Source of the DNA: an uncultured Bacteroidales bacterium
GTDB taxonomy: Bacteria > Bacteroidota > Bacteroidia > Bacteroidales > WCHB1-69
Direction: 5' to 3'
DNA length: 55,681 nt
Assembly (NCBI GenBank): GCA_946413585.1
Contig: CAMKLG010000015.1
Span: 1-55,681 of the forward strand
Numbering within the stretch: the first letter of the stretch is position 1; each line of letters starts with the position of its first letter. Both the position numbers and the translations under genes were made by a program. Positions 1 through 55,681 of the stretch are shown here, piece after piece. The notes beneath the pieces are model-generated. The model was not told the origin of the DNA. It ran no database searches and saw nothing but the letters and a program-made list of their open reading frames with translations.

Positions 1-145
1 CTATCTTGGCCATTTTCTCGACCGTCTCCATCGGGAAACGCTCCTGCTCATCCACTTCTGCGGCGAGCGGCTTGACCTCGTTCTCCGCAAACTCGCGGAT
101 CATCTGTAAGAAGAGTTCTTCTCTCTTCGATAAACCAAAATCCAT
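1..145 (-). CDS. Acyl-CoA dehydrogenase, N-terminal fragment (butyryl-CoA dehydrogenase type)
   Basis: Only the first 48 codons lie in the window; the rest runs off the left edge. The translation starts MDFGLSKREELFLQMIREFA and continues with NEVKPLAAEVDEQERFP, which is the typical N-terminal helix pair of short-chain acyl-CoA dehydrogenases, FAD enzymes that reduce crotonyl-CoA or oxidise butyryl-CoA. The start ATG (143-145) lies 30 bp downstream of the stop of the CoA-transferase subunit gene, so the two probably share a transcript. Together they suggest butyrate formation or amino-acid (lysine-type) fermentation. The substrate chain length cannot be told from this fragment. Confidence 0.85.
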   Translation of the reverse strand, partial: MDFGLSKREELFLQMIREFAENEVKPLAAEVDEQERFPMETVEKMAKI

Positions 146-175
146 ATTATCGTAAATTTTTGTTATTAATTCGAA

Positions 176-838
176 TTAGTCAATCTCCATTTTCTTGAGG
201 TTCGGCGAAATAATCAGCGTGGCCTCAGTGGCTGCTTGAACATCTTCGACCGTAAACTCGGGATAGATTTCCGTTAAGACAATGCCTTTGTCGGTGACTT
301 CCATCACGCCCATTTCGGTGACAATCAAGTTCACCTGCCCCTTGGCAGTGAGAGGTAAGTTGCACTTGTGCAAGATTTTAGGATTACCCTTTTGGGTGTG
401 TTCCATAGCGAGAATCACCTTGCGGGCACCCACAAGCAGATCCATAGCACCGCCCATACCGGGGGTCAACTTGCCGGGAATCATCCAGTTGGCAAGGTCA
501 CCCTGCTCATCAACTTGCATGGCACCGAGGACTGTCACATCGACGTGACCGCCGCGGATGATGCTGAAAGAATCGGCGGAGCTGAAAGAGACGGCGCCGG
601 GCTGTGCGGTGATGTAACCGCCGCCGGAATTCACGAGGTTGTCGTCTTCCTGACCTTCGGCGGGCGTGGGACCCATACCAAGCAAACCGTTCTCCGATTG
701 CAGGATAACGTTCACGTTCTTAGGCAGATAATTCGGAACCATGGTCGGCAGACCGATTCCCAAATTCACGACATCGCCGTCTTTGAGTTCTTTCGCAACT
801 CTCTTGGCGATGATTTCTCTCATTTGATTTTTATCCAT
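176..838 (-). CDS. atoA: CoA-transferase subunit B (acetoacetate/butyrate type)
   Basis: This 220-residue protein is a 3-oxoacid/butyrate-acetoacetate CoA-transferase beta subunit, which moves CoA between short-chain acids. The family signature with the catalytic glutamate is visible as QSENGLLGMGP near residue 48, preceded by the GIGLPTMVPNYL segment. Length matches the family. It is first in its transcript: a -7/-33 promoter pair lies at 944-973, and the acyl-CoA dehydrogenase follows 30 bp after its stop. The partner alpha subunit is normally encoded directly upstream, but here upstream DNA holds an unrelated phosphotransferase, so subunit A must lie elsewhere, possibly beyond the left edge. 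The exact acid substrate (acetoacetate, butyrate, acetate) is inferred only. Confidence 0.9.
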   Translation of the reverse strand: MDKNQMREIIAKRVAKELKDGDVVNLGIGLPTMVPNYLPKNVNVILQSENGLLGMGPTPAEGQEDDNLVNSGGGYITAQPGAVSFSSADSFSIIRGGHVDVTVLGAMQVDEQGDLANWMIPGKLTPGMGGAMDLLVGARKVILAMEHTQKGNPKILHKCNLPLTAKGQVNLIVTEMGVMEVTDKGIVLTEIYPEFTVEDVQAATEATLIISPNLKKMEID

Positions 839-943
839 ATTCTTATTGTTATTTGTTTGTTTTTCCTTGTTCGTTTACAGAGCTCACTTCGTTCACCTTC
901 CATTGACTTACTTCGGGCTTACCGCCCTCTTCGAATCAACCTG

Positions 944-973
944 CAAAAATACAAAAAAAATTTTCTCCACAAA
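944..973 (-). promoter_or_regulatory. Bacteroidota-type promoter of the CoA-transferase operon
   Basis: On the minus strand a TTTG (-33) and a TATTTTTG (-7) box are separated by 18 bp, matching the primary sigma consensus of Bacteroidota (TTTG, about 19 bp, TAnnTTTG). It lies about 105 bp upstream of the subunit B start codon. The leader contains short GC-rich inverted motifs (around 880-935). Confidence 0.6.
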
Positions 974-1000
974 CACCCTTGTATTTTTTGCAAAAAAACA

Positions 1001-1834
1001 CTATTCCAGTATCTGTTTCAAAGCGACCCGAAATTCCGGCATTGGGCAACCCGCGTCGCGCTCCACAATCAGGGTCTTTAGCCCTGCAAAAGGCAGAACT
1101 TCTGTTTCTATATCGCTGAGAGAACGGTCGTTGCCGAAGTAGGCAGGGACAAAAGCCTTCCAAAAACGAATGGCGGCAGTCCTGTCCATGTGGAAGGTTT
1201 CCTTAACGAACTCCTCTTGGCTGAGATTGCAGGTAAGATACACCATCCCCACATCGAAAAGATGGTTGCCGTAGCAGAAATCGCCAAGATCGATGAAATA
1301 GCGGTCTTCACCCACAAAGATGGCATTCGAGAACTGGAGGTCGCCGTGGATGGCGGTGTCCTCGTCGGGAACACTCGCGATGAACCGGTGCAGTTTGTCC
1401 TTCTCTTCCGCAGTGAAAAACGGATTCGCTTCAAGCAAGTGGAAGTATCTGTTTTTCACATTCTCGAACTGATGGGTGTCGATATGGGTGGCGTGCAGTT
1501 GGCGACACATTTCCGCAAATTCAGCCGCGTATTTCCCTGCTAATTCCGGGTGGTCGCCCGTCGCCCGTGAATAGGACATCTTGTCCCTGATGCGATGAAA
1601 CAGGATGCCGTAGCGTCCGTCTTCGGTCACCACATACTCGCCCGGCTCGGGTGTCGGGATGCCTGCCTCATAAACCTTCCGGGCCAAGAGCAACTCGTCA
1701 AGCGGCTGTTGGATTTTGCCTGGAAAATAGAGTTTGAGCACCACATTCGGGTCTGACTTGTGGTTATAGCTCTCACCGTTAGCACCGCCGCCGGCAAGCA
1801 CATAATCGTCAATAGATATTTTTTTCGCTTCCAT
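1001..1834 (-). CDS. Aminoglycoside-phosphotransferase-like kinase (TIGR02172-like)
   Basis: The 277-residue product has the protein-kinase-like fold signature of the APH/choline kinase superfamily: a catalytic-loop motif HGDLQFSNAIF near residue 163 and a metal-binding IDLGDF motif about 20 residues later. The N-terminal GGGANGESY stretch acts as a nucleotide-binding loop. I chose the ATG at 1832-1834 (MEAKKISIDDY) over an upstream start because homology-like sequence begins there and a TATTTTTG promoter box lies about 40 bp upstream. It resembles the small phosphotransferase family first noted as a paralogous family in Fibrobacter; the physiological substrate is unknown. It is monocistronic by spacing (163 bp to the next gene). 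Confidence 0.75.
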   Translation of the reverse strand: MEAKKISIDDYVLAGGGANGESYNHKSDPNVVLKLYFPGKIQQPLDELLLARKVYEAGIPTPEPGEYVVTEDGRYGILFHRIRDKMSYSRATGDHPELAGKYAAEFAEMCRQLHATHIDTHQFENVKNRYFHLLEANPFFTAEEKDKLHRFIASVPDEDTAIHGDLQFSNAIFVGEDRYFIDLGDFCYGNHLFDVGMVYLTCNLSQEEFVKETFHMDRTAAIRFWKAFVPAYFGNDRSLSDIETEVLPFAGLKTLIVERDAGCPMPEFRVALKQILE

Positions 1835-1924
1835 AAACCTATTCCTCAATTTGTATATTGAAATTGCGGGGCAAAAATACAAATAATTTCACTTTGTGTG
1901 AAAATAAAAAATAAAAATCATCCT

Positions 1925-1958
1925 TTTGCTGAACGATTTGAAATAATTTGTACTTTTG
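1925..1958 (+). promoter_or_regulatory. Promoter at the head of the 2006-5841 unit
   Basis: TTTG (1925-1928) and TACTTTTG (1951-1958) are separated by 22 bp. The -7 box is a strong match to TAnnTTTG. The start codon of the nucleoside-hydrolase lipoprotein follows 47 bp downstream. The facing minus-strand gene begins at 1834, so this is a divergent intergenic region. Confidence 0.6.
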
Positions 1959-2005
1959 CAAAAAGTTTATATTTAACTTTTTTACACAAAAGCGAAAAAA
2001 TTATT

Positions 2006-3055
2006 ATGAAGAAATTATATTCAATTTGGATAGTCGCCCTGATAATAATGGCTTTCTTCGGCTGCAACAAAGACAACGAAAAGCCATACACGGACGTGCC
2101 GCTTGTCATCCTCGACACCGACATCGGCTCATCAACTGACGACCTTTTTGCCCTTGAAATGCTCTACCGCTACGAGGAGCAGGGAAAATGCCGCCTACAG
2201 GGCGTAATAGTGAACCGCGAAGGGGAAGCAAACGCCCGCTTTGCCGACGTGATGGGCACCTATTTCGGTCATGACAGCATTCCCATTGGACTTGTCCGCA
2301 ACGGTGTCAAAAACCCTCCGATTTGGATTGACTACGCCCATGTGGCCGCCACGGAAGACAACAACGGACAGCCGATGTTTGCTTGCAGCATCAACGACTA
2401 CTCGCAGTTGCCCGACGGATGGCAGCTCTATCGCCGTCTGTTGGCTGCCCAACCCGATCATAGCGTGAGCATCGTTTCCACCGGATTTGTCACCTGTCTG
2501 GCGCAGCTGTTGCAATCTGCCCCCGACAGCTACTCACCACTCAACGGCGTGGAGCTTGTACGGCGCAAGGTGAAGTGCATTTACGTGATGGGGGGGGTGT
2601 TCGGCAATGCTGTGGAACCTGACTTCAACTTCGCCAAGAGCATCGAATTCGCCAAGATCTTCTTCCGCCTTTGGCCGCAGGAGGTCGATATGGTATTCTC
2701 GCCTATGGAGGTGGGGCAGGATGTTGAGTACACGCCCGAGCAGGTCATCGCCGACATCTCGTGGACCGATGCACATCCCATCAAGCAGGTCTATTTACAG
2801 TGCAACTGCAACACGGGCCAGCGAATGTGGGACGTGATGGCCGCTATCCATGCTGTGGAAGGGGACGGCCTATTCTCGCTTTCCGAGCGTGGCACGGTGC
2901 GACTTACCGACAACGCGGAGACCATCTTCACCCCCTCAGCCACCGGCAACTGCCGCTACCAATTGCCCGGTGATGCCGCATGGGCCGCCGCCATGCTGGA
3001 ACGTATTAGGACAGTTAATAAAATGAGAACAACAATAGGGAACAAACAATATTAA
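2006..3055 (+). CDS. Nucleoside-hydrolase-like lipoprotein
   Basis: The protein (349 residues) starts [20 protein letters not shown], a lipoprotein signal with lipobox FFGC, so it is probably anchored in the envelope. Right after it comes [17 protein letters not shown], the aspartate cluster of inosine-uridine-preferring nucleoside hydrolases (usually DTDPGxDD), followed by conserved GVIVN and [15 protein letters not shown] segments. The family cleaves the N-glycosidic bond of ribonucleosides. The cluster is slightly altered ([10 protein letters not shown] has two inserted residues), so the substrate is uncertain. I used the internal ATG at 2006 because upstream residues do not look like a signal peptide. 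The stop codon lies 2 bp before the transporter fusion gene, which indicates co-transcription. Confidence 0.8.
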
Positions 3056-3057
3056 CA

Positions 3058-5841
3058 ATGAAGAAAATGTTCTTGATATTTGCCGCCATCCTCACCATTT
3101 GCGGCTGTTTTTTGCTTACCGGCTGCTCCGGAATGAAGTGGAGCGTGTCTGACAGTTTTTACAACAACTTGATAGCGGAGGACCGCTACAGGATGATTCT
3201 CGACGGCTTGCAGGTGACACTCATCATCACGTTCTGCGCCGCCATATTAGGCACCTTGCTGGGTGGCTTAGTGTGCTGGATGCGTATGAGCCGTCGGTCC
3301 TGGTTACAGAAGGTGGCCAAGGTGTATGTTGACATCATGCGCGGCACGCCCGTACTGGTGTTGCTCATGCTGATGTACTATGTGGTGATGGCACCGCTGG
3401 AAGCTACGGGCATAGTGGTGGCAATAGTCACCTTTTCCATGAATATGGCGGCCTACGTCAGCGAAATGCTGCGCACCACCATACAAGGTATCGACCGCGG
3501 ACAGACAGAGGCTGGCCTCGCGTTAGGATACACGCGCCGGCAAACGTTCTTCAGAATAGTACTACCCCAGGTGGTCAAATCCGTGATGCCCGTCTATCAG
3601 GGCGAGGTGGTGAGCCTGCTGAAGGGCACCAGCATCGTGGGCTACATCGCCGTGGCCGACATGACCAGAGCCTCAGACCTTATCCGCTCGCGCACATTCG
3701 ATGCCTTTTTCCCCATTATCGTGACGGCCATCATCTATTTCCTTATGGCATGGCTCATTGGGCTGCTGCTAACCTCGTTGGTGCAACGTAAGGGCATGAA
3801 AGCCATCATAGCGGCGGTGGCACTGGCCATTGGCGGAACCGTATGCTACGTGCCATCGATGCTGGCTCCAAACAAGACCGACACAACGGTGACGGAGGTT
3901 CCGGAAGTATTCAAGGCTCTCTCTGGCAAGACTGTGGGGGTCATCATCGGCAGCATACAAGACATAGCCGTCACTGAACTGGCACCCGATGCCGACATAA
4001 AACGCTTGGCCACCTATTCCGATGTGCAGGCTGCCTTAGAAAACGACAAGGTGGATGTGATTGGCACCGAAAGCTTGTTGCTGACATTCAACAAGGAGGT
4101 AGCAGCCAAGGTGGATTCGGTGAACGCAGGTTTGGCACCTATTCCGATAGCTGCATGTTTTCGACTTGGCAATACCGAATTGCAGCAAGATTTCAACCAA
4201 TTCCTGAAAGAAATTCGTGACGACGGCACCTACCAAGATATCTTCAACCGTTGGACCAATGCCGATGACCCATCGGCCATCGGCATACCGCAGCAACGCG
4301 GAACCGGAAAGACCCTGTGTGTGGCCACTTTCCCGACCATGCCTCCGTTCAATTTCATCTGTTCGGGAAAACCGTCGGGCCTTGAGATAGATATTCTGAC
4401 GGAGTGGGCCAATAGGCGCAACTGGAAATTGGAATTCCTCGTAATGGACTTTGCCTCGCAGATTCCTGCTGTGCAGACAGGCAAAGCCGACATGGCCATG
4501 GGTGCCATCAGCATCACCGAGGAGCGGCAGAAACAGGTACTCTTCTCCGACGGCTACTACGAGTCGCATATCATGCTTGCCACACGTAAAGGGGAAATCG
4601 GCTTGCTCTCTGGCCCCTCAAAACCGTCTGGTCCCGGAAAAGACACGAAAAAATGGCCGTGGATCGTGGTCATCCTCGTTGTCGTCATCGGTAGCGGCAC
4701 ATGGCTCCTTATCCGCCGTAAACGCATCCTGCAAAAACGTTCCTCTCTTAACTCCCAACTTTCAACTCAACCATCGGATAGTCCCATTATCCGCATCACT
4801 CATCTGAAGAAAAAATATGAAAATCTTGATGTCCTGCGCGACATCAATGCCGACATACACCGCGGCGAGGTCATATCCATCATCGGTCCCTCAGGCACAG
4901 GCAAGAGCACGTTATTGCGGTGCCTGAACCTGCTGGAGCAACCCACCAGCGGCAGCATTGTCATCAATGGGGAGGAAATACTCACCAAAGGTTATCCTGT
5001 CAACATGATGCGTCAAAAGATGGGCATGGTGTTTCAGAATTTCAATCTTTTCGGACATAAGACCGTGCTGGAGAATGTCATGCTTGCCCCCTGCCAGTTG
5101 CGCCATGAAGATCCGGAAAAGGCACGCGAAGAAGGACTCGCGCTGCTTCGTAAAGTGGGACTGGTGGAAAAAGCCGACATCTATCCTGGAAGCCTCTCAG
5201 GCGGTCAAAAACAACGTGTGGCCATTGCCCGGTGCCTGGCCATGAAGCCCGACATCATCCTTTTCGACGAGCCCACGTCGGCTCTCGACCCCACAATGGT
5301 CGGCGAAGTGCTCAGCGTCATCCGCCAACTGGCCGACGAAGGCATGACCATGCTTATCGTCACCCACGAGATGAAGTTCGCTCACGACGTGAGTTCACGC
5401 ATCTTTTTCATGTACGACGGGTATATCCACGAGGACGGCACCCCGGAACAGATTTTCGAAAACCCCATCCACAGTGCCACAAAAGCTTTCGTCCAACGCA
5501 TCCGCAAGGAGGTGTTTGAGATCGGAGGTCCAGACTTCGACTTCCGGGGCATGCATTCTGACATCGGTGCCTTCTGCTATAAATACGGCATCCCCAAAAA
5601 GCAGGAAGCCGCGGAACAGCTGTGCGACAAGATGCTCGACGAAGTGATGGCGGCCTACCGTCCCATCACCGTCCGTATAACCCACAGCGAACTGTCAGGT
5701 GTCACGGCCTTGGACTTCATGGTGGAGAAGATGGAATCCACGCCTCTGAATGACGCGCAGCGCAACGAACTGAACGGGCTGTGCCAACAGGTAGTGGAAG
5801 AATCCACCAAGTTAGGCTTCCGTGTGAAACTGATTTTGTGA
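3058..5841 (+). CDS. One-chain polar-amino-acid ABC transporter: permease, permuted binding protein and ATPase
   Basis: A 927-residue fusion holds a whole PAAT-family importer. Residues 1-23 form a lipoprotein-like signal ending LLTGC. Residues about 40-250 are the permease, with the ATPase-docking loop [21 protein letters not shown]. After a further membrane segment (about 248-268) comes the C-terminal half of a type II solute-binding protein ([11 protein letters not shown] at 289, ending [13 protein letters not shown]). Its N-terminal half follows from 418 ([37 protein letters not shown]), so the binding protein is circularly permuted. A membrane segment (about 533-553) leads to the ATPase: Walker [10 protein letters not shown] (610), signature LSGGQKQR, Walker [15 protein letters not shown]-loop VTHE. 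Residues about 815-927 are an extra domain shared with the ATPase at 12812-13897. The substrate is inferred to be an amino acid. Confidence 0.9.
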
Positions 5842-5885
5842 CATGCCCACAAGCAGCTACTACAGAAAATAGGATTTTTTTGTAG

Positions 5886-5922
5886 TTTGATTTTCAACGA
5901 TTCATCATATTTATTATTTTTG
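5886..5922 (+). promoter_or_regulatory. Putative promoter of the partner-switching genes
   Basis: In the 104-bp gap after the transporter fusion, TATTTTTG (5915-5922) is a good -7 box. The best upstream element is TTTG at 5886-5889, with a long 25-bp spacer. This suggests the phosphatase, kinase and antagonist genes can be transcribed separately from the transporter. Confidence 0.45.
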
Positions 5923-5945
5923 CACTCTGAAACAGATGAGTATAT

Positions 5946-7823
5946 ATGAACAAACGTTCTTTTTCTAAAAGCCTGAGTTTGCGGATTATCGGTATCGTGT
6001 CGGCGATTTTTTTCGTGGCCATGGTAGTGATCGCTATTGTCTCGCACCAAATCATCGCTGACGAAGCGACACGTTCCACGCAGCACATCCTACACGGAAC
6101 CATCAGTGAATTGGAGAAGCCCCTGAACACGGTTGAAGTCACTACAAGAGCCGTGGCGGCATACATATCCACACTTCAAACACAGCCTAATGTACTTCAG
6201 GCCATTGCCAGTCGCACAGTGCAGGCCAGCGAACTGATAAACGGATTCGCCGTTTTCTTCGTTCTCCCCGATGGAAACGTTGACACGCTTAAGCCTGCCA
6301 TCTTCAGCTACTGCGACGACGAAGGCATCCAAGAATTCCATCCCGACCAACAACAACTACAACAATTAAGTGCATTCTGGAACCTAAAGCAACTCCAACA
6401 GACCAAAAAAGCCGCTTGGACTGCCCCTTACGAGCCGCTTGACTCCCGTTCCACACGAATTGTTTCGTACTGCTATCCTTTGGTGGACTCCAAGCTCAAC
6501 GTCTATGCTATCGTGATTTCCGACATGTTTATAGACCAAATTGAAAGCACTGTGGAGGCACTTCGCCCCTACGACAACTCCATCGCCACCCTTATTTTCA
6601 ACAAGGACAACATCATAGGCATCAAGAGTTCCGACTCAGACCTGATCAACCGATACCAACACAGTTTTTCAGGAAACAGTTCCTTCCAGGAAGTGGTGGA
6701 AGATCTCAAATCGAACAAAGACAGCCTGCACCGCCGCGTGGGAAAAGGGCGCGAGATAGCATTTGTGGTGTATGGTCCCCTGCACAACGGTTGGAAACTT
6801 AGCATCACCTGCCCTTACAAAGAGGTACTTCGCCGTTCCACGCAAATGCATATTGCCCTGCTGATTATCGGCATCTTCGGTTTGGCCATCATTTACTTTG
6901 TTTGCCGTCGCGTGATACGTCGCATGACGCGCCCCATCACCGAACTGTCGGTCTCCGCGCTGAACATGGCAAAAGGCAACTTCAAGGCGAAACTGCCCGA
7001 AATCACCAGTCAAGACGAGATGCTCCGTCTGCACGACAGCTTCATCTACATGCAGAACTCCATCGCAGACTACATCGAGCAATTGAAAAGCACCACTTCA
7101 GCCAACGAGCGTATGGAGTCAGAGCTCAATGTGGCCCGCAACATCCAGATGGGCATGTTGCGCACCGACTTTCCGCCGCAGCTTTGTGCACTGCTGACCC
7201 CGGCAAAGGAGGTGGGCGGCGACCTGTACGACTTCACCATCAAAGGTGACCAACTCTATTTCGCCATCGGCGATGTGTCCGGCAAAGGGGTTCCTGCTTC
7301 GCTGATGATGGCCATCACCCGTGCCGCACTCCGCTTCGTGGCAGGTCTCGGCCTCCCGATGAACGAGACACTGAGCCGTATCAACAACAGTGTCAGCGAC
7401 ACCAACAGCAACAACATGTTTGTCACTCTATTTGTCGGTCGCATCGACATGAAGACCCTCCATATGGATTTCTGCAACGCCGGCCACAACCCATTGGTCA
7501 TCCTGCCGCCCGACGGCGAACCGTATTTCCTCAAGGCCAAAGCGAACCTCGCCATCGGTCTGTTCGAGGATTTCACCTACGAAGCCGAAAGCCTCGATCT
7601 GAAGCCAGGCACTCGCATCATCGCTTACACCGACGGTGTCAACGAAGCCGAAAACACCGACATGGATCTTTATGGCAATGAGCGGATGATGGAAACAATC
7701 CGCCAAATGGACCGCAACATGGACGGGAACACCGCTGTGAATCTACTCTTTGATTCGGTGAAGAATTTCGCAAACGGCAACCCGCAAAATGACGATATCA
7801 CCATTATGAGTATTCTTGTCTAA
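5946..7823 (+). CDS. Membrane sensor SpoIIE/RsbU-type serine phosphatase
   Basis: A 625-residue protein with a transmembrane helix at about 12-34, an extracytoplasmic region of about 265 residues, a second helix at about 300-320 (MHIALLIIGIFGLAIIYFVC), a HAMP segment, a short coiled coil, and a PP2C-type phosphatase of the SpoIIE/RsbU family. The phosphatase motifs are intact: GGDLYDF near 424, GDVSGKGVPASL near 442, NAGHNP near 511, YTDGVNEAEN near 562 and NDDITIM at the end, which carry the metal-binding aspartates. In partner switching such an enzyme dephosphorylates the STAS antagonist in response to a signal. The kinase gene starts 24 bp downstream and the antagonist follows. The ligand of the outer domain is unknown; the flanking amino-acid transporters suggest nutrient sensing (inference). 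Confidence 0.92.
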   Translation: MNKRSFSKSLSLRIIGIVSAIFFVAMVVIAIVSHQIIADEATRSTQHILHGTISELEKPLNTVEVTTRAVAAYISTLQTQPNVLQAIASRTVQASELINGFAVFFVLPDGNVDTLKPAIFSYCDDEGIQEFHPDQQQLQQLSAFWNLKQLQQTKKAAWTAPYEPLDSRSTRIVSYCYPLVDSKLNVYAIVISDMFIDQIESTVEALRPYDNSIATLIFNKDNIIGIKSSDSDLINRYQHSFSGNSSFQEVVEDLKSNKDSLHRRVGKGREIAFVVYGPLHNGWKLSITCPYKEVLRRSTQMHIALLIIGIFGLAIIYFVCRRVIRRMTRPITELSVSALNMAKGNFKAKLPEITSQDEMLRLHDSFIYMQNSIADYIEQLKSTTSANERMESELNVARNIQMGMLRTDFPPQLCALLTPAKEVGGDLYDFTIKGDQLYFAIGDVSGKGVPASLMMAITRAALRFVAGLGLPMNETLSRINNSVSDTNSNNMFVTLFVGRIDMKTLHMDFCNAGHNPLVILPPDGEPYFLKAKANLAIGLFEDFTYEAESLDLKPGTRIIAYTDGVNEAENTDMDLYGNERMMETIRQMDRNMDGNTAVNLLFDSVKNFANGNPQNDDITIMSILV

Positions 7824-7847
7824 AACATTAATCAACTTCAAATATTT

Positions 7848-8267
7848 ATGAAAAAACGTTTCAACCCCATCAAGGACAAAAGCAGCGAGATTATCGAATT
7901 TGTCATGTCCTCCCCCGAGATTCCGGATGATGATGTCTTGAAATTCAAGCTCCGTCTTTCCATCGAGGAAGCCGTTGAAAATGTAGTGCGTTATGCCTAT
8001 GATGGCGGCATCGGCTGGTTAGAGACAAATATCGACTTCAATCAGGACACGCTGCTCCTCACCATCCAATTACGTGATGCAGGAGTGCCTTTCAATCCTC
8101 TGGAAAAAGAAGATCCTGACGTGACGCTCTCCGCAGAGGACCGCAACATTGGCGGACTCGGCATCTATTTATGCAAAAAGATGATGGACAACATCGAATA
8201 CCGTTATGAAGACGGCAACAATGTGCTCACCATGACCAAAAAAGTTCAAAGTAAATCAAACGAATAA
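7848..8267 (+). CDS. RsbW/SpoIIAB-type anti-sigma serine kinase
   Basis: The 139-residue protein is a stand-alone GHKL (HATPase_c) domain. The N box is visible as SIEEAVENVVRYAY, the G1 box as RDAGVPFNPL and the G2 box as GGLGIYLCKKMMD. This is the size and layout of anti-sigma kinases that either bind a sigma factor (or other partner) or phosphorylate a STAS antagonist. It sits between its presumed phosphatase (24 bp upstream) and antagonist (start 12 bp downstream). No alternative sigma factor gene is present in the window, so the target is unknown and could lie elsewhere or be something other than a sigma factor. Confidence 0.9.
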   Translation: MKKRFNPIKDKSSEIIEFVMSSPEIPDDDVLKFKLRLSIEEAVENVVRYAYDGGIGWLETNIDFNQDTLLLTIQLRDAGVPFNPLEKEDPDVTLSAEDRNIGGLGIYLCKKMMDNIEYRYEDGNNVLTMTKKVQSKSNE

Positions 8268-8279
8268 TTGATAATAATT

Positions 8280-8582
8280 ATGGATATCAAAATAAGCCAA
8301 CAAGAGAATAAAACAATGGTCGTGTTGAACGGACGAATCGATACCTCCAACGCCGATCAATTCCAACAAGATGTCGCCCCGTTGATGGAGGGCGAGAATC
8401 CAGACATTGACATTGACTGCACGGACATGTCATATACTTCTTCGCAAGGGCTTCGCATCTTCCTCATGCTGCAAAAAAGTGTCAAAGCACGTGGCGGCAA
8501 GATGGTGATGCGCAACATGAACCCGCAAGTGAAGGAGGTTTTCGACATCACCGGATTCTCGAACATCATCACGATTGTTTAG
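8280..8582 (+). CDS. STAS-domain anti-sigma factor antagonist (RsbV/SpoIIAA type)
   Basis: A 100-residue single STAS domain. The conserved phosphorylation loop reads SYTSSQGLRIF, with Ser55 as the predicted phospho-acceptor by alignment with the DS[ST]G motif of RsbV. The start is the ATG at 8280; an in-frame TTG at 8268 abuts the kinase stop codon but the fold begins at MDIKI. It completes a phosphatase-kinase-antagonist trio. The stop codon (8580-8582) is itself the first triplet of a heptanucleotide repeat array that fills the downstream spacer. Confidence 0.92.
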   Translation: MDIKISQQENKTMVVLNGRIDTSNADQFQQDVAPLMEGENPDIDIDCTDMSYTSSQGLRIFLMLQKSVKARGGKMVMRNMNPQVKEVFDITGFSNIITIV

Positions 8583-8701
8583 TGAATAGTGAATGGTGAA
8601 TGGTGATGCATACATTGATGATCAAGTCACAAATCACTAATCACTAATCACTAATCACCAATCACAAATCACAAGTCACCAATCACAAGTAACAAGTAAC
8701 C
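8580..8701 (+). repeat. Heptanucleotide arrays in inverted orientation
   Basis: Beginning with the stop codon of the STAS gene there are four 7-bp units of the type TAGTGAA (8580-8607). After a short gap comes a second array of eleven 7-bp units of the type TAATCAC (8623-8701). The second array is roughly the reverse complement of the first, so the spacer can fold back on itself. The array ends just before the diacylglycerol-kinase-like gene. Confidence 0.8.
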
Positions 8702-8711
8702 AGCGACGGCA

Positions 8712-9617
8712 ATGAAGTACATCTATATCATCAACGGTCGGGCGGACAAGCTGCCACAATACAAGGAGCTGTACGAGCAGTTGAAGCAGCACGCGCATCC
8801 CTACGACATCTATACCACCTTAGGGGTGGGAGACGCCACGCGATACGTGCGCGTCTATTGCGACCTGCACCCGCAGGAAAAGGTATGTTTCGTTGCCTGC
8901 GGCGGCCTCGGCATCATCAATGAGGTGGCCTCCGGCTTGGTCGGGTTTCAGGAAAAGCAAATGGCCATCATCGCCATCGGTGGCAAGACAGGGGACTTTC
9001 TGGTCAACTATCCCGGCCGCGACTTCCGGAGCGTGGAAGCCATGCTGGCAGGACAGGCAAGCCCCATCGATATCATACAGGTAAACGACAGCTACTGCGT
9101 CAACGTAGGAAACTTCGGTTTCAACTCGAAGGTGGCGTCGCGGGCAAACGAACTGATGGCGCAGGGATGTCCGGTCCACAAGGCTTTCACTCGCGGTGTG
9201 GTGAACGCACTGCTGACGGCTCGTTATAACCGCATCAAGGTGACAGTGGACGGCGAGCGCATCACCCGGGGCTTTATGGTGCTCTGCACCATCGCCAACG
9301 GTCAGCGCGTGGGCGGCGAGTTCAACTGTGCCCCCAATGCAAAGGTCGATGACGGCCTCATTGAGGTGTGCCTCTTCCACAGCATGAGCCTGTTGCGACT
9401 CCTGATGCTGATCCCTCTCTACCGCAAGGGCGAGCACATCGGCAGCAAACCGGGCAAGAACAGAGTCATCTACCGACAGGCCCGTGAGGTGAAGGTCAGC
9501 AGCAAGGATCTCATTGATGTTTATCTCGACGGCGAGCTTCTCATCGGTTCCCATTTCGAAGTCAAGATTCTGCCGGGAGCACTTCCGCTAAGGTTACCAC
9601 CGGTTAACGGTCAATAG
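8712..9617 (+). CDS. Diacylglycerol/lipid kinase family protein with altered nucleotide motif
   Basis: The 301-residue protein resembles the YegS/DgkB lipid kinase family: conserved NVGNFGFNSKVAS, CAPNAKVDDGLIEV and DVYLDGELL segments match the C-terminal lobe. However, the nucleotide-binding GGDGTLNE motif reads GGLGIINE, losing the aspartate, and the usual GTGNDFA reads GGKTGDFL. The enzyme may therefore be inactive, use another substrate, or serve a regulatory role. It lies 129 bp after the antagonist gene and 29 bp before the alarmone synthetase, on the same strand, so it belongs to the same gene block. Function is not assigned. Confidence 0.7.
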   Translation: MKYIYIINGRADKLPQYKELYEQLKQHAHPYDIYTTLGVGDATRYVRVYCDLHPQEKVCFVACGGLGIINEVASGLVGFQEKQMAIIAIGGKTGDFLVNYPGRDFRSVEAMLAGQASPIDIIQVNDSYCVNVGNFGFNSKVASRANELMAQGCPVHKAFTRGVVNALLTARYNRIKVTVDGERITRGFMVLCTIANGQRVGGEFNCAPNAKVDDGLIEVCLFHSMSLLRLLMLIPLYRKGEHIGSKPGKNRVIYRQAREVKVSSKDLIDVYLDGELLIGSHFEVKILPGALPLRLPPVNGQ

Positions 9618-9646
9618 TCAAGGTTCAATGTTAAAAGGTAAAGAAG

Positions 9647-10726
9647 ATGAAACTGGATATGCATTGTGAGATGATTCTCGACGACTATCGCGAGAAGCTC
9701 CCTCTTTTCGAAAAGATCCGTTCTGTCGCATTGGAGAGGATAGAGCAATGCCTCAACGAGAACAAGATAGTTGTGGCGAGCATCAACTCCCGCATCAAGA
9801 CCGAAGAGAGCCTTACCGGCAAGCTGGAGCTGAAGGGTTACAAATACCGCACATTGGATGATATCACCGACATCGTCGGCATCCGCGTTGTCACCTTCTT
9901 CAGCGACGAGGTAGACGTTATCTCCGCACTCGCCGAGCAGCTGTTCGAAATCGACTGGGAAAACACCGTTGATAAGCGCAAGATGATGGAAATAGACCGT
10001 TTCGGATATATGTCGCTACACTACATCTGCCGGTTGCCCCAAAAGCTCTGCAACGACCTTGCGATGCCAGAGCTCAACGAAGTGCGTTTCGAGCTCCAGA
10101 TGCGCAGTGTCCTGCAGCATGTGTGGGCCAACATGTACCACGACATGGGCTACAAGACCGATGTCGAGATTCCCCGCGAATACCAACGCAACATGAGTCG
10201 CCTGGCGGGGATGCTGGAGCTGGCCGACGAACAGTTCAGCAGCATCCGCAAGGATATCACCGAATACCGACGCAAAGTGCAATCGCTCGTGGCCAACGGC
10301 AACTTCGACGAGGTGCCCTTCAACGGCGACACCTTCCGCTCTTTCATCGTCCTCAACCCCTTCGAGCGACTCGTTGACAAGATGGCCGCCATCAACCAGG
10401 CCGAGGTTTACGAGGACAGTCTGATGCCCTACTACAACGTGCTTCGACTGTTAAACATGCAGACTATCGGCGATGTCGTTCGAATGAGGGATGACTACAG
10501 CGAAAGCGCCTATCAGCTGGCGCTTATGCAACTGGCCGGCACCGGGCTCGACATTCTGGCCAGTTCCGTGGCGTTGCAGAACCTTTGCATCGTCTATATC
10601 CTGAAGAAAGGCTACGGAGAGGCCGGCTTAGTGCAGATGTTTGCTGTGCTGTACGGCCAAAACGACTACAACATCCAACGCGCAAAACGCAATTTCGACC
10701 AAGCTAAACGTATCAACATAATATAG
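9647..10726 (+). CDS. Small alarmone synthetase (RelA/SpoT synthetase domain)
   Basis: The 359-residue protein carries a stand-alone (p)ppGpp synthetase domain in residues about 20-175 and a helical C-terminal half without TGS or ACT domains. Synthetase residues are present: SRIKTEES (Arg49, Lys51), DIVGIR (Asp75), GYMSLHY (Tyr121, His125) and ELQMRSVLQHVWA (Glu149, Gln151). Such enzymes transfer pyrophosphate from ATP to GTP/GDP, or in toxic members to ATP or tRNA. The hydrolase gene begins 5 bp after its stop, so they are translated as a pair. The C-terminal region (about 190-359) is not recognised and may be regulatory. Confidence 0.88.
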   Translation: MKLDMHCEMILDDYREKLPLFEKIRSVALERIEQCLNENKIVVASINSRIKTEESLTGKLELKGYKYRTLDDITDIVGIRVVTFFSDEVDVISALAEQLFEIDWENTVDKRKMMEIDRFGYMSLHYICRLPQKLCNDLAMPELNEVRFELQMRSVLQHVWANMYHDMGYKTDVEIPREYQRNMSRLAGMLELADEQFSSIRKDITEYRRKVQSLVANGNFDEVPFNGDTFRSFIVLNPFERLVDKMAAINQAEVYEDSLMPYYNVLRLLNMQTIGDVVRMRDDYSESAYQLALMQLAGTGLDILASSVALQNLCIVYILKKGYGEAGLVQMFAVLYGQNDYNIQRAKRNFDQAKRINII

Positions 10727-10731
10727 CCATT

Positions 10732-11313
10732 ATGGATAATTTTTTTGACACCGAGTTATTTGACCGAGCCGCGAAGTTTGCGATCAACGCTCATCACGGT
10801 ACGGAGCGTCGCGGAAAGAATTTTCCATACATCCTCCACCCTATGGAAGCGGCCAATATTGTGGCCACTATCACCACAGATCCCGAAATGCTGGCTGCCG
10901 CCATCCTTCACGACACCGTGGAGGACACGGAGGTGACCTTTGAACAAATTTGTGATGAATTCGGAGAACGAGTGGCCAATCTCGTACAACATGAGACATG
11001 CCCGCTTCCCAAAAAAGCGCCTTGGCACGACCGCAAACAGGCGCAAATCGACCTCCTCGCCGACTCCCCCTACGACAGCAAGGTGGTGGCCATGGGTGAC
11101 AAACTTTCCAACCTCCGCGCCATCGCCATGGACTACTGTATGATTGGCGACAAACTCTGGTCGCGCTTCAAAGCCCCGAATGGTAAATCGGATATTGCCT
11201 GGTATTACCGCCTTTTGGCAGACGCTCTGTCCGATTTGTCCGACACTTTCCCATATCAGGAGTTCGTCATGTTGCTGGACAAGACCTTCGGTTCTGACGA
11301 TAAATCATTATAA
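10732..11313 (+). CDS. Small alarmone hydrolase (MESH1-like HD domain)
   Basis: A 193-residue stand-alone HD-type (p)ppGpp hydrolase. Visible metal and catalytic residues are FPYILHP (His36), ILHDTVEDT (His60-Asp61, Glu64-Asp65) and MGDKLSNLR (Asp123), with the final WYYRLLADAL helix typical of small hydrolases. It would remove the 3' pyrophosphate from the alarmone made by the adjacent synthetase. The pair gives make-and-break control independent of the long Rel enzyme at 22021-24273. An alternative reading is a toxic synthetase with a hydrolase antitoxin, as known for FaRel-type systems. The next gene starts 17 bp downstream. Confidence 0.9.
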   Translation: MDNFFDTELFDRAAKFAINAHHGTERRGKNFPYILHPMEAANIVATITTDPEMLAAAILHDTVEDTEVTFEQICDEFGERVANLVQHETCPLPKKAPWHDRKQAQIDLLADSPYDSKVVAMGDKLSNLRAIAMDYCMIGDKLWSRFKAPNGKSDIAWYYRLLADALSDLSDTFPYQEFVMLLDKTFGSDDKSL

Positions 11314-11330
11314 TCCAAGGCTTTCGGAAT

Positions 11331-12815
11331 ATGAAACGGTTGCTGTTCTTTATATTCATAGCGCTTTGCCTATTCGCTTGCAACAACAGAGAGAAGTCCC
11401 AGTCAAAAGCAAACCAGGAAATCCTTTCGGAAAAGGATCTTCAAGGTAAAGTGGTGGTCACACTGACAGGCAGCAGTTTTGAAATCGACATGGCCGGACG
11501 CAGCGATTTCAAGATCGTGCGACAACCGACCATGTCCGATTGCATCGCATCGCTCCGACAAGGGCGCGTCGATGCCATCGTGTATGATGAAGTGTGTTTC
11601 TCCGACGAAATGCTTCGTGAAAACGGCATGAAGAAAGCGTTCCGGACAGAGAAAAGCTACCCATGCGCATTCGCCTGCACTAAATCGAACCTGGATTTGG
11701 TCAACAAATTCAATGAATTTCTGGCAAAGCTCAAATCATCAGGTGAATTGAATGAGATCACCCTAAGGTGGCAGAACTGCATTGACTATACACACCCCGA
11801 CATGCCCGAAGTCAACGACACCCTCACAGGAAAGCCTCTGGTTGTGGGCACCGCGTACACAACGGCACCCATAGCCTATATGATTTTAGACAAGTGGTAT
11901 GGATTGGAAATTGAAATACTGAATCGTTTCGGTGAATATATAGGCCGTCCCGTGAGATACCAACTGTACGATTTTGCCGCAGAGATACCAGCCTTGCAAT
12001 CAGGGCAAATCGACATAGCAGGAGGAGTTTTGTTCGTCACGGAAGAACGGAAAAAAGTGTTAGCCCTCACGGATGTCTATTACAACTGTTACGGGGCTTT
12101 TTTCGTCATGGACAAAGATGCTCAAACCAAGACGGGCGATCCCAAGTTGTCCGATATCAGAGGATCCGTCAGGAACAATTTGGTGGCAGAGAATCGCTGG
12201 GTGTTTTTGGCACGCGGCCTCAAAGTCACCTTGGAAATCACGCTGTTCTCCATGTTCTTCGGCAGCATATTTGGCCTTGGGCTGCTGAAGATGCGTCGTA
12301 GCCAACGTCCGTGGGTCAGAAAGATCGCCAATGCCTATTCTACCATACTGCGCGGCATCCCCATGGTCGTGCTGCTCATGATTCTGTTTTACATTGTGCT
12401 GATCGGTTTCAGCGGACTTGTGGTGGCTGTGGTGGCATTTTCGATGACCTTTGCCTCTTCGTTTGCCTCCACGATAGACAACGCGCTGAATGCGATTGGC
12501 GACCAGCAACAAGAGGCGGGAGAAGCCATGGGATTCACCCGCGCCCAGATTTTCCGCTATATCACCGGTCCGCAAGCCCTCAAGCGCGCCCTGCCCCAGT
12601 TCAAGAGCGAAGCCGTTTCGCTCATCAAAAACACCTCTGTGGTGGGTTATGTGGCCATCCAGGACCTCACGCGTGCCTGCGATATGATACGCGCACGCAC
12701 TTTCGAGGCTTTCTTCCCTCTCCTATTCATCACCCTCATCTATTTTCTGCTCGCCTGGCTTATAGGCATATTCTTGGATTTCATCTTTAAAATCGCCATA
12801 AAACATTTGTTATGA
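11331..12815 (+). CDS. Permuted solute-binding protein fused to PAAT permease
   Basis: The 494-residue protein begins with a lipoprotein signal (lipobox LFAC), then the C-terminal half of an amino-acid binding protein (LQGKVVVTLTGSSFE ... FLAKLKSSGELNEITLRWQ), then the N-terminal half (PLVVGTAYTTAP ... EIPALQSGQIDIAGGVLFVTEE ... VYYNCYG), and finally a PAAT permease from about residue 285, with the ATPase-contact loop QEAGEAMGFTRAQIFRYI. The binding protein is permuted in the same way as in 3058-5841, but here it precedes the permease and the ATPase is a separate gene. The binding motif TYPPFEF of the family is altered to YTTAPIAYM, so ligand binding may differ. The stop overlaps the ATPase start by ATGA. 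Confidence 0.88.
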   Translation: MKRLLFFIFIALCLFACNNREKSQSKANQEILSEKDLQGKVVVTLTGSSFEIDMAGRSDFKIVRQPTMSDCIASLRQGRVDAIVYDEVCFSDEMLRENGMKKAFRTEKSYPCAFACTKSNLDLVNKFNEFLAKLKSSGELNEITLRWQNCIDYTHPDMPEVNDTLTGKPLVVGTAYTTAPIAYMILDKWYGLEIEILNRFGEYIGRPVRYQLYDFAAEIPALQSGQIDIAGGVLFVTEERKKVLALTDVYYNCYGAFFVMDKDAQTKTGDPKLSDIRGSVRNNLVAENRWVFLARGLKVTLEITLFSMFFGSIFGLGLLKMRRSQRPWVRKIANAYSTILRGIPMVVLLMILFYIVLIGFSGLVVAVVAFSMTFASSFASTIDNALNAIGDQQQEAGEAMGFTRAQIFRYITGPQALKRALPQFKSEAVSLIKNTSVVGYVAIQDLTRACDMIRARTFEAFFPLLFITLIYFLLAWLIGIFLDFIFKIAIKHLL

Positions 12816-13897
12816 TCAGCATCAGACACCTTTTCAAAACATTCATCACCCCAGATGGCAACCTTCTTGAAGCGCTGAAAGATGTCAACTGCGAGATCCA
12901 CAAGGGCGAAGTGATAGGCATCATTGGCTCTTCAGGGTGCGGAAAAAGCACCTTGTTGCGCACTATCAACATGATGACCCTGCCCACCTCCGGCGAAATC
13001 CTGTTTGAGGGGAAAAACATCGCCGCCCAAGGTTATCCCATCAACAAACTGCGCCAACGGATGGGGATGGTGTTCCAAACTTTCAACTTGTTCGAGCATT
13101 TAAACGTATTAGGGAATATCACCCTTGCCCCGATGAAACTGAAAGGGATCAAACAGGAAGAGGCAGAAAAGGAAGCCATGCAGATTCTGCACAAAGTGGG
13201 AATGGACGATAAATGCACCGCCATGCCCGCCGAACTCTCCGGCGGACAGAAACAGCGCATTGCCATCGCCCGCTGTCTGGCCATGCATCCCGACATCATG
13301 CTCTTCGACGAGCCTTTGTCCGCCCTCGACCCCTCCATGGTGGGCGAGGTGCAGACCGTCATCCGGCAACTGGCACGTGAGGGGATGACCATGCTCATCG
13401 CCACTCACAAGCTCAAGTTCGCCCACGATGTCTGTTCTCGCATCATCTTCATGAACAAAGGGCAGATTCACGAGGAGGGCACTCCGAAAGAGATATTCGA
13501 AAACCCCACCCGCAGTGCCACCAAAGCCTTTGTACAGCAAATTTACAAGCTTTGGTTCACCATCGAAGGCCAGGATTTCGACATCGTGGAGATGCACTCG
13601 CAGATGCTGCAATTCTGCAACAAATACAACATCGTGCACATCATCGAGACGGCACAGCAAATCATCAACCTGATGGTGCTCATTGTGCTTGCCGACTACC
13701 GCCCCCTCACCGTTCGCCTCTCCTTCATTGAGCAATTTGAGAGAGTGTCGTTGGATTTCATGATCAAGGATCTCACCACATCCCCACTCGATAACAATGA
13801 GTTCACCCAAAGCGTTTTAGACGACATCCGCTCCCTCTCCAAGGAGATCATCGAAGAACCCACAAAAAAGGGATTCCGGGTGAAGGTGATGCTATAA
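12812..13897 (+). CDS. Amino-acid ABC transporter ATPase with C-terminal extension
   Basis: A 361-residue ATPase of the GlnQ/HisP type: Walker A GSSGCGKST near residue 36, Q-loop VFQTFNLF, signature [12 protein letters not shown], Walker B IMLFDEPLSALDP, H-loop IATHK. It is about 115 residues longer than usual; the extension (from about 245) matches the extension of the fused ATPase at 3058-5841, including shared DFDI, FCNKYNI, DYRPLTVR, LDFM and GFRVKVML blocks. The start overlaps the stop of the permease gene (ATGA), so translation is coupled. The gene ends 8 bp from the convergent acyltransferase. Confidence 0.92.
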   Translation: MISIRHLFKTFITPDGNLLEALKDVNCEIHKGEVIGIIGSSGCGKSTLLRTINMMTLPTSGEILFEGKNIAAQGYPINKLRQRMGMVFQTFNLFEHLNVLGNITLAPMKLKGIKQEEAEKEAMQILHKVGMDDKCTAMPAELSGGQKQRIAIARCLAMHPDIMLFDEPLSALDPSMVGEVQTVIRQLAREGMTMLIATHKLKFAHDVCSRIIFMNKGQIHEEGTPKEIFENPTRSATKAFVQQIYKLWFTIEGQDFDIVEMHSQMLQFCNKYNIVHIIETAQQIINLMVLIVLADYRPLTVRLSFIEQFERVSLDFMIKDLTTSPLDNNEFTQSVLDDIRSLSKEIIEEPTKKGFRVKVML

Positions 13898-13905
13898 GGC
13901 AACCC

Positions 13906-14772
13906 CTAATCAAATTTCAGCTTCCACCGCCTGTGACTCCAGATCCAATACTCCGGCTTGCGGCGGATGGTCTGTTCCAGTAATTCTGTGTATTTCTGTG
14001 TGATAGCGTATGGCTCTTCTTCTTGCGGATGCTCCGTAATCAAATGAATGTCAATACGATATTTCCCCATGCGCTCTTTGATCACTTCGTAATAGAGCAC
14101 CGGGATGTTGTACTTGCGGGCAAAATACTCCGCACCGTATAGCACCCCCGTCGTTTGATGGAGGAATTGGGTGACATAACATTTTTTCTTGTTGCTGGGC
14201 GATTGGTCGCTGAGCATCATGTAGGAAGCCGGAATATGGTTTGTCTCATGGTATTCGAAAACTTCGCGGGCGGTGTCGGCAAAGCAAACTTGTGTGCCGT
14301 TGCGAGTACGCGCACGGTTCACCCACTTCTCAAACACTTTGTCGCTGTTGGCCTTCCCCACCCCGATGCCGTGCTGCGGGAACATCTCGTCCAACGCCAC
14401 TATCATCCATTCCCAGTTGTTGTAGTGACTCGACATCAAAATCACACTCCTGCCCTCTTTGTAAAACTTTTCCGGCAGCGATTTGTCGTCACAATGGTAA
14501 CGATAACGCAACGCGCACCGTGGAATCAGCAGCATCTTGATCATCTCCACGGCAATCTGCGCCAAGTGCCAATAGTAGCGGTTCCGAATCCTTCTCCGCT
14601 CTTGAACCGTTAGTTCAGGAAACGACCGCAACAGATTGTCATCCACCACTTTCCGTCTGTATCTCACTACGTAATTCGTCACAAAATAGACCATCGGCAG
14701 AAAAAGATACAGCACGCACAGCGGCAACGCTGCAAGAGGATAACAGATGAAGAAGATGAAAAAGAAGGTCAT
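13906..14772 (-). CDS. LpxL/HtrB-family lysophospholipid acyltransferase
   Basis: The 288-residue protein has an N-terminal membrane anchor (about residues 2-32) and the lipid A late acyltransferase motif HYNNWE (His116, Glu121; HX4D/E). It ends with the family-typical WIWSHRRWK. Such enzymes add a secondary acyl chain to lipid A or a related lipid at the inner membrane. The neighbouring gene encodes a heptose-bisphosphate-type phosphatase, which fits envelope glycolipid synthesis. The spacer to that gene is filled with 7-bp repeats. Confidence 0.85.
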   Translation of the reverse strand: MTFFFIFFICYPLAALPLCVLYLFLPMVYFVTNYVVRYRRKVVDDNLLRSFPELTVQERRRIRNRYYWHLAQIAVEMIKMLLIPRCALRYRYHCDDKSLPEKFYKEGRSVILMSSHYNNWEWMIVALDEMFPQHGIGVGKANSDKVFEKWVNRARTRNGTQVCFADTAREVFEYHETNHIPASYMMLSDQSPSNKKKCYVTQFLHQTTGVLYGAEYFARKYNIPVLYYEVIKERMGKYRIDIHLITEHPQEEEPYAITQKYTELLEQTIRRKPEYWIWSHRRWKLKFD

Positions 14773-14776
14773 TTTT

Positions 14777-14880
14777 GGTTTTAGGTTTATTGTTTAAGGT
14801 TTTAGGTTTATTGTTTAAGATTTATCGGACAAAGGAACATACACCTTGTCATTAAACCATAAACGCTAAACCTTAAACTT
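14777..14880. repeat. Heptanucleotide arrays, inverted
   Basis: A 21-bp unit made of three 7-mers (GGTTTTA GGTTTAT TGTTTAA) is repeated twice at 14777-14818 and followed by one more 7-mer. At 14853-14880 four 7-mers of the type TAAACCT form the opposite arm. The right arm encodes the last residues and the stop codon of the phosphatase gene. Confidence 0.75.
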
Positions 14881-15405
14881 ATAATTTCTCGCGAAATCCA
14901 GCAAATTCCGGTAATGGCGCGGGGTGATTTCACGGATGAGTTCATATTCCCCAGGGTGTTTCGCCCCTACGTGAACGGGCGTAATTCCCGCGTTCACAGC
15001 GAATCGCATATCCGAAAGGCTATCGCCCACCATGATGGAGTCGGAGAAGTCGATGTCGGGGAAGTCGGCTTTGGCTTGCATCGCCATTCCGATTTCAGGT
15101 TTGCGACAGCGGCAGTGCTTTTCGGCGCGGTGCGGACAACAATAGACCGCATCCAGCGGAGTCATATTCTCCTCAAAGGTAACGCGCATCCGACGGTGAA
15201 TCTCGTCTATGTCTTCCATTTTGCAAATACGCTTCTCCACGCACTGCTGGTTAGTCACCACGATGATGTGCTTGAACTTCGGACGAAGCCACTGCATGGC
15301 GGTCAACACACCGTTGATAAGGACGAACTCCTCCGGCTTACGCACATATCCGCCCACAATCTGCACGTTGATTACGCCGTCTCTGTCTAGGAATAGGGTG
15401 TTCAT
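14866..15405 (-). CDS. gmhB: HAD-IIIA phosphatase, D,D-heptose 1,7-bisphosphate phosphatase type
   Basis: A 179-residue HAD enzyme with motif I FLDRDGVIN, motif II VVTNQQ, a zinc-binding CPHRAEKHCRCRKP cluster typical of GmhB and histidinol-phosphatase-like members, and motif IV IMVGDSLSDM. GmhB removes the 1-phosphate in ADP-heptose synthesis for lipopolysaccharide. The last codons and stop derive from a heptanucleotide array, so the C-terminus (NYKFKV) may be a recent extension. Related sugar phosphatases share the motifs, so the exact substrate is inferred. Confidence 0.75.
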   Translation of the reverse strand: MNTLFLDRDGVINVQIVGGYVRKPEEFVLINGVLTAMQWLRPKFKHIIVVTNQQCVEKRICKMEDIDEIHRRMRVTFEENMTPLDAVYCCPHRAEKHCRCRKPEIGMAMQAKADFPDIDFSDSIMVGDSLSDMRFAVNAGITPVHVGAKHPGEYELIREITPRHYRNLLDFARNYKFKV

Positions 15406-15413
15406 TGTTGAAT

Positions 15414-15480
15414 GGTTATCGGTTATTGGTTATTGGTTATTGAAGCAGTTGATAGTTGATGGTTGATGGTTAGTAGTTAA
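15414..15480. repeat. Heptanucleotide array
   Basis: Nine 7-bp units: four of GGTTATT type followed by units of GTTGATG/TTAGTAG type. It fills the spacer between the antiporter stop and the phosphatase start codon. Confidence 0.75.
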
Positions 15481-15506
15481 AACGGCTACGTTTATTTTAG
15501 GTCCAA

Positions 15507-17243
15507 TCATGAATTGGAGTCTTCTCCGTTCAAGTTCGTCTTAAATTGCCGTTCTAAGTAGGAGAAGCGGTTCAAGTTGCGACGGGAGAGCACGAACATC
15601 AAGATTACGGCCACGGCAATCATCACAATCACCCATTTGGTGTATTTGAAGAACTTCACAAGGATGGAGAAGACGAAGTAGAAAACTATCGTGAAACGCA
15701 CCAAGGTCCAAACGATGATCACGATTATATTGGCGCGATTCTCACGGACGAGATTGCGATACAACTCCAACGTTTTGGGACTGTTACGCACAATGCCGAC
15801 CAAGAACGGCGAGATGATGAGGAAGGAGAGGATCGCACAGAGCATGTTGAACAGCCCTGGTGGTAAAACATCCGTCACGTAGGGCAGTTTCTTGATGAAG
15901 GGGAACAGAAAATCGAATAGTAAGTACAAAATGGCGAACGAAAGCACGGAAAAGATGAGTACAGAGGTGAAATTGCTCTTGAAAATACTCCGCCAGCTCT
16001 TTTTGCCGCTGCTGGTTGACCCCAGCAAGGCGTATTCATCAAGCCTTTGCTTGGTTCTGGGCGACATTCTACTCTCCAATTTGGCATAGACCGGGGTGGC
16101 CAATTTAATCCAGTAAGGTGTTGTAAACGTGGTAATTACAGAAGATGCAATGATGACAGGATAGATATAAGAAGGCATTACGTGCTGCGATACCGCCACG
16201 GAGGCGATGATGAACGCGAACTCACCGATTTGCGAAAGAGTAAAACCCGTCTTGATAGAATCTTCGAGGTTTGCGCCTGCTATCAATGCCGACAACGACG
16301 ACACAAGAGCTTTGATTATCAGCGTAATAAGCACCAACGACAGAACCAACTTCCAGTATTCGGCCAAAACCTTCGGCTCAATCATCATACCCACAGAAAC
16401 GAAGAATATCGCAGAAAAGAGATTCTTGATACCTTCTGTAAGATGCTCAATACGTTGGCTTTCAGCCGTTTCCGAAAGGATAGAGCCGATAACGAAGGCT
16501 CCCAATGCGGAGGAGAATCCCACGCTGTTGGCCACAATCACCATTCCAAAGCATAAACCGATGGAGATGATAAGCAGATTTTCGTCGTTGATATACTTCT
16601 TGAATTTACGTAAAAATGTGGGAATCAAATAGATACCAACCACAAACCAGAGAATCAAGAAGAAAATCAACTTCACAATGCTCATCAGTATCTCGCGTCC
16701 AGCGCCGGCGTTCTTACTGGCTGCCACGGTGGATATCAACACCATCATCACCACCGCTACAATGTCCTGAATGATAAGCACAACCATGGTCAAGTCGGCA
16801 AATGGCTCGCCTTTGATTTTCAAATCGTCGAAGGCCTTGATAATGATAGCGGTGGATGACATTGAAAGCATACCTCCAAGGAAAATGCTTTCAATCACCC
16901 CCCACCCCATAATAAATCCGAGCAGAGCACCCACACCAATCATGCCGATAATGCCGACAAAGGCTGTGATGAAGGCTTTGCTGCCCACCGAAAAGAGCTT
17001 TTTGAAGCTGAATTCCAATCCCAAACCGAACATCATAAAGATGATACCGATTTCAGACCATGCCTCCACATCGGCAATATCCTTGACCGTTGGGAAAAGA
17101 TTCAGGTTCGGTCCCACGAGGAAACCCACCACCAAATAGCCCAACACAAGAGGCTGTTTTAACAGTTTGAACAAAATAGTCACGACACCCGCTGAAGTCA
17201 ATATCAACGCCAGATCCGCAACAAGTCGTAAGTTTTCAGACAT
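15507..17243 (-). CDS. CPA2-family cation:proton antiporter (Kef-like)
   Basis: A 578-residue membrane protein with about 12-13 helices in the first 390 residues and motifs of monovalent cation:proton antiporter-2 proteins: QPLVLGYLVVGFLVGPN, FMMFGLGLEFS, SMSSTAIIIKAF, VVLIIQDIVAV and LSQIGEFAFIIA. It would exchange Na+ or K+ for H+ at the inner membrane. Instead of a cytosolic RCK/TrkA domain it has about 190 residues with four or five more predicted helices (for example LIFSVLSFAILYLLFDFLFP). The start ATG (17241-17243) is followed directly by the conserved region. Confidence 0.88.
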   Translation of the reverse strand: MSENLRLVADLALILTSAGVVTILFKLLKQPLVLGYLVVGFLVGPNLNLFPTVKDIADVEAWSEIGIIFMMFGLGLEFSFKKLFSVGSKAFITAFVGIIGMIGVGALLGFIMGWGVIESIFLGGMLSMSSTAIIIKAFDDLKIKGEPFADLTMVVLIIQDIVAVVMMVLISTVAASKNAGAGREILMSIVKLIFFLILWFVVGIYLIPTFLRKFKKYINDENLLIISIGLCFGMVIVANSVGFSSALGAFVIGSILSETAESQRIEHLTEGIKNLFSAIFFVSVGMMIEPKVLAEYWKLVLSLVLITLIIKALVSSLSALIAGANLEDSIKTGFTLSQIGEFAFIIASVAVSQHVMPSYIYPVIIASSVITTFTTPYWIKLATPVYAKLESRMSPRTKQRLDEYALLGSTSSGKKSWRSIFKSNFTSVLIFSVLSFAILYLLFDFLFPFIKKLPYVTDVLPPGLFNMLCAILSFLIISPFLVGIVRNSPKTLELYRNLVRENRANIIVIIVWTLVRFTIVFYFVFSILVKFFKYTKWVIVMIAVAVILMFVLSRRNLNRFSYLERQFKTNLNGEDSNS

Positions 17244-17298
17244 AAGGTTTAGTTTTTAGGGAACAGGGATTAGGGGAAAATGTTATCATTCTTCATTC

Positions 17299-18111
17299 TT
17301 AATTCTTCACCGTCAGCACTCCGAAGCACTTGCCCCTGTTCATCATCTGGCAGACGCGGGTGTTGCCGATGACGATGGGCGGGTTGAGTTCTTCGTGAGA
17401 GTGACCACCGACAATCACGTCTATTTCAGGCACTTGGCGAGCGATTTCGAAGTCATTGTCCTTAATGGTGGTATCCACGCCGACGTGCGACAGGCAGATA
17501 ATCATATCGCAGTTTTTAGCTTTCAGTTCGGAGACCATCTTGCGGGCTGTCTCCACAGGATCAAGGTAGGTGACCTCGCTGGCGGTTTGCGGTGCCGTAT
17601 AACCGTCAAGGTTCACCCCGAGTCCGAAGATGCCGATGCGGTGTCCCCCACGTTCAATGATGGTGTAAGGTTTGATGACCTTCGCCAGTTTCTTGTTGGC
17701 AAACTGATAGTTAGCACAAACTACGGGGAAATTAGCGGTTTTAATACGGGCGGCGAGTTCGGAACAACCATTGTCGAATTCGTGGTTGCCGAGCGTGGCA
17801 GCGTCATACTTCATGGCATTCATCAACCGCACCTCCACATAGCCCCTGAAGAAGTTAAAATAGGGTGTTCCTTGCGAAAAATCGCCGGCATCAAGCAACA
17901 GTGTGTTAGGATTTTGCGCACGAATTTCACGAATGGCCGCCTCGCGCCGCAAAGCGCCCCCCACATTAACATCATTTTTGTAGGAATAGGGGTCAATCTG
18001 GCTGTGCGTGTCGTTGGTATGCATAATCACCAACGGCTGTGTTTGTGCGGAAAGACCACACAACAGGCTTATTGTCAAAATGTTAAACAGAAGCAGCGTC
18101 TTCTTTATCAT
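17299..18111 (-). CDS. Metallophosphatase of the 5'-nucleotidase/UDP-sugar hydrolase family
   Basis: The 270-residue protein has a cleavable signal peptide ending about GLSAQ and the calcineurin-like dimetal motifs HTNDTHS, DAGDF, LGNHEFD, CLSHVG and VGGHSHE. These match the N-terminal catalytic domain of periplasmic 5'-nucleotidases. The C-terminal nucleotide-recognition domain of full-length enzymes is absent; in Bacteroidota it is often encoded as a separate protein. Here the upstream neighbour on the same strand (18 bp away) is a GldH-like lipoprotein instead. The stop codon lies at the start of a 7-bp repeat (CATTCTT type, 17287-17310). Confidence 0.85.
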   Translation of the reverse strand: MIKKTLLLFNILTISLLCGLSAQTQPLVIMHTNDTHSQIDPYSYKNDVNVGGALRREAAIREIRAQNPNTLLLDAGDFSQGTPYFNFFRGYVEVRLMNAMKYDAATLGNHEFDNGCSELAARIKTANFPVVCANYQFANKKLAKVIKPYTIIERGGHRIGIFGLGVNLDGYTAPQTASEVTYLDPVETARKMVSELKAKNCDMIICLSHVGVDTTIKDNDFEIARQVPEIDVIVGGHSHEELNPPIVIGNTRVCQMMNRGKCFGVLTVKN

Positions 18112-18128
18112 AATCTCATTTTTTTGTT

Positions 18129-18650
18129 CTATTTCACCACTTTCACCGTTGAGGTCAGGCTGATAAATCCGAAGTTGTCGGCTTTTTCAGCACGACGATA
18201 GACGACCAGCTTATAAGTTCCTACCGATTTAAGTTTTCTGCGAGGAAATACGACCACCGTGGCTTCCAGATTTTTGCCATCTTCAGCGAGTTTAATGTCC
18301 GAATTCGTTCTTGGGTTAAGCAAGAAGTGACTCTTCGACATGGCCTGCATACCGTCCGGGGTGTTGAGAGTCAGCGAAAGCGGGATGTCCGTCAACGTGA
18401 CGGCAGAGGAATCGAAAATCAGCGACAGCGAAACGTCGTAAAATTGGGTGGTGTCTTCAATGTCGAAAGAAAATTCCAGCACTTCCTCTTCAAAAGCCCA
18501 ATTGGTGTTCGGGAAATGGTGCGTATAAGATCTCGACCAATGACGACAAGCACGCTTCTTTGAGATAGAATCGCACGAAGTCATAGTAGAGGCCATCAAT
18601 AGAATGGCGACGACCATCCATAATACGTGTTGAAAGTTTATTTTTTTCAT
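18129..18650 (-). CDS. gldH: GldH-like lipoprotein
   Basis: The 173-residue protein has a lipoprotein signal with TSC lipobox (MASTMTSCDS). After it come the features of GldH lipoproteins: NTNWAFEEEVLEFSFDIEDT, a YDVSLSLIF strand, LTLNTPDG and KSVGTYKLVVY. GldH is needed for gliding or type IX secretion in Flavobacterium and is also found in non-motile Bacteroidota. The T9SS-type subtilisin at 24427-26301 is consistent with such a system in this organism. I chose the ATG at 18648-18650 rather than an upstream TTG. Similarity is by pattern only, so the assignment is moderate. Confidence 0.6.
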   Translation of the reverse strand: MKKINFQHVLWMVVAILLMASTMTSCDSISKKRACRHWSRSYTHHFPNTNWAFEEEVLEFSFDIEDTTQFYDVSLSLIFDSSAVTLTDIPLSLTLNTPDGMQAMSKSHFLLNPRTNSDIKLAEDGKNLEATVVVFPRRKLKSVGTYKLVVYRRAEKADNFGFISLTSTVKVVK

Positions 18651-18748
18651 AATCAATGTTTTATTTCAATCCAAAGAGTTTTTGTTCCAAGTAGAAATGC
18701 CGTAATATGACATCTCTACGGGCGGGTGATCAGCAAACCTTAAATTTT

Positions 18749-18797
18749 GTACCTTTGCCCGCCAAATTTTCGCGCTTAAACGCGGCGGCAAAGGTAC
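18749..18797. promoter_or_regulatory. Divergent promoter pair in an inverted repeat
   Basis: GTACCTTTGCC (18749-18759) and its exact reverse complement (18787-18797) face each other with 27 bp between. Each arm contains a TACCTTTG -7 box, one reading right to the RNase H gene and one reading left to the gldH-like gene. No clear -33 TTTG is visible for either side. Confidence 0.5.
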
Positions 18798-18862
18798 ATA
18801 ATTTAGAGATATGCAGGGACACGATAAATGGGTCTTTGCATTGAAAAGAAAAATAATGGAAG

Positions 18863-19504
18863 ATGGCGAAACAACAGAAATATTACGTGGTTTGGGAGGG
18901 CAAGAAGCCTGGCATTTACGACAATTGGAACGACTGCAAACAGCAGGTTTTTCAGTTTGAAAACGCCAAATACAAGTCTTTTGAGAGTAAAACGGAAGCT
19001 GAAGCCGCCTATAAGCAAGGTTACGAAAAGTTCTACAAATCCCACCCTTTACCGAACAATTCCGCGAAGCAACTGCTATTGATGCAAGACCAGCCGAAGC
19101 CGATTTTGCGCAGTCTTTCGGTGGATGCGGCATGGAATTCGGTTTCGAAAGTGATGGAATATCGCGGCGTTTATACGGAGACCGGCCAGGAGTGGTTTCA
19201 CAAAGGCCCGTTCCCCCACGCCACCAACAACGTTGGCGAGTTCCTGGCCATCGTGCACGGCCTCGCGCTCATCAAGCAGAAAGGCTACGACATCCCGATC
19301 TACACCGACAGCATGACCGCCCTCTCGTGGGTGCGCAAGAAGAAGCACAACTCCGTGATCCTCCCGACCGCTGAAAACGAGGAGGTCATCGACCTCCTCC
19401 AACGCGCCGAAGCCTGGCTGAAGAACAACGATTACAACACGCCCATCTACAAGTGGAACACCCCGCTGTGGGGGGAGATCCCCGCGGATTTTGGAAGGAA
19501 GTAG
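18863..19504 (+). CDS. Ribonuclease H with N-terminal viroplasmin domain
   Basis: A 213-residue protein. Residues 1-60 form a viroplasmin/caulimovirus-type RNA-DNA hybrid-binding module (YYVVWEGKKPGIYDNWNDCK, FESKTEAEAAY). From about residue 80 comes an RNase H fold with catalytic acids in SVDAAW, NVGEFLAIVHGL and IYTDSMTALSW. It cleaves RNA in RNA/DNA hybrids during replication and repair. The ATG at 18863 gives the complete N-terminal module. It is transcribed away from the gldH-like gene from an inverted-repeat promoter region. Confidence 0.9.
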   Translation: MAKQQKYYVVWEGKKPGIYDNWNDCKQQVFQFENAKYKSFESKTEAEAAYKQGYEKFYKSHPLPNNSAKQLLLMQDQPKPILRSLSVDAAWNSVSKVMEYRGVYTETGQEWFHKGPFPHATNNVGEFLAIVHGLALIKQKGYDIPIYTDSMTALSWVRKKKHNSVILPTAENEEVIDLLQRAEAWLKNNDYNTPIYKWNTPLWGEIPADFGRK

Positions 19505-19510
19505 CGGCAG

Positions 19511-19665
19511 TTAGCAGTTGGCTATTGGCTGTTGGCTATTGCCTATTCCCTATTTCCTATTGCCTTCTCCAATAAAAAAATGGCTATTAGCTTTGGGTAA
19601 TCCAAAACCAATAGCCATTTCAAGTAGCTAATAGCTAACGGCCAAAGGCCAACAGCCAATAGCCG
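19511..19665. repeat. Convergent-gene spacer: two inverted 7-mer arrays around a terminator-like hairpin
   Basis: Units of TTGGCTA/TTGCCTA type (19511-19566) follow the RNase H stop. Units of TAGCCAA type (19622-19665) follow the aldolase stop on the other strand. Between them (19577-19620) lies a hairpin with arms AATGGCTATTaG and CcAATAGCCATT flanked by A-rich and T-rich ends, suited to terminate both convergent genes. Confidence 0.7.
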
Positions 19666-19666
19666 A

Positions 19667-20746
19667 TTACAATCTGTCGATGCAGTTCAGGTCGCTGAAG
19701 GCCACTTTCAGACGCTCCACCATGGACTTCTCACCTTCGCGCAGGACGGCGCGCGGGTCGTAGTACTTCTTGTTGGGCTTGTCGTCGCCTTCGGGGTTGC
19801 CGATCTGACTTTGCAAATAAGCCTCGTTCTTCTTGTAGTAGTTCATCACGCCCTGCCAGAAAGCCCATTGCGTGTCGGTGTCGATGTTCATCTTGATGAC
19901 GCCGTAGCTGATGGCTTCCTTGATTTTGGCGGGTTCGGAACCGGAACCACCGTGGAACACGAAGTTCACAGGATTCGGCTGGGTGTTGAACTTCTTCTGG
20001 ATATATTCCTGAGAATTGTGCAAAATGATGGGTTCCAACTTCACATTACCGGGTTTATAGACACCGTGCACGTTGCCGAAAGAGGCCGCGATGGTGAAGT
20101 TCGGGCTTATCTTGCTCAGTTCCTCGTAAGCGTATGCAACATCCTCGGGTTGCGTGTAGAGACGTGCGCTGTCGATGCCAGTGTTATCGACACCGTCTTC
20201 CTCACCGCCAGTGATACCGAGCTCGATTTCGAGGGTCATCTCCAGCTTAGCCATGCGAGCCAGATACTTCTTGCAGATCTCAATGTTCTCTTTCAGAGGC
20301 TCTTCTGAGAGGTCGAGCATGTGAGAGCTGAAGAGCGGCTTGCCGTTTGCGGCATAGTATTTCTCACCTTCGTCCAACAGACCGTCGATCCAAGGGAGAA
20401 GTTTCTTGGCGGCATGGTCAGTATGAACGACCACGGGTACACCGTACATCTCGGCCATGCGATGGATATGCATAGCACCGGAGATACAGCCTTGAATAGC
20501 AGCCTGTTGACCGTCGTTGCTGAGAGATTTACCAGCGCAGAAAACACCGCCGCCATTGGAGAATTGAATCATCACGGGAGAATTCACAGCCTTGGCAGCC
20601 TCCATCACAGCGTTGATGGAGTCGGTTCCGACTACGTTCACAGCGGGAAGCGCGAACTTATTCTCTTTTGCAATGCGGAAGATTTCCTGCAAATCTTTAC
20701 CATAAACCACACCGGGTTTCACTTTTGATAAAATTTTTTCTGACAT
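19667..20746 (-). CDS. fba: Class II fructose-bisphosphate aldolase
   Basis: The 359 residues match the FbaA type. Characteristic segments are ALPAVNVVGTDSINAV, PVMIQFSNGGG, VVVHTDHAAKK with zinc-ligand histidine, LEIELGITGGEEDGVDN, AASFGNVHGVYKPGNVKL and FVFHGGSGS. It is the metal-dependent aldolase of glycolysis and gluconeogenesis, splitting fructose 1,6-bisphosphate into dihydroxyacetone phosphate and glyceraldehyde 3-phosphate in the cytoplasm. A TACTTTTG -7 box lies at 20796-20803 (minus), 50 bp upstream, with a 7-bp GTTTACT-type array between it and the start codon. It is monocistronic. Confidence 0.95.
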   Translation of the reverse strand: MSEKILSKVKPGVVYGKDLQEIFRIAKENKFALPAVNVVGTDSINAVMEAAKAVNSPVMIQFSNGGGVFCAGKSLSNDGQQAAIQGCISGAMHIHRMAEMYGVPVVVHTDHAAKKLLPWIDGLLDEGEKYYAANGKPLFSSHMLDLSEEPLKENIEICKKYLARMAKLEMTLEIELGITGGEEDGVDNTGIDSARLYTQPEDVAYAYEELSKISPNFTIAASFGNVHGVYKPGNVKLEPIILHNSQEYIQKKFNTQPNPVNFVFHGGSGSEPAKIKEAISYGVIKMNIDTDTQWAFWQGVMNYYKKNEAYLQSQIGNPEGDDKPNKKYYDPRAVLREGEKSMVERLKVAFSDLNCIDRL

Positions 20747-20750
20747 GTTT

Positions 20751-20803
20751 ATTTGTTTACTGTTTACTGTTTATTGTTTACTGTTTTTAACGAGGCAAAA
20801 GTA
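20751..20803 (-). promoter_or_regulatory. Aldolase promoter box and leader repeat
   Basis: A TACTTTTG -7 box (20796-20803, minus strand) precedes the aldolase gene. The transcribed leader consists almost entirely of five 7-bp units (ACTGTTT type on the plus strand, 20751-20787). No convincing -33 element at the usual distance. Confidence 0.5.
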
Positions 20804-20835
20804 CAATTTTTCCCATCACAATTATGCATTATGAA

Positions 20836-21195
20836 TTATGAATTGGTATTGCTCTTTTTCCGTCTTCGGCGTTGCACGATCCAATTGACGACTTCGGCAC
20901 CGATGGTGAAGGCTGTGAGCCAGCCTGATTTGCCGGATGCTTTCTTGGCCGCCTTGCCGATGGGAAGGGCGCGTACCGTCTGTATGGCGTTTGAAATGCC
21001 CGAAACGCTAAAGTTCTGACCAAAATGGCGGATGTTCTTCAACCCCGTCCAAGTCTTCTTTAAGGTTTCTATATCGTCCTGATAATAGTCCAGATCCTTG
21101 CTGAGCTTGCGCTCTTGCCTTTCGATTTTGGCGCGAAGTTGCTGTTTCCGAATCGCAATTTCTTGCAAATCGTTGATGGGAGCCGTATTACTCAT
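20836..21195 (-). CDS. Small coiled-coil/membrane-associated protein, unknown
   Basis: The 119-residue product begins MSNTAPINDLQEIA, with a charged coiled-coil stretch (RKQQLRAKIERQERKLSKDL), a weakly hydrophobic segment (SGWLTAFTIGAEVVNWIV) and a basic tail of arginines and lysines. I do not recognise a family. The start at 21193-21195 overlaps the stop of the holin-like gene by 8 bp and has a strong GGAGGT ribosome-binding site upstream, so its translation is probably coupled. It is third in an operon with the holin-like and YtxH-like genes; a role at the inner membrane is likely. Confidence 0.6.
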   Translation of the reverse strand: MSNTAPINDLQEIAIRKQQLRAKIERQERKLSKDLDYYQDDIETLKKTWTGLKNIRHFGQNFSVSGISNAIQTVRALPIGKAAKKASGKSGWLTAFTIGAEVVNWIVQRRRRKKSNTNS

Positions 21196-21652
21196 GCTGA
21201 CCTCCTTTCTGTGTCTCGGTCTCGGTTTGTGCTTTGTTTTCCCCTTCCACTTCAACGTCTTTTACAACATTCTCTGTCTCCACTTCTTCCACCTCCTCCT
21301 TATACAAGATTCGGCTGAACTTGCGGATAAGCGGATTCACAAAGAGGACGTCCTTTTTGGCAAGCACAAACACGATAATGCTGATGAAGACTGCACTTAC
21401 GATGATGTAGGCCCACGCCGCGTTCAATGCAATCGTAAGGCCATGGATCACCGCGGCGGCGAGAAAAATCAGCACCACCAATGCGCAAACGATAACTATT
21501 AACATGGAGAAAACCACCGACAACAATTGCGACGATTTCTCCAGAAACTCCAACTTAAGCAAATCGTAACGCTGCGAGAAGTAGGTCTTGGCATCTTTCC
21601 AAGTCTTCTCGCCGCGTTCCGATTTACGTGTGAACTTACCTAAGATGTCCAT
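21188..21652 (-). CDS. Phage-holin-like / YqjE-type membrane protein
   Basis: A 154-residue protein with an amphipathic N-terminal region (TYFSQRYDLLKLEFLEKSSQ), two adjacent transmembrane helices (about 45-72 and 78-98), and an acidic C-terminal tail rich in Glu and Val. This matches the layout of the putative phage holin superfamily 3 (Actinobacterial/YqjE type), which in bacteria is usually a housekeeping or stress-related inner-membrane protein and not a lysis protein. Its start overlaps the stop of the YtxH-like gene (TAATG). Confidence 0.65.
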   Translation of the reverse strand: MDILGKFTRKSERGEKTWKDAKTYFSQRYDLLKLEFLEKSSQLLSVVFSMLIVIVCALVVLIFLAAAVIHGLTIALNAAWAYIIVSAVFISIIVFVLAKKDVLFVNPLIRKFSRILYKEEVEEVETENVVKDVEVEGENKAQTETETQKGGQHE

Positions 21653-21900
21653 TAGATCACCTCGTCATGCATTTCAGAATCGAAGTCGTCGTCTTCGATG
21701 TTGATGTTGTATTCGTCCTCTGAAGGAGCGGTCGCACGTTTTGCTTTCAGTTTCTCAATCAAACGGTCGATCTCCTCGCGGGTCATTTTTTCACCAACCT
21801 TGGCACGGATTTCCTTGCCCTTTTCTGTGGTGCACAACAAAGTGATTCCTGTAGCTGCGGCAGCTCCTGCCACGAATGCTAAAATTTCTGATGCTTTCAT
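21652..21900 (-). CDS. YtxH-domain protein
   Basis: An 82-residue protein with an N-terminal hydrophobic helix (ILAFVAGAAAATGITLL), the KGKEIRAKVGEKM segment typical of YtxH/gas-vesicle-like stress proteins, and an acidic tail (EDDDFDSEMHDE). It leads a three-gene operon with overlapping stop and start codons. Members of the family are often stress-induced and membrane-associated; exact function is unknown. Upstream spacer contains a palindromic repeat element (21948-21998). Confidence 0.75.
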   Translation of the reverse strand: MKASEILAFVAGAAAATGITLLCTTEKGKEIRAKVGEKMTREEIDRLIEKLKAKRATAPSEDEYNINIEDDDFDSEMHDEVI

Positions 21901-21947
21901 TTTTTTGATATTTGGTGATTACTGTAATTATTGTTCTTTCTTTACGA

Positions 21948-21998
21948 CCCCATACTGCGCTTTGCGCGTTTTGTCTCTTCGAGACTGCTTAAGGAATA
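21948..21998. repeat. REP-like palindromic element, copy 1
   Basis: Contains CCCCATAC, a GCGC-ttt-GCGC hairpin, a GTCTC-ttc-GAGAC hairpin, and ends with CTGCTTAAGGAATA (21985-21998). The same 14-bp tail and a similar layout occur at 30765-30847. Confidence 0.55.
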
Positions 21999-22020
21999 TG
22001 TATTAAATTATCATTTATCA

Positions 22021-24273
22021 TTAATTTACGTCGTATCCGATGCGTTCCACCGATTCCATCTGGTCTATTTGTCTGAGTTGCTCGATTAGGTTGTTCAGTG
22101 TTTTGACACTCTGGATGTATAGCATCAGCGTGCCTGTAAAGACATTGTTTTTGGACTCGATGTTTAAAGAGCGAATGTTCAAATCCATTTGAGAGGTCAC
22201 CACATCCACCATTTCCTTGATGATGCCCTTGCGGTCGAAGCCTTTGAGCTTGATTCCCGACAAGAAGGCGATGTTCTGGCCTTTGCGCCATTTGGTCTTG
22301 ATGATACGGTTGCCGAAGCGCGACATCTGCGAAATGGCGTTCGGGCAGCTGGTTTGGTGCACCACAATGCGGTTGTCCGACACTTGGAAGCCCACCACCG
22401 TATCGCCGGGAATCGGATTGCAACAATCGGCCAGCACATACTTGATCTGTTCGTAGTCGTCGTCCAAAAGGAATGCATTCGGGGTGACATTCATCTGCTC
22501 GTCAATCAGTTGGTTTAAAGGCTTGCTCTCGATTTCCTGCGTGACTTTCTGCTGGAAATCGGCCAGCTCTTTGGCGTTCTTCATACTGAGCATCTTCTCT
22601 ATCTTACCCTTTGTCAGCTTTTTGGAGACAATACTGTTCCAAAAAGCCTCATCACTCTTCTCCAAAGAGGCCTCCTTCACCTTACGCACATTCTCTTCGT
22701 TATATTCAACGTTCAGTTCGTCAAAATATTGTTTCAACAACAATTTACCCGTAGAGACCAAACTCTGTTGTTCGTTGCGGAAGAAATCCTTGATACTGCG
22801 GCGCGCCTTGGGAGTCTGCACAAACTCCAGCCATTCCGCCCTCGGGAACTGCTTCTTGGAAGTGATGATTTCCACCTGGTCGCCATTGCTAAGTGTCTTG
22901 TTGACAGGCGTGATATTGTAGTTGACCTTCGCACCGATGCAATGGTCTCCGAGATTGGTGTGCAGCGCATAGGCAAAATCCAGCACGGTGGAGCCCTGCG
23001 GCAGGGTCTTCATCTCGCCTTTCGGGGTGAAGACGTATATCTCCTTGAGTCCGAGGTTCAAACGCACTTCACTGAGGAAGTCGAGTGCATCGGCATCTTT
23101 GCTGTCAAGAATCTCACGGGTCTTGAGCAGCCAATTTTCAAGACGATGATTCAAATCGGTATCTTCCGTCTCTTCATCTTCCTTATATCTATAATGGGCA
23201 GCAAGACCTTTTTCCGCAATTTCATCCATTCGTTTGGAGCGGATTTGCACCTCCACCCACCTACCCTGCTTGCTCATGGCGGTCACGTGCAGCGACTGAT
23301 AACCATTGGGCTTCGGATGGGTCAGGAAGTTACGGTCGCGGGCCGGATTGGTTTGGTAAAGCTGGCAGATGATACGATAAATCTTCCAACAAATCCCGAA
23401 TTCTTCGTCTTGAGGACTGTCAAACACAAAACGGACGGCGAAAATGTCATAAACATCTTCAAAATTAATCTGCTTACGCAGCATCTTGTTGTAGATGGAG
23501 GAGACGGATTTCGTTCGACTGGTGATTTCCGCATGGATGCCGGCCTTCTCAAGTTCCGCTTGGATGGGCGCGATAAACTCGGGAATCATCGTGGAACGCT
23601 CTTTTTCCGAATCTTTCAACTTCTCTTTGATGGCGAAATATTCCGTCGGGTTGGTGTAGCGCATGGCGTAGTCCTCCAGTTCGCCCTTGATGGCGTAAAG
23701 TCCTAGTCTATGGGCAAACGGAACATAGAAATAAGAGGTTTCGGACGCGATTTTGAGCTGTTTTTCGGGCGGCATCGCATCCAAGGTGCGCATATTGTGC
23801 AGACGGTCGGCAAGCTTGATAAGAATCACCCGCACATCTTTCGACATGGAGAGGAAAATCTTCTTGAAATTCTCAGCCTGTAGGGAGATGTTCTGGTTAT
23901 CAACCACAAGGTCATCGATTTTGGTCAGTCCGTCGATGATGTTGGCCACCACGTCGCCGAAACGGTCACGCATATCATCCAAAGTGTAGTCGGTGTCTTC
24001 CACCACATCATGCAAGAGAGCACAGATCACGGAGGTGGCGCCGAGGTTCATCTCGGAGCAGCAAATCATGGCCACCGCGATGGGATGGTAGATGTAAGGT
24101 TCGCCGCTTTTCCGACGCACGCCGAAGTGCGCGTTGGTGGCCAGCACGAACGCCTTGCGGATCTGCTTGCGCTCCTCCGCCGTCGTGCGCGGATAAACCA
24201 CGTGCAGCAACTCGCTGTACTTCCGCACCACCGTCCGGTTCTCTAATTCTTCATTTGGAATATATACTTCCAT
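22021..24273 (-). CDS. rel: Bifunctional (p)ppGpp synthetase/hydrolase (long RSH)
   Basis: The 750-residue protein has full Rel/SpoT architecture: HD hydrolase domain with YIYHP and LLHDVVEDTD (His88-Asp89, Glu92-Asp93), synthetase domain with TSRTKSVSSIYNKML, YDIFAVRF, GYQSLHVT and VEVQIRSKRMDEIAEKG, a TGS domain (EIYVFTPKGEMKTLPQGST, around 400), a helical/zinc-finger-like region (ADCCNPIPGD), and a C-terminal ACT domain (IIKEMVDVVTSQMDLNIRSL). It makes and degrades the stringent-response alarmone, sensing uncharged tRNA on ribosomes. It is encoded far from the small synthetase/hydrolase pair at 9647-11313, so this genome has at least three alarmone genes. It appears monocistronic. Confidence 0.96.
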   Translation of the reverse strand: MEVYIPNEELENRTVVRKYSELLHVVYPRTTAEERKQIRKAFVLATNAHFGVRRKSGEPYIYHPIAVAMICCSEMNLGATSVICALLHDVVEDTDYTLDDMRDRFGDVVANIIDGLTKIDDLVVDNQNISLQAENFKKIFLSMSKDVRVILIKLADRLHNMRTLDAMPPEKQLKIASETSYFYVPFAHRLGLYAIKGELEDYAMRYTNPTEYFAIKEKLKDSEKERSTMIPEFIAPIQAELEKAGIHAEITSRTKSVSSIYNKMLRKQINFEDVYDIFAVRFVFDSPQDEEFGICWKIYRIICQLYQTNPARDRNFLTHPKPNGYQSLHVTAMSKQGRWVEVQIRSKRMDEIAEKGLAAHYRYKEDEETEDTDLNHRLENWLLKTREILDSKDADALDFLSEVRLNLGLKEIYVFTPKGEMKTLPQGSTVLDFAYALHTNLGDHCIGAKVNYNITPVNKTLSNGDQVEIITSKKQFPRAEWLEFVQTPKARRSIKDFFRNEQQSLVSTGKLLLKQYFDELNVEYNEENVRKVKEASLEKSDEAFWNSIVSKKLTKGKIEKMLSMKNAKELADFQQKVTQEIESKPLNQLIDEQMNVTPNAFLLDDDYEQIKYVLADCCNPIPGDTVVGFQVSDNRIVVHQTSCPNAISQMSRFGNRIIKTKWRKGQNIAFLSGIKLKGFDRKGIIKEMVDVVTSQMDLNIRSLNIESKNNVFTGTLMLYIQSVKTLNNLIEQLRQIDQMESVERIGYDVN

Positions 24274-24343
24274 AATTTTAATTTCGATAGGTTTGGTTTT
24301 GCAATTATTGTGCCAAGTTTAGGGGAGAGGGTCGAGGGAATAG

Positions 24344-24383
24344 TAGGTTTAAGGTTGAGGGTTGAGAGGTTAAAGGGTTATGG
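24344..24383. repeat. Degenerate heptanucleotide array
   Basis: Units of GGTTTAA/GGTTGAG type with a 7-bp period, in the spacer between the rel start and the subtilisin stop. Confidence 0.55.
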
Positions 24384-24426
24384 GGATTTGTAGGGGGCGA
24401 ATAATGATTCGCCCCGTATTCCGTAA

Positions 24427-26301
24427 TTATTTGACCACCAATTTTTTAGTGACAACCGTTTTGTTGTCGGTGATTTTCAGCAGGTAGCAACCAGGGACAA
24501 AACCGTTTAGATTCAGGGTGTTGGCTCCGGAGATAAGGGTAAGTTGCTGAATCATACGGCCAGAGAGGTCGAAAATCTGGCAGTTGACTGATTCAGACTC
24601 TGTATTGGCGGTGATAAAACACTGATTAGTAGCAGGATTCGGAAAGATAGTATAGTTGGATTCCTTCGGAGAGACATAATGCTCTATGCCAACAGTGTGC
24701 AACGCTTTCATGACAGCTTGGTAGGCGTTCACCTTGCCGTGACCGAAACGAAGAACTCCAGCCTCTTCCGTGAATTGGTCATTGTAAGCGGTTTCCAATA
24801 AAATCTGCTTCACTTGCGCGGCTGATAGATTTGGGTTGGCCTGCAACACCAAAGCAGCGACTCCTGCCACGAACGGACATGACATGGAGGTACCTGACAA
24901 AGCGACAAATCGATAGTTTCTGTCGTTAAATTGCACAGTAGCCGTTGTGGTTCCAGTATAAGTAGTAGTATAGCTGGAGAGTGAAGAGACTATATTTTTA
25001 CCAGGTGCAGAGATATCGGGCTTCATCACCTGACCGAAAGCGGGGCCGTAACTAGAGAAGTCAGCGATGCTGCCGCCCACCACATGACCGGAAGGTGCTG
25101 TATATCTGGATGTATGAGCTGCAACGGTGATCGCACAATCGATGTTGCCCGGAGTGCTGATCGTGTATTCATTGTCACCGGCAATCCAATCCGGATGATT
25201 GGACGGACATTTGAATTCCCCACCCCAGTTGCCGTACCGGCTTTCAATCAGAGCCATATTCCATGCGTGAAATTCACCATCAGATGCTGCTATCGCGATT
25301 CCGAACTTGTAATTGGTGTTCTTATCCACATACAACTGCACCACAGGACGTTGATTGTAATCATTGGTAGATTCCGCATAGAACCAGAAGTAGAGGCTAT
25401 CCGTACCAATCGGCATGTAAAAGTCAACAAAATCGTCAATAAAAGCACTGTCAGAAGTGGAGAAGAACGGGCTTTCTGCTATGATCTGGTAGGAATTATC
25501 CATAGCAAACACGGAGAAGGAGAACGGTTGGTTCGCACTGTTCATCATGGTGAGAACAGACCCGATGGAAGAGCCGGGGAAGACAAAATTCGAGCGAATC
25601 GTGTCTTGCTGGGCGAAGGTATGGGTCAAATGGGAATTTTCATCACCGTTGTTGCCCGCGCTGGTCACAAAAACCACGCCCAAATCGGTAAGTCGTTGCA
25701 TTTCATCGGCCAACGGACCCGTTCCGTCCATATAATCAAGGCAATACAACCCCCAGCTCATGCTGATGACGAGCCGTTTGCCTTCTTGCTGAGCCACGTC
25801 GTACATCCATCGCCATGCGTCAATAACTTCCTGATCACTCAAACTGACACTCGTAAACAGGAACTCAACTTCAGGAGCGACACCACGATAGATGGTGCCC
25901 GCACCACCGCCACCGGCGATGCCCGCACAATGGGTACCATGGTAGGCATAGGAATAGACGTTGCTGGTATCGCATTGCATGGCCAAGAGGGCATCCTGAC
26001 CCACAATCTCCGTGCCGTAGTCGTAACCGTCAGGTGCCGGACCCGACATTCTAAACTGGTCCCACGCCCGTAACACACGATAGCGGGTCATGGACGTATC
26101 GTAAAACACGGGGTGCGTATAGTCGAACCCCCAGTCGGTGACACCGATGATCACCCCTTGGCCTGTGAATTCCTGTGGCAAATGGATGCCCGCGCGCACA
26201 CTATCCACACGACCATCAATGGCGGCGCGGTATAAATGCCCTTGCGCCCCCGCCGACATCATTAAAAATATCAAACTTGCAAATAATAAACCTTTTCTCA
26301 T
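24427..26301 (-). CDS. Subtilisin-family (S8) peptidase with type IX secretion sorting domain
   Basis: A 624-residue secreted serine peptidase. It has a signal peptide (MRKGLLFASLIFLMMSAGAQ), the catalytic triad in IIGVTDWGFDYTHP (Asp56), YHGTHCAGIAGG (His124) and SGTSMSCPFVAGVAAL (Ser472), and an insertion of about 170 residues between His and Ser that probably forms a beta-rich domain. The last about 75 residues are a T9SS type A sorting domain (YTIFPNPATNQCFI, IFDLSGRMIQQL, LNLNGFVPGCYLLKI, ending TKKLVVK). The enzyme is therefore expected to cross the outer membrane by type IX secretion and to be released or attached to the surface. Confidence 0.93.
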   Translation of the reverse strand: MRKGLLFASLIFLMMSAGAQGHLYRAAIDGRVDSVRAGIHLPQEFTGQGVIIGVTDWGFDYTHPVFYDTSMTRYRVLRAWDQFRMSGPAPDGYDYGTEIVGQDALLAMQCDTSNVYSYAYHGTHCAGIAGGGGAGTIYRGVAPEVEFLFTSVSLSDQEVIDAWRWMYDVAQQEGKRLVISMSWGLYCLDYMDGTGPLADEMQRLTDLGVVFVTSAGNNGDENSHLTHTFAQQDTIRSNFVFPGSSIGSVLTMMNSANQPFSFSVFAMDNSYQIIAESPFFSTSDSAFIDDFVDFYMPIGTDSLYFWFYAESTNDYNQRPVVQLYVDKNTNYKFGIAIAASDGEFHAWNMALIESRYGNWGGEFKCPSNHPDWIAGDNEYTISTPGNIDCAITVAAHTSRYTAPSGHVVGGSIADFSSYGPAFGQVMKPDISAPGKNIVSSLSSYTTTYTGTTTATVQFNDRNYRFVALSGTSMSCPFVAGVAALVLQANPNLSAAQVKQILLETAYNDQFTEEAGVLRFGHGKVNAYQAVMKALHTVGIEHYVSPKESNYTIFPNPATNQCFITANTESESVNCQIFDLSGRMIQQLTLISGANTLNLNGFVPGCYLLKITDNKTVVTKKLVVK

Positions 26302-26317
26302 ATTTATCGTATTTCAT

Positions 26318-26500
26318 TCATCGTCATTCATCGTCATTCATCGTACCATTCATCGTCATTCATCTTTTTTTTCATCGCATCATTCATCGTTCCATTCCCT
26401 AGGGCTCGCTGCGCTCACCCTAGGCTGACATAGGTCGGGCTTTCAGCCCTTTTTGGAATACATTTTAAACTATTGCCTATTGCCTATTGCCTATTGCCTA
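26318..26500. repeat. Composite intergenic repeats
   Basis: Three elements fill this spacer. First, a 10-bp tandem unit CATTCATCGT repeated about five times (26318-26370). Second, a palindromic element with arms CCTAGGG (26398-26404) and CCCTAGG (26418-26424), followed by hairpin GGGCT-ttc-AGCCC and a T run (26437-26454). Third, four 7-bp units CTATTGC (26470-26497) that run into the stop codon of the dnaX C-terminal reading frame. Confidence 0.7.
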
Positions 26501-27346
26501 ATCCTTTATCCTAAAATTCAACACTTGCAAGAAATCTTTCAGTTCCGGGTTTTGTTCCAGCATATTCTCCACTTTGTCCTCGCTGGTGTAGATGACCTTT
26601 TTCTTTTCGTGCTCGTGGATGACGAATTCCATCTCATTGACATTCAGTTTGAACTGGTCGCGCCAGAATTCCAGCATGGCCCGTTTGCTCATCTCCAGCT
26701 GGTTCTTCTGGAAGTCGTTCTCCACATCCACGTAGATCACATCGTTCTCGTAACGAGGAATGTAATCACGCAGTTGGTGGTAGAACGCCGGCTTTTTCTT
26801 AAAAATGGCATCCACCATTTTCACCCAACAATCCTCGAAATTTTCCGTGGTGGTCTGCGCTTCCGTCCCATCTGTCGAGGGTTGTGGAGACATGACATTT
26901 TGCGTTTCGTCCACGTTGGTCGTCTCGGGTTGTGGGGACGCGACATTTTGCGTTTCGCCCACGTTGGTCGTCTCGGGTTGTGGGGACGCGATGGATTGCG
27001 TCTCAACATTGGGGGCTGGTTGTGGTGTCGCAACATTTTGCGTCACAGCCCCATTGGGTGTCTCTACGGCAGGTGACGATTGTGCTGTCACGACATTTTG
27101 CGCCACAGCTGGAGTTTGCGGCGGTGACTGCACCTGTTGCACCACCTGCTGTGTTCTCGCCATTGCCTCCTTGATGGAAGGCATCGGCTGGATGGGGGTG
27201 AATCCCGCGAACTGCAGTCCTTGGGATGAGATGCGCGGTTCTACAGAAAGCCCCCGTCCTGACGGGGATTCTGTGGCGGGACCGCCTGCGCCTTCCGGAT
27301 TATTTTCGCTCCTGCGATTGCCTGGCATTGCGCAGCTTATAGACAT
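26498..27346 (-). CDS. dnaX: DnaX tau C-terminal part, in the +1 frame
   Basis: This reading frame overlaps the end of the dnaX N-terminal frame (27300-27346) and continues to 26498. Its last about 130 residues have the pattern of a tau C-terminal domain: WVKMVDAIFKKKPAFYHQL, NDVIYVDVENDFQKNQLEM, FKLNVNEMEFVIHEHE, DKVENMLEQNPELKDFL. Before it lies a low-complexity Pro/Gln/Thr/Val linker with three copies of a 16-residue repeat (ETQNVASPQPETTNVG type). Starting independently at ATG 27344-27346 is possible, but reading on from the N-terminal frame by a +1 shift near 27303 gives a protein of about 640 residues, the expected size of Bacteroidota DnaX. Either a programmed shift, a mutation or an assembly error explains the break. 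Confidence 0.8.
   Translation of the reverse strand: MSISCAMPGNRRSENNPEGAGGPATESPSGRGLSVEPRISSQGLQFAGFTPIQPMPSIKEAMARTQQVVQQVQSPPQTPAVAQNVVTAQSSPAVETPNGAVTQNVATPQPAPNVETQSIASPQPETTNVGETQNVASPQPETTNVDETQNVMSPQPSTDGTEAQTTTENFEDCWVKMVDAIFKKKPAFYHQLRDYIPRYENDVIYVDVENDFQKNQLEMSKRAMLEFWRDQFKLNVNEMEFVIHEHEKKKVIYTSEDKVENMLEQNPELKDFLQVLNFRIKD
27252..27313 (-). promoter_or_regulatory. Candidate +1 frameshift site in dnaX
   Basis: On the mRNA strand the N-terminal frame ends CAG GAG CGA AAA TAA. An AGGAG (27309-27313) lies 3 nt before the AAA codon (27303-27305) that precedes the UAA stop. This is the same spacing as the Shine-Dalgarno, shift codon and stop in prfB. A stem-loop with arms CCCCGTC and GACGGGG (27252-27267) follows about 33 nt after the stop. 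Slipping forward by one base on AAA-U joins the frame of the tau C-terminus. Confidence 0.45.
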
Positions 27347-28433
27347 AGTTGGCGTTGATCTGCATCAAGCACAACTCCACTGAAAGCCGCTTGTTATTGG
27401 ACATCTTATAGTTGAAATCACATTGGTTAGCCAGCTCCAATGCGCGCGTAAGCAACATTCTGTCAGCCTTTTGCGACTGCATCTGCAACTTTTGCTTGAT
27501 GCTGTCGGACACCTGCAACAGTTGCACCGTTCCAGGGTTCTGCGCCAACAACAGGTTGCGGATATGAGAGGCAAAACCGGATATAAAGTTCTGAGCATCA
27601 AATCCTTTCGACAGAATATCGTCCAAAAGAATCAGGGCACCTGAAACATCTTCGCTCAGCACGATATCCAGAATTTGGAAATAGTTATCTACATCAAGGA
27701 CATTGAGGTTGGCGATGGTCTCCTTATAGGTGATGTTCTTGCCAGTGAAGCTAACGAGTTGGTCGAAGATAGAAAGTGCATCACGGAGAGCGCCATCGGC
27801 TTTGGCGGCCACCACGCGAAGGGCATCCTCCTCGGCATTGACCCCTTCCTGCTGTGCCACATATTGCAGATGACGTACAATATCAGTATCATTAATACGC
27901 TTAAAATCATACACTTGGCAACGAGAAAGAATGGTAGGGAGAATCTTATGCTTCTCGGTGGTCGCCATAATAAACTTGGCGTATGCGGGCGGCTCTTCCA
28001 ACGTTTTCAGAAAAGCGTTGAAAGCAGCACCTGTAAGCATGTGCACCTCGTCGATGATATACACCTTGTATTTGGCCCCTTGCGGCGGAATGCGCACCTG
28101 ATCGACCAAGTCGCGAATGCCATCCACCGAGTTGTTGGAGGCGGCGTCGAGTTCAAAGACATTGAAGGATGCCGAATTGTTGAAAGCTTGGCATGACTCG
28201 CACTCGTTGCACGGTTCGAAATCGTCGGTAAGATGCTGACAGTTAAGAGCCTTGGCGAAGATACGGGCGCAAGTGGTTTTACCCACACCACGCGGCCCGC
28301 AGAAGAGAAAGGCCTGCGCCACCTGGTTGTTGCGGATGGCGTTCTTGAGGGTCGCCGTGATGGTCTCCTGCCCCACCACAGAGTTGAAAGTCGAGGGTCT
28401 GTACTTACGTGCCGAGACGATGAAATTATCCAT
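27300..28433 (-). CDS. dnaX: DNA polymerase III gamma/tau subunit, N-terminal ATPase part
   Basis: The 377-residue frame encodes the clamp-loader ATPase: RKYRPSTFNSVVGQE, Walker A GPRGVGKTT, zinc-binding cysteines in CQHLTDDFEPCNECESC, Walker B VYIIDEVHML, sensor LKTLEEPPAYAKFI and LSRCQVYDFKRI, then the clamp-loader collar domain. It ends at TAA 27300-27302 after KLRNARQSQERK. This is close to the size expected of a gamma product, while the tau extension is found in the +1 frame. A promoter with TATTTTTG (28468-28475, minus) and TTTG (28495-28498), 19-bp spacer, lies 35 bp upstream of the start. Confidence 0.93.
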   Translation of the reverse strand: MDNFIVSARKYRPSTFNSVVGQETITATLKNAIRNNQVAQAFLFCGPRGVGKTTCARIFAKALNCQHLTDDFEPCNECESCQAFNNSASFNVFELDAASNNSVDGIRDLVDQVRIPPQGAKYKVYIIDEVHMLTGAAFNAFLKTLEEPPAYAKFIMATTEKHKILPTILSRCQVYDFKRINDTDIVRHLQYVAQQEGVNAEEDALRVVAAKADGALRDALSIFDQLVSFTGKNITYKETIANLNVLDVDNYFQILDIVLSEDVSGALILLDDILSKGFDAQNFISGFASHIRNLLLAQNPGTVQLLQVSDSIKQKLQMQSQKADRMLLTRALELANQCDFNYKMSNNKRLSVELCLMQINANYVYKLRNARQSQERK

Positions 28434-28467
28434 AATTGCCTATTTTTTCAGATTATGATACAATCTG

Positions 28468-28498
28468 CAAAAATACAAATTTCTTTTCATCGCGCAAA
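28468..28498 (-). promoter_or_regulatory. dnaX promoter
   Basis: Minus-strand TTTG (28495-28498) and TATTTTTG (28468-28475) with a 19-bp spacer, a full match to the Bacteroidota primary sigma consensus. The dnaX ATG (28431-28433) lies 35 bp downstream. Confidence 0.7.
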
Positions 28499-28532
28499 AA
28501 TATTTTTTTCTTCACTCACCAACACGAAGTCA

Positions 28533-29084
28533 TCAACACGAAGTCACCATCTCCCTCGTGGCCTTGCGTGCTTCCTTCCATCGGGGAAAATATCGGTCCA
28601 TGATCGCGTGGAATTTCGGCCCGTGGTTGGCTTCGATGAGATGGGCAAGTTCGTGCACCACCACATGTTCGATGCACCAACCAGGAAGCAAAAGCAAATA
28701 GGTACTGAAACAGATCACGCCGGTTCTTTTGTTGCAGGCACCCCACCGAGAGATGGTCGGTTTGTAAGTGATTTTCGTGGGATGAACGTCCATCAATGCG
28801 GTGTATTTCAACAGCATAGGCCTTATGATGCCATCCAGACGGTTCACAGCTTCCATTGCTTGTTCTTTGGTTTCTAATGGCAACTGCCCGTAGAAATCCG
28901 CACGTTGGTGATTGCGTTGGAGCTGATTCTGCAAAGCCTGCCGAATCCACGCCTCGTTTTCACGCACAAACTGGTCGATGGCGCTTCTGGGCGTACGATA
29001 CGGCGCGGAAATGTGCAAATCCCCGTTGCTCACCACCCGCATCGACAGCCGACGGGTTCGACGATATGTGATTGTTATTTTCAT
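28533..29084 (-). CDS. YgjP-like metallopeptidase domain protein (DUF45/M48-like)
   Basis: A 183-residue protein with the zinc motif VVHELAHLIEANHGPKF (HExxH plus downstream His) and the RWGACNKRTGVICFS segment characteristic of the YgjP/DUF45 family, which is sometimes associated with restriction systems but is also a widespread housekeeping protein of unclear substrate. It is the last gene of a three-gene operon and starts 1 bp after the stop of the preceding gene, so translation is coupled. Confidence 0.85.
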   Translation of the reverse strand: MKITITYRRTRRLSMRVVSNGDLHISAPYRTPRSAIDQFVRENEAWIRQALQNQLQRNHQRADFYGQLPLETKEQAMEAVNRLDGIIRPMLLKYTALMDVHPTKITYKPTISRWGACNKRTGVICFSTYLLLLPGWCIEHVVVHELAHLIEANHGPKFHAIMDRYFPRWKEARKATREMVTSC

Positions 29085-29085
29085 T

Positions 29086-29580
29086 TTAATTCAGGAACAA
29101 CACCTTCCCGCTCTTCAGCGTCTCACCTTCCCATTTGCAAGCGAAAAAGCATTCGTATGGGGTATCGCGGTGGAGGTCGCGGAGGGTGAGCTTGACGGTG
29201 TGGTCGCGACGGATGCGCGTCTCGGCGGTCAACCATTGATCCGTGCCGAGCGGACGATAGCAGAGCACAACGGTACGGCTCTTAACGGAAGAGGCGACCC
29301 GACAGCGGAAAATCACGGTCGGGTGAATTCCCGAAAGGAACTTCCATCCTTTGCTAACTTCCACATCTTCAGAGGAGAACTCGATTAGAGGATTGCTCTC
29401 TCCCAAAGACTCTGCGGGGATGTACCGTTGGAGGATTTCATTGGCTGTTTCGCGTTCTTCATTCCGTGTTTGGTGCCAAAAAACGCTAACCACAGCCAGC
29501 AAAATGCCAACCATCACAGCAACCGCAAAATAGGTTCCTTTAAGCTGCGGTTCTTGCGATTCTGTTTGCTGATTATCCAT
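29086..29580 (-). CDS. Single-pass membrane protein, possibly fibronectin-III-like
   Basis: The 164-residue protein starts MDNQQTESQEP, has one transmembrane helix (about 17-38, TYFAVAVMVGILLAVVSVFW) and an outer domain of about 110 residues. The end (LTLRDLHRDTPYECFFACKW ... GKVLFLN) resembles the last strands of a fibronectin type III fold, but I cannot assign a family. I chose the ATG at 29578-29580; a GTG at 29601 would abut the upstream stop. It sits between a lipocalin-like lipoprotein gene and the YgjP-like peptidase gene. Confidence 0.6.
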   Translation of the reverse strand: MDNQQTESQEPQLKGTYFAVAVMVGILLAVVSVFWHQTRNEERETANEILQRYIPAESLGESNPLIEFSSEDVEVSKGWKFLSGIHPTVIFRCRVASSVKSRTVVLCYRPLGTDQWLTAETRIRRDHTVKLTLRDLHRDTPYECFFACKWEGETLKSGKVLFLN

Positions 29581-29602
29581 TCGTAAATGGTTGTGTGCCA
29601 CG

Positions 29603-30040
29603 TCAGTTCGACCTTGTAAACATCTCTAGTCGCCAATGGTCGCCATATTGATCATCGAACTCAATAAAGAACTCCTTCTTGGTCAGCCGGTCAATATTGG
29701 CGATGAAATGGTACTTCCGGCCATAAAGAGAGTATTTGATTTCTACCGTTTTGGATTTCTGATCCAAGATATAGGTGCCGAAAGTAGATTCGCGGTATTC
29801 GCCGTTGTAGTACGCACGCACGGACATCACGTGGTCTGCGTACATATAATAAAAGGTACTCGGACTATATCCGAAATATTCGGCAGAATCAACAGCCTCG
29901 CCATTGCGATAGGTGTGAGCCACCTGCCACGCCCCAACAATCTTGTATTCCATTGAAAACCACTCATCACAGCCTGCTAACGTGACGGACAGGGTGATGG
30001 CAAGGAGAAATATGTAAAATTTCGACTTATTCTTCATCAT
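29603..30040 (-). CDS. Lipocalin-like lipoprotein, unknown function
   Basis: A 145-residue lipoprotein with signal and lipobox (SVTLAGCDEW). The mature part KIVGAWQVAHTYRNGE ... FTKTV-like alternating strands suggests a small beta barrel of the lipocalin-like type often seen in Bacteroidota lipoproteins (a G-x-W near the start). No specific function can be assigned. It leads the operon 30040-28533. Confidence 0.6.
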   Translation of the reverse strand: MMKNKSKFYIFLLAITLSVTLAGCDEWFSMEYKIVGAWQVAHTYRNGEAVDSAEYFGYSPSTFYYMYADHVMSVRAYYNGEYRESTFGTYILDQKSKTVEIKYSLYGRKYHFIANIDRLTKKEFFIEFDDQYGDHWRLEMFTRSN

Positions 30041-30065
30041 TTATCATTCATCAATTAACCACAAA

Positions 30066-30743
30066 CTAAACTCCCAATTTCTCAGCCAGCTGTTTCATTC
30101 CGACGGTAGCCTTTTCGGTGATGTAGGTCACGCGGCGGGAGATGCTGCCGGGTTGCTTCGGGTCGATGACGTAGATTTCGGCATCCTGCGGGGCATAATA
30201 GAGCAGTCCAGCGGCGGGATAAACGACCAACGACGTTCCGACAATCACCAAGATGTCAGCCTGTTCCACCTCGCGGGCAGCGGCATCCAACAATGGGACG
30301 GCCTCGCCGAACCAGACAATGAAAGGGCGCAGCAACGAGCCGTCTTTGGCACGTTCACCGTACTTCATCGGCTTGTACCCGATGTCAAAAACTTCCGTCT
30401 TGCGCTCGTTGCAAGCCTTCGTGAGCTCTCCGTGCAAATGGATGATCTTCGAAGAGCCGCCACGTTCATGCAGGTTATCCACGTTCTGCGTGACCACCGT
30501 CACGTCATATTTCTCCTCCAACTTCGCCACTAATTTGTGTGCATCGTTGGGTTCGCAATGTTCCAACTGCGCACGACGCTCATTGTAGAAGTCGATGATG
30601 AGTTCAGGGTTGCGATACCAGCCGTCGATGCTGGCCACATCCTCCACTCTATGATTTTCCCACAGGCCGTCGCTGTCGCGAAACGTGCTGATACCGCTTT
30701 CGGCGCTGATGCCTGCACCGGATAGGACTACGATCTTTTTCAT
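30066..30743 (-). CDS. Sirtuin-type NAD-dependent protein deacylase
   Basis: The 225-residue protein has sirtuin motifs: VVLSGAGISAESGI, FRDSDGLWE, VTQNVDNLHERGGS, LHGEL with the catalytic histidine, RPFIVWFGEAVP and VGTSLVVYPAAGL. It removes acyl groups from lysines using NAD. The zinc-ribbon segment between HGEL and RPFIVWFGE has only one cysteine (KACNERKTEV), so the usual four-cysteine zinc site seems missing. Start ATG at 30741-30743, after which the Rossmann motif begins at once. The C-terminal RRVTYITEKATVGMKQLAE is intact. Upstream is a palindromic repeat. Confidence 0.9.
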   Translation of the reverse strand: MKKIVVLSGAGISAESGISTFRDSDGLWENHRVEDVASIDGWYRNPELIIDFYNERRAQLEHCEPNDAHKLVAKLEEKYDVTVVTQNVDNLHERGGSSKIIHLHGELTKACNERKTEVFDIGYKPMKYGERAKDGSLLRPFIVWFGEAVPLLDAAAREVEQADILVIVGTSLVVYPAAGLLYYAPQDAEIYVIDPKQPGSISRRVTYITEKATVGMKQLAEKLGV

Positions 30744-30764
30744 ATTTTTGATTTTTGGGTATTG

Positions 30765-30847
30765 CCCCACACAGCGCTCCTTCGTCGCTTGTGTGGGGTT
30801 AATTGCGCTACCGAGCTCTTGCCCCTAACGGGGCTGCTTAAGGAATA
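30765..30847. repeat. REP-like palindromic element, copy 2
   Basis: A strong hairpin with arms CCCCACACAGCG and CGCTTGTGTGGGG (30765-30798), a second hairpin GCCCC-taac-GGGGC (about 30821-30834) and the tail CTGCTTAAGGAATA (30834-30847) shared with 21985-21998. The long first hairpin could also terminate pfkA transcription, which arrives from the right. Confidence 0.6.
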
Positions 30848-30874
30848 ATGTTTAATAATAATATTCTTGCTCGC

Positions 30875-30908
30875 AACTACTAACTACTAACTGCTAACTG
30901 CTAACTGA
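30875..30908. repeat. Heptanucleotide array at the pfkA stop
   Basis: Units of CTAACTA/CTAACTG type with 7-bp period; on the gene strand (AGTTAGC type) the first unit supplies the TAG stop codon of the phosphofructokinase gene. Confidence 0.7.
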
Positions 30909-32010
30909 CTTCGTCGCCGAAGGCTACGCCGACGGCGCGGGCGGTGGTCACGAGGAAGTCGTCGGGTTTCACCAGGTGCGGTTCCTTAACGGCTTCTTCA
31001 AGAGGGACATACGAAATACTATTGTTGCGATAGACCACGAGGTTGCCGTACTTCTTCTCCTTCACGAGATCGAAGGCTTTGACGCCGAACTCGGTGGCGA
31101 GGATGCGGTCGTAGGCCATGGGGGTGCCGCCGCGCTGCAGGTGTCCGAGCACCGTCACGCGGATGTCGTGCTCGACGCCAAGGTCGAGGAGCTCCTGTTT
31201 CAGCACGTCGCCGACGCCGCCCAGCTTGATGTGCTGGTCACCCACTGCTGTGGGCGCCTTTCCGACAACATCACCGCCGACGCGTTTCGCGCCTTCAGCA
31301 ATGACGATGTTGCAGAAACCCATGCCGTTTTTATAGCGCATCTCTATCTTCTTGGCAATGGCCTCAGGATTGTACGGAATTTCGGGAATAATGCAGACTT
31401 CCGCACCGCCGGCTATGGCCGTGTGCAACGCAATCCAGCCCGCATCGCGACCCATCACCTCCATGATGAAGACACGGTTGTGGCTCTCGGCCGTCGTCAC
31501 CAACTTGTCAAAAGCCTCTGTGGCAATCTGCACCGCCGTCTGGAAGCCGAAGGTGAAGTCCGTGCTTGACAGGTCGTTGTCTATGGTTTTGGGTACGCCC
31601 ACCACGGGAATGCCGAGTTTGAGGAGGTCCAGCGAGATGCGTTGAGAACCATCGCCGCCGATGTTGATGATGGCGTCGAAGCCCATGTTCTCGAAACGCT
31701 TCTTCATCAGCTGGGAACGATCCTCCATCACCCAACTGCCGTCGGGTTGCCGCACCGGGAAGTGGAACGGACCTCCTTTGTTGGTAGTTTTGATGATGGT
31801 TCCGCCTTTCACGTGCAAACCGGAGACCACACTTTCAGTCAGTTCCACAATCTCCACGTTATCCTTCAAGATGCCGTTGAACGACTCTATGCAGCCGTAA
31901 ACATGCCATTCTTCACGTTCTTGGGCAGCTCGTTTCACGATGCCGCGAATCACCGCGTTCAGTCCGGGACAGTCGCCACCGCCCGTCGCCACTAATATCC
32001 TTTTTGCCAT
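30901..32010 (-). CDS. pfkA: 6-phosphofructokinase
   Basis: A 369-residue phosphofructokinase. Visible motifs: TGGGDCPGLNAVIRG, IINIGGDGSQ, PKTIDNDLSSTDFTFGF, VMGRDAGWIALH, PEIPYN and VLGHLQRGGTP. It phosphorylates fructose 6-phosphate in glycolysis. The residue after GGD is Gly, as in ATP-dependent enzymes, while PKTIDND carries the Lys found in pyrophosphate enzymes and in the trypanosome-type ATP enzymes (E. coli has Gly there). ATP use is therefore most likely, but the donor needs testing. Length (369) is nearer to the clade containing actinobacterial and mixed enzymes than to the 320-residue E. coli type. It is 24 bp downstream of the dihydrolipoyl dehydrogenase gene and probably co-transcribed. 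Confidence 0.93.
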   Translation of the reverse strand: MAKRILVATGGGDCPGLNAVIRGIVKRAAQEREEWHVYGCIESFNGILKDNVEIVELTESVVSGLHVKGGTIIKTTNKGGPFHFPVRQPDGSWVMEDRSQLMKKRFENMGFDAIINIGGDGSQRISLDLLKLGIPVVGVPKTIDNDLSSTDFTFGFQTAVQIATEAFDKLVTTAESHNRVFIMEVMGRDAGWIALHTAIAGGAEVCIIPEIPYNPEAIAKKIEMRYKNGMGFCNIVIAEGAKRVGGDVVGKAPTAVGDQHIKLGGVGDVLKQELLDLGVEHDIRVTVLGHLQRGGTPMAYDRILATEFGVKAFDLVKEKKYGNLVVYRNNSISYVPLEEAVKEPHLVKPDDFLVTTARAVGVAFGDEVS

Positions 32011-32034
32011 TGTGTTGTCAAAATTCGGTAATCA

Positions 32035-33435
32035 TTAAATATGGACGCACTCGCCGTATGCCACTGCCACCGCTTCCATAACAGCCTCTGACATTGTGGG
32101 ATGCGGGAAGACGGACGCAATGATTTCGGGACCCGTCATGCCTTTCTTGCGAGCGGTGACAGCTCCGGCGATCATCTCGGTGACATTGTCGCCAATCAGG
32201 TGGCAGCCTAACCATTCGTTGGTCTTCTTGTCGAAGATCACCTTCACCATACCGTCGCGGTTGCCGGAAGAAGCGGCTTTGCCGGATGCGGTGAACGGGA
32301 ACTTGCCGATGAGCACTTCCCTACCCTGCTCCACGCAAGCGCGCTCGGTAAGACCCACGGATGCGATTTCGGGGGTCGTGTAGGTACAACCCGGAATGTT
32401 GCCATAATCGACGGGTTCGGGGTTATGACCCGCGATCTTCTCCACGCACACCAGCGCTTCGTGTGATGCCACATGCGCCAATGCGGGGCCGTGCACGATG
32501 TCGCCGATAGCATAGACACCCTCGACATTCGTGCGGTAATAGTCATCCACGGTGACTTTGCCGCGCTCGAACGCCACGCCGCACTCTTCGAGACCGAGGC
32601 CTTCCAGATTGGTGGCCACACCCACAGCGGAAAGCACGATGTCACAGGTGATTTCCGTAATCTTCTCCTTGCTATCCTTAATGGTCACAACACACTGATC
32701 GTTAACCACTTCTACTTTCTCCACAGCTGCACCGGTCATCGTCTTGATGCCGTGTTTGCGGAAACAGCGGGCGAGTTGCGCGGCGATATCGTCGTCCTCC
32801 ACAGGCACCAAACGCGGCATGTACTCCACGATGGTAACTTGCGTGCCCATGGTAGCGTAAAAGTAAGCCAGTTCGCTGCCGATGGCGCCTGAACCCATCA
32901 CCACCATCGTCTTAGGCAGTTCGGGAAGCGTCAATGCCTCGCGATAGCCAATGATTTTCTTGCCGTCTTGCGGCACATTGGGCAGACTGCGGGAACGCGC
33001 ACCCGTAGCGAGAATGATGTGCTTTGCCTCGTAGAGGGTTTTTGTACCGTCAGCGGCAGTCACTTCAACCTGATGATTTCCAGCGAGTTTACCAAATCCG
33101 GCAATCACATCCACGTTGTTCTTCTTGAGCAGGAACTGCACGCCCTTGCTCATCTGTTCAGCCACACCGCGACTGCGTTTCACCACGGCTTGGAAATCAG
33201 GGGTGACAGTGCCTTCGAGGGCAATGCCGTAGTCAGCAGCGTGTGACATATATTTATATACTTGCGCACTCTTCAGCAATGCTTTGGTGGGAATGCATCC
33301 CCAGTTGAGACAGATGCCGCCCAGTTCAGCGCGCTCCACCACTGCGGTTTTGAGGTTCAACTGACTGGCCCGAATAGCAGCCACATAGCCGCCAGGACCA
33401 CTTCCGATCACGATAACATCATAGTTGTTTTCCAT
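32035..33435 (-). CDS. lpdA: Dihydrolipoyl dehydrogenase
   Basis: A 466-residue flavoprotein disulfide reductase: FAD motif VIVIGSGPGGYVAAI, redox-active pair in GGICLNWGCIPTK (Cys42, Cys47), NAD motif MVVMGSGAIGSELAY, second FAD motif VYAIGDIVHGP, TTPEIASVGLTE, and the C-terminal FPHPTMSE with catalytic His-Glu. It reoxidises lipoamide in 2-oxoacid dehydrogenase or glycine-cleavage complexes. No E1 or E2 genes are adjacent, so it serves complexes encoded elsewhere. A TATTTTTG box (33537-33544, minus) lies about 100 bp upstream. The phosphofructokinase gene follows in the same direction. Confidence 0.95.
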   Translation of the reverse strand: MENNYDVIVIGSGPGGYVAAIRASQLNLKTAVVERAELGGICLNWGCIPTKALLKSAQVYKYMSHAADYGIALEGTVTPDFQAVVKRSRGVAEQMSKGVQFLLKKNNVDVIAGFGKLAGNHQVEVTAADGTKTLYEAKHIILATGARSRSLPNVPQDGKKIIGYREALTLPELPKTMVVMGSGAIGSELAYFYATMGTQVTIVEYMPRLVPVEDDDIAAQLARCFRKHGIKTMTGAAVEKVEVVNDQCVVTIKDSKEKITEITCDIVLSAVGVATNLEGLGLEECGVAFERGKVTVDDYYRTNVEGVYAIGDIVHGPALAHVASHEALVCVEKIAGHNPEPVDYGNIPGCTYTTPEIASVGLTERACVEQGREVLIGKFPFTASGKAASSGNRDGMVKVIFDKKTNEWLGCHLIGDNVTEMIAGAVTARKKGMTGPEIIASVFPHPTMSEAVMEAVAVAYGECVHI

Positions 33436-33536
33436 ATTTCTTTATTTTATTTATTTCTGTTCGACATTTAAATGCTTTTGGCTGTCAACTGCTACTGTTC
33501 CCTACCCCCCTACTCACTACTTCCTAAAAAACGCGG

Positions 33537-33544
33537 CAAAAATA
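33537..33544 (-). promoter_or_regulatory. -7 box upstream of lpdA
   Basis: TATTTTTG followed by CCGCG on the minus strand, a typical Bacteroidota -7 box and start-site context; no clear TTTG at -33. About 100 bp upstream of the lpdA start. Confidence 0.45.
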
Positions 33545-33647
33545 CGCAATTTTTAGACTTCCCGATGATACGATTCAGGGAAATCTCAAATTGTGATGGT
33601 CATGTTATTCATAGACGGCCAACCTAAACCCTCAACAGACACGCACT

Positions 33648-33971
33648 TTAGGATTTCAGCAGATTTTTCAACAAAGAAAGGGCGGCTGCCTCAAAGGGCG
33701 TGGTGCTGTCTGAGGCAGCCATCTTTTTGAGGTCGTTCATAAACCCAGCTCTCTGTTCGTCGGTCTTGAGATATTCTGCAGCCGCCTGCATGATGGTTTC
33801 CACCCGTTGGGCGTCATTGTCCTCTTCGAACATTTCCTCCACATGGTCAAACGACTCGCCTGCCATTTTGGCGTTAATCAATTTCTGTTCTTCCTTACTG
33901 GTTTTCATATCCAGCGCTGCTACATACAACAGGGCGTAGAGCTCAAATTCTCGAATGTTTTGAAGTTTCAT
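33648..33971 (-). CDS. Small helical protein, possibly TerB-like
   Basis: A 107-residue, acidic, all-helical protein starting MKLQNIREFELYALLYVAALDMK. The pattern of hydrophobic helices with acidic positions (LYALLYVAALDMKTSKEE, FMNDLKKMAASD) recalls the TerB/DjlA-type fold, but the match is weak. It is a single-gene unit; no operon context helps. Function unknown. Confidence 0.55.
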   Translation of the reverse strand: MKLQNIREFELYALLYVAALDMKTSKEEQKLINAKMAGESFDHVEEMFEEDNDAQRVETIMQAAAEYLKTDEQRAGFMNDLKKMAASDSTTPFEAAALSLLKNLLKS

Positions 33972-34107
33972 AATGAACGTTTTAAATTTGGGTGCAAAGT
34001 TATAAAATTATTGAATTATGAAACCATCAATTTCATTTTGTAAAAGACACCCTGTTTCATTTCATACAACAAGCCATACATTTCATACAATTACAGAGAA
34101 GAAAAGA

Positions 34108-34137
34108 TTGCGGCTATTGATGTAAGAGGTATTTTTG
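34108..34137 (+). promoter_or_regulatory. Promoter of the WG-repeat gene
   Basis: TTG (34108-34110) and TATTTTTG (34130-34137) separated by 19 bp. The start codon lies 54 bp downstream at 34192. Upstream, TTTCATACAA is repeated at about 34059 and 34081. Confidence 0.6.
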
Positions 34138-34191
34138 CGGCCATTTTCGTGGGAATTCATCCAAAACCATTCAATTATAAAAAAATTCATT

Positions 34192-35247
34192 ATGGAAAAG
34201 ACCGAAAAAGACATGAAAGAATTCAATGAAAAGGAAATGGAGCCGTCGGAAGTGAGACAAGAGCTCCAAAATGAAAACGGACAGGCAAAATCCGCAGCAG
34301 ACATGCCCATGAAGGGCAAACTCTCTCTCAAAAGGGTGATTATTGGTCTGTTTGTGACCGTCGGCATCGCGGTGCCCGTCATCATGCTGTTCATCCATAA
34401 ACAGCATGAGGAAGAGTATTACGACTATGAGTATGGTGAAGAACCGTCGGACGGCTATGTCGCTTACAGCGGCGGCAGCAGCGACATCGTGAATCCCGAC
34501 ACCAAGGAGGTTATCGTCAAAGACATCGACTGGTGCCACTACTCTGACGGCAACGACGAACCGCCCATTGTCCTTTTTGCGAAGAACGGGAAACGGGGCT
34601 ATTGCAACATCGCCACCGGTGAAGTCATCGTGGAACCCACGACCTACACGAAGGCGTGGATTTTTTCGGAAGGACTCGCCGCCGTCGAGAAGAACGGCTA
34701 CATCGGCTTTGTCAACACCAGCGGTAAGGTCGCCATTGACTTCAAATATTCCTACCGTGGCAACGATCTCTATGCGTTCGTCTTCCACGACGGGCACTGT
34801 GTAGTGGCGGATTCGTCGAACAAAATCGGTGTCATCAACACCAAAGGACGCTGGGTCATCAAACCGAAATACGACCATGTGGAAATCACCAAGGATTATG
34901 CGGTTGTCTATAACGACGGGGAATTCAAGAAACAGGTGGATTTCCAAGGGAATGTATTGCAAGATGGCATCATCGACGACATCAACGAGCTCTACTACAA
35001 CATGCAATACACCAACCTGCAAACGGGCGAGCCCCAGGAAGGCTACGCCAAAAACAACGATTATTATGAATATCAGGTCGGCTATTATTCCGGTTTGATT
35101 GACAGCAAGGGCAAAATCATCACTCCGCCCATCTACACTGACATTTCAGGCATCACCCCCACCCTATTCCGCGCATGCCTGAAAGACAATTTGTCCATCG
35201 TGATTATAGACACTAAAGGAAACGTAGTTTCCACGACGGGAAAATAA
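34192..35247 (+). CDS. WG-repeat membrane protein
   Basis: The 351-residue protein (start ATG 34192, MEKTEKDMKEF) has a charged cytoplasmic N-terminus of about 45 residues, one transmembrane helix (VIIGLFVTVGIAVPVIMLFI) and an outer domain built of WG (beta-propeller-like) repeats: FAKNGKRGYCNIATGEVIVEP, VEKNGYIGFVNTSGKVAID, VVADSSNKIGVINTKGRWVI, and a divergent copy near the end (SGLIDSKGKIITPPIY). WG repeats occur in many surface proteins of Bacteroidota; no specific role can be inferred. A 13-bp perfect inverted repeat follows the stop. Confidence 0.85.
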   Translation: MEKTEKDMKEFNEKEMEPSEVRQELQNENGQAKSAADMPMKGKLSLKRVIIGLFVTVGIAVPVIMLFIHKQHEEEYYDYEYGEEPSDGYVAYSGGSSDIVNPDTKEVIVKDIDWCHYSDGNDEPPIVLFAKNGKRGYCNIATGEVIVEPTTYTKAWIFSEGLAAVEKNGYIGFVNTSGKVAIDFKYSYRGNDLYAFVFHDGHCVVADSSNKIGVINTKGRWVIKPKYDHVEITKDYAVVYNDGEFKKQVDFQGNVLQDGIIDDINELYYNMQYTNLQTGEPQEGYAKNNDYYEYQVGYYSGLIDSKGKIITPPIYTDISGITPTLFRACLKDNLSIVIIDTKGNVVSTTGK

Positions 35248-35284
35248 GACGAAAAGCCGGATAAGGGAGAGCGAAATTGTCAAC

Positions 35285-35326
35285 GACGGCGTGAAAATAT
35301 CCTAATTATGATGTTTTCACGCCGTC
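35285..35326. repeat. 13-bp perfect hairpin downstream of the WG-repeat gene
   Basis: Arms GACGGCGTGAAAA (35285-35297) and TTTTCACGCCGTC (35314-35326) with a 16-nt loop. No T run follows, so it is not a canonical terminator. It could be a factor-binding site or an RNA-stabilising structure. Confidence 0.6.
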
Positions 35327-35415
35327 CTCGTAATAAGGCGGTGCTGAAAAAACGTATTGTTTACCAATCAGTTACCGCCAAAAAACAGAAAAATTAACAG
35401 ATATTAAGATTTTTA

Positions 35416-35423
35416 TATCTTTG
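35416..35423 (+). promoter_or_regulatory. -7 box of the acyl ligase/ACP/acyltransferase genes
   Basis: TATCTTTG followed by CGGCC, 29 bp before the start codon at 35453. The -33 region is A-rich without clear TTTG. Confidence 0.5.
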
Positions 35424-35452
35424 CGGCCTTAATAAATGTTAAATTCAACGAT

Positions 35453-36949
35453 ATGCAAGAAAGTAATTATTTCCCGTCAATGCTACCTGCCGAGGAGCTC
35501 GCGCAGGTGAAGTACATCCCCACACTTCCCGAATTTGTAACTTGGATTGAACAAAAATGGTCCGATCTTCCGTGTCTCTCCGACACGGTGAACACTTATA
35601 CATACAGTCAAGTCTGTGATCGGGTGGCACGCAAACGCGCGCTCCTCAACAGCTTCGGTCTGCAAAAAGGCGATAAAGTCGCCATTTTAGACAACTCCAC
35701 CACCGATGCTGTGGAGTATTTCCTCGCAGCCACTTCAGGCGGCTATGTGGCCATCAACTTGCCGGCCATGCTGCCCGCGCAAGCTATCGTCGGCTGCTGC
35801 ATGAAATTCGGCGTTAAGGTGCTGGCCGCCGGCCCATCCTTCCTCGAAGCCGTGAAAGAGGCCCCCTGCAAGGTTATCGCCATTTCAGATATGGCCGACC
35901 ACACCGCACCGGTTGTCACGGTTGACAAAAACGATCCCGCCGCCATCTTCTTCACGGGCGGTACTACGGGTGCGCCCAAAGGTGCCATTCTGCCCCACCG
36001 TGCTTTGATGCGCGGCGCACTGAACGGCCTCTACGCCCCGGGGCACCAACTCGGTTGTCAACGTTACGCCTGCGTATTGCCGCTCAGCCACGTTTTCGGA
36101 TTGATTTTCAGCACTTTGTCAGTGCTCTACAAAGGTGCTTCCTGGTACTCCGTCGGCAACACCAAAGACACTATCGGCAAGCTGCCCGTAATCAGACCTA
36201 CCATGATGGTGGCTGTCCCTGGCATCTGCGAAATCTTGCTGGGACTGGTTAAAATGTACGGCAAGCCCTTCCTCGGCGGCGAGCTGAAGATTATCATCTC
36301 CGGCGCTGCCAACGTGCCCCCGAAACTCATCGGAGAGTTCGACGAACTGGGTATCAACCTCTTCGGCGGCTACGGCATGACCGAAGGTGCTAACCTCACC
36401 ACCGGCAACATCGACGTGAAAACCAGACCCACGTCTGTCGGTAAACTCTATCCTGAACAGGAAGCCAAGGTGGTCGATGGCGAATTGTGGTTCCGCGGCG
36501 ACAACACCTTCCTTGGATATTACGGCGACCCCGAAAAGACCGCCGAAACCCTTACACCCGACGGATGGGTCAAAACCGGCGACCTCGTCCGCTTCGACGA
36601 AGACGGCTTCATGTACATCGTGGGACGCATCAAGAATCTGATCATCCTCTCCAACGGCGAAAACATCAGCCCTGAAAGTATCGAGGAACCTTTCTATAAG
36701 GACAACAAACTCCGCGACTGCCTGGTCAAGGAAGACGAAATGGATGGCCGCAAAGTGATTGCCATCGAAATCCTGCCTCGCATCGACGAATTTGGCAACG
36801 CTCCTTGGGAAGAGGTCGAAGCCTACTTCAAAGAACTTGTCGGCAAGGTCAACGCCACACTGCCGAGCACGCATCAAGTCAGCAAAATCACCGTGCGCAA
36901 GGAGGACTTCAAACGTACTGGCGCCCTTAAAGTATCACGTAATCAATAA
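35453..36949 (+). CDS. AMP-forming acyl-CoA/acyl-ACP synthetase
   Basis: A 498-residue member of the ANL superfamily. Motifs: P-loop FFTGGTTGAPKGAILPH, A5 GYGMTEGANLT, A7-A8 KTGDLVRFDEDGFMYIVGRIKNL followed by SNGENISPESIE, and a C-terminal lysine region (FKRTGALKVSRNQ). It activates a fatty acid as acyl-AMP and passes it to CoA or to the carrier protein encoded 4 bp downstream, which suggests acyl-ACP formation. The arrangement with an ACP, a GNAT-like acyltransferase and serine palmitoyltransferase matches what is known from bacterial ceramide synthesis clusters (for example in Caulobacter). Confidence 0.9.
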   Translation: MQESNYFPSMLPAEELAQVKYIPTLPEFVTWIEQKWSDLPCLSDTVNTYTYSQVCDRVARKRALLNSFGLQKGDKVAILDNSTTDAVEYFLAATSGGYVAINLPAMLPAQAIVGCCMKFGVKVLAAGPSFLEAVKEAPCKVIAISDMADHTAPVVTVDKNDPAAIFFTGGTTGAPKGAILPHRALMRGALNGLYAPGHQLGCQRYACVLPLSHVFGLIFSTLSVLYKGASWYSVGNTKDTIGKLPVIRPTMMVAVPGICEILLGLVKMYGKPFLGGELKIIISGAANVPPKLIGEFDELGINLFGGYGMTEGANLTTGNIDVKTRPTSVGKLYPEQEAKVVDGELWFRGDNTFLGYYGDPEKTAETLTPDGWVKTGDLVRFDEDGFMYIVGRIKNLIILSNGENISPESIEEPFYKDNKLRDCLVKEDEMDGRKVIAIEILPRIDEFGNAPWEEVEAYFKELVGKVNATLPSTHQVSKITVRKEDFKRTGALKVSRNQ

Positions 36950-36953
36950 ATCA

Positions 36954-37196
36954 ATGGAAAGAGAAGCTATCTTAAAAGAATTGAAAGAGATTCTGACCCT
37001 CATAAAGCCCTCTATGGATCTGACTACGGTCACGGAGGAGTCACAACTCGTCCGCGATGTCGGTCTTGATTCCCTCACCATCCTGCTGCTCAGCCTCGCC
37101 GTTGAGAACAAGTTCGGATTCAAATTCGAAGGGACCCCAAAATTCGAGACCGTAGGCGAAGTGATTGACTACATCACGGCTCATTCCACTATTTAG
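36954..37196 (+). CDS. Acyl carrier protein
   Basis: An 80-residue acidic carrier protein. The phosphopantetheine site is DVGLDSLT with Ser40, and the fold pattern (LKEILTLI at the start, VENKFGFKF after the site, TVGEVIDYI at the end) is that of an ACP. It begins 4 bp after the stop of the acyl ligase, so the ligase probably loads it. It is a specialised carrier and not the fatty-acid synthase ACP, judged by its location among sphingolipid-type genes. A 7-bp repeat array fills the following spacer. Confidence 0.92.
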   Translation: MEREAILKELKEILTLIKPSMDLTTVTEESQLVRDVGLDSLTILLLSLAVENKFGFKFEGTPKFETVGEVIDYITAHSTI

Positions 37197-37209
37197 TTTA
37201 TGGTATAGA

Positions 37210-37265
37210 GTTTAAGGTTTAAGGTTTATGGTTTAAGGTTTATGGTTTAAGGTTTATGGTTCAGG
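37210..37265. repeat. Heptanucleotide array
   Basis: Eight 7-bp units alternating GTTTAAG and GTTTATG between the ACP gene and the GNAT-like gene; a short second run of TCCCTAT/TCCCTAC units follows at about 37281-37299. Confidence 0.8.
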
Positions 37266-37312
37266 TGGTTTAAAGCCTACTCCCTATTCCCTACTCCCAA
37301 AAAAATTAAAAT

Positions 37313-38427
37313 ATGAATATCAATATCGTCAAGGTGGAAAGTCGCAAGCAGCTGAAGCTGTTTGTGACTTTTCCCCTTCATTTATATAAAAATTGTGAAA
37401 ACTGGGTGCCCGCCTTGGAAGGCGATGAATACGACACCTTCAATCCTGAGAAAAACGGGGCTTACGACTTCTGCGAAGCCGACTGTTTCCTTGCCTATCG
37501 CGGGGATGAAATCGTGGGGCGCGTGGCCGCCATCATCAACCACAAAGCCGATGACGAGCAACATCTCGTACGTTTCGGCTGGCTCGACTTCATAGAAGAC
37601 GAAGAAGTCCTCAAAGCCCTGATTAACACTGTCGCTGAATGGGGTCGCCAACGCGGACGCACCGACATGCGCGGCCCGTGGGGATTCACCGACATGGACA
37701 AGGAAGGCTTGCTGGTGGAAGGTTTTGAGCACCTGAGTCCCTTCACCTGTCTGTACAACTATCCCTACTACGGCCCCATGCTTGAGAAACTCGGATTCTC
37801 CAAAGATGTGGATTGGACCCAACGAACCTTGGAAGTGTGCAAAACATTGCCCAAAATGTTCGAGTTCTCTAAATTGATCGAGGAAAGATTCCACGTGCAC
37901 GTTGTCCAACCGAAAAGCATGAACGACATGGGCAAACGCTACGGCATGGAAATTTTCCACATGTACAACGAGGCATTCGCTCCCCTGCATGGTTTTTCAC
38001 CCCTGACAGACAAGCAGATAGATGCATATCTGAAGACCTACGTGCCCATTTTGGACAAGGATTTCGTGGCAGTGGCCGTCAACGACAAAGACCAGCCCAT
38101 CGGATTCCTTTTCTGTGTACCATCCCTCTCCAAAGCGGTGAGAAAATCCAACGGTCGTCTCTTCCCCTTCGGCTTCATCAACATTTTGAAAGCATTGAAG
38201 AAAAACGACACCTTGGAAGCTTTGATTATGGGTGTAATGCCTGAGTATCAACAATGTGGCATCCCTATGTTGATGTTCAAATATCTGCATGAAAACTGCA
38301 TCAAACGGGGCATCGACACTATCATCATGAACCCGCAGCTGGAGGACAATTACAAGGTACAATCGTTATTCAGCGAATATACCACCCATCCGTTTATGCG
38401 CAGACGAGCGTACAAACGCGCGGTTTG

Positions 38428-38440
<13 letters not shown>
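37313..38440 (+). CDS. GNAT-like acyltransferase, candidate bacterial ceramide synthase
   Basis: A 375-residue protein with two GNAT-like regions: the first around CFLAYRGDEIVGRVAAIINH (about residues 60-80), the second around FVAVAVNDKDQPIGFLFCVPS and MGVMPEYQQCGIPMLMFKYL (about 250-330), the latter resembling the acyl-CoA/ACP pyrophosphate-binding turn. Between them are conserved GPWGFTDMDKEGLLVEGFEH and YNYPYYGPMLEKLGF blocks. Proteins of this kind next to spt and ACP genes include the bacterial ceramide synthase, which N-acylates a long-chain base. That function is inferred from context. The 3' end overlaps the convergent SDR gene by 13 bp. Confidence 0.75.
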
Positions 38441-40465
<2,025 letters not shown>

Positions 40466-40579
40466 AAATCAAACAGGTCTAGCTATTCCCTCATTTTTCT
40501 GATTTTCAGTTTTTTTAACATTTCTAAGCCTCACTAAACCAATCAATTTAAGAAGCGGCAAAGATACATAAAATTTGTG

Positions 40580-40587
40580 TACTTTTG
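40580..40587 (+). promoter_or_regulatory. -7 box of the MMPL transporter gene
   Basis: TACTTTTG followed by CCG, 65 bp before the start codon; no clear -33 TTTG at the usual distance. It is divergent from the spt promoter. Confidence 0.45.
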
Positions 40588-40652
40588 CCGTCGATTTTTA
40601 AATAAGCTTTTTGCATAATAAAAATATTGTATATAAACGTAAGATTAGGAAT

Positions 40653-43088
40653 ATGATTTTTGTAAAGATTTACCGGTATTTCACGCACCACAAATTTCTC
40701 TTATACTCGCTTATGGTGGTAAGCAGCGTCGTTTTTGCTTTTTTCGCGGCGAAGGCGCATTTCGAAGAAGATTTGATGAAACTTCTGCCAAAGACCGAGA
40801 AGTCGGAGTGCGATTTGGTATTCGGCAATGTGAAAGTAAAGGACAAACTCTTCATGCAAATGACTGGTGCGGAGCCAGAAGTGATGGTCGGATATGTAGA
40901 TGAACTCATGGATTCCATTCTCACCAACGAAGAGGGCATCGCCAACACGCTCTATCGCCTGGAACCCGACATGGCCCTCAGTGCGCTTGATTACGCGATG
41001 ATGCATGTGCCGTCATTCGTGGACACGACGATGTACGCCCGTTTTGACTCGGCCATTGCGCACGCCGACGAGACGATGGCACGCAACTACGAGATGATCA
41101 TGAACGACGAGACCGGCATGGCCAGCGAGTTGGTATCCACCGACCCGTTGGGATTGCGCGAATGCCTGATGCCCGATGTCTCTGGCGGCATGGGATTCAC
41201 CCTCATCGACGGGCATCTCTTCTGCCCCGACAGCACCGTGGCTTTGATCTTCATCTCTCCTGATTTCCAGACTTTCAACTCTCAAGAAGGCGGTAAATTA
41301 ATCAACCATCTCCGCAACTGCATCCAGCAATTCAACGAGAAACATCCAGAAGTGGAGGTGCTGATGCATGGCGCAGTTGTGGAATCCGCCAACAACGCCA
41401 GCACCATGAAGCGGGACATAGCCCTCACCATTGGAGTCTCTTTGGTGCTGATTCTCCTCTATTTGTGTCTCAGTTTCAAGAGCTACAATATCATTTGGCA
41501 AAATCTGCTGCCCATCCTCTACGGTACCATCTTCGCCCTGGCCTGCATGTACTGGATCAAGGGCGGAATGTCGTTGATGGCGTTGGGTGTGGGCTCCGTG
41601 ATATTAGGCGTTGCGCTCAGCTATTGCTTGCATGTAATTGTGCATCAGCGGTTTGTGGGTGATGTGGAACAGATGTTGAAAGAAGAGGCCGTCCCCGTTT
41701 GTCTCGGCTGTCTCACCACTATCGGCGCGTTCCTTGGCCTGATGTTCACCGACAGTGAACTGCTGAAGGATTTCGGCCTGTTCGCCACCTTCGCGCTCAT
41801 TGGAAGCACCTTCTTCGCATTGGTTTTCCTGCCCCACTTCCTGAATGTCAAGGATGCCAAACACAGCAAAAAAGCGTTCAAATTGATTGACAAGATCAAC
41901 AACTACCCATACGACCGCAATCCGATTATTATCACAGCCTTGTGTATCGTCATCGTCGTCGGGTTCATCTTTTCCGGCAAGGTGCAGTTTGACAAAGATT
42001 TGAAAAACATCGGTTATGAGAGCGAAGCTTTCAAGAAATCCCAACAACTGTATGCCGAGAAAAACGATCACGGTGGTGTGCAGCGGTATTATGCGATAAC
42101 GGCTGCGGAATTGGATGAGGCATTGGATGCCAACATGGCGATTTCGACCACATTGGATTCTTTGCGCAAGACTGGCGACCTGATCAACTACACGCCGGTG
42201 GCATCGCTCTTGTTCCAGTCGCAAGCGGAACAAGAATGCCGCATTGCCGCTTGGAAACGTTATTGGACCCCCGAGAAGGTTGCACAAGCGATGGCCGCCG
42301 TGAAATCCTCCGCAGTGAAAAACGAACTCTCTCCCGACATCTTTGTCCCATTCCAAGCCCTGGTCGAGGCAGAATACGAACCCGGCAACCTCTACGAATC
42401 AGGCATTATTCCCGAGGGACTGCTCTGCAACTTTATCGAAGAAACCGATGGTAAATACCTGATTTTCAATGCTCCGCAGCTAAACAAGGACAAAGTGGGC
42501 GAGGTCAGCGATTTGGTCGCCTCCAGACCGCATGTGGTGGTGATGGATCCCTTGTACTACACAGGAGGCATGATTGCCCTGATTCACAAAGACTTCAAAA
42601 TGGCATTGCTCATTTCGTCCATCTTTGTGTTTGTAGTGCTACTCTTCTCATTCAGAGATCTTTTGATATCACTACTCGCCTTCATGCCGATGTTCCTGAG
42701 CTGGTATGTGGTGCAAGGTTGGATGGCGATTTTCGGACTGTCGTTCAACATGATCAACATTGTGATTTCCACCTTCATCTTCGGAATCGGTGTCGATTAC
42801 AGCATTTTCGTCATGAAAGGGTTGATTAACAAAGAGTGCATGGAGGAAAGCAAGCTGTTGGAATACCACAAGGTGGCCATTTTCTTCTCAGGCTTTGTGT
42901 TGATTGTTGTGATGGCGGCCATGTTGTTCGCCAAACATCCCACAATCGTCTCCATCGGCGAGTGCGCATTGATCGGCATGATCTCTACCATCCTGATCAC
43001 CTACACGTTACAGCCATTATTCTTCCGTTTGCTCATGAAAATCCCGTTCATGAAGCGGAGAGTGGAGCAACTCGGTCAGAAAGCATGA
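40653..43088 (+). CDS. MMPL/RND-family exporter, likely lipid-related
   Basis: An 811-residue membrane protein (start ATG 40653, MIFVKIYRYFTHHKF) with the double RND layout: one helix at the N-terminus, a large outer loop (about 35-260), five helices (about 263-405), another single helix (about 425-445), a second outer loop and five final helices. Both halves carry the family pattern, for example MALGVGSVILGVALSYCLH and FIFGIGVDYSIFVMKG, with the conserved aspartate of the proton path in the second half. Such proteins export lipids or hopanoids in other bacteria. Being divergent from spt, it may export the sphingolipid (inference). Confidence 0.85.
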   Translation: MIFVKIYRYFTHHKFLLYSLMVVSSVVFAFFAAKAHFEEDLMKLLPKTEKSECDLVFGNVKVKDKLFMQMTGAEPEVMVGYVDELMDSILTNEEGIANTLYRLEPDMALSALDYAMMHVPSFVDTTMYARFDSAIAHADETMARNYEMIMNDETGMASELVSTDPLGLRECLMPDVSGGMGFTLIDGHLFCPDSTVALIFISPDFQTFNSQEGGKLINHLRNCIQQFNEKHPEVEVLMHGAVVESANNASTMKRDIALTIGVSLVLILLYLCLSFKSYNIIWQNLLPILYGTIFALACMYWIKGGMSLMALGVGSVILGVALSYCLHVIVHQRFVGDVEQMLKEEAVPVCLGCLTTIGAFLGLMFTDSELLKDFGLFATFALIGSTFFALVFLPHFLNVKDAKHSKKAFKLIDKINNYPYDRNPIIITALCIVIVVGFIFSGKVQFDKDLKNIGYESEAFKKSQQLYAEKNDHGGVQRYYAITAAELDEALDANMAISTTLDSLRKTGDLINYTPVASLLFQSQAEQECRIAAWKRYWTPEKVAQAMAAVKSSAVKNELSPDIFVPFQALVEAEYEPGNLYESGIIPEGLLCNFIEETDGKYLIFNAPQLNKDKVGEVSDLVASRPHVVVMDPLYYTGGMIALIHKDFKMALLISSIFVFVVLLFSFRDLLISLLAFMPMFLSWYVVQGWMAIFGLSFNMINIVISTFIFGIGVDYSIFVMKGLINKECMEESKLLEYHKVAIFFSGFVLIVVMAAMLFAKHPTIVSIGECALIGMISTILITYTLQPLFFRLLMKIPFMKRRVEQLGQKA

Positions 43089-43097
43089 TTTTTCTCT

Positions 43098-43128
43098 TTG
43101 ACAATTCAAAAAAAAAGTGTAATTTTGC
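43098..43128 (+). promoter_or_regulatory. mtaB operon promoter
   Basis: TTTG (43098-43101) and TAATTTTG (43121-43128) separated by 19 bp, an ideal Bacteroidota promoter, 58 bp before the mtaB start codon. Confidence 0.75.
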
Positions 43129-43186
43129 ACGCCCAAAAAATTTGTATAATTTCAAGGGTTATTTGTATTGTTAAGAGATTGAATAA

Positions 43187-44413
43187 ATGAAGAATTTTGT
43201 GATACATACGTTAGGATGTAAGCTGAATTTCAGCGAATCATCCGCGATTGCCGCCGAACTGGAAAAACGCGGCTGGGTTCAAGGCGGCGTGCCTGAAATC
43301 GTCATCGTGAACACTTGCGCAGTGACTGGTTCTGCCGAGAAGAAGACCCGTAACCTGGTTTCCAAACTTCACCGCGAAAACCCGTTGGCCGCCATCATGC
43401 TCATCGGCTGTTACAGCGCCCTCAAGCCCGAACTGCTCGAACGTTGGGCCGGTGTTGACAAAGTCTTCGGCAGCCACAACAAGATGAGTGTCGTCGATTA
43501 CATCGTCACCCGCGAAGTGAAACCTTCTCCCAACTTCTTCGCCACTTACTCCATCCACGATCGCACCCGTTCGTTCCTCAAGATTCAGGACGGATGCAAT
43601 ACCCACTGTACCTACTGCACCGTATGGATCGCCCGTGGCAAGAGCCGCAGCGACACCATCGACGGCGTGCTCAAGAATATCAAAGAAATTGCAGACCAGG
43701 GGGTTCACGAAGTGAATCTCACCGGCGTGAATATCGGCGACTTCGGCCGCGGCACCAACGAGGATTTCACAAAGCTCATGAAGGCCATTGTGAAACAGAA
43801 AGCCATCGAACGGGTGCGCATCTCCTCCATCGAACCAGAACTGCTCACCGACGACGTCATCAAATTGGTGGCTAAGAACGAGATGCTGATGCCGCACTTC
43901 CACCTGCCGCTGCAGTCAGGCTGCGACCGCATCCTCACCGAAATGCGCCGTCGTTACACCACCGAACAATATGCTGAAAAAGTCAAGAAAATCAAGAAGT
44001 TGATGCCTGACGCTTGCGTCGCATGCGATGTCATTGTGGGCTTCCCCGGCGAAACAGACGAGGAGTTCGAAGAGACTTACAACTTCCTTTCCGACCTGCC
44101 CATCAGCTATATGCACGTGTTCAGCTACTCCCGTCGTCCTCGCACCGCCGCCAACATCATGGAGGATCAGATTTCCGAGGATGTGAAGAGCGAACGCAGC
44201 GAACGCCTGATAGCCCTCTCCAATGAGAAAAAGCGTATTTTTTACGAACAATGCGCCGGCCAAGAACGTCCTGTGTTAGTGGAATCACAGATAACTGACG
44301 ATATGCTGTCCGGTTTCACCGACAATTACATCAGAGTGCAAATTCCTTATAGTGAAGATATTATAAACACTATCCAAACCATCACTGTAGATCCATGTCG
44401 CACCGTGTTATAA
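43187..44413 (+). CDS. mtaB: tRNA t6A37 methylthiotransferase MtaB
   Basis: A 408-residue radical SAM methylthiotransferase. N-terminal iron-sulfur domain cysteines are in HTLGCKLN, NTCAVT and LIGCYS; the radical-SAM cluster is KIQDGCNTHCTYCTVW; then SSIEPELL and HFHLPLQSGCD; a TRAM-like C-terminus (PVLVESQITDDML). The TLGCKLN start and overall size match MtaB (YqeV), which adds a methylthio group to t6A37 in tRNAs reading ANN codons, instead of MiaB. First gene of a three-gene operon: its 3' end overlaps the M16 peptidase gene by 19 bp. Confidence 0.9.
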   Translation: MKNFVIHTLGCKLNFSESSAIAAELEKRGWVQGGVPEIVIVNTCAVTGSAEKKTRNLVSKLHRENPLAAIMLIGCYSALKPELLERWAGVDKVFGSHNKMSVVDYIVTREVKPSPNFFATYSIHDRTRSFLKIQDGCNTHCTYCTVWIARGKSRSDTIDGVLKNIKEIADQGVHEVNLTGVNIGDFGRGTNEDFTKLMKAIVKQKAIERVRISSIEPELLTDDVIKLVAKNEMLMPHFHLPLQSGCDRILTEMRRRYTTEQYAEKVKKIKKLMPDACVACDVIVGFPGETDEEFEETYNFLSDLPISYMHVFSYSRRPRTAANIMEDQISEDVKSERSERLIALSNEKKRIFYEQCAGQERPVLVESQITDDMLSGFTDNYIRVQIPYSEDIINTIQTITVDPCRTVL

Positions 44414-45627
44414 GACTGCAAAACGGTCTTAGGTTGCTGCACATCCCCACCGCGTCGCCCATTTCCCATTTCGGCATCCTCATCGATGCCGGTACGCGTG
44501 ACGAGCCCGAAACACATCCGGGCTTGGCTCATTTTGTGGAACACACCATCTTCAAAGGGACAGAAAAGCGCAACGCTTATCGCGTCATCAACCGCATGGA
44601 GAGCGTCGGCGGCGACCTGAATGCCAGCACTTCCAAGGAGGAAACCGACTTCTATGCCTCCTTTCTTTCGCCAGACTATCCCCGCGCGGTGGAACTCCTC
44701 GCAGACATCTTCTTCCACGCGACTTTCCCGAAAAAGGAAATCGAGAAGGAGAAAACCGTCATTTTCGAAGAGATCAACTATTATAATGACAGTCCTTCAG
44801 AGCTGATTTTCGACGATTTCGAGTCGTTGGTTTTCCATCAGCATGATATGGGCAAGATTGTCTTGGGCACGAAAGAGAGTGTGCAAAACATTCACCGTGA
44901 AGATGCTATGGACTTTATCTCAAAGAATTACACATTGGAGAATGTGGTGTTAGCCTCCGTGGGCAATATTTCCACCGAAAAATTGGTAAAATTGTGTAAT
45001 AAACACTTCGGTAACAGCAAGTTAACGGATGGCACACGCCGCCGGAAACCTTTCACGAATTTTCAGCCGCATACCCGCAACGTACGCAAAAGCACCTCGC
45101 AAACCAACGTGGTCACCGGAACCCTCGCCTACGATATTCGCGACCCGAAGCGTATTCCTTTCATGCTGTTAAACAACATCTTAGGCGGTCAGGGACAGAA
45201 CACGCGCCTCAACATGAGCGTGCGTGAGAAGATGGGACTGGCCTACACCGTGGAATCCTACTTCAACGCTTTCTCCGACTGCGGACTCTTCAGCGTCTAT
45301 TTCGGGTGCGACGCGCACGAGCGCGACCATTGTCTGAATCTCGTGCATCGCGAAATGGAGAAACTGAAACGTCAGAAACTGGGTTCTATGCAACTCTATT
45401 ATGCTAAAAAACAGTATCTTGGACAACTGGCACTCTCACAAGAGAGCAAACTCAACGAACTGCTCGCCGCAGGACACTTGGCACTCTTCTACGACGAAGT
45501 TTCCGACATGAACGAGGACATCCAAACCATTGAAAACATTACCACCGAACAACTCAGCGAAGTGGCTAATGAAATATTCGACCTGTCACGTTTTTCCACG
45601 CTCATTTTTGATCCTGAAGAAGAATGA
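44395..45627 (+). CDS. M16-family zinc peptidase (pitrilysin/processing-peptidase type)
   Basis: A 410-residue protein with the inverted zinc motif HFVEH (His46-Glu49-His50) and downstream glutamate in the [15 protein letters not shown] region, followed by the second M16 half ([20 protein letters not shown] ... [10 protein letters not shown]). It matches single-chain bacterial M16B peptidases of about 410-420 residues, which cleave small peptides. The start ATG lies within the end of mtaB, and its own stop overlaps the recR start (ATGA), so the three genes are translationally coupled. Confidence 0.92.
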
Positions 45628-46253
45628 TTTCCCTATATTCCAAGCACTTAGAGAATGCCGTTAACGAGATTTCCAAACTCCCCGGCATCGGAAAGCGGTC
45701 AGCACTGCGACTCGCCCTGCATCTCATCAAGCAGGATGAAGCCAACGTGACACTGCTCACTGACCGCATCAACAAACTCAAGAGCGACGTGGTCTATTGT
45801 CGGCAATGCTACAACATCTCCGACCACGACATCTGCGACATCTGCGCCAATCCGAAGCGCGACGCGGGGGTCATCTGCGTGGTGCAGGACATCCGCGATG
45901 TCATCGCCATCGAAAACACCCACCAGTATCAAGGTGTGTATCACGTCCTGGGCGGTGTGATTTCTCCCATGGACGGCATTGGCATCCAGCAACTTACCAT
46001 TCAACAACTGTTCGAGAGAGTGAACGCCGGTGGTATCAAGGAGATTATCTTAGCGTTGCCCGCCACTGTAGAGGGTGACACCACCAACTTCTTCATCTAC
46101 AAGAACATACAAGACAAAGTCCCGACCATCACCACCATCGCCCGTGGTATCGGCGTTGGCGAGGAACTGGAGTATGCGGACGAGGCCACACTGGGCCGGT
46201 CAATTGTTGCGCGCACGGAGTTTGAGAGGGCATACAACCGCAATGAAGAATGA
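45624..46253 (+). CDS. recR: Recombination mediator RecR
   Basis: A 209-residue RecR: helix-hairpin-helix [17 protein letters not shown], four-cysteine zinc finger [16 protein letters not shown], Toprim segment [16 protein letters not shown], and the conserved [15 protein letters not shown] and [13 protein letters not shown] blocks. With RecF/RecO it helps load RecA on gapped DNA. The start overlaps the stop of the M16 peptidase gene by four bases. The stop is followed by 7-bp ATTATGA-type repeats. Confidence 0.96.
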
Positions 46254-46258
46254 TTAAT

Positions 46259-46756
46259 TATGAATTATGAATTATGAATAATAGGTTTGATTCTTGCTTG
46301 TAGCGGACTTCGTTTTTAGGTTTTGTCGGGTGGATATTATAATTGAAGAAAGGATTCTTATGATTTCAAGGTTTTCCTCATACATGCTCTCGAAAATTCT
46401 TTTACTGATATAACCACTTTCAAACAACAGTTCAAGCCAATAGCACGTTTCTTCAGCTTCCTTCTGCGCTATACTCATTTTTGCAATAAAATCTGGTTTT
46501 GACTGACCTCTACTACCCTCTCGAACATTTGCACCAATACTCGTGCCACTGCGTAAAATTTGTTTTGAGATCACAAACTCTTTCCTTTCAGCGCACAAAT
46601 ACTTGTACATCTTAATAATCCTCAAAGCATACGCCTTACTTTTAATCAAAATTACATTATCAGTTTTCATAATAGAAATATATTTTGTTAAACATACAAT
46701 CCTCAACGAACAACCCCTAATATTATTGTATTAAAAATAATCATTCATAATTCATA
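46259..46756. repeat. 13-bp inverted repeats flanking the S23-type gene
   Basis: TATGAATTATGAA at 46259-46271 and its reverse complement at 46744-46756 bracket the four-helix-bundle gene. Both are part of 7-bp AATTATG-type repeats, so the symmetry may result from repeat arrays and need not mark an insertion. Confidence 0.55.
46272..46670 (-). CDS. S23-type four-helix-bundle protein
   Basis: The 132-residue protein (start ATG 46668-46670, MKTDNVILIKSKAYALRII) has the pattern of the four-helix-bundle/23S rRNA intervening-sequence protein family: QILRSGTSIGANVREGSRGQSK, DFIAKMSIAQKEAEETCYWLELL. Members are found inside rRNA intervening sequences and as stand-alone genes; their function is unknown. 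The gene is clearly richer in A+T than its neighbours and is opposite in orientation to recR and the lyase gene around it, bracketed by short inverted repeats, which points to separate acquisition. Confidence 0.85.
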   Translation of the reverse strand: MKTDNVILIKSKAYALRIIKMYKYLCAERKEFVISKQILRSGTSIGANVREGSRGQSKPDFIAKMSIAQKEAEETCYWLELLFESGYISKRIFESMYEENLEIIRILSSIIISTRQNLKTKSATSKNQTYYS

Positions 46757-46759
46757 GTT

Positions 46760-47923
46760 ATGCAATACGATTTCAACACTATCCCCGCCCGCAAGGGTAC
46801 CTTCTGCGTGAAGCACGACATGACCCGTGAGGTTTTCGGGACGGAGGATTTGCTGCCGATGTGGGTGGCGGATATGGATTTCAAAACGCCGGATTTCATT
46901 CTGGATGCGATACGGAAGCGTTGCGACCATGAGGTGCTGGGCTATACCTTTGCGCCCGACAGCTACAAAATGGCCGTGCTGAACTGGTTTCAGAAACGTT
47001 ACGGTATCGCAACGAAATGGAACAAGATGCACTTCATTCCGGGCATCGTGCAGGGCATCGCTTTTGTGCTGCAGACGTTCACCGTCCCAGGCGACAAGGT
47101 GCTGATTACCACGCCGGTATATCCACCATTTATCAATGTGCCGCATCGCACAGGACGCATCTTTGTAAGCAGTCCGCTGAAGACAGTAAACGGTCGATTC
47201 ACGTTCGATTTCGAGGATTTGGAACGCAAGGCGCAAGGCTGCAAGGTGATGATTCTCAGCAATCCGCACAATCCTGGCGGCACGGTTTGGACAAAAGAGG
47301 AACTGTCGCAGGTAGGCGACATTTGCCTCAAGCACAAAGTGTTGGTTATCTCGGACGAAATCCATGCCGACCTCACCTACCCTGAATTTCATCACACCTC
47401 TTTCACCACAGTGTCGGAGGCGGCGTTACACAACTCCATCACCTTTTTCGCTCCGAGCAAGACCTTCAACATGGCGGGACTGGCATCCTCGGTTTGCTAT
47501 GTGCCGGACGAAGAAATCCGAAAGACGTTTTTCGGATTCCTGGACCACAATGAGCTTTCATTAGGGAACATCTTCGGTTATTACGCGGCGGAGGCGGCTT
47601 TCGCGCACGGAGAGGAGTGGTTACAACAGTTGCTCGAATATCTGCAAGGCAACATCAACGCTGCGGAACAATTCCTGAAAGAAAACTGTCCGGAGATCAC
47701 CTTCATGCGCCCGCAAGCCTCCTTTTTGTTGTGGATGGATTTCCGTTCTTGGCACCTTTCGCAGAAAGATTTGGAAAGAAAATTGATTTACGATGCCAAA
47801 ATCGGTCTCAACAACGGCACAGATTTCGGTCCGGAAGGAGAGGGTTTTATGCGCATGAATATCGGCACAAACCGCGAAACAGTGATGGAAGGACTGCGAC
47901 GGATTTGTTCAGTTAGGAGTTAG
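46760..47923 (+). CDS. PatB/MalY-type cysteine-S-conjugate beta-lyase
   Basis: A 387-residue PLP-dependent aminotransferase-fold protein. Motifs: WVADMDFKTPDFI, GYTFAPDSY, VYPPF, SNPHNPGGTVWTKEEL, SDEIHADLTYP, and FAPSKTFNMAGL with the PLP lysine. It cleaves carbon-sulfur bonds such as in cystathionine, giving homocysteine or a thiol, pyruvate and ammonia. The last codons GTT AGG AGT and the TAG stop lie inside a 7-bp AGTTAGC-type array, so the C-terminus (VRS) is repeat-derived. Confidence 0.92.
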   Translation: MQYDFNTIPARKGTFCVKHDMTREVFGTEDLLPMWVADMDFKTPDFILDAIRKRCDHEVLGYTFAPDSYKMAVLNWFQKRYGIATKWNKMHFIPGIVQGIAFVLQTFTVPGDKVLITTPVYPPFINVPHRTGRIFVSSPLKTVNGRFTFDFEDLERKAQGCKVMILSNPHNPGGTVWTKEELSQVGDICLKHKVLVISDEIHADLTYPEFHHTSFTTVSEAALHNSITFFAPSKTFNMAGLASSVCYVPDEEIRKTFFGFLDHNELSLGNIFGYYAAEAAFAHGEEWLQQLLEYLQGNINAAEQFLKENCPEITFMRPQASFLLWMDFRSWHLSQKDLERKLIYDAKIGLNNGTDFGPEGEGFMRMNIGTNRETVMEGLRRICSVRS

Positions 47924-47945
47924 CAGTTAGTCGTTAGCAGTTTTC
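47911..47945 (+). repeat. Heptanucleotide array at the lyase stop
   Basis: Five 7-bp units of AGTTAGC type; the stop codon of the lyase gene is part of the second unit. The rest of the spacer (47946-48070) shows no gene. Confidence 0.7.
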
Positions 47946-48070
47946 GGGGTAGCACATTCGGCAATGATTAAAACTTATTGAAATACAACACCTTAAGTTT
48001 TCTAGAAGGGACAAAATGTGCGAAGCAAAATTAAATCGACACAAGCGGATCGCAGTGTGGGAATAAAAAA

Positions 48071-48092
48071 AATCCGGTCATAAGACCGGATT
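48071..48092 (-). terminator. Terminator of the tRNA-Leu gene
   Basis: Hairpin AATCCGGTC-ataa-GACCGGATT followed on the minus strand by a T run (from 48070 downwards). It lies 6 bp after the tRNA 3' end. T-rich and A-rich flanks make it potentially bidirectional. Confidence 0.85.
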
Positions 48093-48097
48093 TTTTG

Positions 48098-48184
48098 TGG
48101 TGCCCAGGACAAGAGTCGAACTTGCACGGGAGTACTCCCACTACCCCCTCAAAGTAGCGTGTCTACCAATTCCACCACCTGGGC
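48098..48184 (-). tRNA. tRNA-Leu (anticodon GAG)
   Basis: An 87-nt class II tRNA. Acceptor arms GCCCAGG and CCTGGGC pair fully, followed by A and an encoded CCA. D-arm sequence TGGAATTGGTAGACAC, anticodon stem CTACT/GGTAG with loop TTGAGGG (anticodon GAG), long variable arm (TGGGAGTACTCCC) and T-loop GTTCGACTC are all visible. A TATTTTTG -7 box lies at 48198-48205 just upstream. Confidence 0.95.
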
Positions 48185-48197
48185 TTGAAAGACGCGG

Positions 48198-48205
48198 CAA
48201 AAATA
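48198..48205 (-). promoter_or_regulatory. -7 box of the tRNA-Leu gene
   Basis: TATTTTTG followed by CCGCG on the minus strand, about 14 bp before the mature tRNA 5' end. Confidence 0.55.
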
Positions 48206-48290
48206 CAATTTTTTTGATATGATACACCACTTTGAAAAAAAAAATTTTTGTATCGAAAAAAAACGTATATTTGCCGACAAATTAATTATA

Positions 48291-49109
48291 ATGGCTCAGA
48301 AGAAGGTTTTATTCATCACACCAGAGATTTATCCCTATTTTCCTGAGGGGTATATCGCCAATATTTGTCGTTTTCTTCCCCAAGGCATCCAAGAGAGAGA
48401 GAACGAAATCCGCACTTTCATGCCGAAATTCGGTTGCGTAAACGACCACAAGCACATGTTGCACGAGGTCATCAGGCTGTCCGGACAAAATATCATCATC
48501 GAAGACACCGACCATCCGTTAATCATCAAGGTGGCCTCATTGCAAAACGTCAGAATGCAGATCTACTTCATCGACAGCGAAGACTTTTTCAAACGGAAAA
48601 CCCAATATCACGATGCCGACGGTGTGTTTTATCCCGACAACGACTCGCGCGCGATTTTTTACGCCAAAGGAGTCATCGAAACGGTAAGGAAGCTCGGTTG
48701 GGATCCGGACATCATCCATTGTCACGGCTGGATTTCCGCCCTTGTGCCGCTTTTCGTGAAGACTGTCTATAAGGATGACCCGTTGTTGCAAGGCACTCAG
48801 GTCGTCTATTCCATATTGCCCGACGAATTTCCCGACAAGTTCTCGCTCAATTTTGCGAAGAAACTGAAACAAACCAACATCCCTGCGTCAGGACTCAAAC
48901 ACTTCCGCAAAGCCGGCTACGACCAAATCGTCCAAGCCGCCATCGATTTTTCAGACGGTGTCGCCCTGACGAAAGACATCAAGAAGAAACTGCTGACTTA
49001 CGTCGAGAAGTCCGGCAAACCGGTGCTGCAACATCCCGATGACGACAACTACGTGGACATGTACGATGAATTTTACGATGAACTTCTAGCCGCCCGAGAA
49101 ACAGAATAA
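48291..49109 (+). CDS. Glycogen/starch synthase N-terminal domain-like protein (GT5-like)
   Basis: A 272-residue protein (start ATG 48291, MAQKKVLFITPEIYPYFPE) that corresponds to the N-terminal, glucan-binding half of GT5 glycogen synthases: VLFITPEI, IANICRFLPQGIQERENEIRTFMP, and IIHCHGWISALVPLFVKTVY (the conserved HxHDW-like spot reads CHGW). The second half with the ADP-glucose site is absent, so it is probably not a glycogen synthase by itself. Its small size and position 4 bp upstream of a DUF4270-type lipoprotein gene recur in Bacteroidota, suggesting a linked but unknown role. A TATATTTG box lies at 48266-48273. Confidence 0.75.
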   Translation: MAQKKVLFITPEIYPYFPEGYIANICRFLPQGIQERENEIRTFMPKFGCVNDHKHMLHEVIRLSGQNIIIEDTDHPLIIKVASLQNVRMQIYFIDSEDFFKRKTQYHDADGVFYPDNDSRAIFYAKGVIETVRKLGWDPDIIHCHGWISALVPLFVKTVYKDDPLLQGTQVVYSILPDEFPDKFSLNFAKKLKQTNIPASGLKHFRKAGYDQIVQAAIDFSDGVALTKDIKKKLLTYVEKSGKPVLQHPDDDNYVDMYDEFYDELLAARETE

Positions 49110-49113
49110 ACTA

Positions 49114-50427
49114 ATGAAAAGAATCCTGCTTTGCATTGTAACAGCGCTTTCATGCGCCTTGTTCACAGCCTGCACGAATGAGGTTACACCCATCGGACTG
49201 GATTTGATCGACAACCAGGTTGGCACGTACTTTGTGGACACGATAACCCTCGAAGCTTATTCAATGCTGGAGGACACCATCAACACCACCCAATCGTCAG
49301 CCGACATTTTAGGGCATCTCAGCGACCCCATATTCGGCCAAAGCAGCGCAGGCATATACACACAACTCGCGCTGTCGGGATCTACCGTCAACTTTGGCGC
49401 CAACCCCATCATCGACTCGGTGGTTCTCACGTTGCAAATATCTAGTTACTACGGAGATACAAACTCATACGTGGGCATTAAAGTTCACAAACTGACCAGC
49501 GATTTAAGCACAACGGAACAATATTACCAGACCAGCACTGTAGGATACGACCCCAACATATTGAACTACAGTCTCACTGGCTATAATCTGCGTCCCAGAA
49601 CTCCTGTTGTGGTCGATACAGCGTTGATCAACGCGCATTTGCGTATTCGTCTCTCCCAAGACTTCGGACAAGATATTCTGAATCGTCAACATGAGATAAA
49701 CAACAACTTCAACAGTTTCCTCAAAGGATTGTATATTGAAGCCACTTCCCACACGGGCAACTGCGGTTATATGCTGACCACCAACATGAACAGCGCTCTC
49801 ACGGGGTTGACCGTGTATTATCATAATGACAATGAATATAACAAACGATACACCTTCCCATGCACCGAGAACTGCGCCCGCTTCACGCATTTAGACCACA
49901 ACTACTCCGCTTCTTCTAATGACTATTTCATACAAGAAGTGCTGCAGAATCAAAAAGTTTTGGGTGAGGATGTTCTCTTTTTGCAAGGTGGCGGCGGTGT
50001 GAAAACACGCATCACGTTCCCCTATCTGGAAAACACCTTTGATCAGTACAATGATCGAACCATCATTCATCGCGCCGAACTGGTCATCACGAATGTGGAT
50101 CCCAACGAAGTGTTTTTGATACAGCCTAACTTACTGACCATCCAGGGCGTACGCAAATCCGACGGTGCCATCCGGTTCCTGCCCGATGACGACTACTACA
50201 CCAATGCATCCTACTTTGGCGGCACATACGACAGCAAGACCCACGAGTACCGCTTCCGCATCACGAACTACGTGCAGGAGTTAATCCTAAAAGAGGGCGA
50301 CTGGAACAACTATATCAACTTGGTGGTACGCGGCTCTGCCGTTCGTCCACACCGCCTTGTTTTCGACGGAACCGACCCTGACTCCCCCACCCGATTGAGA
50401 CTAGAAATTGCGTACTCTAATTATTAA
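49114..50427 (+). CDS. DUF4270-type lipoprotein
   Basis: A 437-residue lipoprotein with lipobox FTACTNE. The beginning of the mature protein (GLDLIDNQVGTYFVDTITLEAYS) and the segments LGHLSDPIFGQSSAGIYTQL and PIIDSVVLTLQI are typical of the DUF4270 family of Bacteroidota outer-surface lipoproteins, mostly beta-strand. Function is unknown. It follows the GT5-like gene by 4 bp and is probably co-transcribed with it. Confidence 0.85.
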   Translation: MKRILLCIVTALSCALFTACTNEVTPIGLDLIDNQVGTYFVDTITLEAYSMLEDTINTTQSSADILGHLSDPIFGQSSAGIYTQLALSGSTVNFGANPIIDSVVLTLQISSYYGDTNSYVGIKVHKLTSDLSTTEQYYQTSTVGYDPNILNYSLTGYNLRPRTPVVVDTALINAHLRIRLSQDFGQDILNRQHEINNNFNSFLKGLYIEATSHTGNCGYMLTTNMNSALTGLTVYYHNDNEYNKRYTFPCTENCARFTHLDHNYSASSNDYFIQEVLQNQKVLGEDVLFLQGGGGVKTRITFPYLENTFDQYNDRTIIHRAELVITNVDPNEVFLIQPNLLTIQGVRKSDGAIRFLPDDDYYTNASYFGGTYDSKTHEYRFRITNYVQELILKEGDWNNYINLVVRGSAVRPHRLVFDGTDPDSPTRLRLEIAYSNY

Positions 50428-50537
50428 TCAAGGATGGATAATTGACGGAAAACCGCATTGACAGGGAAAACAATGCGGTTCAACAAATTAACATAACGTT
50501 GGTGATAATTTTATAGCGGTTATATCAAAAAAAAGTG

Positions 50538-50545
50538 TATTTTTG
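50538..50545 (+). promoter_or_regulatory. -7 box of rpmB
   Basis: TATTTTTG followed by CCGC, 46 bp upstream of the rpmB start codon. No TTTG at the expected -33 distance. Confidence 0.5.
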
Positions 50546-50591
50546 CCGCTCGAAAAAATCAAATAGAAATATAACAAAAAAAGGATAAAAA

Positions 50592-50825
50592 ATGTCAAGA
50601 GTTTGCGAAATTACTGGGAAAAAAGCGATTGTGGGCAATAACGTTTCTCACTCCAACATCAAAACGAAGAGAAAATTCAACCCCAACTTGCACACCAAAA
50701 AATTCTATGTTCCTGAATTGGATGAATGGATTTATTTGAAGGTGTCTGCGCATGGTTTGCGCAATATCAACAAAAAAGGTATTTACCAATGCCTGATCGA
50801 AGCCAGCGAAAAGGGAATCTTATAA
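50592..50825 (+). CDS. rpmB: 50S ribosomal protein L28
   Basis: A 77-residue basic protein starting [20 protein letters not shown] with [17 protein letters not shown] and [12 protein letters not shown], the hallmark of L28. It belongs to the large ribosomal subunit. In many Bacteroidota rpmB is followed by rpmG and a DUF4295 gene; here a terminator follows at once, so it is a single-gene unit. Confidence 0.96.
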
Positions 50826-50854
50826 TCTTTTCCTGACTTAAGAACAAAAAAAGG

Positions 50855-50882
50855 ACTGCTGCAAAAACAGCAGTTTTTTTTT
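50855..50882 (+). terminator. rpmB terminator
   Basis: Hairpin ACTGCTG-caaaaa-CAGCAGT (50855-50874) followed by a run of T, 30 bp after the rpmB stop. Confidence 0.85.
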
Positions 50883-50937
50883 ATTAAACACAATAATTCC
50901 GACAATAATACGTAATACATATTCAAGTTCATACAGT

Positions 50938-53412
50938 TTGAAACGTATTATATATATTACCTTATTATTGCTGACGACAGTGGCCTGTTTTGCGCAAAAC
51001 GCTACTGTCAAGGGAGTTATTTCTAATGAATTCGGGGATCCCGTCGAGAACGTCATCATCCGAGGTGTCAATCTCGAACAGCAGACCATCACTAACGAGT
51101 ACGGCCAATACAGTCTTTCCGTGCCGTCAGGACGTGATATTCAGCTGTTTTTCCAACATATAAGCCACCACGACACGCTGATCACCCTGCGGCTGAAAGC
51201 CAAAGAGGTGCGCACCGTCAACCTGACGCTGCCCATCACGGGAGAGCGTCTAGAGGCCGTCAACATCCAAGGTGCCGTCGATAACGGCTATATCCAGGTG
51301 AACCCCAAGCTGACATTCCAGCTTCCCTCCCCTACCGGCAGCGTGGAATCGCTTATCAAGATGCTGCCCGGCACATCCTCGAATAACGAGCTGAGTTCGC
51401 AATACAATGTGCGTGGCGGTAACTTCGACGAAAACCTGGTGTTTGTCAACGGAATACAGATTTACCGTCCCTTCTTGGTGCGCAACGCACAACAGGAAGG
51501 TCTTAGCTTCATCAACAGTGATTTGACGGGCAATGTGATGTTCTCCGCCGGCGGTTTTGATGCGAAATATGGAGACAAGATGTCTTCCGTGCTTGATGTC
51601 ACCTATCGCGAACCCACCCGTTTTGGAGGTTCCGTGTCTGCCAGTTTACTTGGCGCCACGGCACACGCGGAAGGGAAAACCGACCACTTCTCTTTCCTGG
51701 TGGGACTCCGTTTCAAGTCCAACGCCTATTTGCTGAAGTCTTTGGAGACTTCTGGCAACTACAAACCGCGTTTCTTTGACGCACAAATGCTGCTTAATTG
51801 GAAAATCACCCCTAAGTTGAGTGTCAGCCTGTTAGGCATCTTTTCCAACAATTACTATCTTTTCCAGCCCGACAGTGTGAGCAAGAACTTCGGCACTTTA
51901 GAGAATTCCCAACGTTTGCGTGCCTTTTACGAAGGTCAGGAGGTGGATCGCTACCAGAACTACCTCGGCGGCCTGACTTTCACCTACCAACAAGACCCAA
52001 ACAACCTTTACCGCTTGATTCTTTCGTCATATTACGCCAAAGAGAGTGAGACGTACGACATTTTGGCGCAATATTGGTTGAACGAGATCCGTTTGAGCGG
52101 TGACGGCTCTGTGGAGGAAGGCGATGCGTTAGGTTACGGTTCTTACCTCGAACACGCGCGTAACCATCTCACTTCCGTAGTTTCCGCAGCTGACCTCCAA
52201 GGTGTGCACCACCTACCCGCGAACAACAAGTTGGAATGGGGCGTGAAGGCGCAAAACGAATACATCCAAGACCGTATTACCGAGTGGATCATGATAGACT
52301 CATCGGGTTATACGTTGCCCATGCTCCCCACGACGCCAGGCGAAATCGTTGTTTTTGGCGATTCCGCGCGACAGCTCACTTTCGGTGACAACCATTATCT
52401 GAAATCCTTTAACAATTTGAATACCTGGCGGTTCACAAGCTACATCCAAGACACTTGGATGATCGAGGGCGACAGTCTGAACCGGTTCACCCTCACGGGC
52501 GGTGTGCGTTTCCATTACTGGACCTACAACCCGAAAGAGTTCACCGTTTCACCGCGCTTGGCGTTCATCTACAAGCCTCGTTGGAAGCAAGATTGGCAAT
52601 TCAGTCTCCGTACTGGTCTCTACTACCAGCCGGCCTTTTACCGCGAAATGCGTTACGCCGATGGCACGCTCAATCCCGACATCAAGTCGCAACGTTCCGC
52701 GCAGGTGGTGTTAGGCAGCGAGTACCGTTTCACGCTGTGGAGACGACCGTTTAAGTTCATTGCGGAAGCTTATTACAAGCACCTCTCCAACCTGATCACC
52801 TACAACGTGAACAACGTGCAAATCATTTACAGCGGATATAACAATGCGAAAGGTTATGCGGCGGGTCTCGACATGCGTATTAGCGGCGAATTCGTGCGCG
52901 GGCTGGAGTCGTGGTTTTCTGTATCCATCATGAAGACCATGGAGGATGTCATCGGGGACTACACGACCGATGCAAACGGCAACGAAGTCGAGGTGGGTTA
53001 CATTCCGCGCCCCACCGACCAGCGGGTATCCTTCAACCTCTTCTTCCAAGACCACATTCCGAGTTTCCCGCAGTTCCGCGTACATCTCAACTTTGTGTTT
53101 GCCAGCGGTTTGCCATACGGTCCGCCCAACTCCGAACCGGCCATGCGCGTATTCCGCACCACCTGGTACCGCCGTGTTGACTTGGGTCTTTCGTTCATGT
53201 TATTGGAGCAGAGTCGCGACCGCATGAAACACAAATCCGCATTCCTGCGCAGCATTCGCAACGCCGGGTTCTATGTGGAAGTTTTCAACTTGCTGGGCAC
53301 CAACAATGTGTCGTCTTACATGTGGATCACCGACATCCACAACTTCCAGCGTCCCATCCCCACTTATCTCACGGGACGACTGATTAACGTAAAGTTCATG
53401 GTAGAGTTTTAG
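50938..53412 (+). CDS. TonB-dependent outer-membrane receptor with carboxypeptidase-regulatory-like domain
   Basis: An 824-residue protein. Signal peptide about 1-20 (ending CFAQ), then a carboxypeptidase D regulatory-like domain (ATVKGVISNEFGDPVENVIIRG ... TITNEYGQYSLSVPSG), a plug domain (VESLIKMLPGTSSNNEL, QYNVRGGNFDENLVFVNGIQIYRP) and a 22-stranded-type barrel ending in an aromatic residue (KFMVEF). It takes up an unknown ligand with TonB energy. The only reasonable start is TTG at 50938-50940: the signal peptide begins there and no in-frame ATG occurs upstream before a stop region or nearby downstream. No SusD-type partner is adjacent, so it is not a glycan-utilisation pair. Confidence 0.92.
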   Translation: MKRIIYITLLLLTTVACFAQNATVKGVISNEFGDPVENVIIRGVNLEQQTITNEYGQYSLSVPSGRDIQLFFQHISHHDTLITLRLKAKEVRTVNLTLPITGERLEAVNIQGAVDNGYIQVNPKLTFQLPSPTGSVESLIKMLPGTSSNNELSSQYNVRGGNFDENLVFVNGIQIYRPFLVRNAQQEGLSFINSDLTGNVMFSAGGFDAKYGDKMSSVLDVTYREPTRFGGSVSASLLGATAHAEGKTDHFSFLVGLRFKSNAYLLKSLETSGNYKPRFFDAQMLLNWKITPKLSVSLLGIFSNNYYLFQPDSVSKNFGTLENSQRLRAFYEGQEVDRYQNYLGGLTFTYQQDPNNLYRLILSSYYAKESETYDILAQYWLNEIRLSGDGSVEEGDALGYGSYLEHARNHLTSVVSAADLQGVHHLPANNKLEWGVKAQNEYIQDRITEWIMIDSSGYTLPMLPTTPGEIVVFGDSARQLTFGDNHYLKSFNNLNTWRFTSYIQDTWMIEGDSLNRFTLTGGVRFHYWTYNPKEFTVSPRLAFIYKPRWKQDWQFSLRTGLYYQPAFYREMRYADGTLNPDIKSQRSAQVVLGSEYRFTLWRRPFKFIAEAYYKHLSNLITYNVNNVQIIYSGYNNAKGYAAGLDMRISGEFVRGLESWFSVSIMKTMEDVIGDYTTDANGNEVEVGYIPRPTDQRVSFNLFFQDHIPSFPQFRVHLNFVFASGLPYGPPNSEPAMRVFRTTWYRRVDLGLSFMLLEQSRDRMKHKSAFLRSIRNAGFYVEVFNLLGTNNVSSYMWITDIHNFQRPIPTYLTGRLINVKFMVEF

Positions 53413-53679
53413 CGCACCTTCCACTCGTCATGGTACGCTGTTCACCCATGCCGAAAAATACAAAAGCGTAGTGAAATTACTGAAAGTTACGAAGCGGCCT
53501 TACGTGACAGGATGGGCATATTCCAAAAGAAGACTAAAACGAGAAAGACGCCTTGGTTTCCAGCAGTGGCTTGTCGTATTCGTCCACATAGCAAGAAAAA
53601 CAGAGGTGGTTTTGGACATAATGGCGGTTTTTATACCGCGAATAACGTCAGGCAGCTGAAGTTTATTATGGGTTGCCCC
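53413..53679. other. Spacer without recognisable gene
   Basis: 267 bp between the TonB receptor and the convergent AAA-ATPase gene. Short open frames exist on the plus strand, but their products (basic, without family resemblance) and lack of promoter boxes give no support for a gene. No clear terminator hairpin was seen. Confidence 0.5.
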
Positions 53680-55260
53680 CTAACCAACCAAATACTCCCC
53701 CACCGTCATCGTCTCCCTATCGAACTGCACCCCGACTTTGACGACTGTGCAGCCTTCGGTCTCGTAAGGCAGGAAATAGCCTTTGCTGTTGATCTGATCC
53801 ATGGCTTCCTGCGCTGTGCCGTTCACCTTCAGCTCGAAGACGTAGGTGGTGTCGGGCATCCAGACCACAAAGTCAATCCTGCCGCCCGCGCACTTCACTT
53901 GGGTACGGGCATAGAGATTCAGCATGTTGAATATCAGCCAGAAGGTATATTCATAGAAGCCCTCGTAGTTTTTCACCTCCTTCAGTTTTTCCTTGAAACC
54001 CTCCACGTATGGGATGCCAGCAAGGAACGCTTTCATCTCCTGCATGGCAGCATGGATGTCATTCCTGTCTAACGCCCTCCAAAACTTGAGGGCGAATCCA
54101 TCTTGAACACTACTGCCATCCAGTCCCGTATAGCTCGGAATCAAACCGTCGGTAAGTCCCACACGCACTTCGTTGTTGGGAATGGCGAGAATGTAGGAGT
54201 TGGATCTCCGGTCATAATCCTTGATGGTGAGATAGCCGCTTTGGTAAAGCAGCGGGAGAGCAGTGGTCATGGCCTCTGTGGGTCTGTCAAAGGAAGATGC
54301 TGACGCTTCAATGTGATCCATGGTGGTGATGTCGGTGCGGAAATGCTGCATCTGACGTATGAGGAAGGTTGGAGTGCCACTGTCGAACCAGTAGTTGGCG
54401 ATATCCCTTTGATTGAAACATTTCAACAGGCTGAAGGGATTATAGACATCGGGGGACATCTTGGCAAAACGGTAACCGTCGTATTGCCGTTTCAATTTGG
54501 CATGCATCTCTTCGGGGGTGCACTCGTACTCCCTAGCCAGCATGGCGATGTCGGGAGCCATCTGGATGGCGAACTCCTCCTCCGTGATACCGCAGATGGC
54601 GGCGTACTTGGAGTCCATCGAGATGTTGGTAAGGTTGTTGATGGTGGAGAAGATGCTCAGCTGCGAGAATTTGGTAATGCCGGTGATGAAGCAGAAGCGG
54701 ATCATCCCCTCGCACATTTTCAGTCGTTGGTAAAACTCTTGCATCACTTCGCGGGCCGCCTCTAACCGTTCCGGGTCGTGAAGCACATCCAACAGCGGAG
54801 CGTCGTATTCGTCAATGACGACCACTGCCTGGCGACCGGACTTCTGAAAGGATCGCTGGATCAGACCAGCCAGTCTCATGCCCGGGGAGACCTCCGTCTC
54901 GTTTCTGCCGTAGTCCTTCTCAAAGATGGCGAGTTGTCTCACCAGCTCCGCTTTGACCTGTTCGACGGGCAGATGCTTGGCACCGCTCAAATCGAAATGG
55001 AGCACGGGATATGAAACCCACTCCGTTTCCAGATCCATGATTTTCAACCCCTCGAAAAGTTCTTTCTGCCCTTTGAAGTAAGAATCCAAGGTGGTGGTCA
55101 GCAGCGATTTTCCGAACCTGCGCGGACGGCTGAGGAAGACAAAGGGACTCTCCTTGGTCATCTTCCAAATCAAGTCTGTTTTGTCAATATAAAGATAGCC
55201 TTCTTCGCGGAGGCGGGAGAAGGTCTGTATGCCAACGGGGTATTTGCGATCGGGTTCCAT
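53680..55260 (-). CDS. AAA-ATPase-like / PD-(D/E)XK nuclease-like protein
   Basis: A 526-residue protein (start ATG 55258-55260, MEPDRKYPVGIQTFSRLREE). The N-terminal AAA-ATPase-like domain has YIDKTDLIW, a P-loop-like LSRPRRFGKSLLTTTL and a Walker B-like AVVVIDEYDAPLL. The C-terminal part has a PD-(D/E)XK-type core GRIDFVVWMPDTTYVFELKVNG. This family is highly multiplied in Bacteroidota and Fibrobacteres and is of unknown function; links to mobile elements or defence have been proposed. A TATCTTTG box (55281-55288, minus) lies 20 bp upstream of the start. Confidence 0.88.
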   Translation of the reverse strand: MEPDRKYPVGIQTFSRLREEGYLYIDKTDLIWKMTKESPFVFLSRPRRFGKSLLTTTLDSYFKGQKELFEGLKIMDLETEWVSYPVLHFDLSGAKHLPVEQVKAELVRQLAIFEKDYGRNETEVSPGMRLAGLIQRSFQKSGRQAVVVIDEYDAPLLDVLHDPERLEAAREVMQEFYQRLKMCEGMIRFCFITGITKFSQLSIFSTINNLTNISMDSKYAAICGITEEEFAIQMAPDIAMLAREYECTPEEMHAKLKRQYDGYRFAKMSPDVYNPFSLLKCFNQRDIANYWFDSGTPTFLIRQMQHFRTDITTMDHIEASASSFDRPTEAMTTALPLLYQSGYLTIKDYDRRSNSYILAIPNNEVRVGLTDGLIPSYTGLDGSSVQDGFALKFWRALDRNDIHAAMQEMKAFLAGIPYVEGFKEKLKEVKNYEGFYEYTFWLIFNMLNLYARTQVKCAGGRIDFVVWMPDTTYVFELKVNGTAQEAMDQINSKGYFLPYETEGCTVVKVGVQFDRETMTVGEYLVG

Positions 55261-55391
55261 CAGTACGGGTTTTAACGGCGCAAAGATACAAAAAATCCGT
55301 GTTGGGCGAAATGTTAAACGCTTCAACCCCGTAAATTTCTTTGAATTTTAGCTGTTGATAAATAAGCAAGTCATTGCTATGTCACCCGTCC

Positions 55392-55681
55392 TCACCTCTG
55401 TTGTCTCTTCCGCTTCAACACCCTGCTCTCCTCACCGTCACGGGTGAGGGAAACTCGCACGGTGACCTCCTCGACGTGGGGTGACGACTTCTTCACACGA
55501 ACGAGTTTGGAGCCAGGCTTGGGGGTCATGAACAATTGTGTCCAGTAACCGTCGAACTCACCGGCCCCCATACAGGTGAAATCCTTGCTGATGATGGCGG
55601 CGCAGTGCCCCGGCGAGTTCATCCATGCATTCACGACCTCTTCGGCGGTCTCTTGCCCGAATCCGATATTTTCGCCTTTTG
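55392..55681 (-). CDS. CAP/SCP-domain protein, C-terminal fragment
   Basis: The frame is open to the right edge, so only the last 95 codons are seen. The translation GENIGFGQETAEEVVNAWMN followed by SPGHCAAII and GAGEFDGYWTQLF is the conserved core of the CAP (SCP/PR-1, YkwD-like) domain, usually found in secreted or surface proteins. The tail after the domain is basic and ends RKRQQR. Function of bacterial CAP proteins is mostly unknown. Confidence 0.85.
   Translation of the reverse strand, partial: KGENIGFGQETAEEVVNAWMNSPGHCAAIISKDFTCMGAGEFDGYWTQLFMTPKPGSKLVRVKKSSPHVEEVTVRVSLTRDGEESRVLKRKRQQR

Follow-up and report, generated by a model that had tools for sequence, protein, structure and literature searches.

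Gene content of the locus

The window, a stretch of 55,681 nucleotides from an uncultured Bacteroidales bacterium, carries ten plus-strand genes between positions 2006 and 13897, with gaps from g1 to g9 of 2, 104, 24, 12, 129, 29, 5 and 17 bp and a 4-bp overlap at the last junction. A preliminary description had proposed such a series with mostly short gaps, and this is borne out, all ten genes being present with Pfam families as described. The g1 lipoprotein is absent from the naming given there, and c4 from its gene list.

1004–1837, minus strand: c4, TIGR02172/APH-family kinase, divergent from the operon (TIGR02172, E = 1.9e-64; PF01636 APH, E = 7.2e-16)
2006–3055, plus strand: g1, nucleoside-hydrolase-like lipoprotein (IU_nuc_hydro, PF01156, E = 2e-14)
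3058–5841, plus strand: g2, PAAT permease-SBP-ATPase fusion of 927 aa with two SBP_bac_3 stretches (Pfam matches)
5494–5838, plus strand: C-terminal extension of g2, degenerate RsbW/SpoIIAB-type domain (41% identity with the g10 extension, and profile comparison)
5946–7823, plus strand: g3, membrane sensor phosphatase, HAMP and SpoIIE/PP2C (SpoIIE, E = 1.6e-46; HAMP, 4.1e-8)
7848–8267, plus strand: g4, RsbW-like serine kinase/STAS-binding protein (HATPase_c_2, E = 4.7e-20)
8280–8582, plus strand: g5, STAS protein, RsbV/SpoIIAA-like (STAS, E = 1.5e-18)
8712–9617, plus strand: g6, YegS/DAGK lipid kinase (PRK13054, E = 2e-34, below cut-off)
9647–10726, plus strand: g7, probable small alarmone synthetase, RelA_SpoT domain and C-terminal region
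10732–11313, plus strand: g8, small alarmone hydrolase-type HD protein (HD_4, E = 1.6e-17)
11331–12815, plus strand: g9, PAAT SBP-permease fusion (SBP_bac_3, 2.2e-23; BPD_transp_1, 4.3e-19)
12812–13897, plus strand: g10, PAAT ABC ATPase with C-terminal extension (ABC_tran, 5.2e-38)
13535–13894, plus strand: C-terminal extension of g10, degenerate RsbW/SpoIIAB-type (pseudo-kinase) domain
23173–23520, minus strand: synthetase match of a long Rel-type protein in a 765-aa frame (profile match)

The proposed phosphatase-kinase-STAS set with its membrane sensor is complete, as families and conserved motifs both indicate. In g3 the PP2C motifs GGDL, GDVSGKG, TDG and DD, which we take to form the metal site, are conserved at 95% or above in 82 distinct sequences, and the extracytoplasmic region is weakly Cache-like (dCache_1, 18.4 bits against a cut-off of 45). 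The nucleotide-binding boxes of g4 (EEaVxN, DxGxpF and GGLG) are conserved in 91 distinct sequences, and 90 of 92 distinct g5 sequences hold an SSxGL motif with a phosphorylatable serine, presumably the phospho-site by analogy with SpoIIAA/RsbV. The same phosphatase, kinase and STAS families and motifs make up the RsbU-RsbW-RsbV and SpoIIE-SpoIIAB-SpoIIAA systems.

The g7 and g8 products are a probable (p)ppGpp synthetase and hydrolase pair. The SYNTH domain of g7 spans residues 1–207 with neither HD nor TGS in the same protein, as in small alarmone synthetases, and many residues that it shares with solved synthetases are invariant in alignment A1. It is followed at about 210–359 by a clade-specific helical C-terminal region, which lies outside the rows of the fold search, has no match in a Pfam search and has no clear match in any of 15 distant synthetases with the catalytic domain in common; at the loci of such distant synthetases none of the cluster's neighbours is present. 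g8 matches the solved small HD hydrolases 7qoe (4e-24), 4yf1 and 7qoc as well as MESH1, and conserves the HD and ED motifs in 92 distinct sequences, as expected of a stand-alone SpoT-like HD hydrolase domain. The SYNTH fold, conserved residues and HD hydrolase relatives are thus common to this locus and to RelQ/RelP with small alarmone hydrolases, whereas the extra C-terminal region sets g7 apart, and its score against the RelQ/YjbM equivalog NF053588 is 57.5 bits, below the cut-off of 320. For their eight Bacteroidia genomes, Atkinson et al. 2011 (PMC3153485) report Rel and RshB only.

A synthetase beside a small hydrolase also resembles FaRel and its hydrolase antitoxin (PMC11782079). On such a toxSAS-like explanation, g7 would be a toxic synthetase acting by tRNA or nucleotide pyrophosphorylation, g8 its antitoxin, and the partner switch the trigger of an abortive or defence module. 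A PADLOC match to PDC-S33 across the synthetase domain (2.8e-14) and the patchy distribution of g7, found in 36 of 104 genomes, speak for this explanation; the g7 fold is closer to RelQ/RelP than to FaRel2, and we consider a defence role improbable. The count of 36 leaves out G044, G049 and G055, which bring the genomes with any g7 match to 39 of 104 and carry weak matches only, and it includes G000, G060 and G061, which carry weak extra matches.

Conservation of the cluster around the synthetase

The cluster is conserved in gut and rumen Bacteroidales. Among 65 loci, defined as 85% clusters of g7 with at least 5 kb on each side, the kinase lies near g7 in 55, STAS in 54 and PP2C in 48, with all three in 46 and any of them in 57; HD is found in 54 and TIGR02172 in 46. 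At 70% clustering, 26 loci are left, of which 21 hold any partner-switch gene, 15 all three and 21 HD. Gene order is reshuffled between loci while the partner-switch genes, synthetase and hydrolase stay together, and the same cluster is seen in other families of the order. The unit also reaches left of the ten genes to the divergent c4 kinase, which we count as a new member of the system. Its TIGR02172 score (217.6 bits) is slightly below the cut-off of 228.2; such kinases recur between or beside synthetase and hydrolase in other loci, and 12 of 115 loci carry one as a fusion with the HD hydrolase.

The preliminary description had held that genes scattered among related genomes would mark the grouping as accidental, and this does not apply because the grouping is conserved. 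Eight of the 65 loci have no partner-switch gene within 6 kb, as an accidental neighbourhood would predict; against it stand cluster conservation, gene overlaps, fusions, co-occurrence and recurrence in other families of the order, and it was rejected as exceedingly unlikely.

Among recognised genes, the one immediately upstream of g7 is STAS in 53 of 115 loci. The two are −14 to +46 bp apart in 50 of these and −14 to +15 bp apart in 45, six TAATG and six 4-bp overlaps of stop and start included. No STAS-synthetase fusion occurs among the 115 loci, and in the window itself g6 sits between the two genes. Across the family, STAS is present in 36 of 36 genomes with g7 and in 27 of 67 without it, and the close STAS type in 24 of 36 and 4 of 67, respectively (Fisher 7.6e-11, uncorrected for relatedness). 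All 13 g7-bearing genomes picked for a further check also have STAS, in some cases unlinked. Distance correlations with g7, which are dominated by shared ancestry and serve as description only, are 0.81 for STAS, 0.79 for the kinase and 0.81 for PP2C; since the three are alike and STAS has a low partial value (0.22), the correlations give it no special place.

These observations bear on whether the switch instead targets an unlinked sigma/anti-sigma pair or other regulator, the alarmone genes being downstream members of the same regulon in one operon. The outputs of classical RsbV/RsbW pairs are sigma factors, and further RsbW-like and STAS genes lie elsewhere in the genome. Yet inspection by eye of the 14 neighbour clusters that recur most often within 5 kb (L074–L153) showed no sigma factor, which leaves the sigma/anti-sigma output suggested earlier without support there, and STAS stays next to g7 through rearrangements, with stop/start overlaps. 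We regard an unlinked target as distinctly unlikely.

The 115 loci leave out the window itself, reduce to 108 at 98% clustering, and come from two collections that overlap (for example L042/L074, L050/L094 and L090/L185). The best 80 of 445 relatives were kept, order and phylum samples were drawn automatically, and nearly all sequences derive from MAGs. As open reading frames were called mechanically, some members hidden by antisense frames are missed, and because the loci used to build the HMMs belong to the set that was searched, a distant member scored as absent is less secure than one scored as present.

An RsbW-type domain on importer ATPases

The locus encodes a PAAT ABC importer, SBP_bac_3, permease and ATPase all being recognised by Pfam. 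The C-terminal extension of its ATPases is a degenerate RsbW/SpoIIAB-type domain by fold and profile homology. The g2 and g10 extensions share 41% identity, a profile of 59 extensions matches RsbW-like kinases with a probability of 94.3% (E 1e-7), and Pfam HATPase_c_2 reaches 1.8e-5, slightly below cut-off, in the L241 copy. This homology was revealed by structure and by the deeper 59-sequence alignment, made with another MAFFT mode, after successive tries with growing sets; earlier profile comparisons with 27 and 41 sequences had failed, at probabilities of 0.9% and 2.0%. Intact nucleotide-binding boxes are absent from the extension, the N-box Asn, DxGxP and GLG not being conserved (41-sequence consensus; alignment A4). 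The idea in the preliminary description that the transporter feeds into the STAS level has gained unexpected support from these degenerate RsbW-type domains on its ATPases.

STAS is present in 31 of 31 genomes with the extension against 63 of 103 overall (Fisher 5.5e-9, uncorrected for relatedness). Ten loci without g7 (L191–L200) hold an extension-bearing ATPase beside partner-switch genes; the SBP-permease was recognised in nine, and the STAS positions of six are taken from a separate listing. Within the family, 19 of 48 copies of the extension have no STAS gene inside a 6-kb range. Outside it, 14 of 18 extension loci, some cut by contig ends, have no nearby partner-switch gene, which means that the extension either predates the partner-switch link or is independent of it. 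Neither L191–L200 nor L224–L241 were de-replicated.

The union of transport, switching and alarmone turnover in one locus does occur, as proposed, but as a rarer, clade-specific form: only 5 of the 65 de-replicated loci have a PAAT SBP-permease at a distance of 6 kb or less from g7, and PAAT was consequently downgraded as a core member. PAAT and g7 also occur together without a linked partner switch, at L050/L094 (TIGR02172 present, no HD match) and, with HD, at L188 and L189 (L075 being taken as L188); in genomes G076, G596 and G776 the STAS gene lies elsewhere.

The switch might alternatively act on transport, STAS binding the ATPase extension to toggle amino-acid import while synthetase and hydrolase are merely co-expressed and make no direct contact with STAS. 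The ten loci that pair a PAAT ATPase with a partner switch in the absence of g7, the RsbW-type nature of the extension and the MlaB-MlaF precedent (PMC7367683) favour this explanation. It accounts poorly for the majority of g7 loci, which have a partner switch and no PAAT, and for the many loci where the end of STAS overlaps the beginning of g7 or directly adjoins it, and we think it unlikely, if less so than an unlinked target.

A proposed model for coupling uptake to alarmone synthesis

Sigma factors are known targets of partner switches, as is a c-di-GMP cyclase in the case of SiaABCD. We are not aware of a described partner switch that has an alarmone output or that forms part of an ABC importer. 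In a literature search outside which many subscription papers fell, the two papers that mention both partner switching and an alarmone synthetase concern, by their titles, Mycobacterium and heat shock.

Our preferred reading, at a probability of roughly 0.5, is that a STAS-centred partner switch governs how much signal a dedicated small alarmone synthetase makes, and that it either reads amino-acid ABC importers or controls them. Based on families and conserved motifs, the g3 sensor phosphatase would dephosphorylate g5 and the RsbW-like kinase g4 would rephosphorylate it. Unphosphorylated STAS may then dock on RsbW-type folds, both g4 and the degenerate domains of the g2 and g10 ATPases, such that the importer would be a competitor for the STAS pool or come under its regulation; here fold and homology are shown and binding is inferred. 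Free STAS would bind g7, most likely through the clade-specific C-terminal region, and turn on (p)ppGpp synthesis, as suggested by gene overlap, co-occurrence and analogy with SiaC acting on the diguanylate cyclase SiaD. Resetting the signal would fall to the HD hydrolase g8, which some loci encode as a fusion with a TIGR02172 kinase, and YegS may serve as an auxiliary lipid kinase associated with the RsbW-like one. Uptake or an external signal would in this way provide an input to alarmone levels, bypassing the long Rel of the same window. More tentatively, and somewhat short of even odds, the dead RsbW on the importer ATPases may act as a pseudo-kinase in competition with the genuine kinase for a single STAS protein, the free STAS gating the synthetase; if so, amino-acid flux and external signal would together set (p)ppGpp without the ribosome.

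Among known systems, SiaABCD of Pseudomonas aeruginosa also places a second-messenger enzyme under a partner switch, SiaC activating SiaD (PMC8457831). There the enzyme is a diguanylate cyclase, whereas here a RelA/SpoT-type synthetase takes that place and is accompanied by a hydrolase of its own; YegS, TIGR02172 kinases and importer ATPases that bear RsbW-type domains are further additions. g3 scores 72 bits against the SiaA equivalog (cut-off 700), and no GGDEF Pfam match is found among the ten proteins. Compared with the RsbU-RsbW-RsbV and SpoIIE systems, the present locus has second-messenger enzymes and transporters, with no sigma factor seen nearby. As in MlaFEDB, a STAS protein may regulate an ABC ATPase: PMC7367683 describes MlaB binding to MlaF, a pull-down weakened by phosphomimetic T52E, and phosphorylation of MlaB that is proposed with no evidence for it yet reported. 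The tail of MlaF measures about 25 residues, whereas the ATPases here have a whole degenerate RsbW domain as presumed docking site.

The conserved cluster and the worn-down kinase fold on transporter ATPases suggest a new link from nutrient uptake to starvation signalling, in which uptake, and not the stalling of ribosomes, could drive the signal in bacteria of the gut and rumen. They also offer a likely function for a Bacteroidales PAAT ATPase domain that has no Pfam family.

Two further genes have associations outside the synthetase. YegS is fused to the RsbW-like kinase in L103, L112 and L130, and lies beside STAS in modules without g7 (L214, L215, L219 and L220). The g1-type lipoprotein adjoins the PAAT fusion even where g7 is lacking (L207 and L209), and g1 is probably tied to that fusion rather than to the alarmone core.

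Conservation of a partner switch with alarmone genes

The ten plus-strand genes of the locus are all present in the families named by the preliminary description (open reading frame and Pfam match), and include a complete phosphatase-kinase-STAS set (Pfam families), by whose three proteins the locus belongs to the partner-switching modules. To the families named we add the nucleoside-hydrolase-like lipoprotein g1. In the small synthetase g7, ~150 residues that match no Pfam family follow the RelA_SpoT domain, the HD protein g8 matches small alarmone hydrolases with solved structures, and the YegS match of the lipid kinase g6 falls under the curated cut-off. The window features referred to by position are:

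2006-3055 (+), lipoprotein g1
23173-23520 (-), long Rel-type protein, 765-aa frame
26398-26450 (+), Acido-Lenti-1 RNA match, 41.7 bits (gathering 37), in this Bacteroidales contig

Because a long Rel-type protein is encoded in the same window, the alarmone cluster supplements rather than substitutes for the classical enzyme. Atkinson et al. 2011 list eight Bacteroidia with Rel and RshB only (PMC3153485). The window's own genome encodes a second small synthetase (L169, contig C59, 10711 onward; 315-319 aa) that is 27% identical to g7, with no match to the g7 C-terminal region and no cluster neighbours.

A clear g7 orthologue (at least 49% identity) occurs in 36 of the 104 WCHB1-69-family genomes, the window's own counted, and any g7 match in 39; across the rest of the order g7 was found in 9/393 genomes at E 1e-60. 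Neighbourhoods were compared for the other 35 g7-positive family genomes and the best 80 of 445 named loci in a public genome collection, the latter mostly MAGs whose titles read Bacteroidales, Bacteroidia, Prevotellaceae or Paludibacteraceae, with rumen as the source of many. Clustering g7 at 85% identity and requiring 5 kb on both sides reduced these 115 loci to 65, in which the kinase (55), STAS (54) and PP2C phosphatase (48) lie within 6 kb of g7, all three together in 46 and at least one in 57, alongside the HD hydrolase (54), the APH-type kinase TIGR02172 (46) and YegS (6). Clustering at 70% leaves 26 loci, 21 with at least one partner-switch gene, 15 with all three, 21 with HD and 16 with TIGR02172. 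Gene order varies, running phosphatase, kinase, STAS, synthetase, hydrolase in some loci and synthetase, hydrolase, phosphatase-kinase, STAS in others. A set kept together while its order is reshuffled is expected if the genes are functionally linked and not simply preserved as a frozen operon. The partner switch, synthetase and hydrolase are a conserved system, co-located across related genomes, and we put the probability that the cluster genes function as one system at about 95%.

Seven loci were fetched from four other families of the order. Five carry the cluster (L184-L187 and L190, with STAS seen in L211, L213, L216, L218 and L221); the other two, from one genus (L188, L189), have PAAT, g7 and HD, and their genomes encode STAS and phosphatase-kinase at separate sites (L222, L223). 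Records titled Akkermansia, Fibrobacter, Firmicutes or Lachnospiraceae also contain g7 (L091, L098, L100, L105, L109, L110, L111), reflecting either mislabelled MAGs or transfer beyond Bacteroidales; only HD and g7 were recognised in L109 and L110. Eleven of the 80 named loci (L091, L093, L106, L108, L115, L119, L126, L134, L145, L147, L151) encode, no more than 5 kb from g7, a protein that by eye resembles a tyrosine phosphatase.

Overlaps, fusions and co-occurrence

The first recognised gene upstream of g7 encodes STAS in 53 of the 115 loci. The gap is -14 to +46 bp in 50 of these and -14 to +15 bp in 45, and stop and start codons overlap as TAATG in six cases and by 4 bp in six. Phosphatase and kinase share one reading frame in 47/115 loci, and HD hydrolase and TIGR02172 in 12 (469-608 aa; L077, L078, L090, L091, L093, L100, L101, L103, L111, L112, L122, L130). 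Synthetase and hydrolase share a frame in one (L048, 5265-6962 (-), 565 aa), where the two are either genuinely fused or joined by a sequencing artefact. YegS is joined to the RsbW-like kinase in three (L103, L112, L130; 434-441 aa).

Within the family, STAS occurs in 36/36 g7-positive versus 27/67 g7-negative genomes, and its close type in 24/36 versus 4/67. A check of 13 selected g7-positive genomes found STAS in every one, non-adjacent cases included; in four (L214, L215, L219, L220) the unlinked STAS is accompanied by PP2C and YegS. The YegS-kinase fusions and YegS beside STAS would fit a lipid-kinase branch of the switch.

An RsbW-type extension on PAAT ATPases

The PAAT ATPases g2 and g10 unexpectedly carry the switch's own fold, their C-terminal extension being almost certainly an RsbW-type domain. 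The extension occurs in 31/103 family genomes, and STAS in 31/31 of these versus 63/103 overall (Fisher 5.5e-9, relatedness uncorrected); of its 48 copies, 29 have a STAS gene within 6 kb and 19 have none that close. Ten loci lacking g7 (L191-L200) place the extended ATPase beside PP2C, with a recognised kinase or STAS in most and an SBP-permease in 9/10; for six, STAS positions come from a separate STAS search, the ORF caller having hidden them. Judged by sequence, these compact loci represent an independent transporter-linked partner switch that includes no alarmone gene. By contrast, among 18 further extension loci outside the family (L224-L241), some ending at contig borders, clear partner-switch genes lie near L224 and L226 only, with STAS-domain proteins at greater distance in L227 and L232. 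Since so few have a nearby partner switch, the extension is either older than the observed link or acts in those genomes with an unlinked STAS. Lipoprotein g1 accompanies the PAAT fusion at loci without g7 too (L207, L209).

Transport had been proposed as joined to the switch and alarmone turnover. PAAT does recur, but as a clade-limited partner, with SBP-permease within 6 kb of g7 in 5/65 loci.

Proposed mechanism and related systems

The preliminary description's observation is confirmed and its interpretation is borne out in part; its sigma-factor branch is without support, no sigma factor being seen among the recurrent neighbours of g7 in the named loci. We found no paper combining these parts in the open literature, which is weak evidence of absence. 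The locus is not a member of SiaABCD (SiaA score 72 versus 700, no GGDEF among its proteins), but is proposed to work likewise.

The sensor phosphatase and kinase would set the STAS phosphorylation level. Free STAS could then bind RsbW folds, of which the locus offers three (the kinase and two ATPase extensions), and may also bind the synthetase, as gene overlap and the SiaC-SiaD analogy (PMC8457831) suggest. The analysis itself establishes that the genes are present and conserved, that they overlap, fuse and co-occur, and what fold and homology the extension has; how the proteins bind, whether control is positive or negative, what g7 makes and what TIGR02172 and YegS do are inferred. STAS probably binds the ATPase extension and, with slightly less assurance, controls g7. 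MlaB acting on MlaF provides a precedent for regulation of an ABC ATPase by a STAS protein, and a phosphomimetic change lowers MlaB-MlaF binding (PMC7367683).
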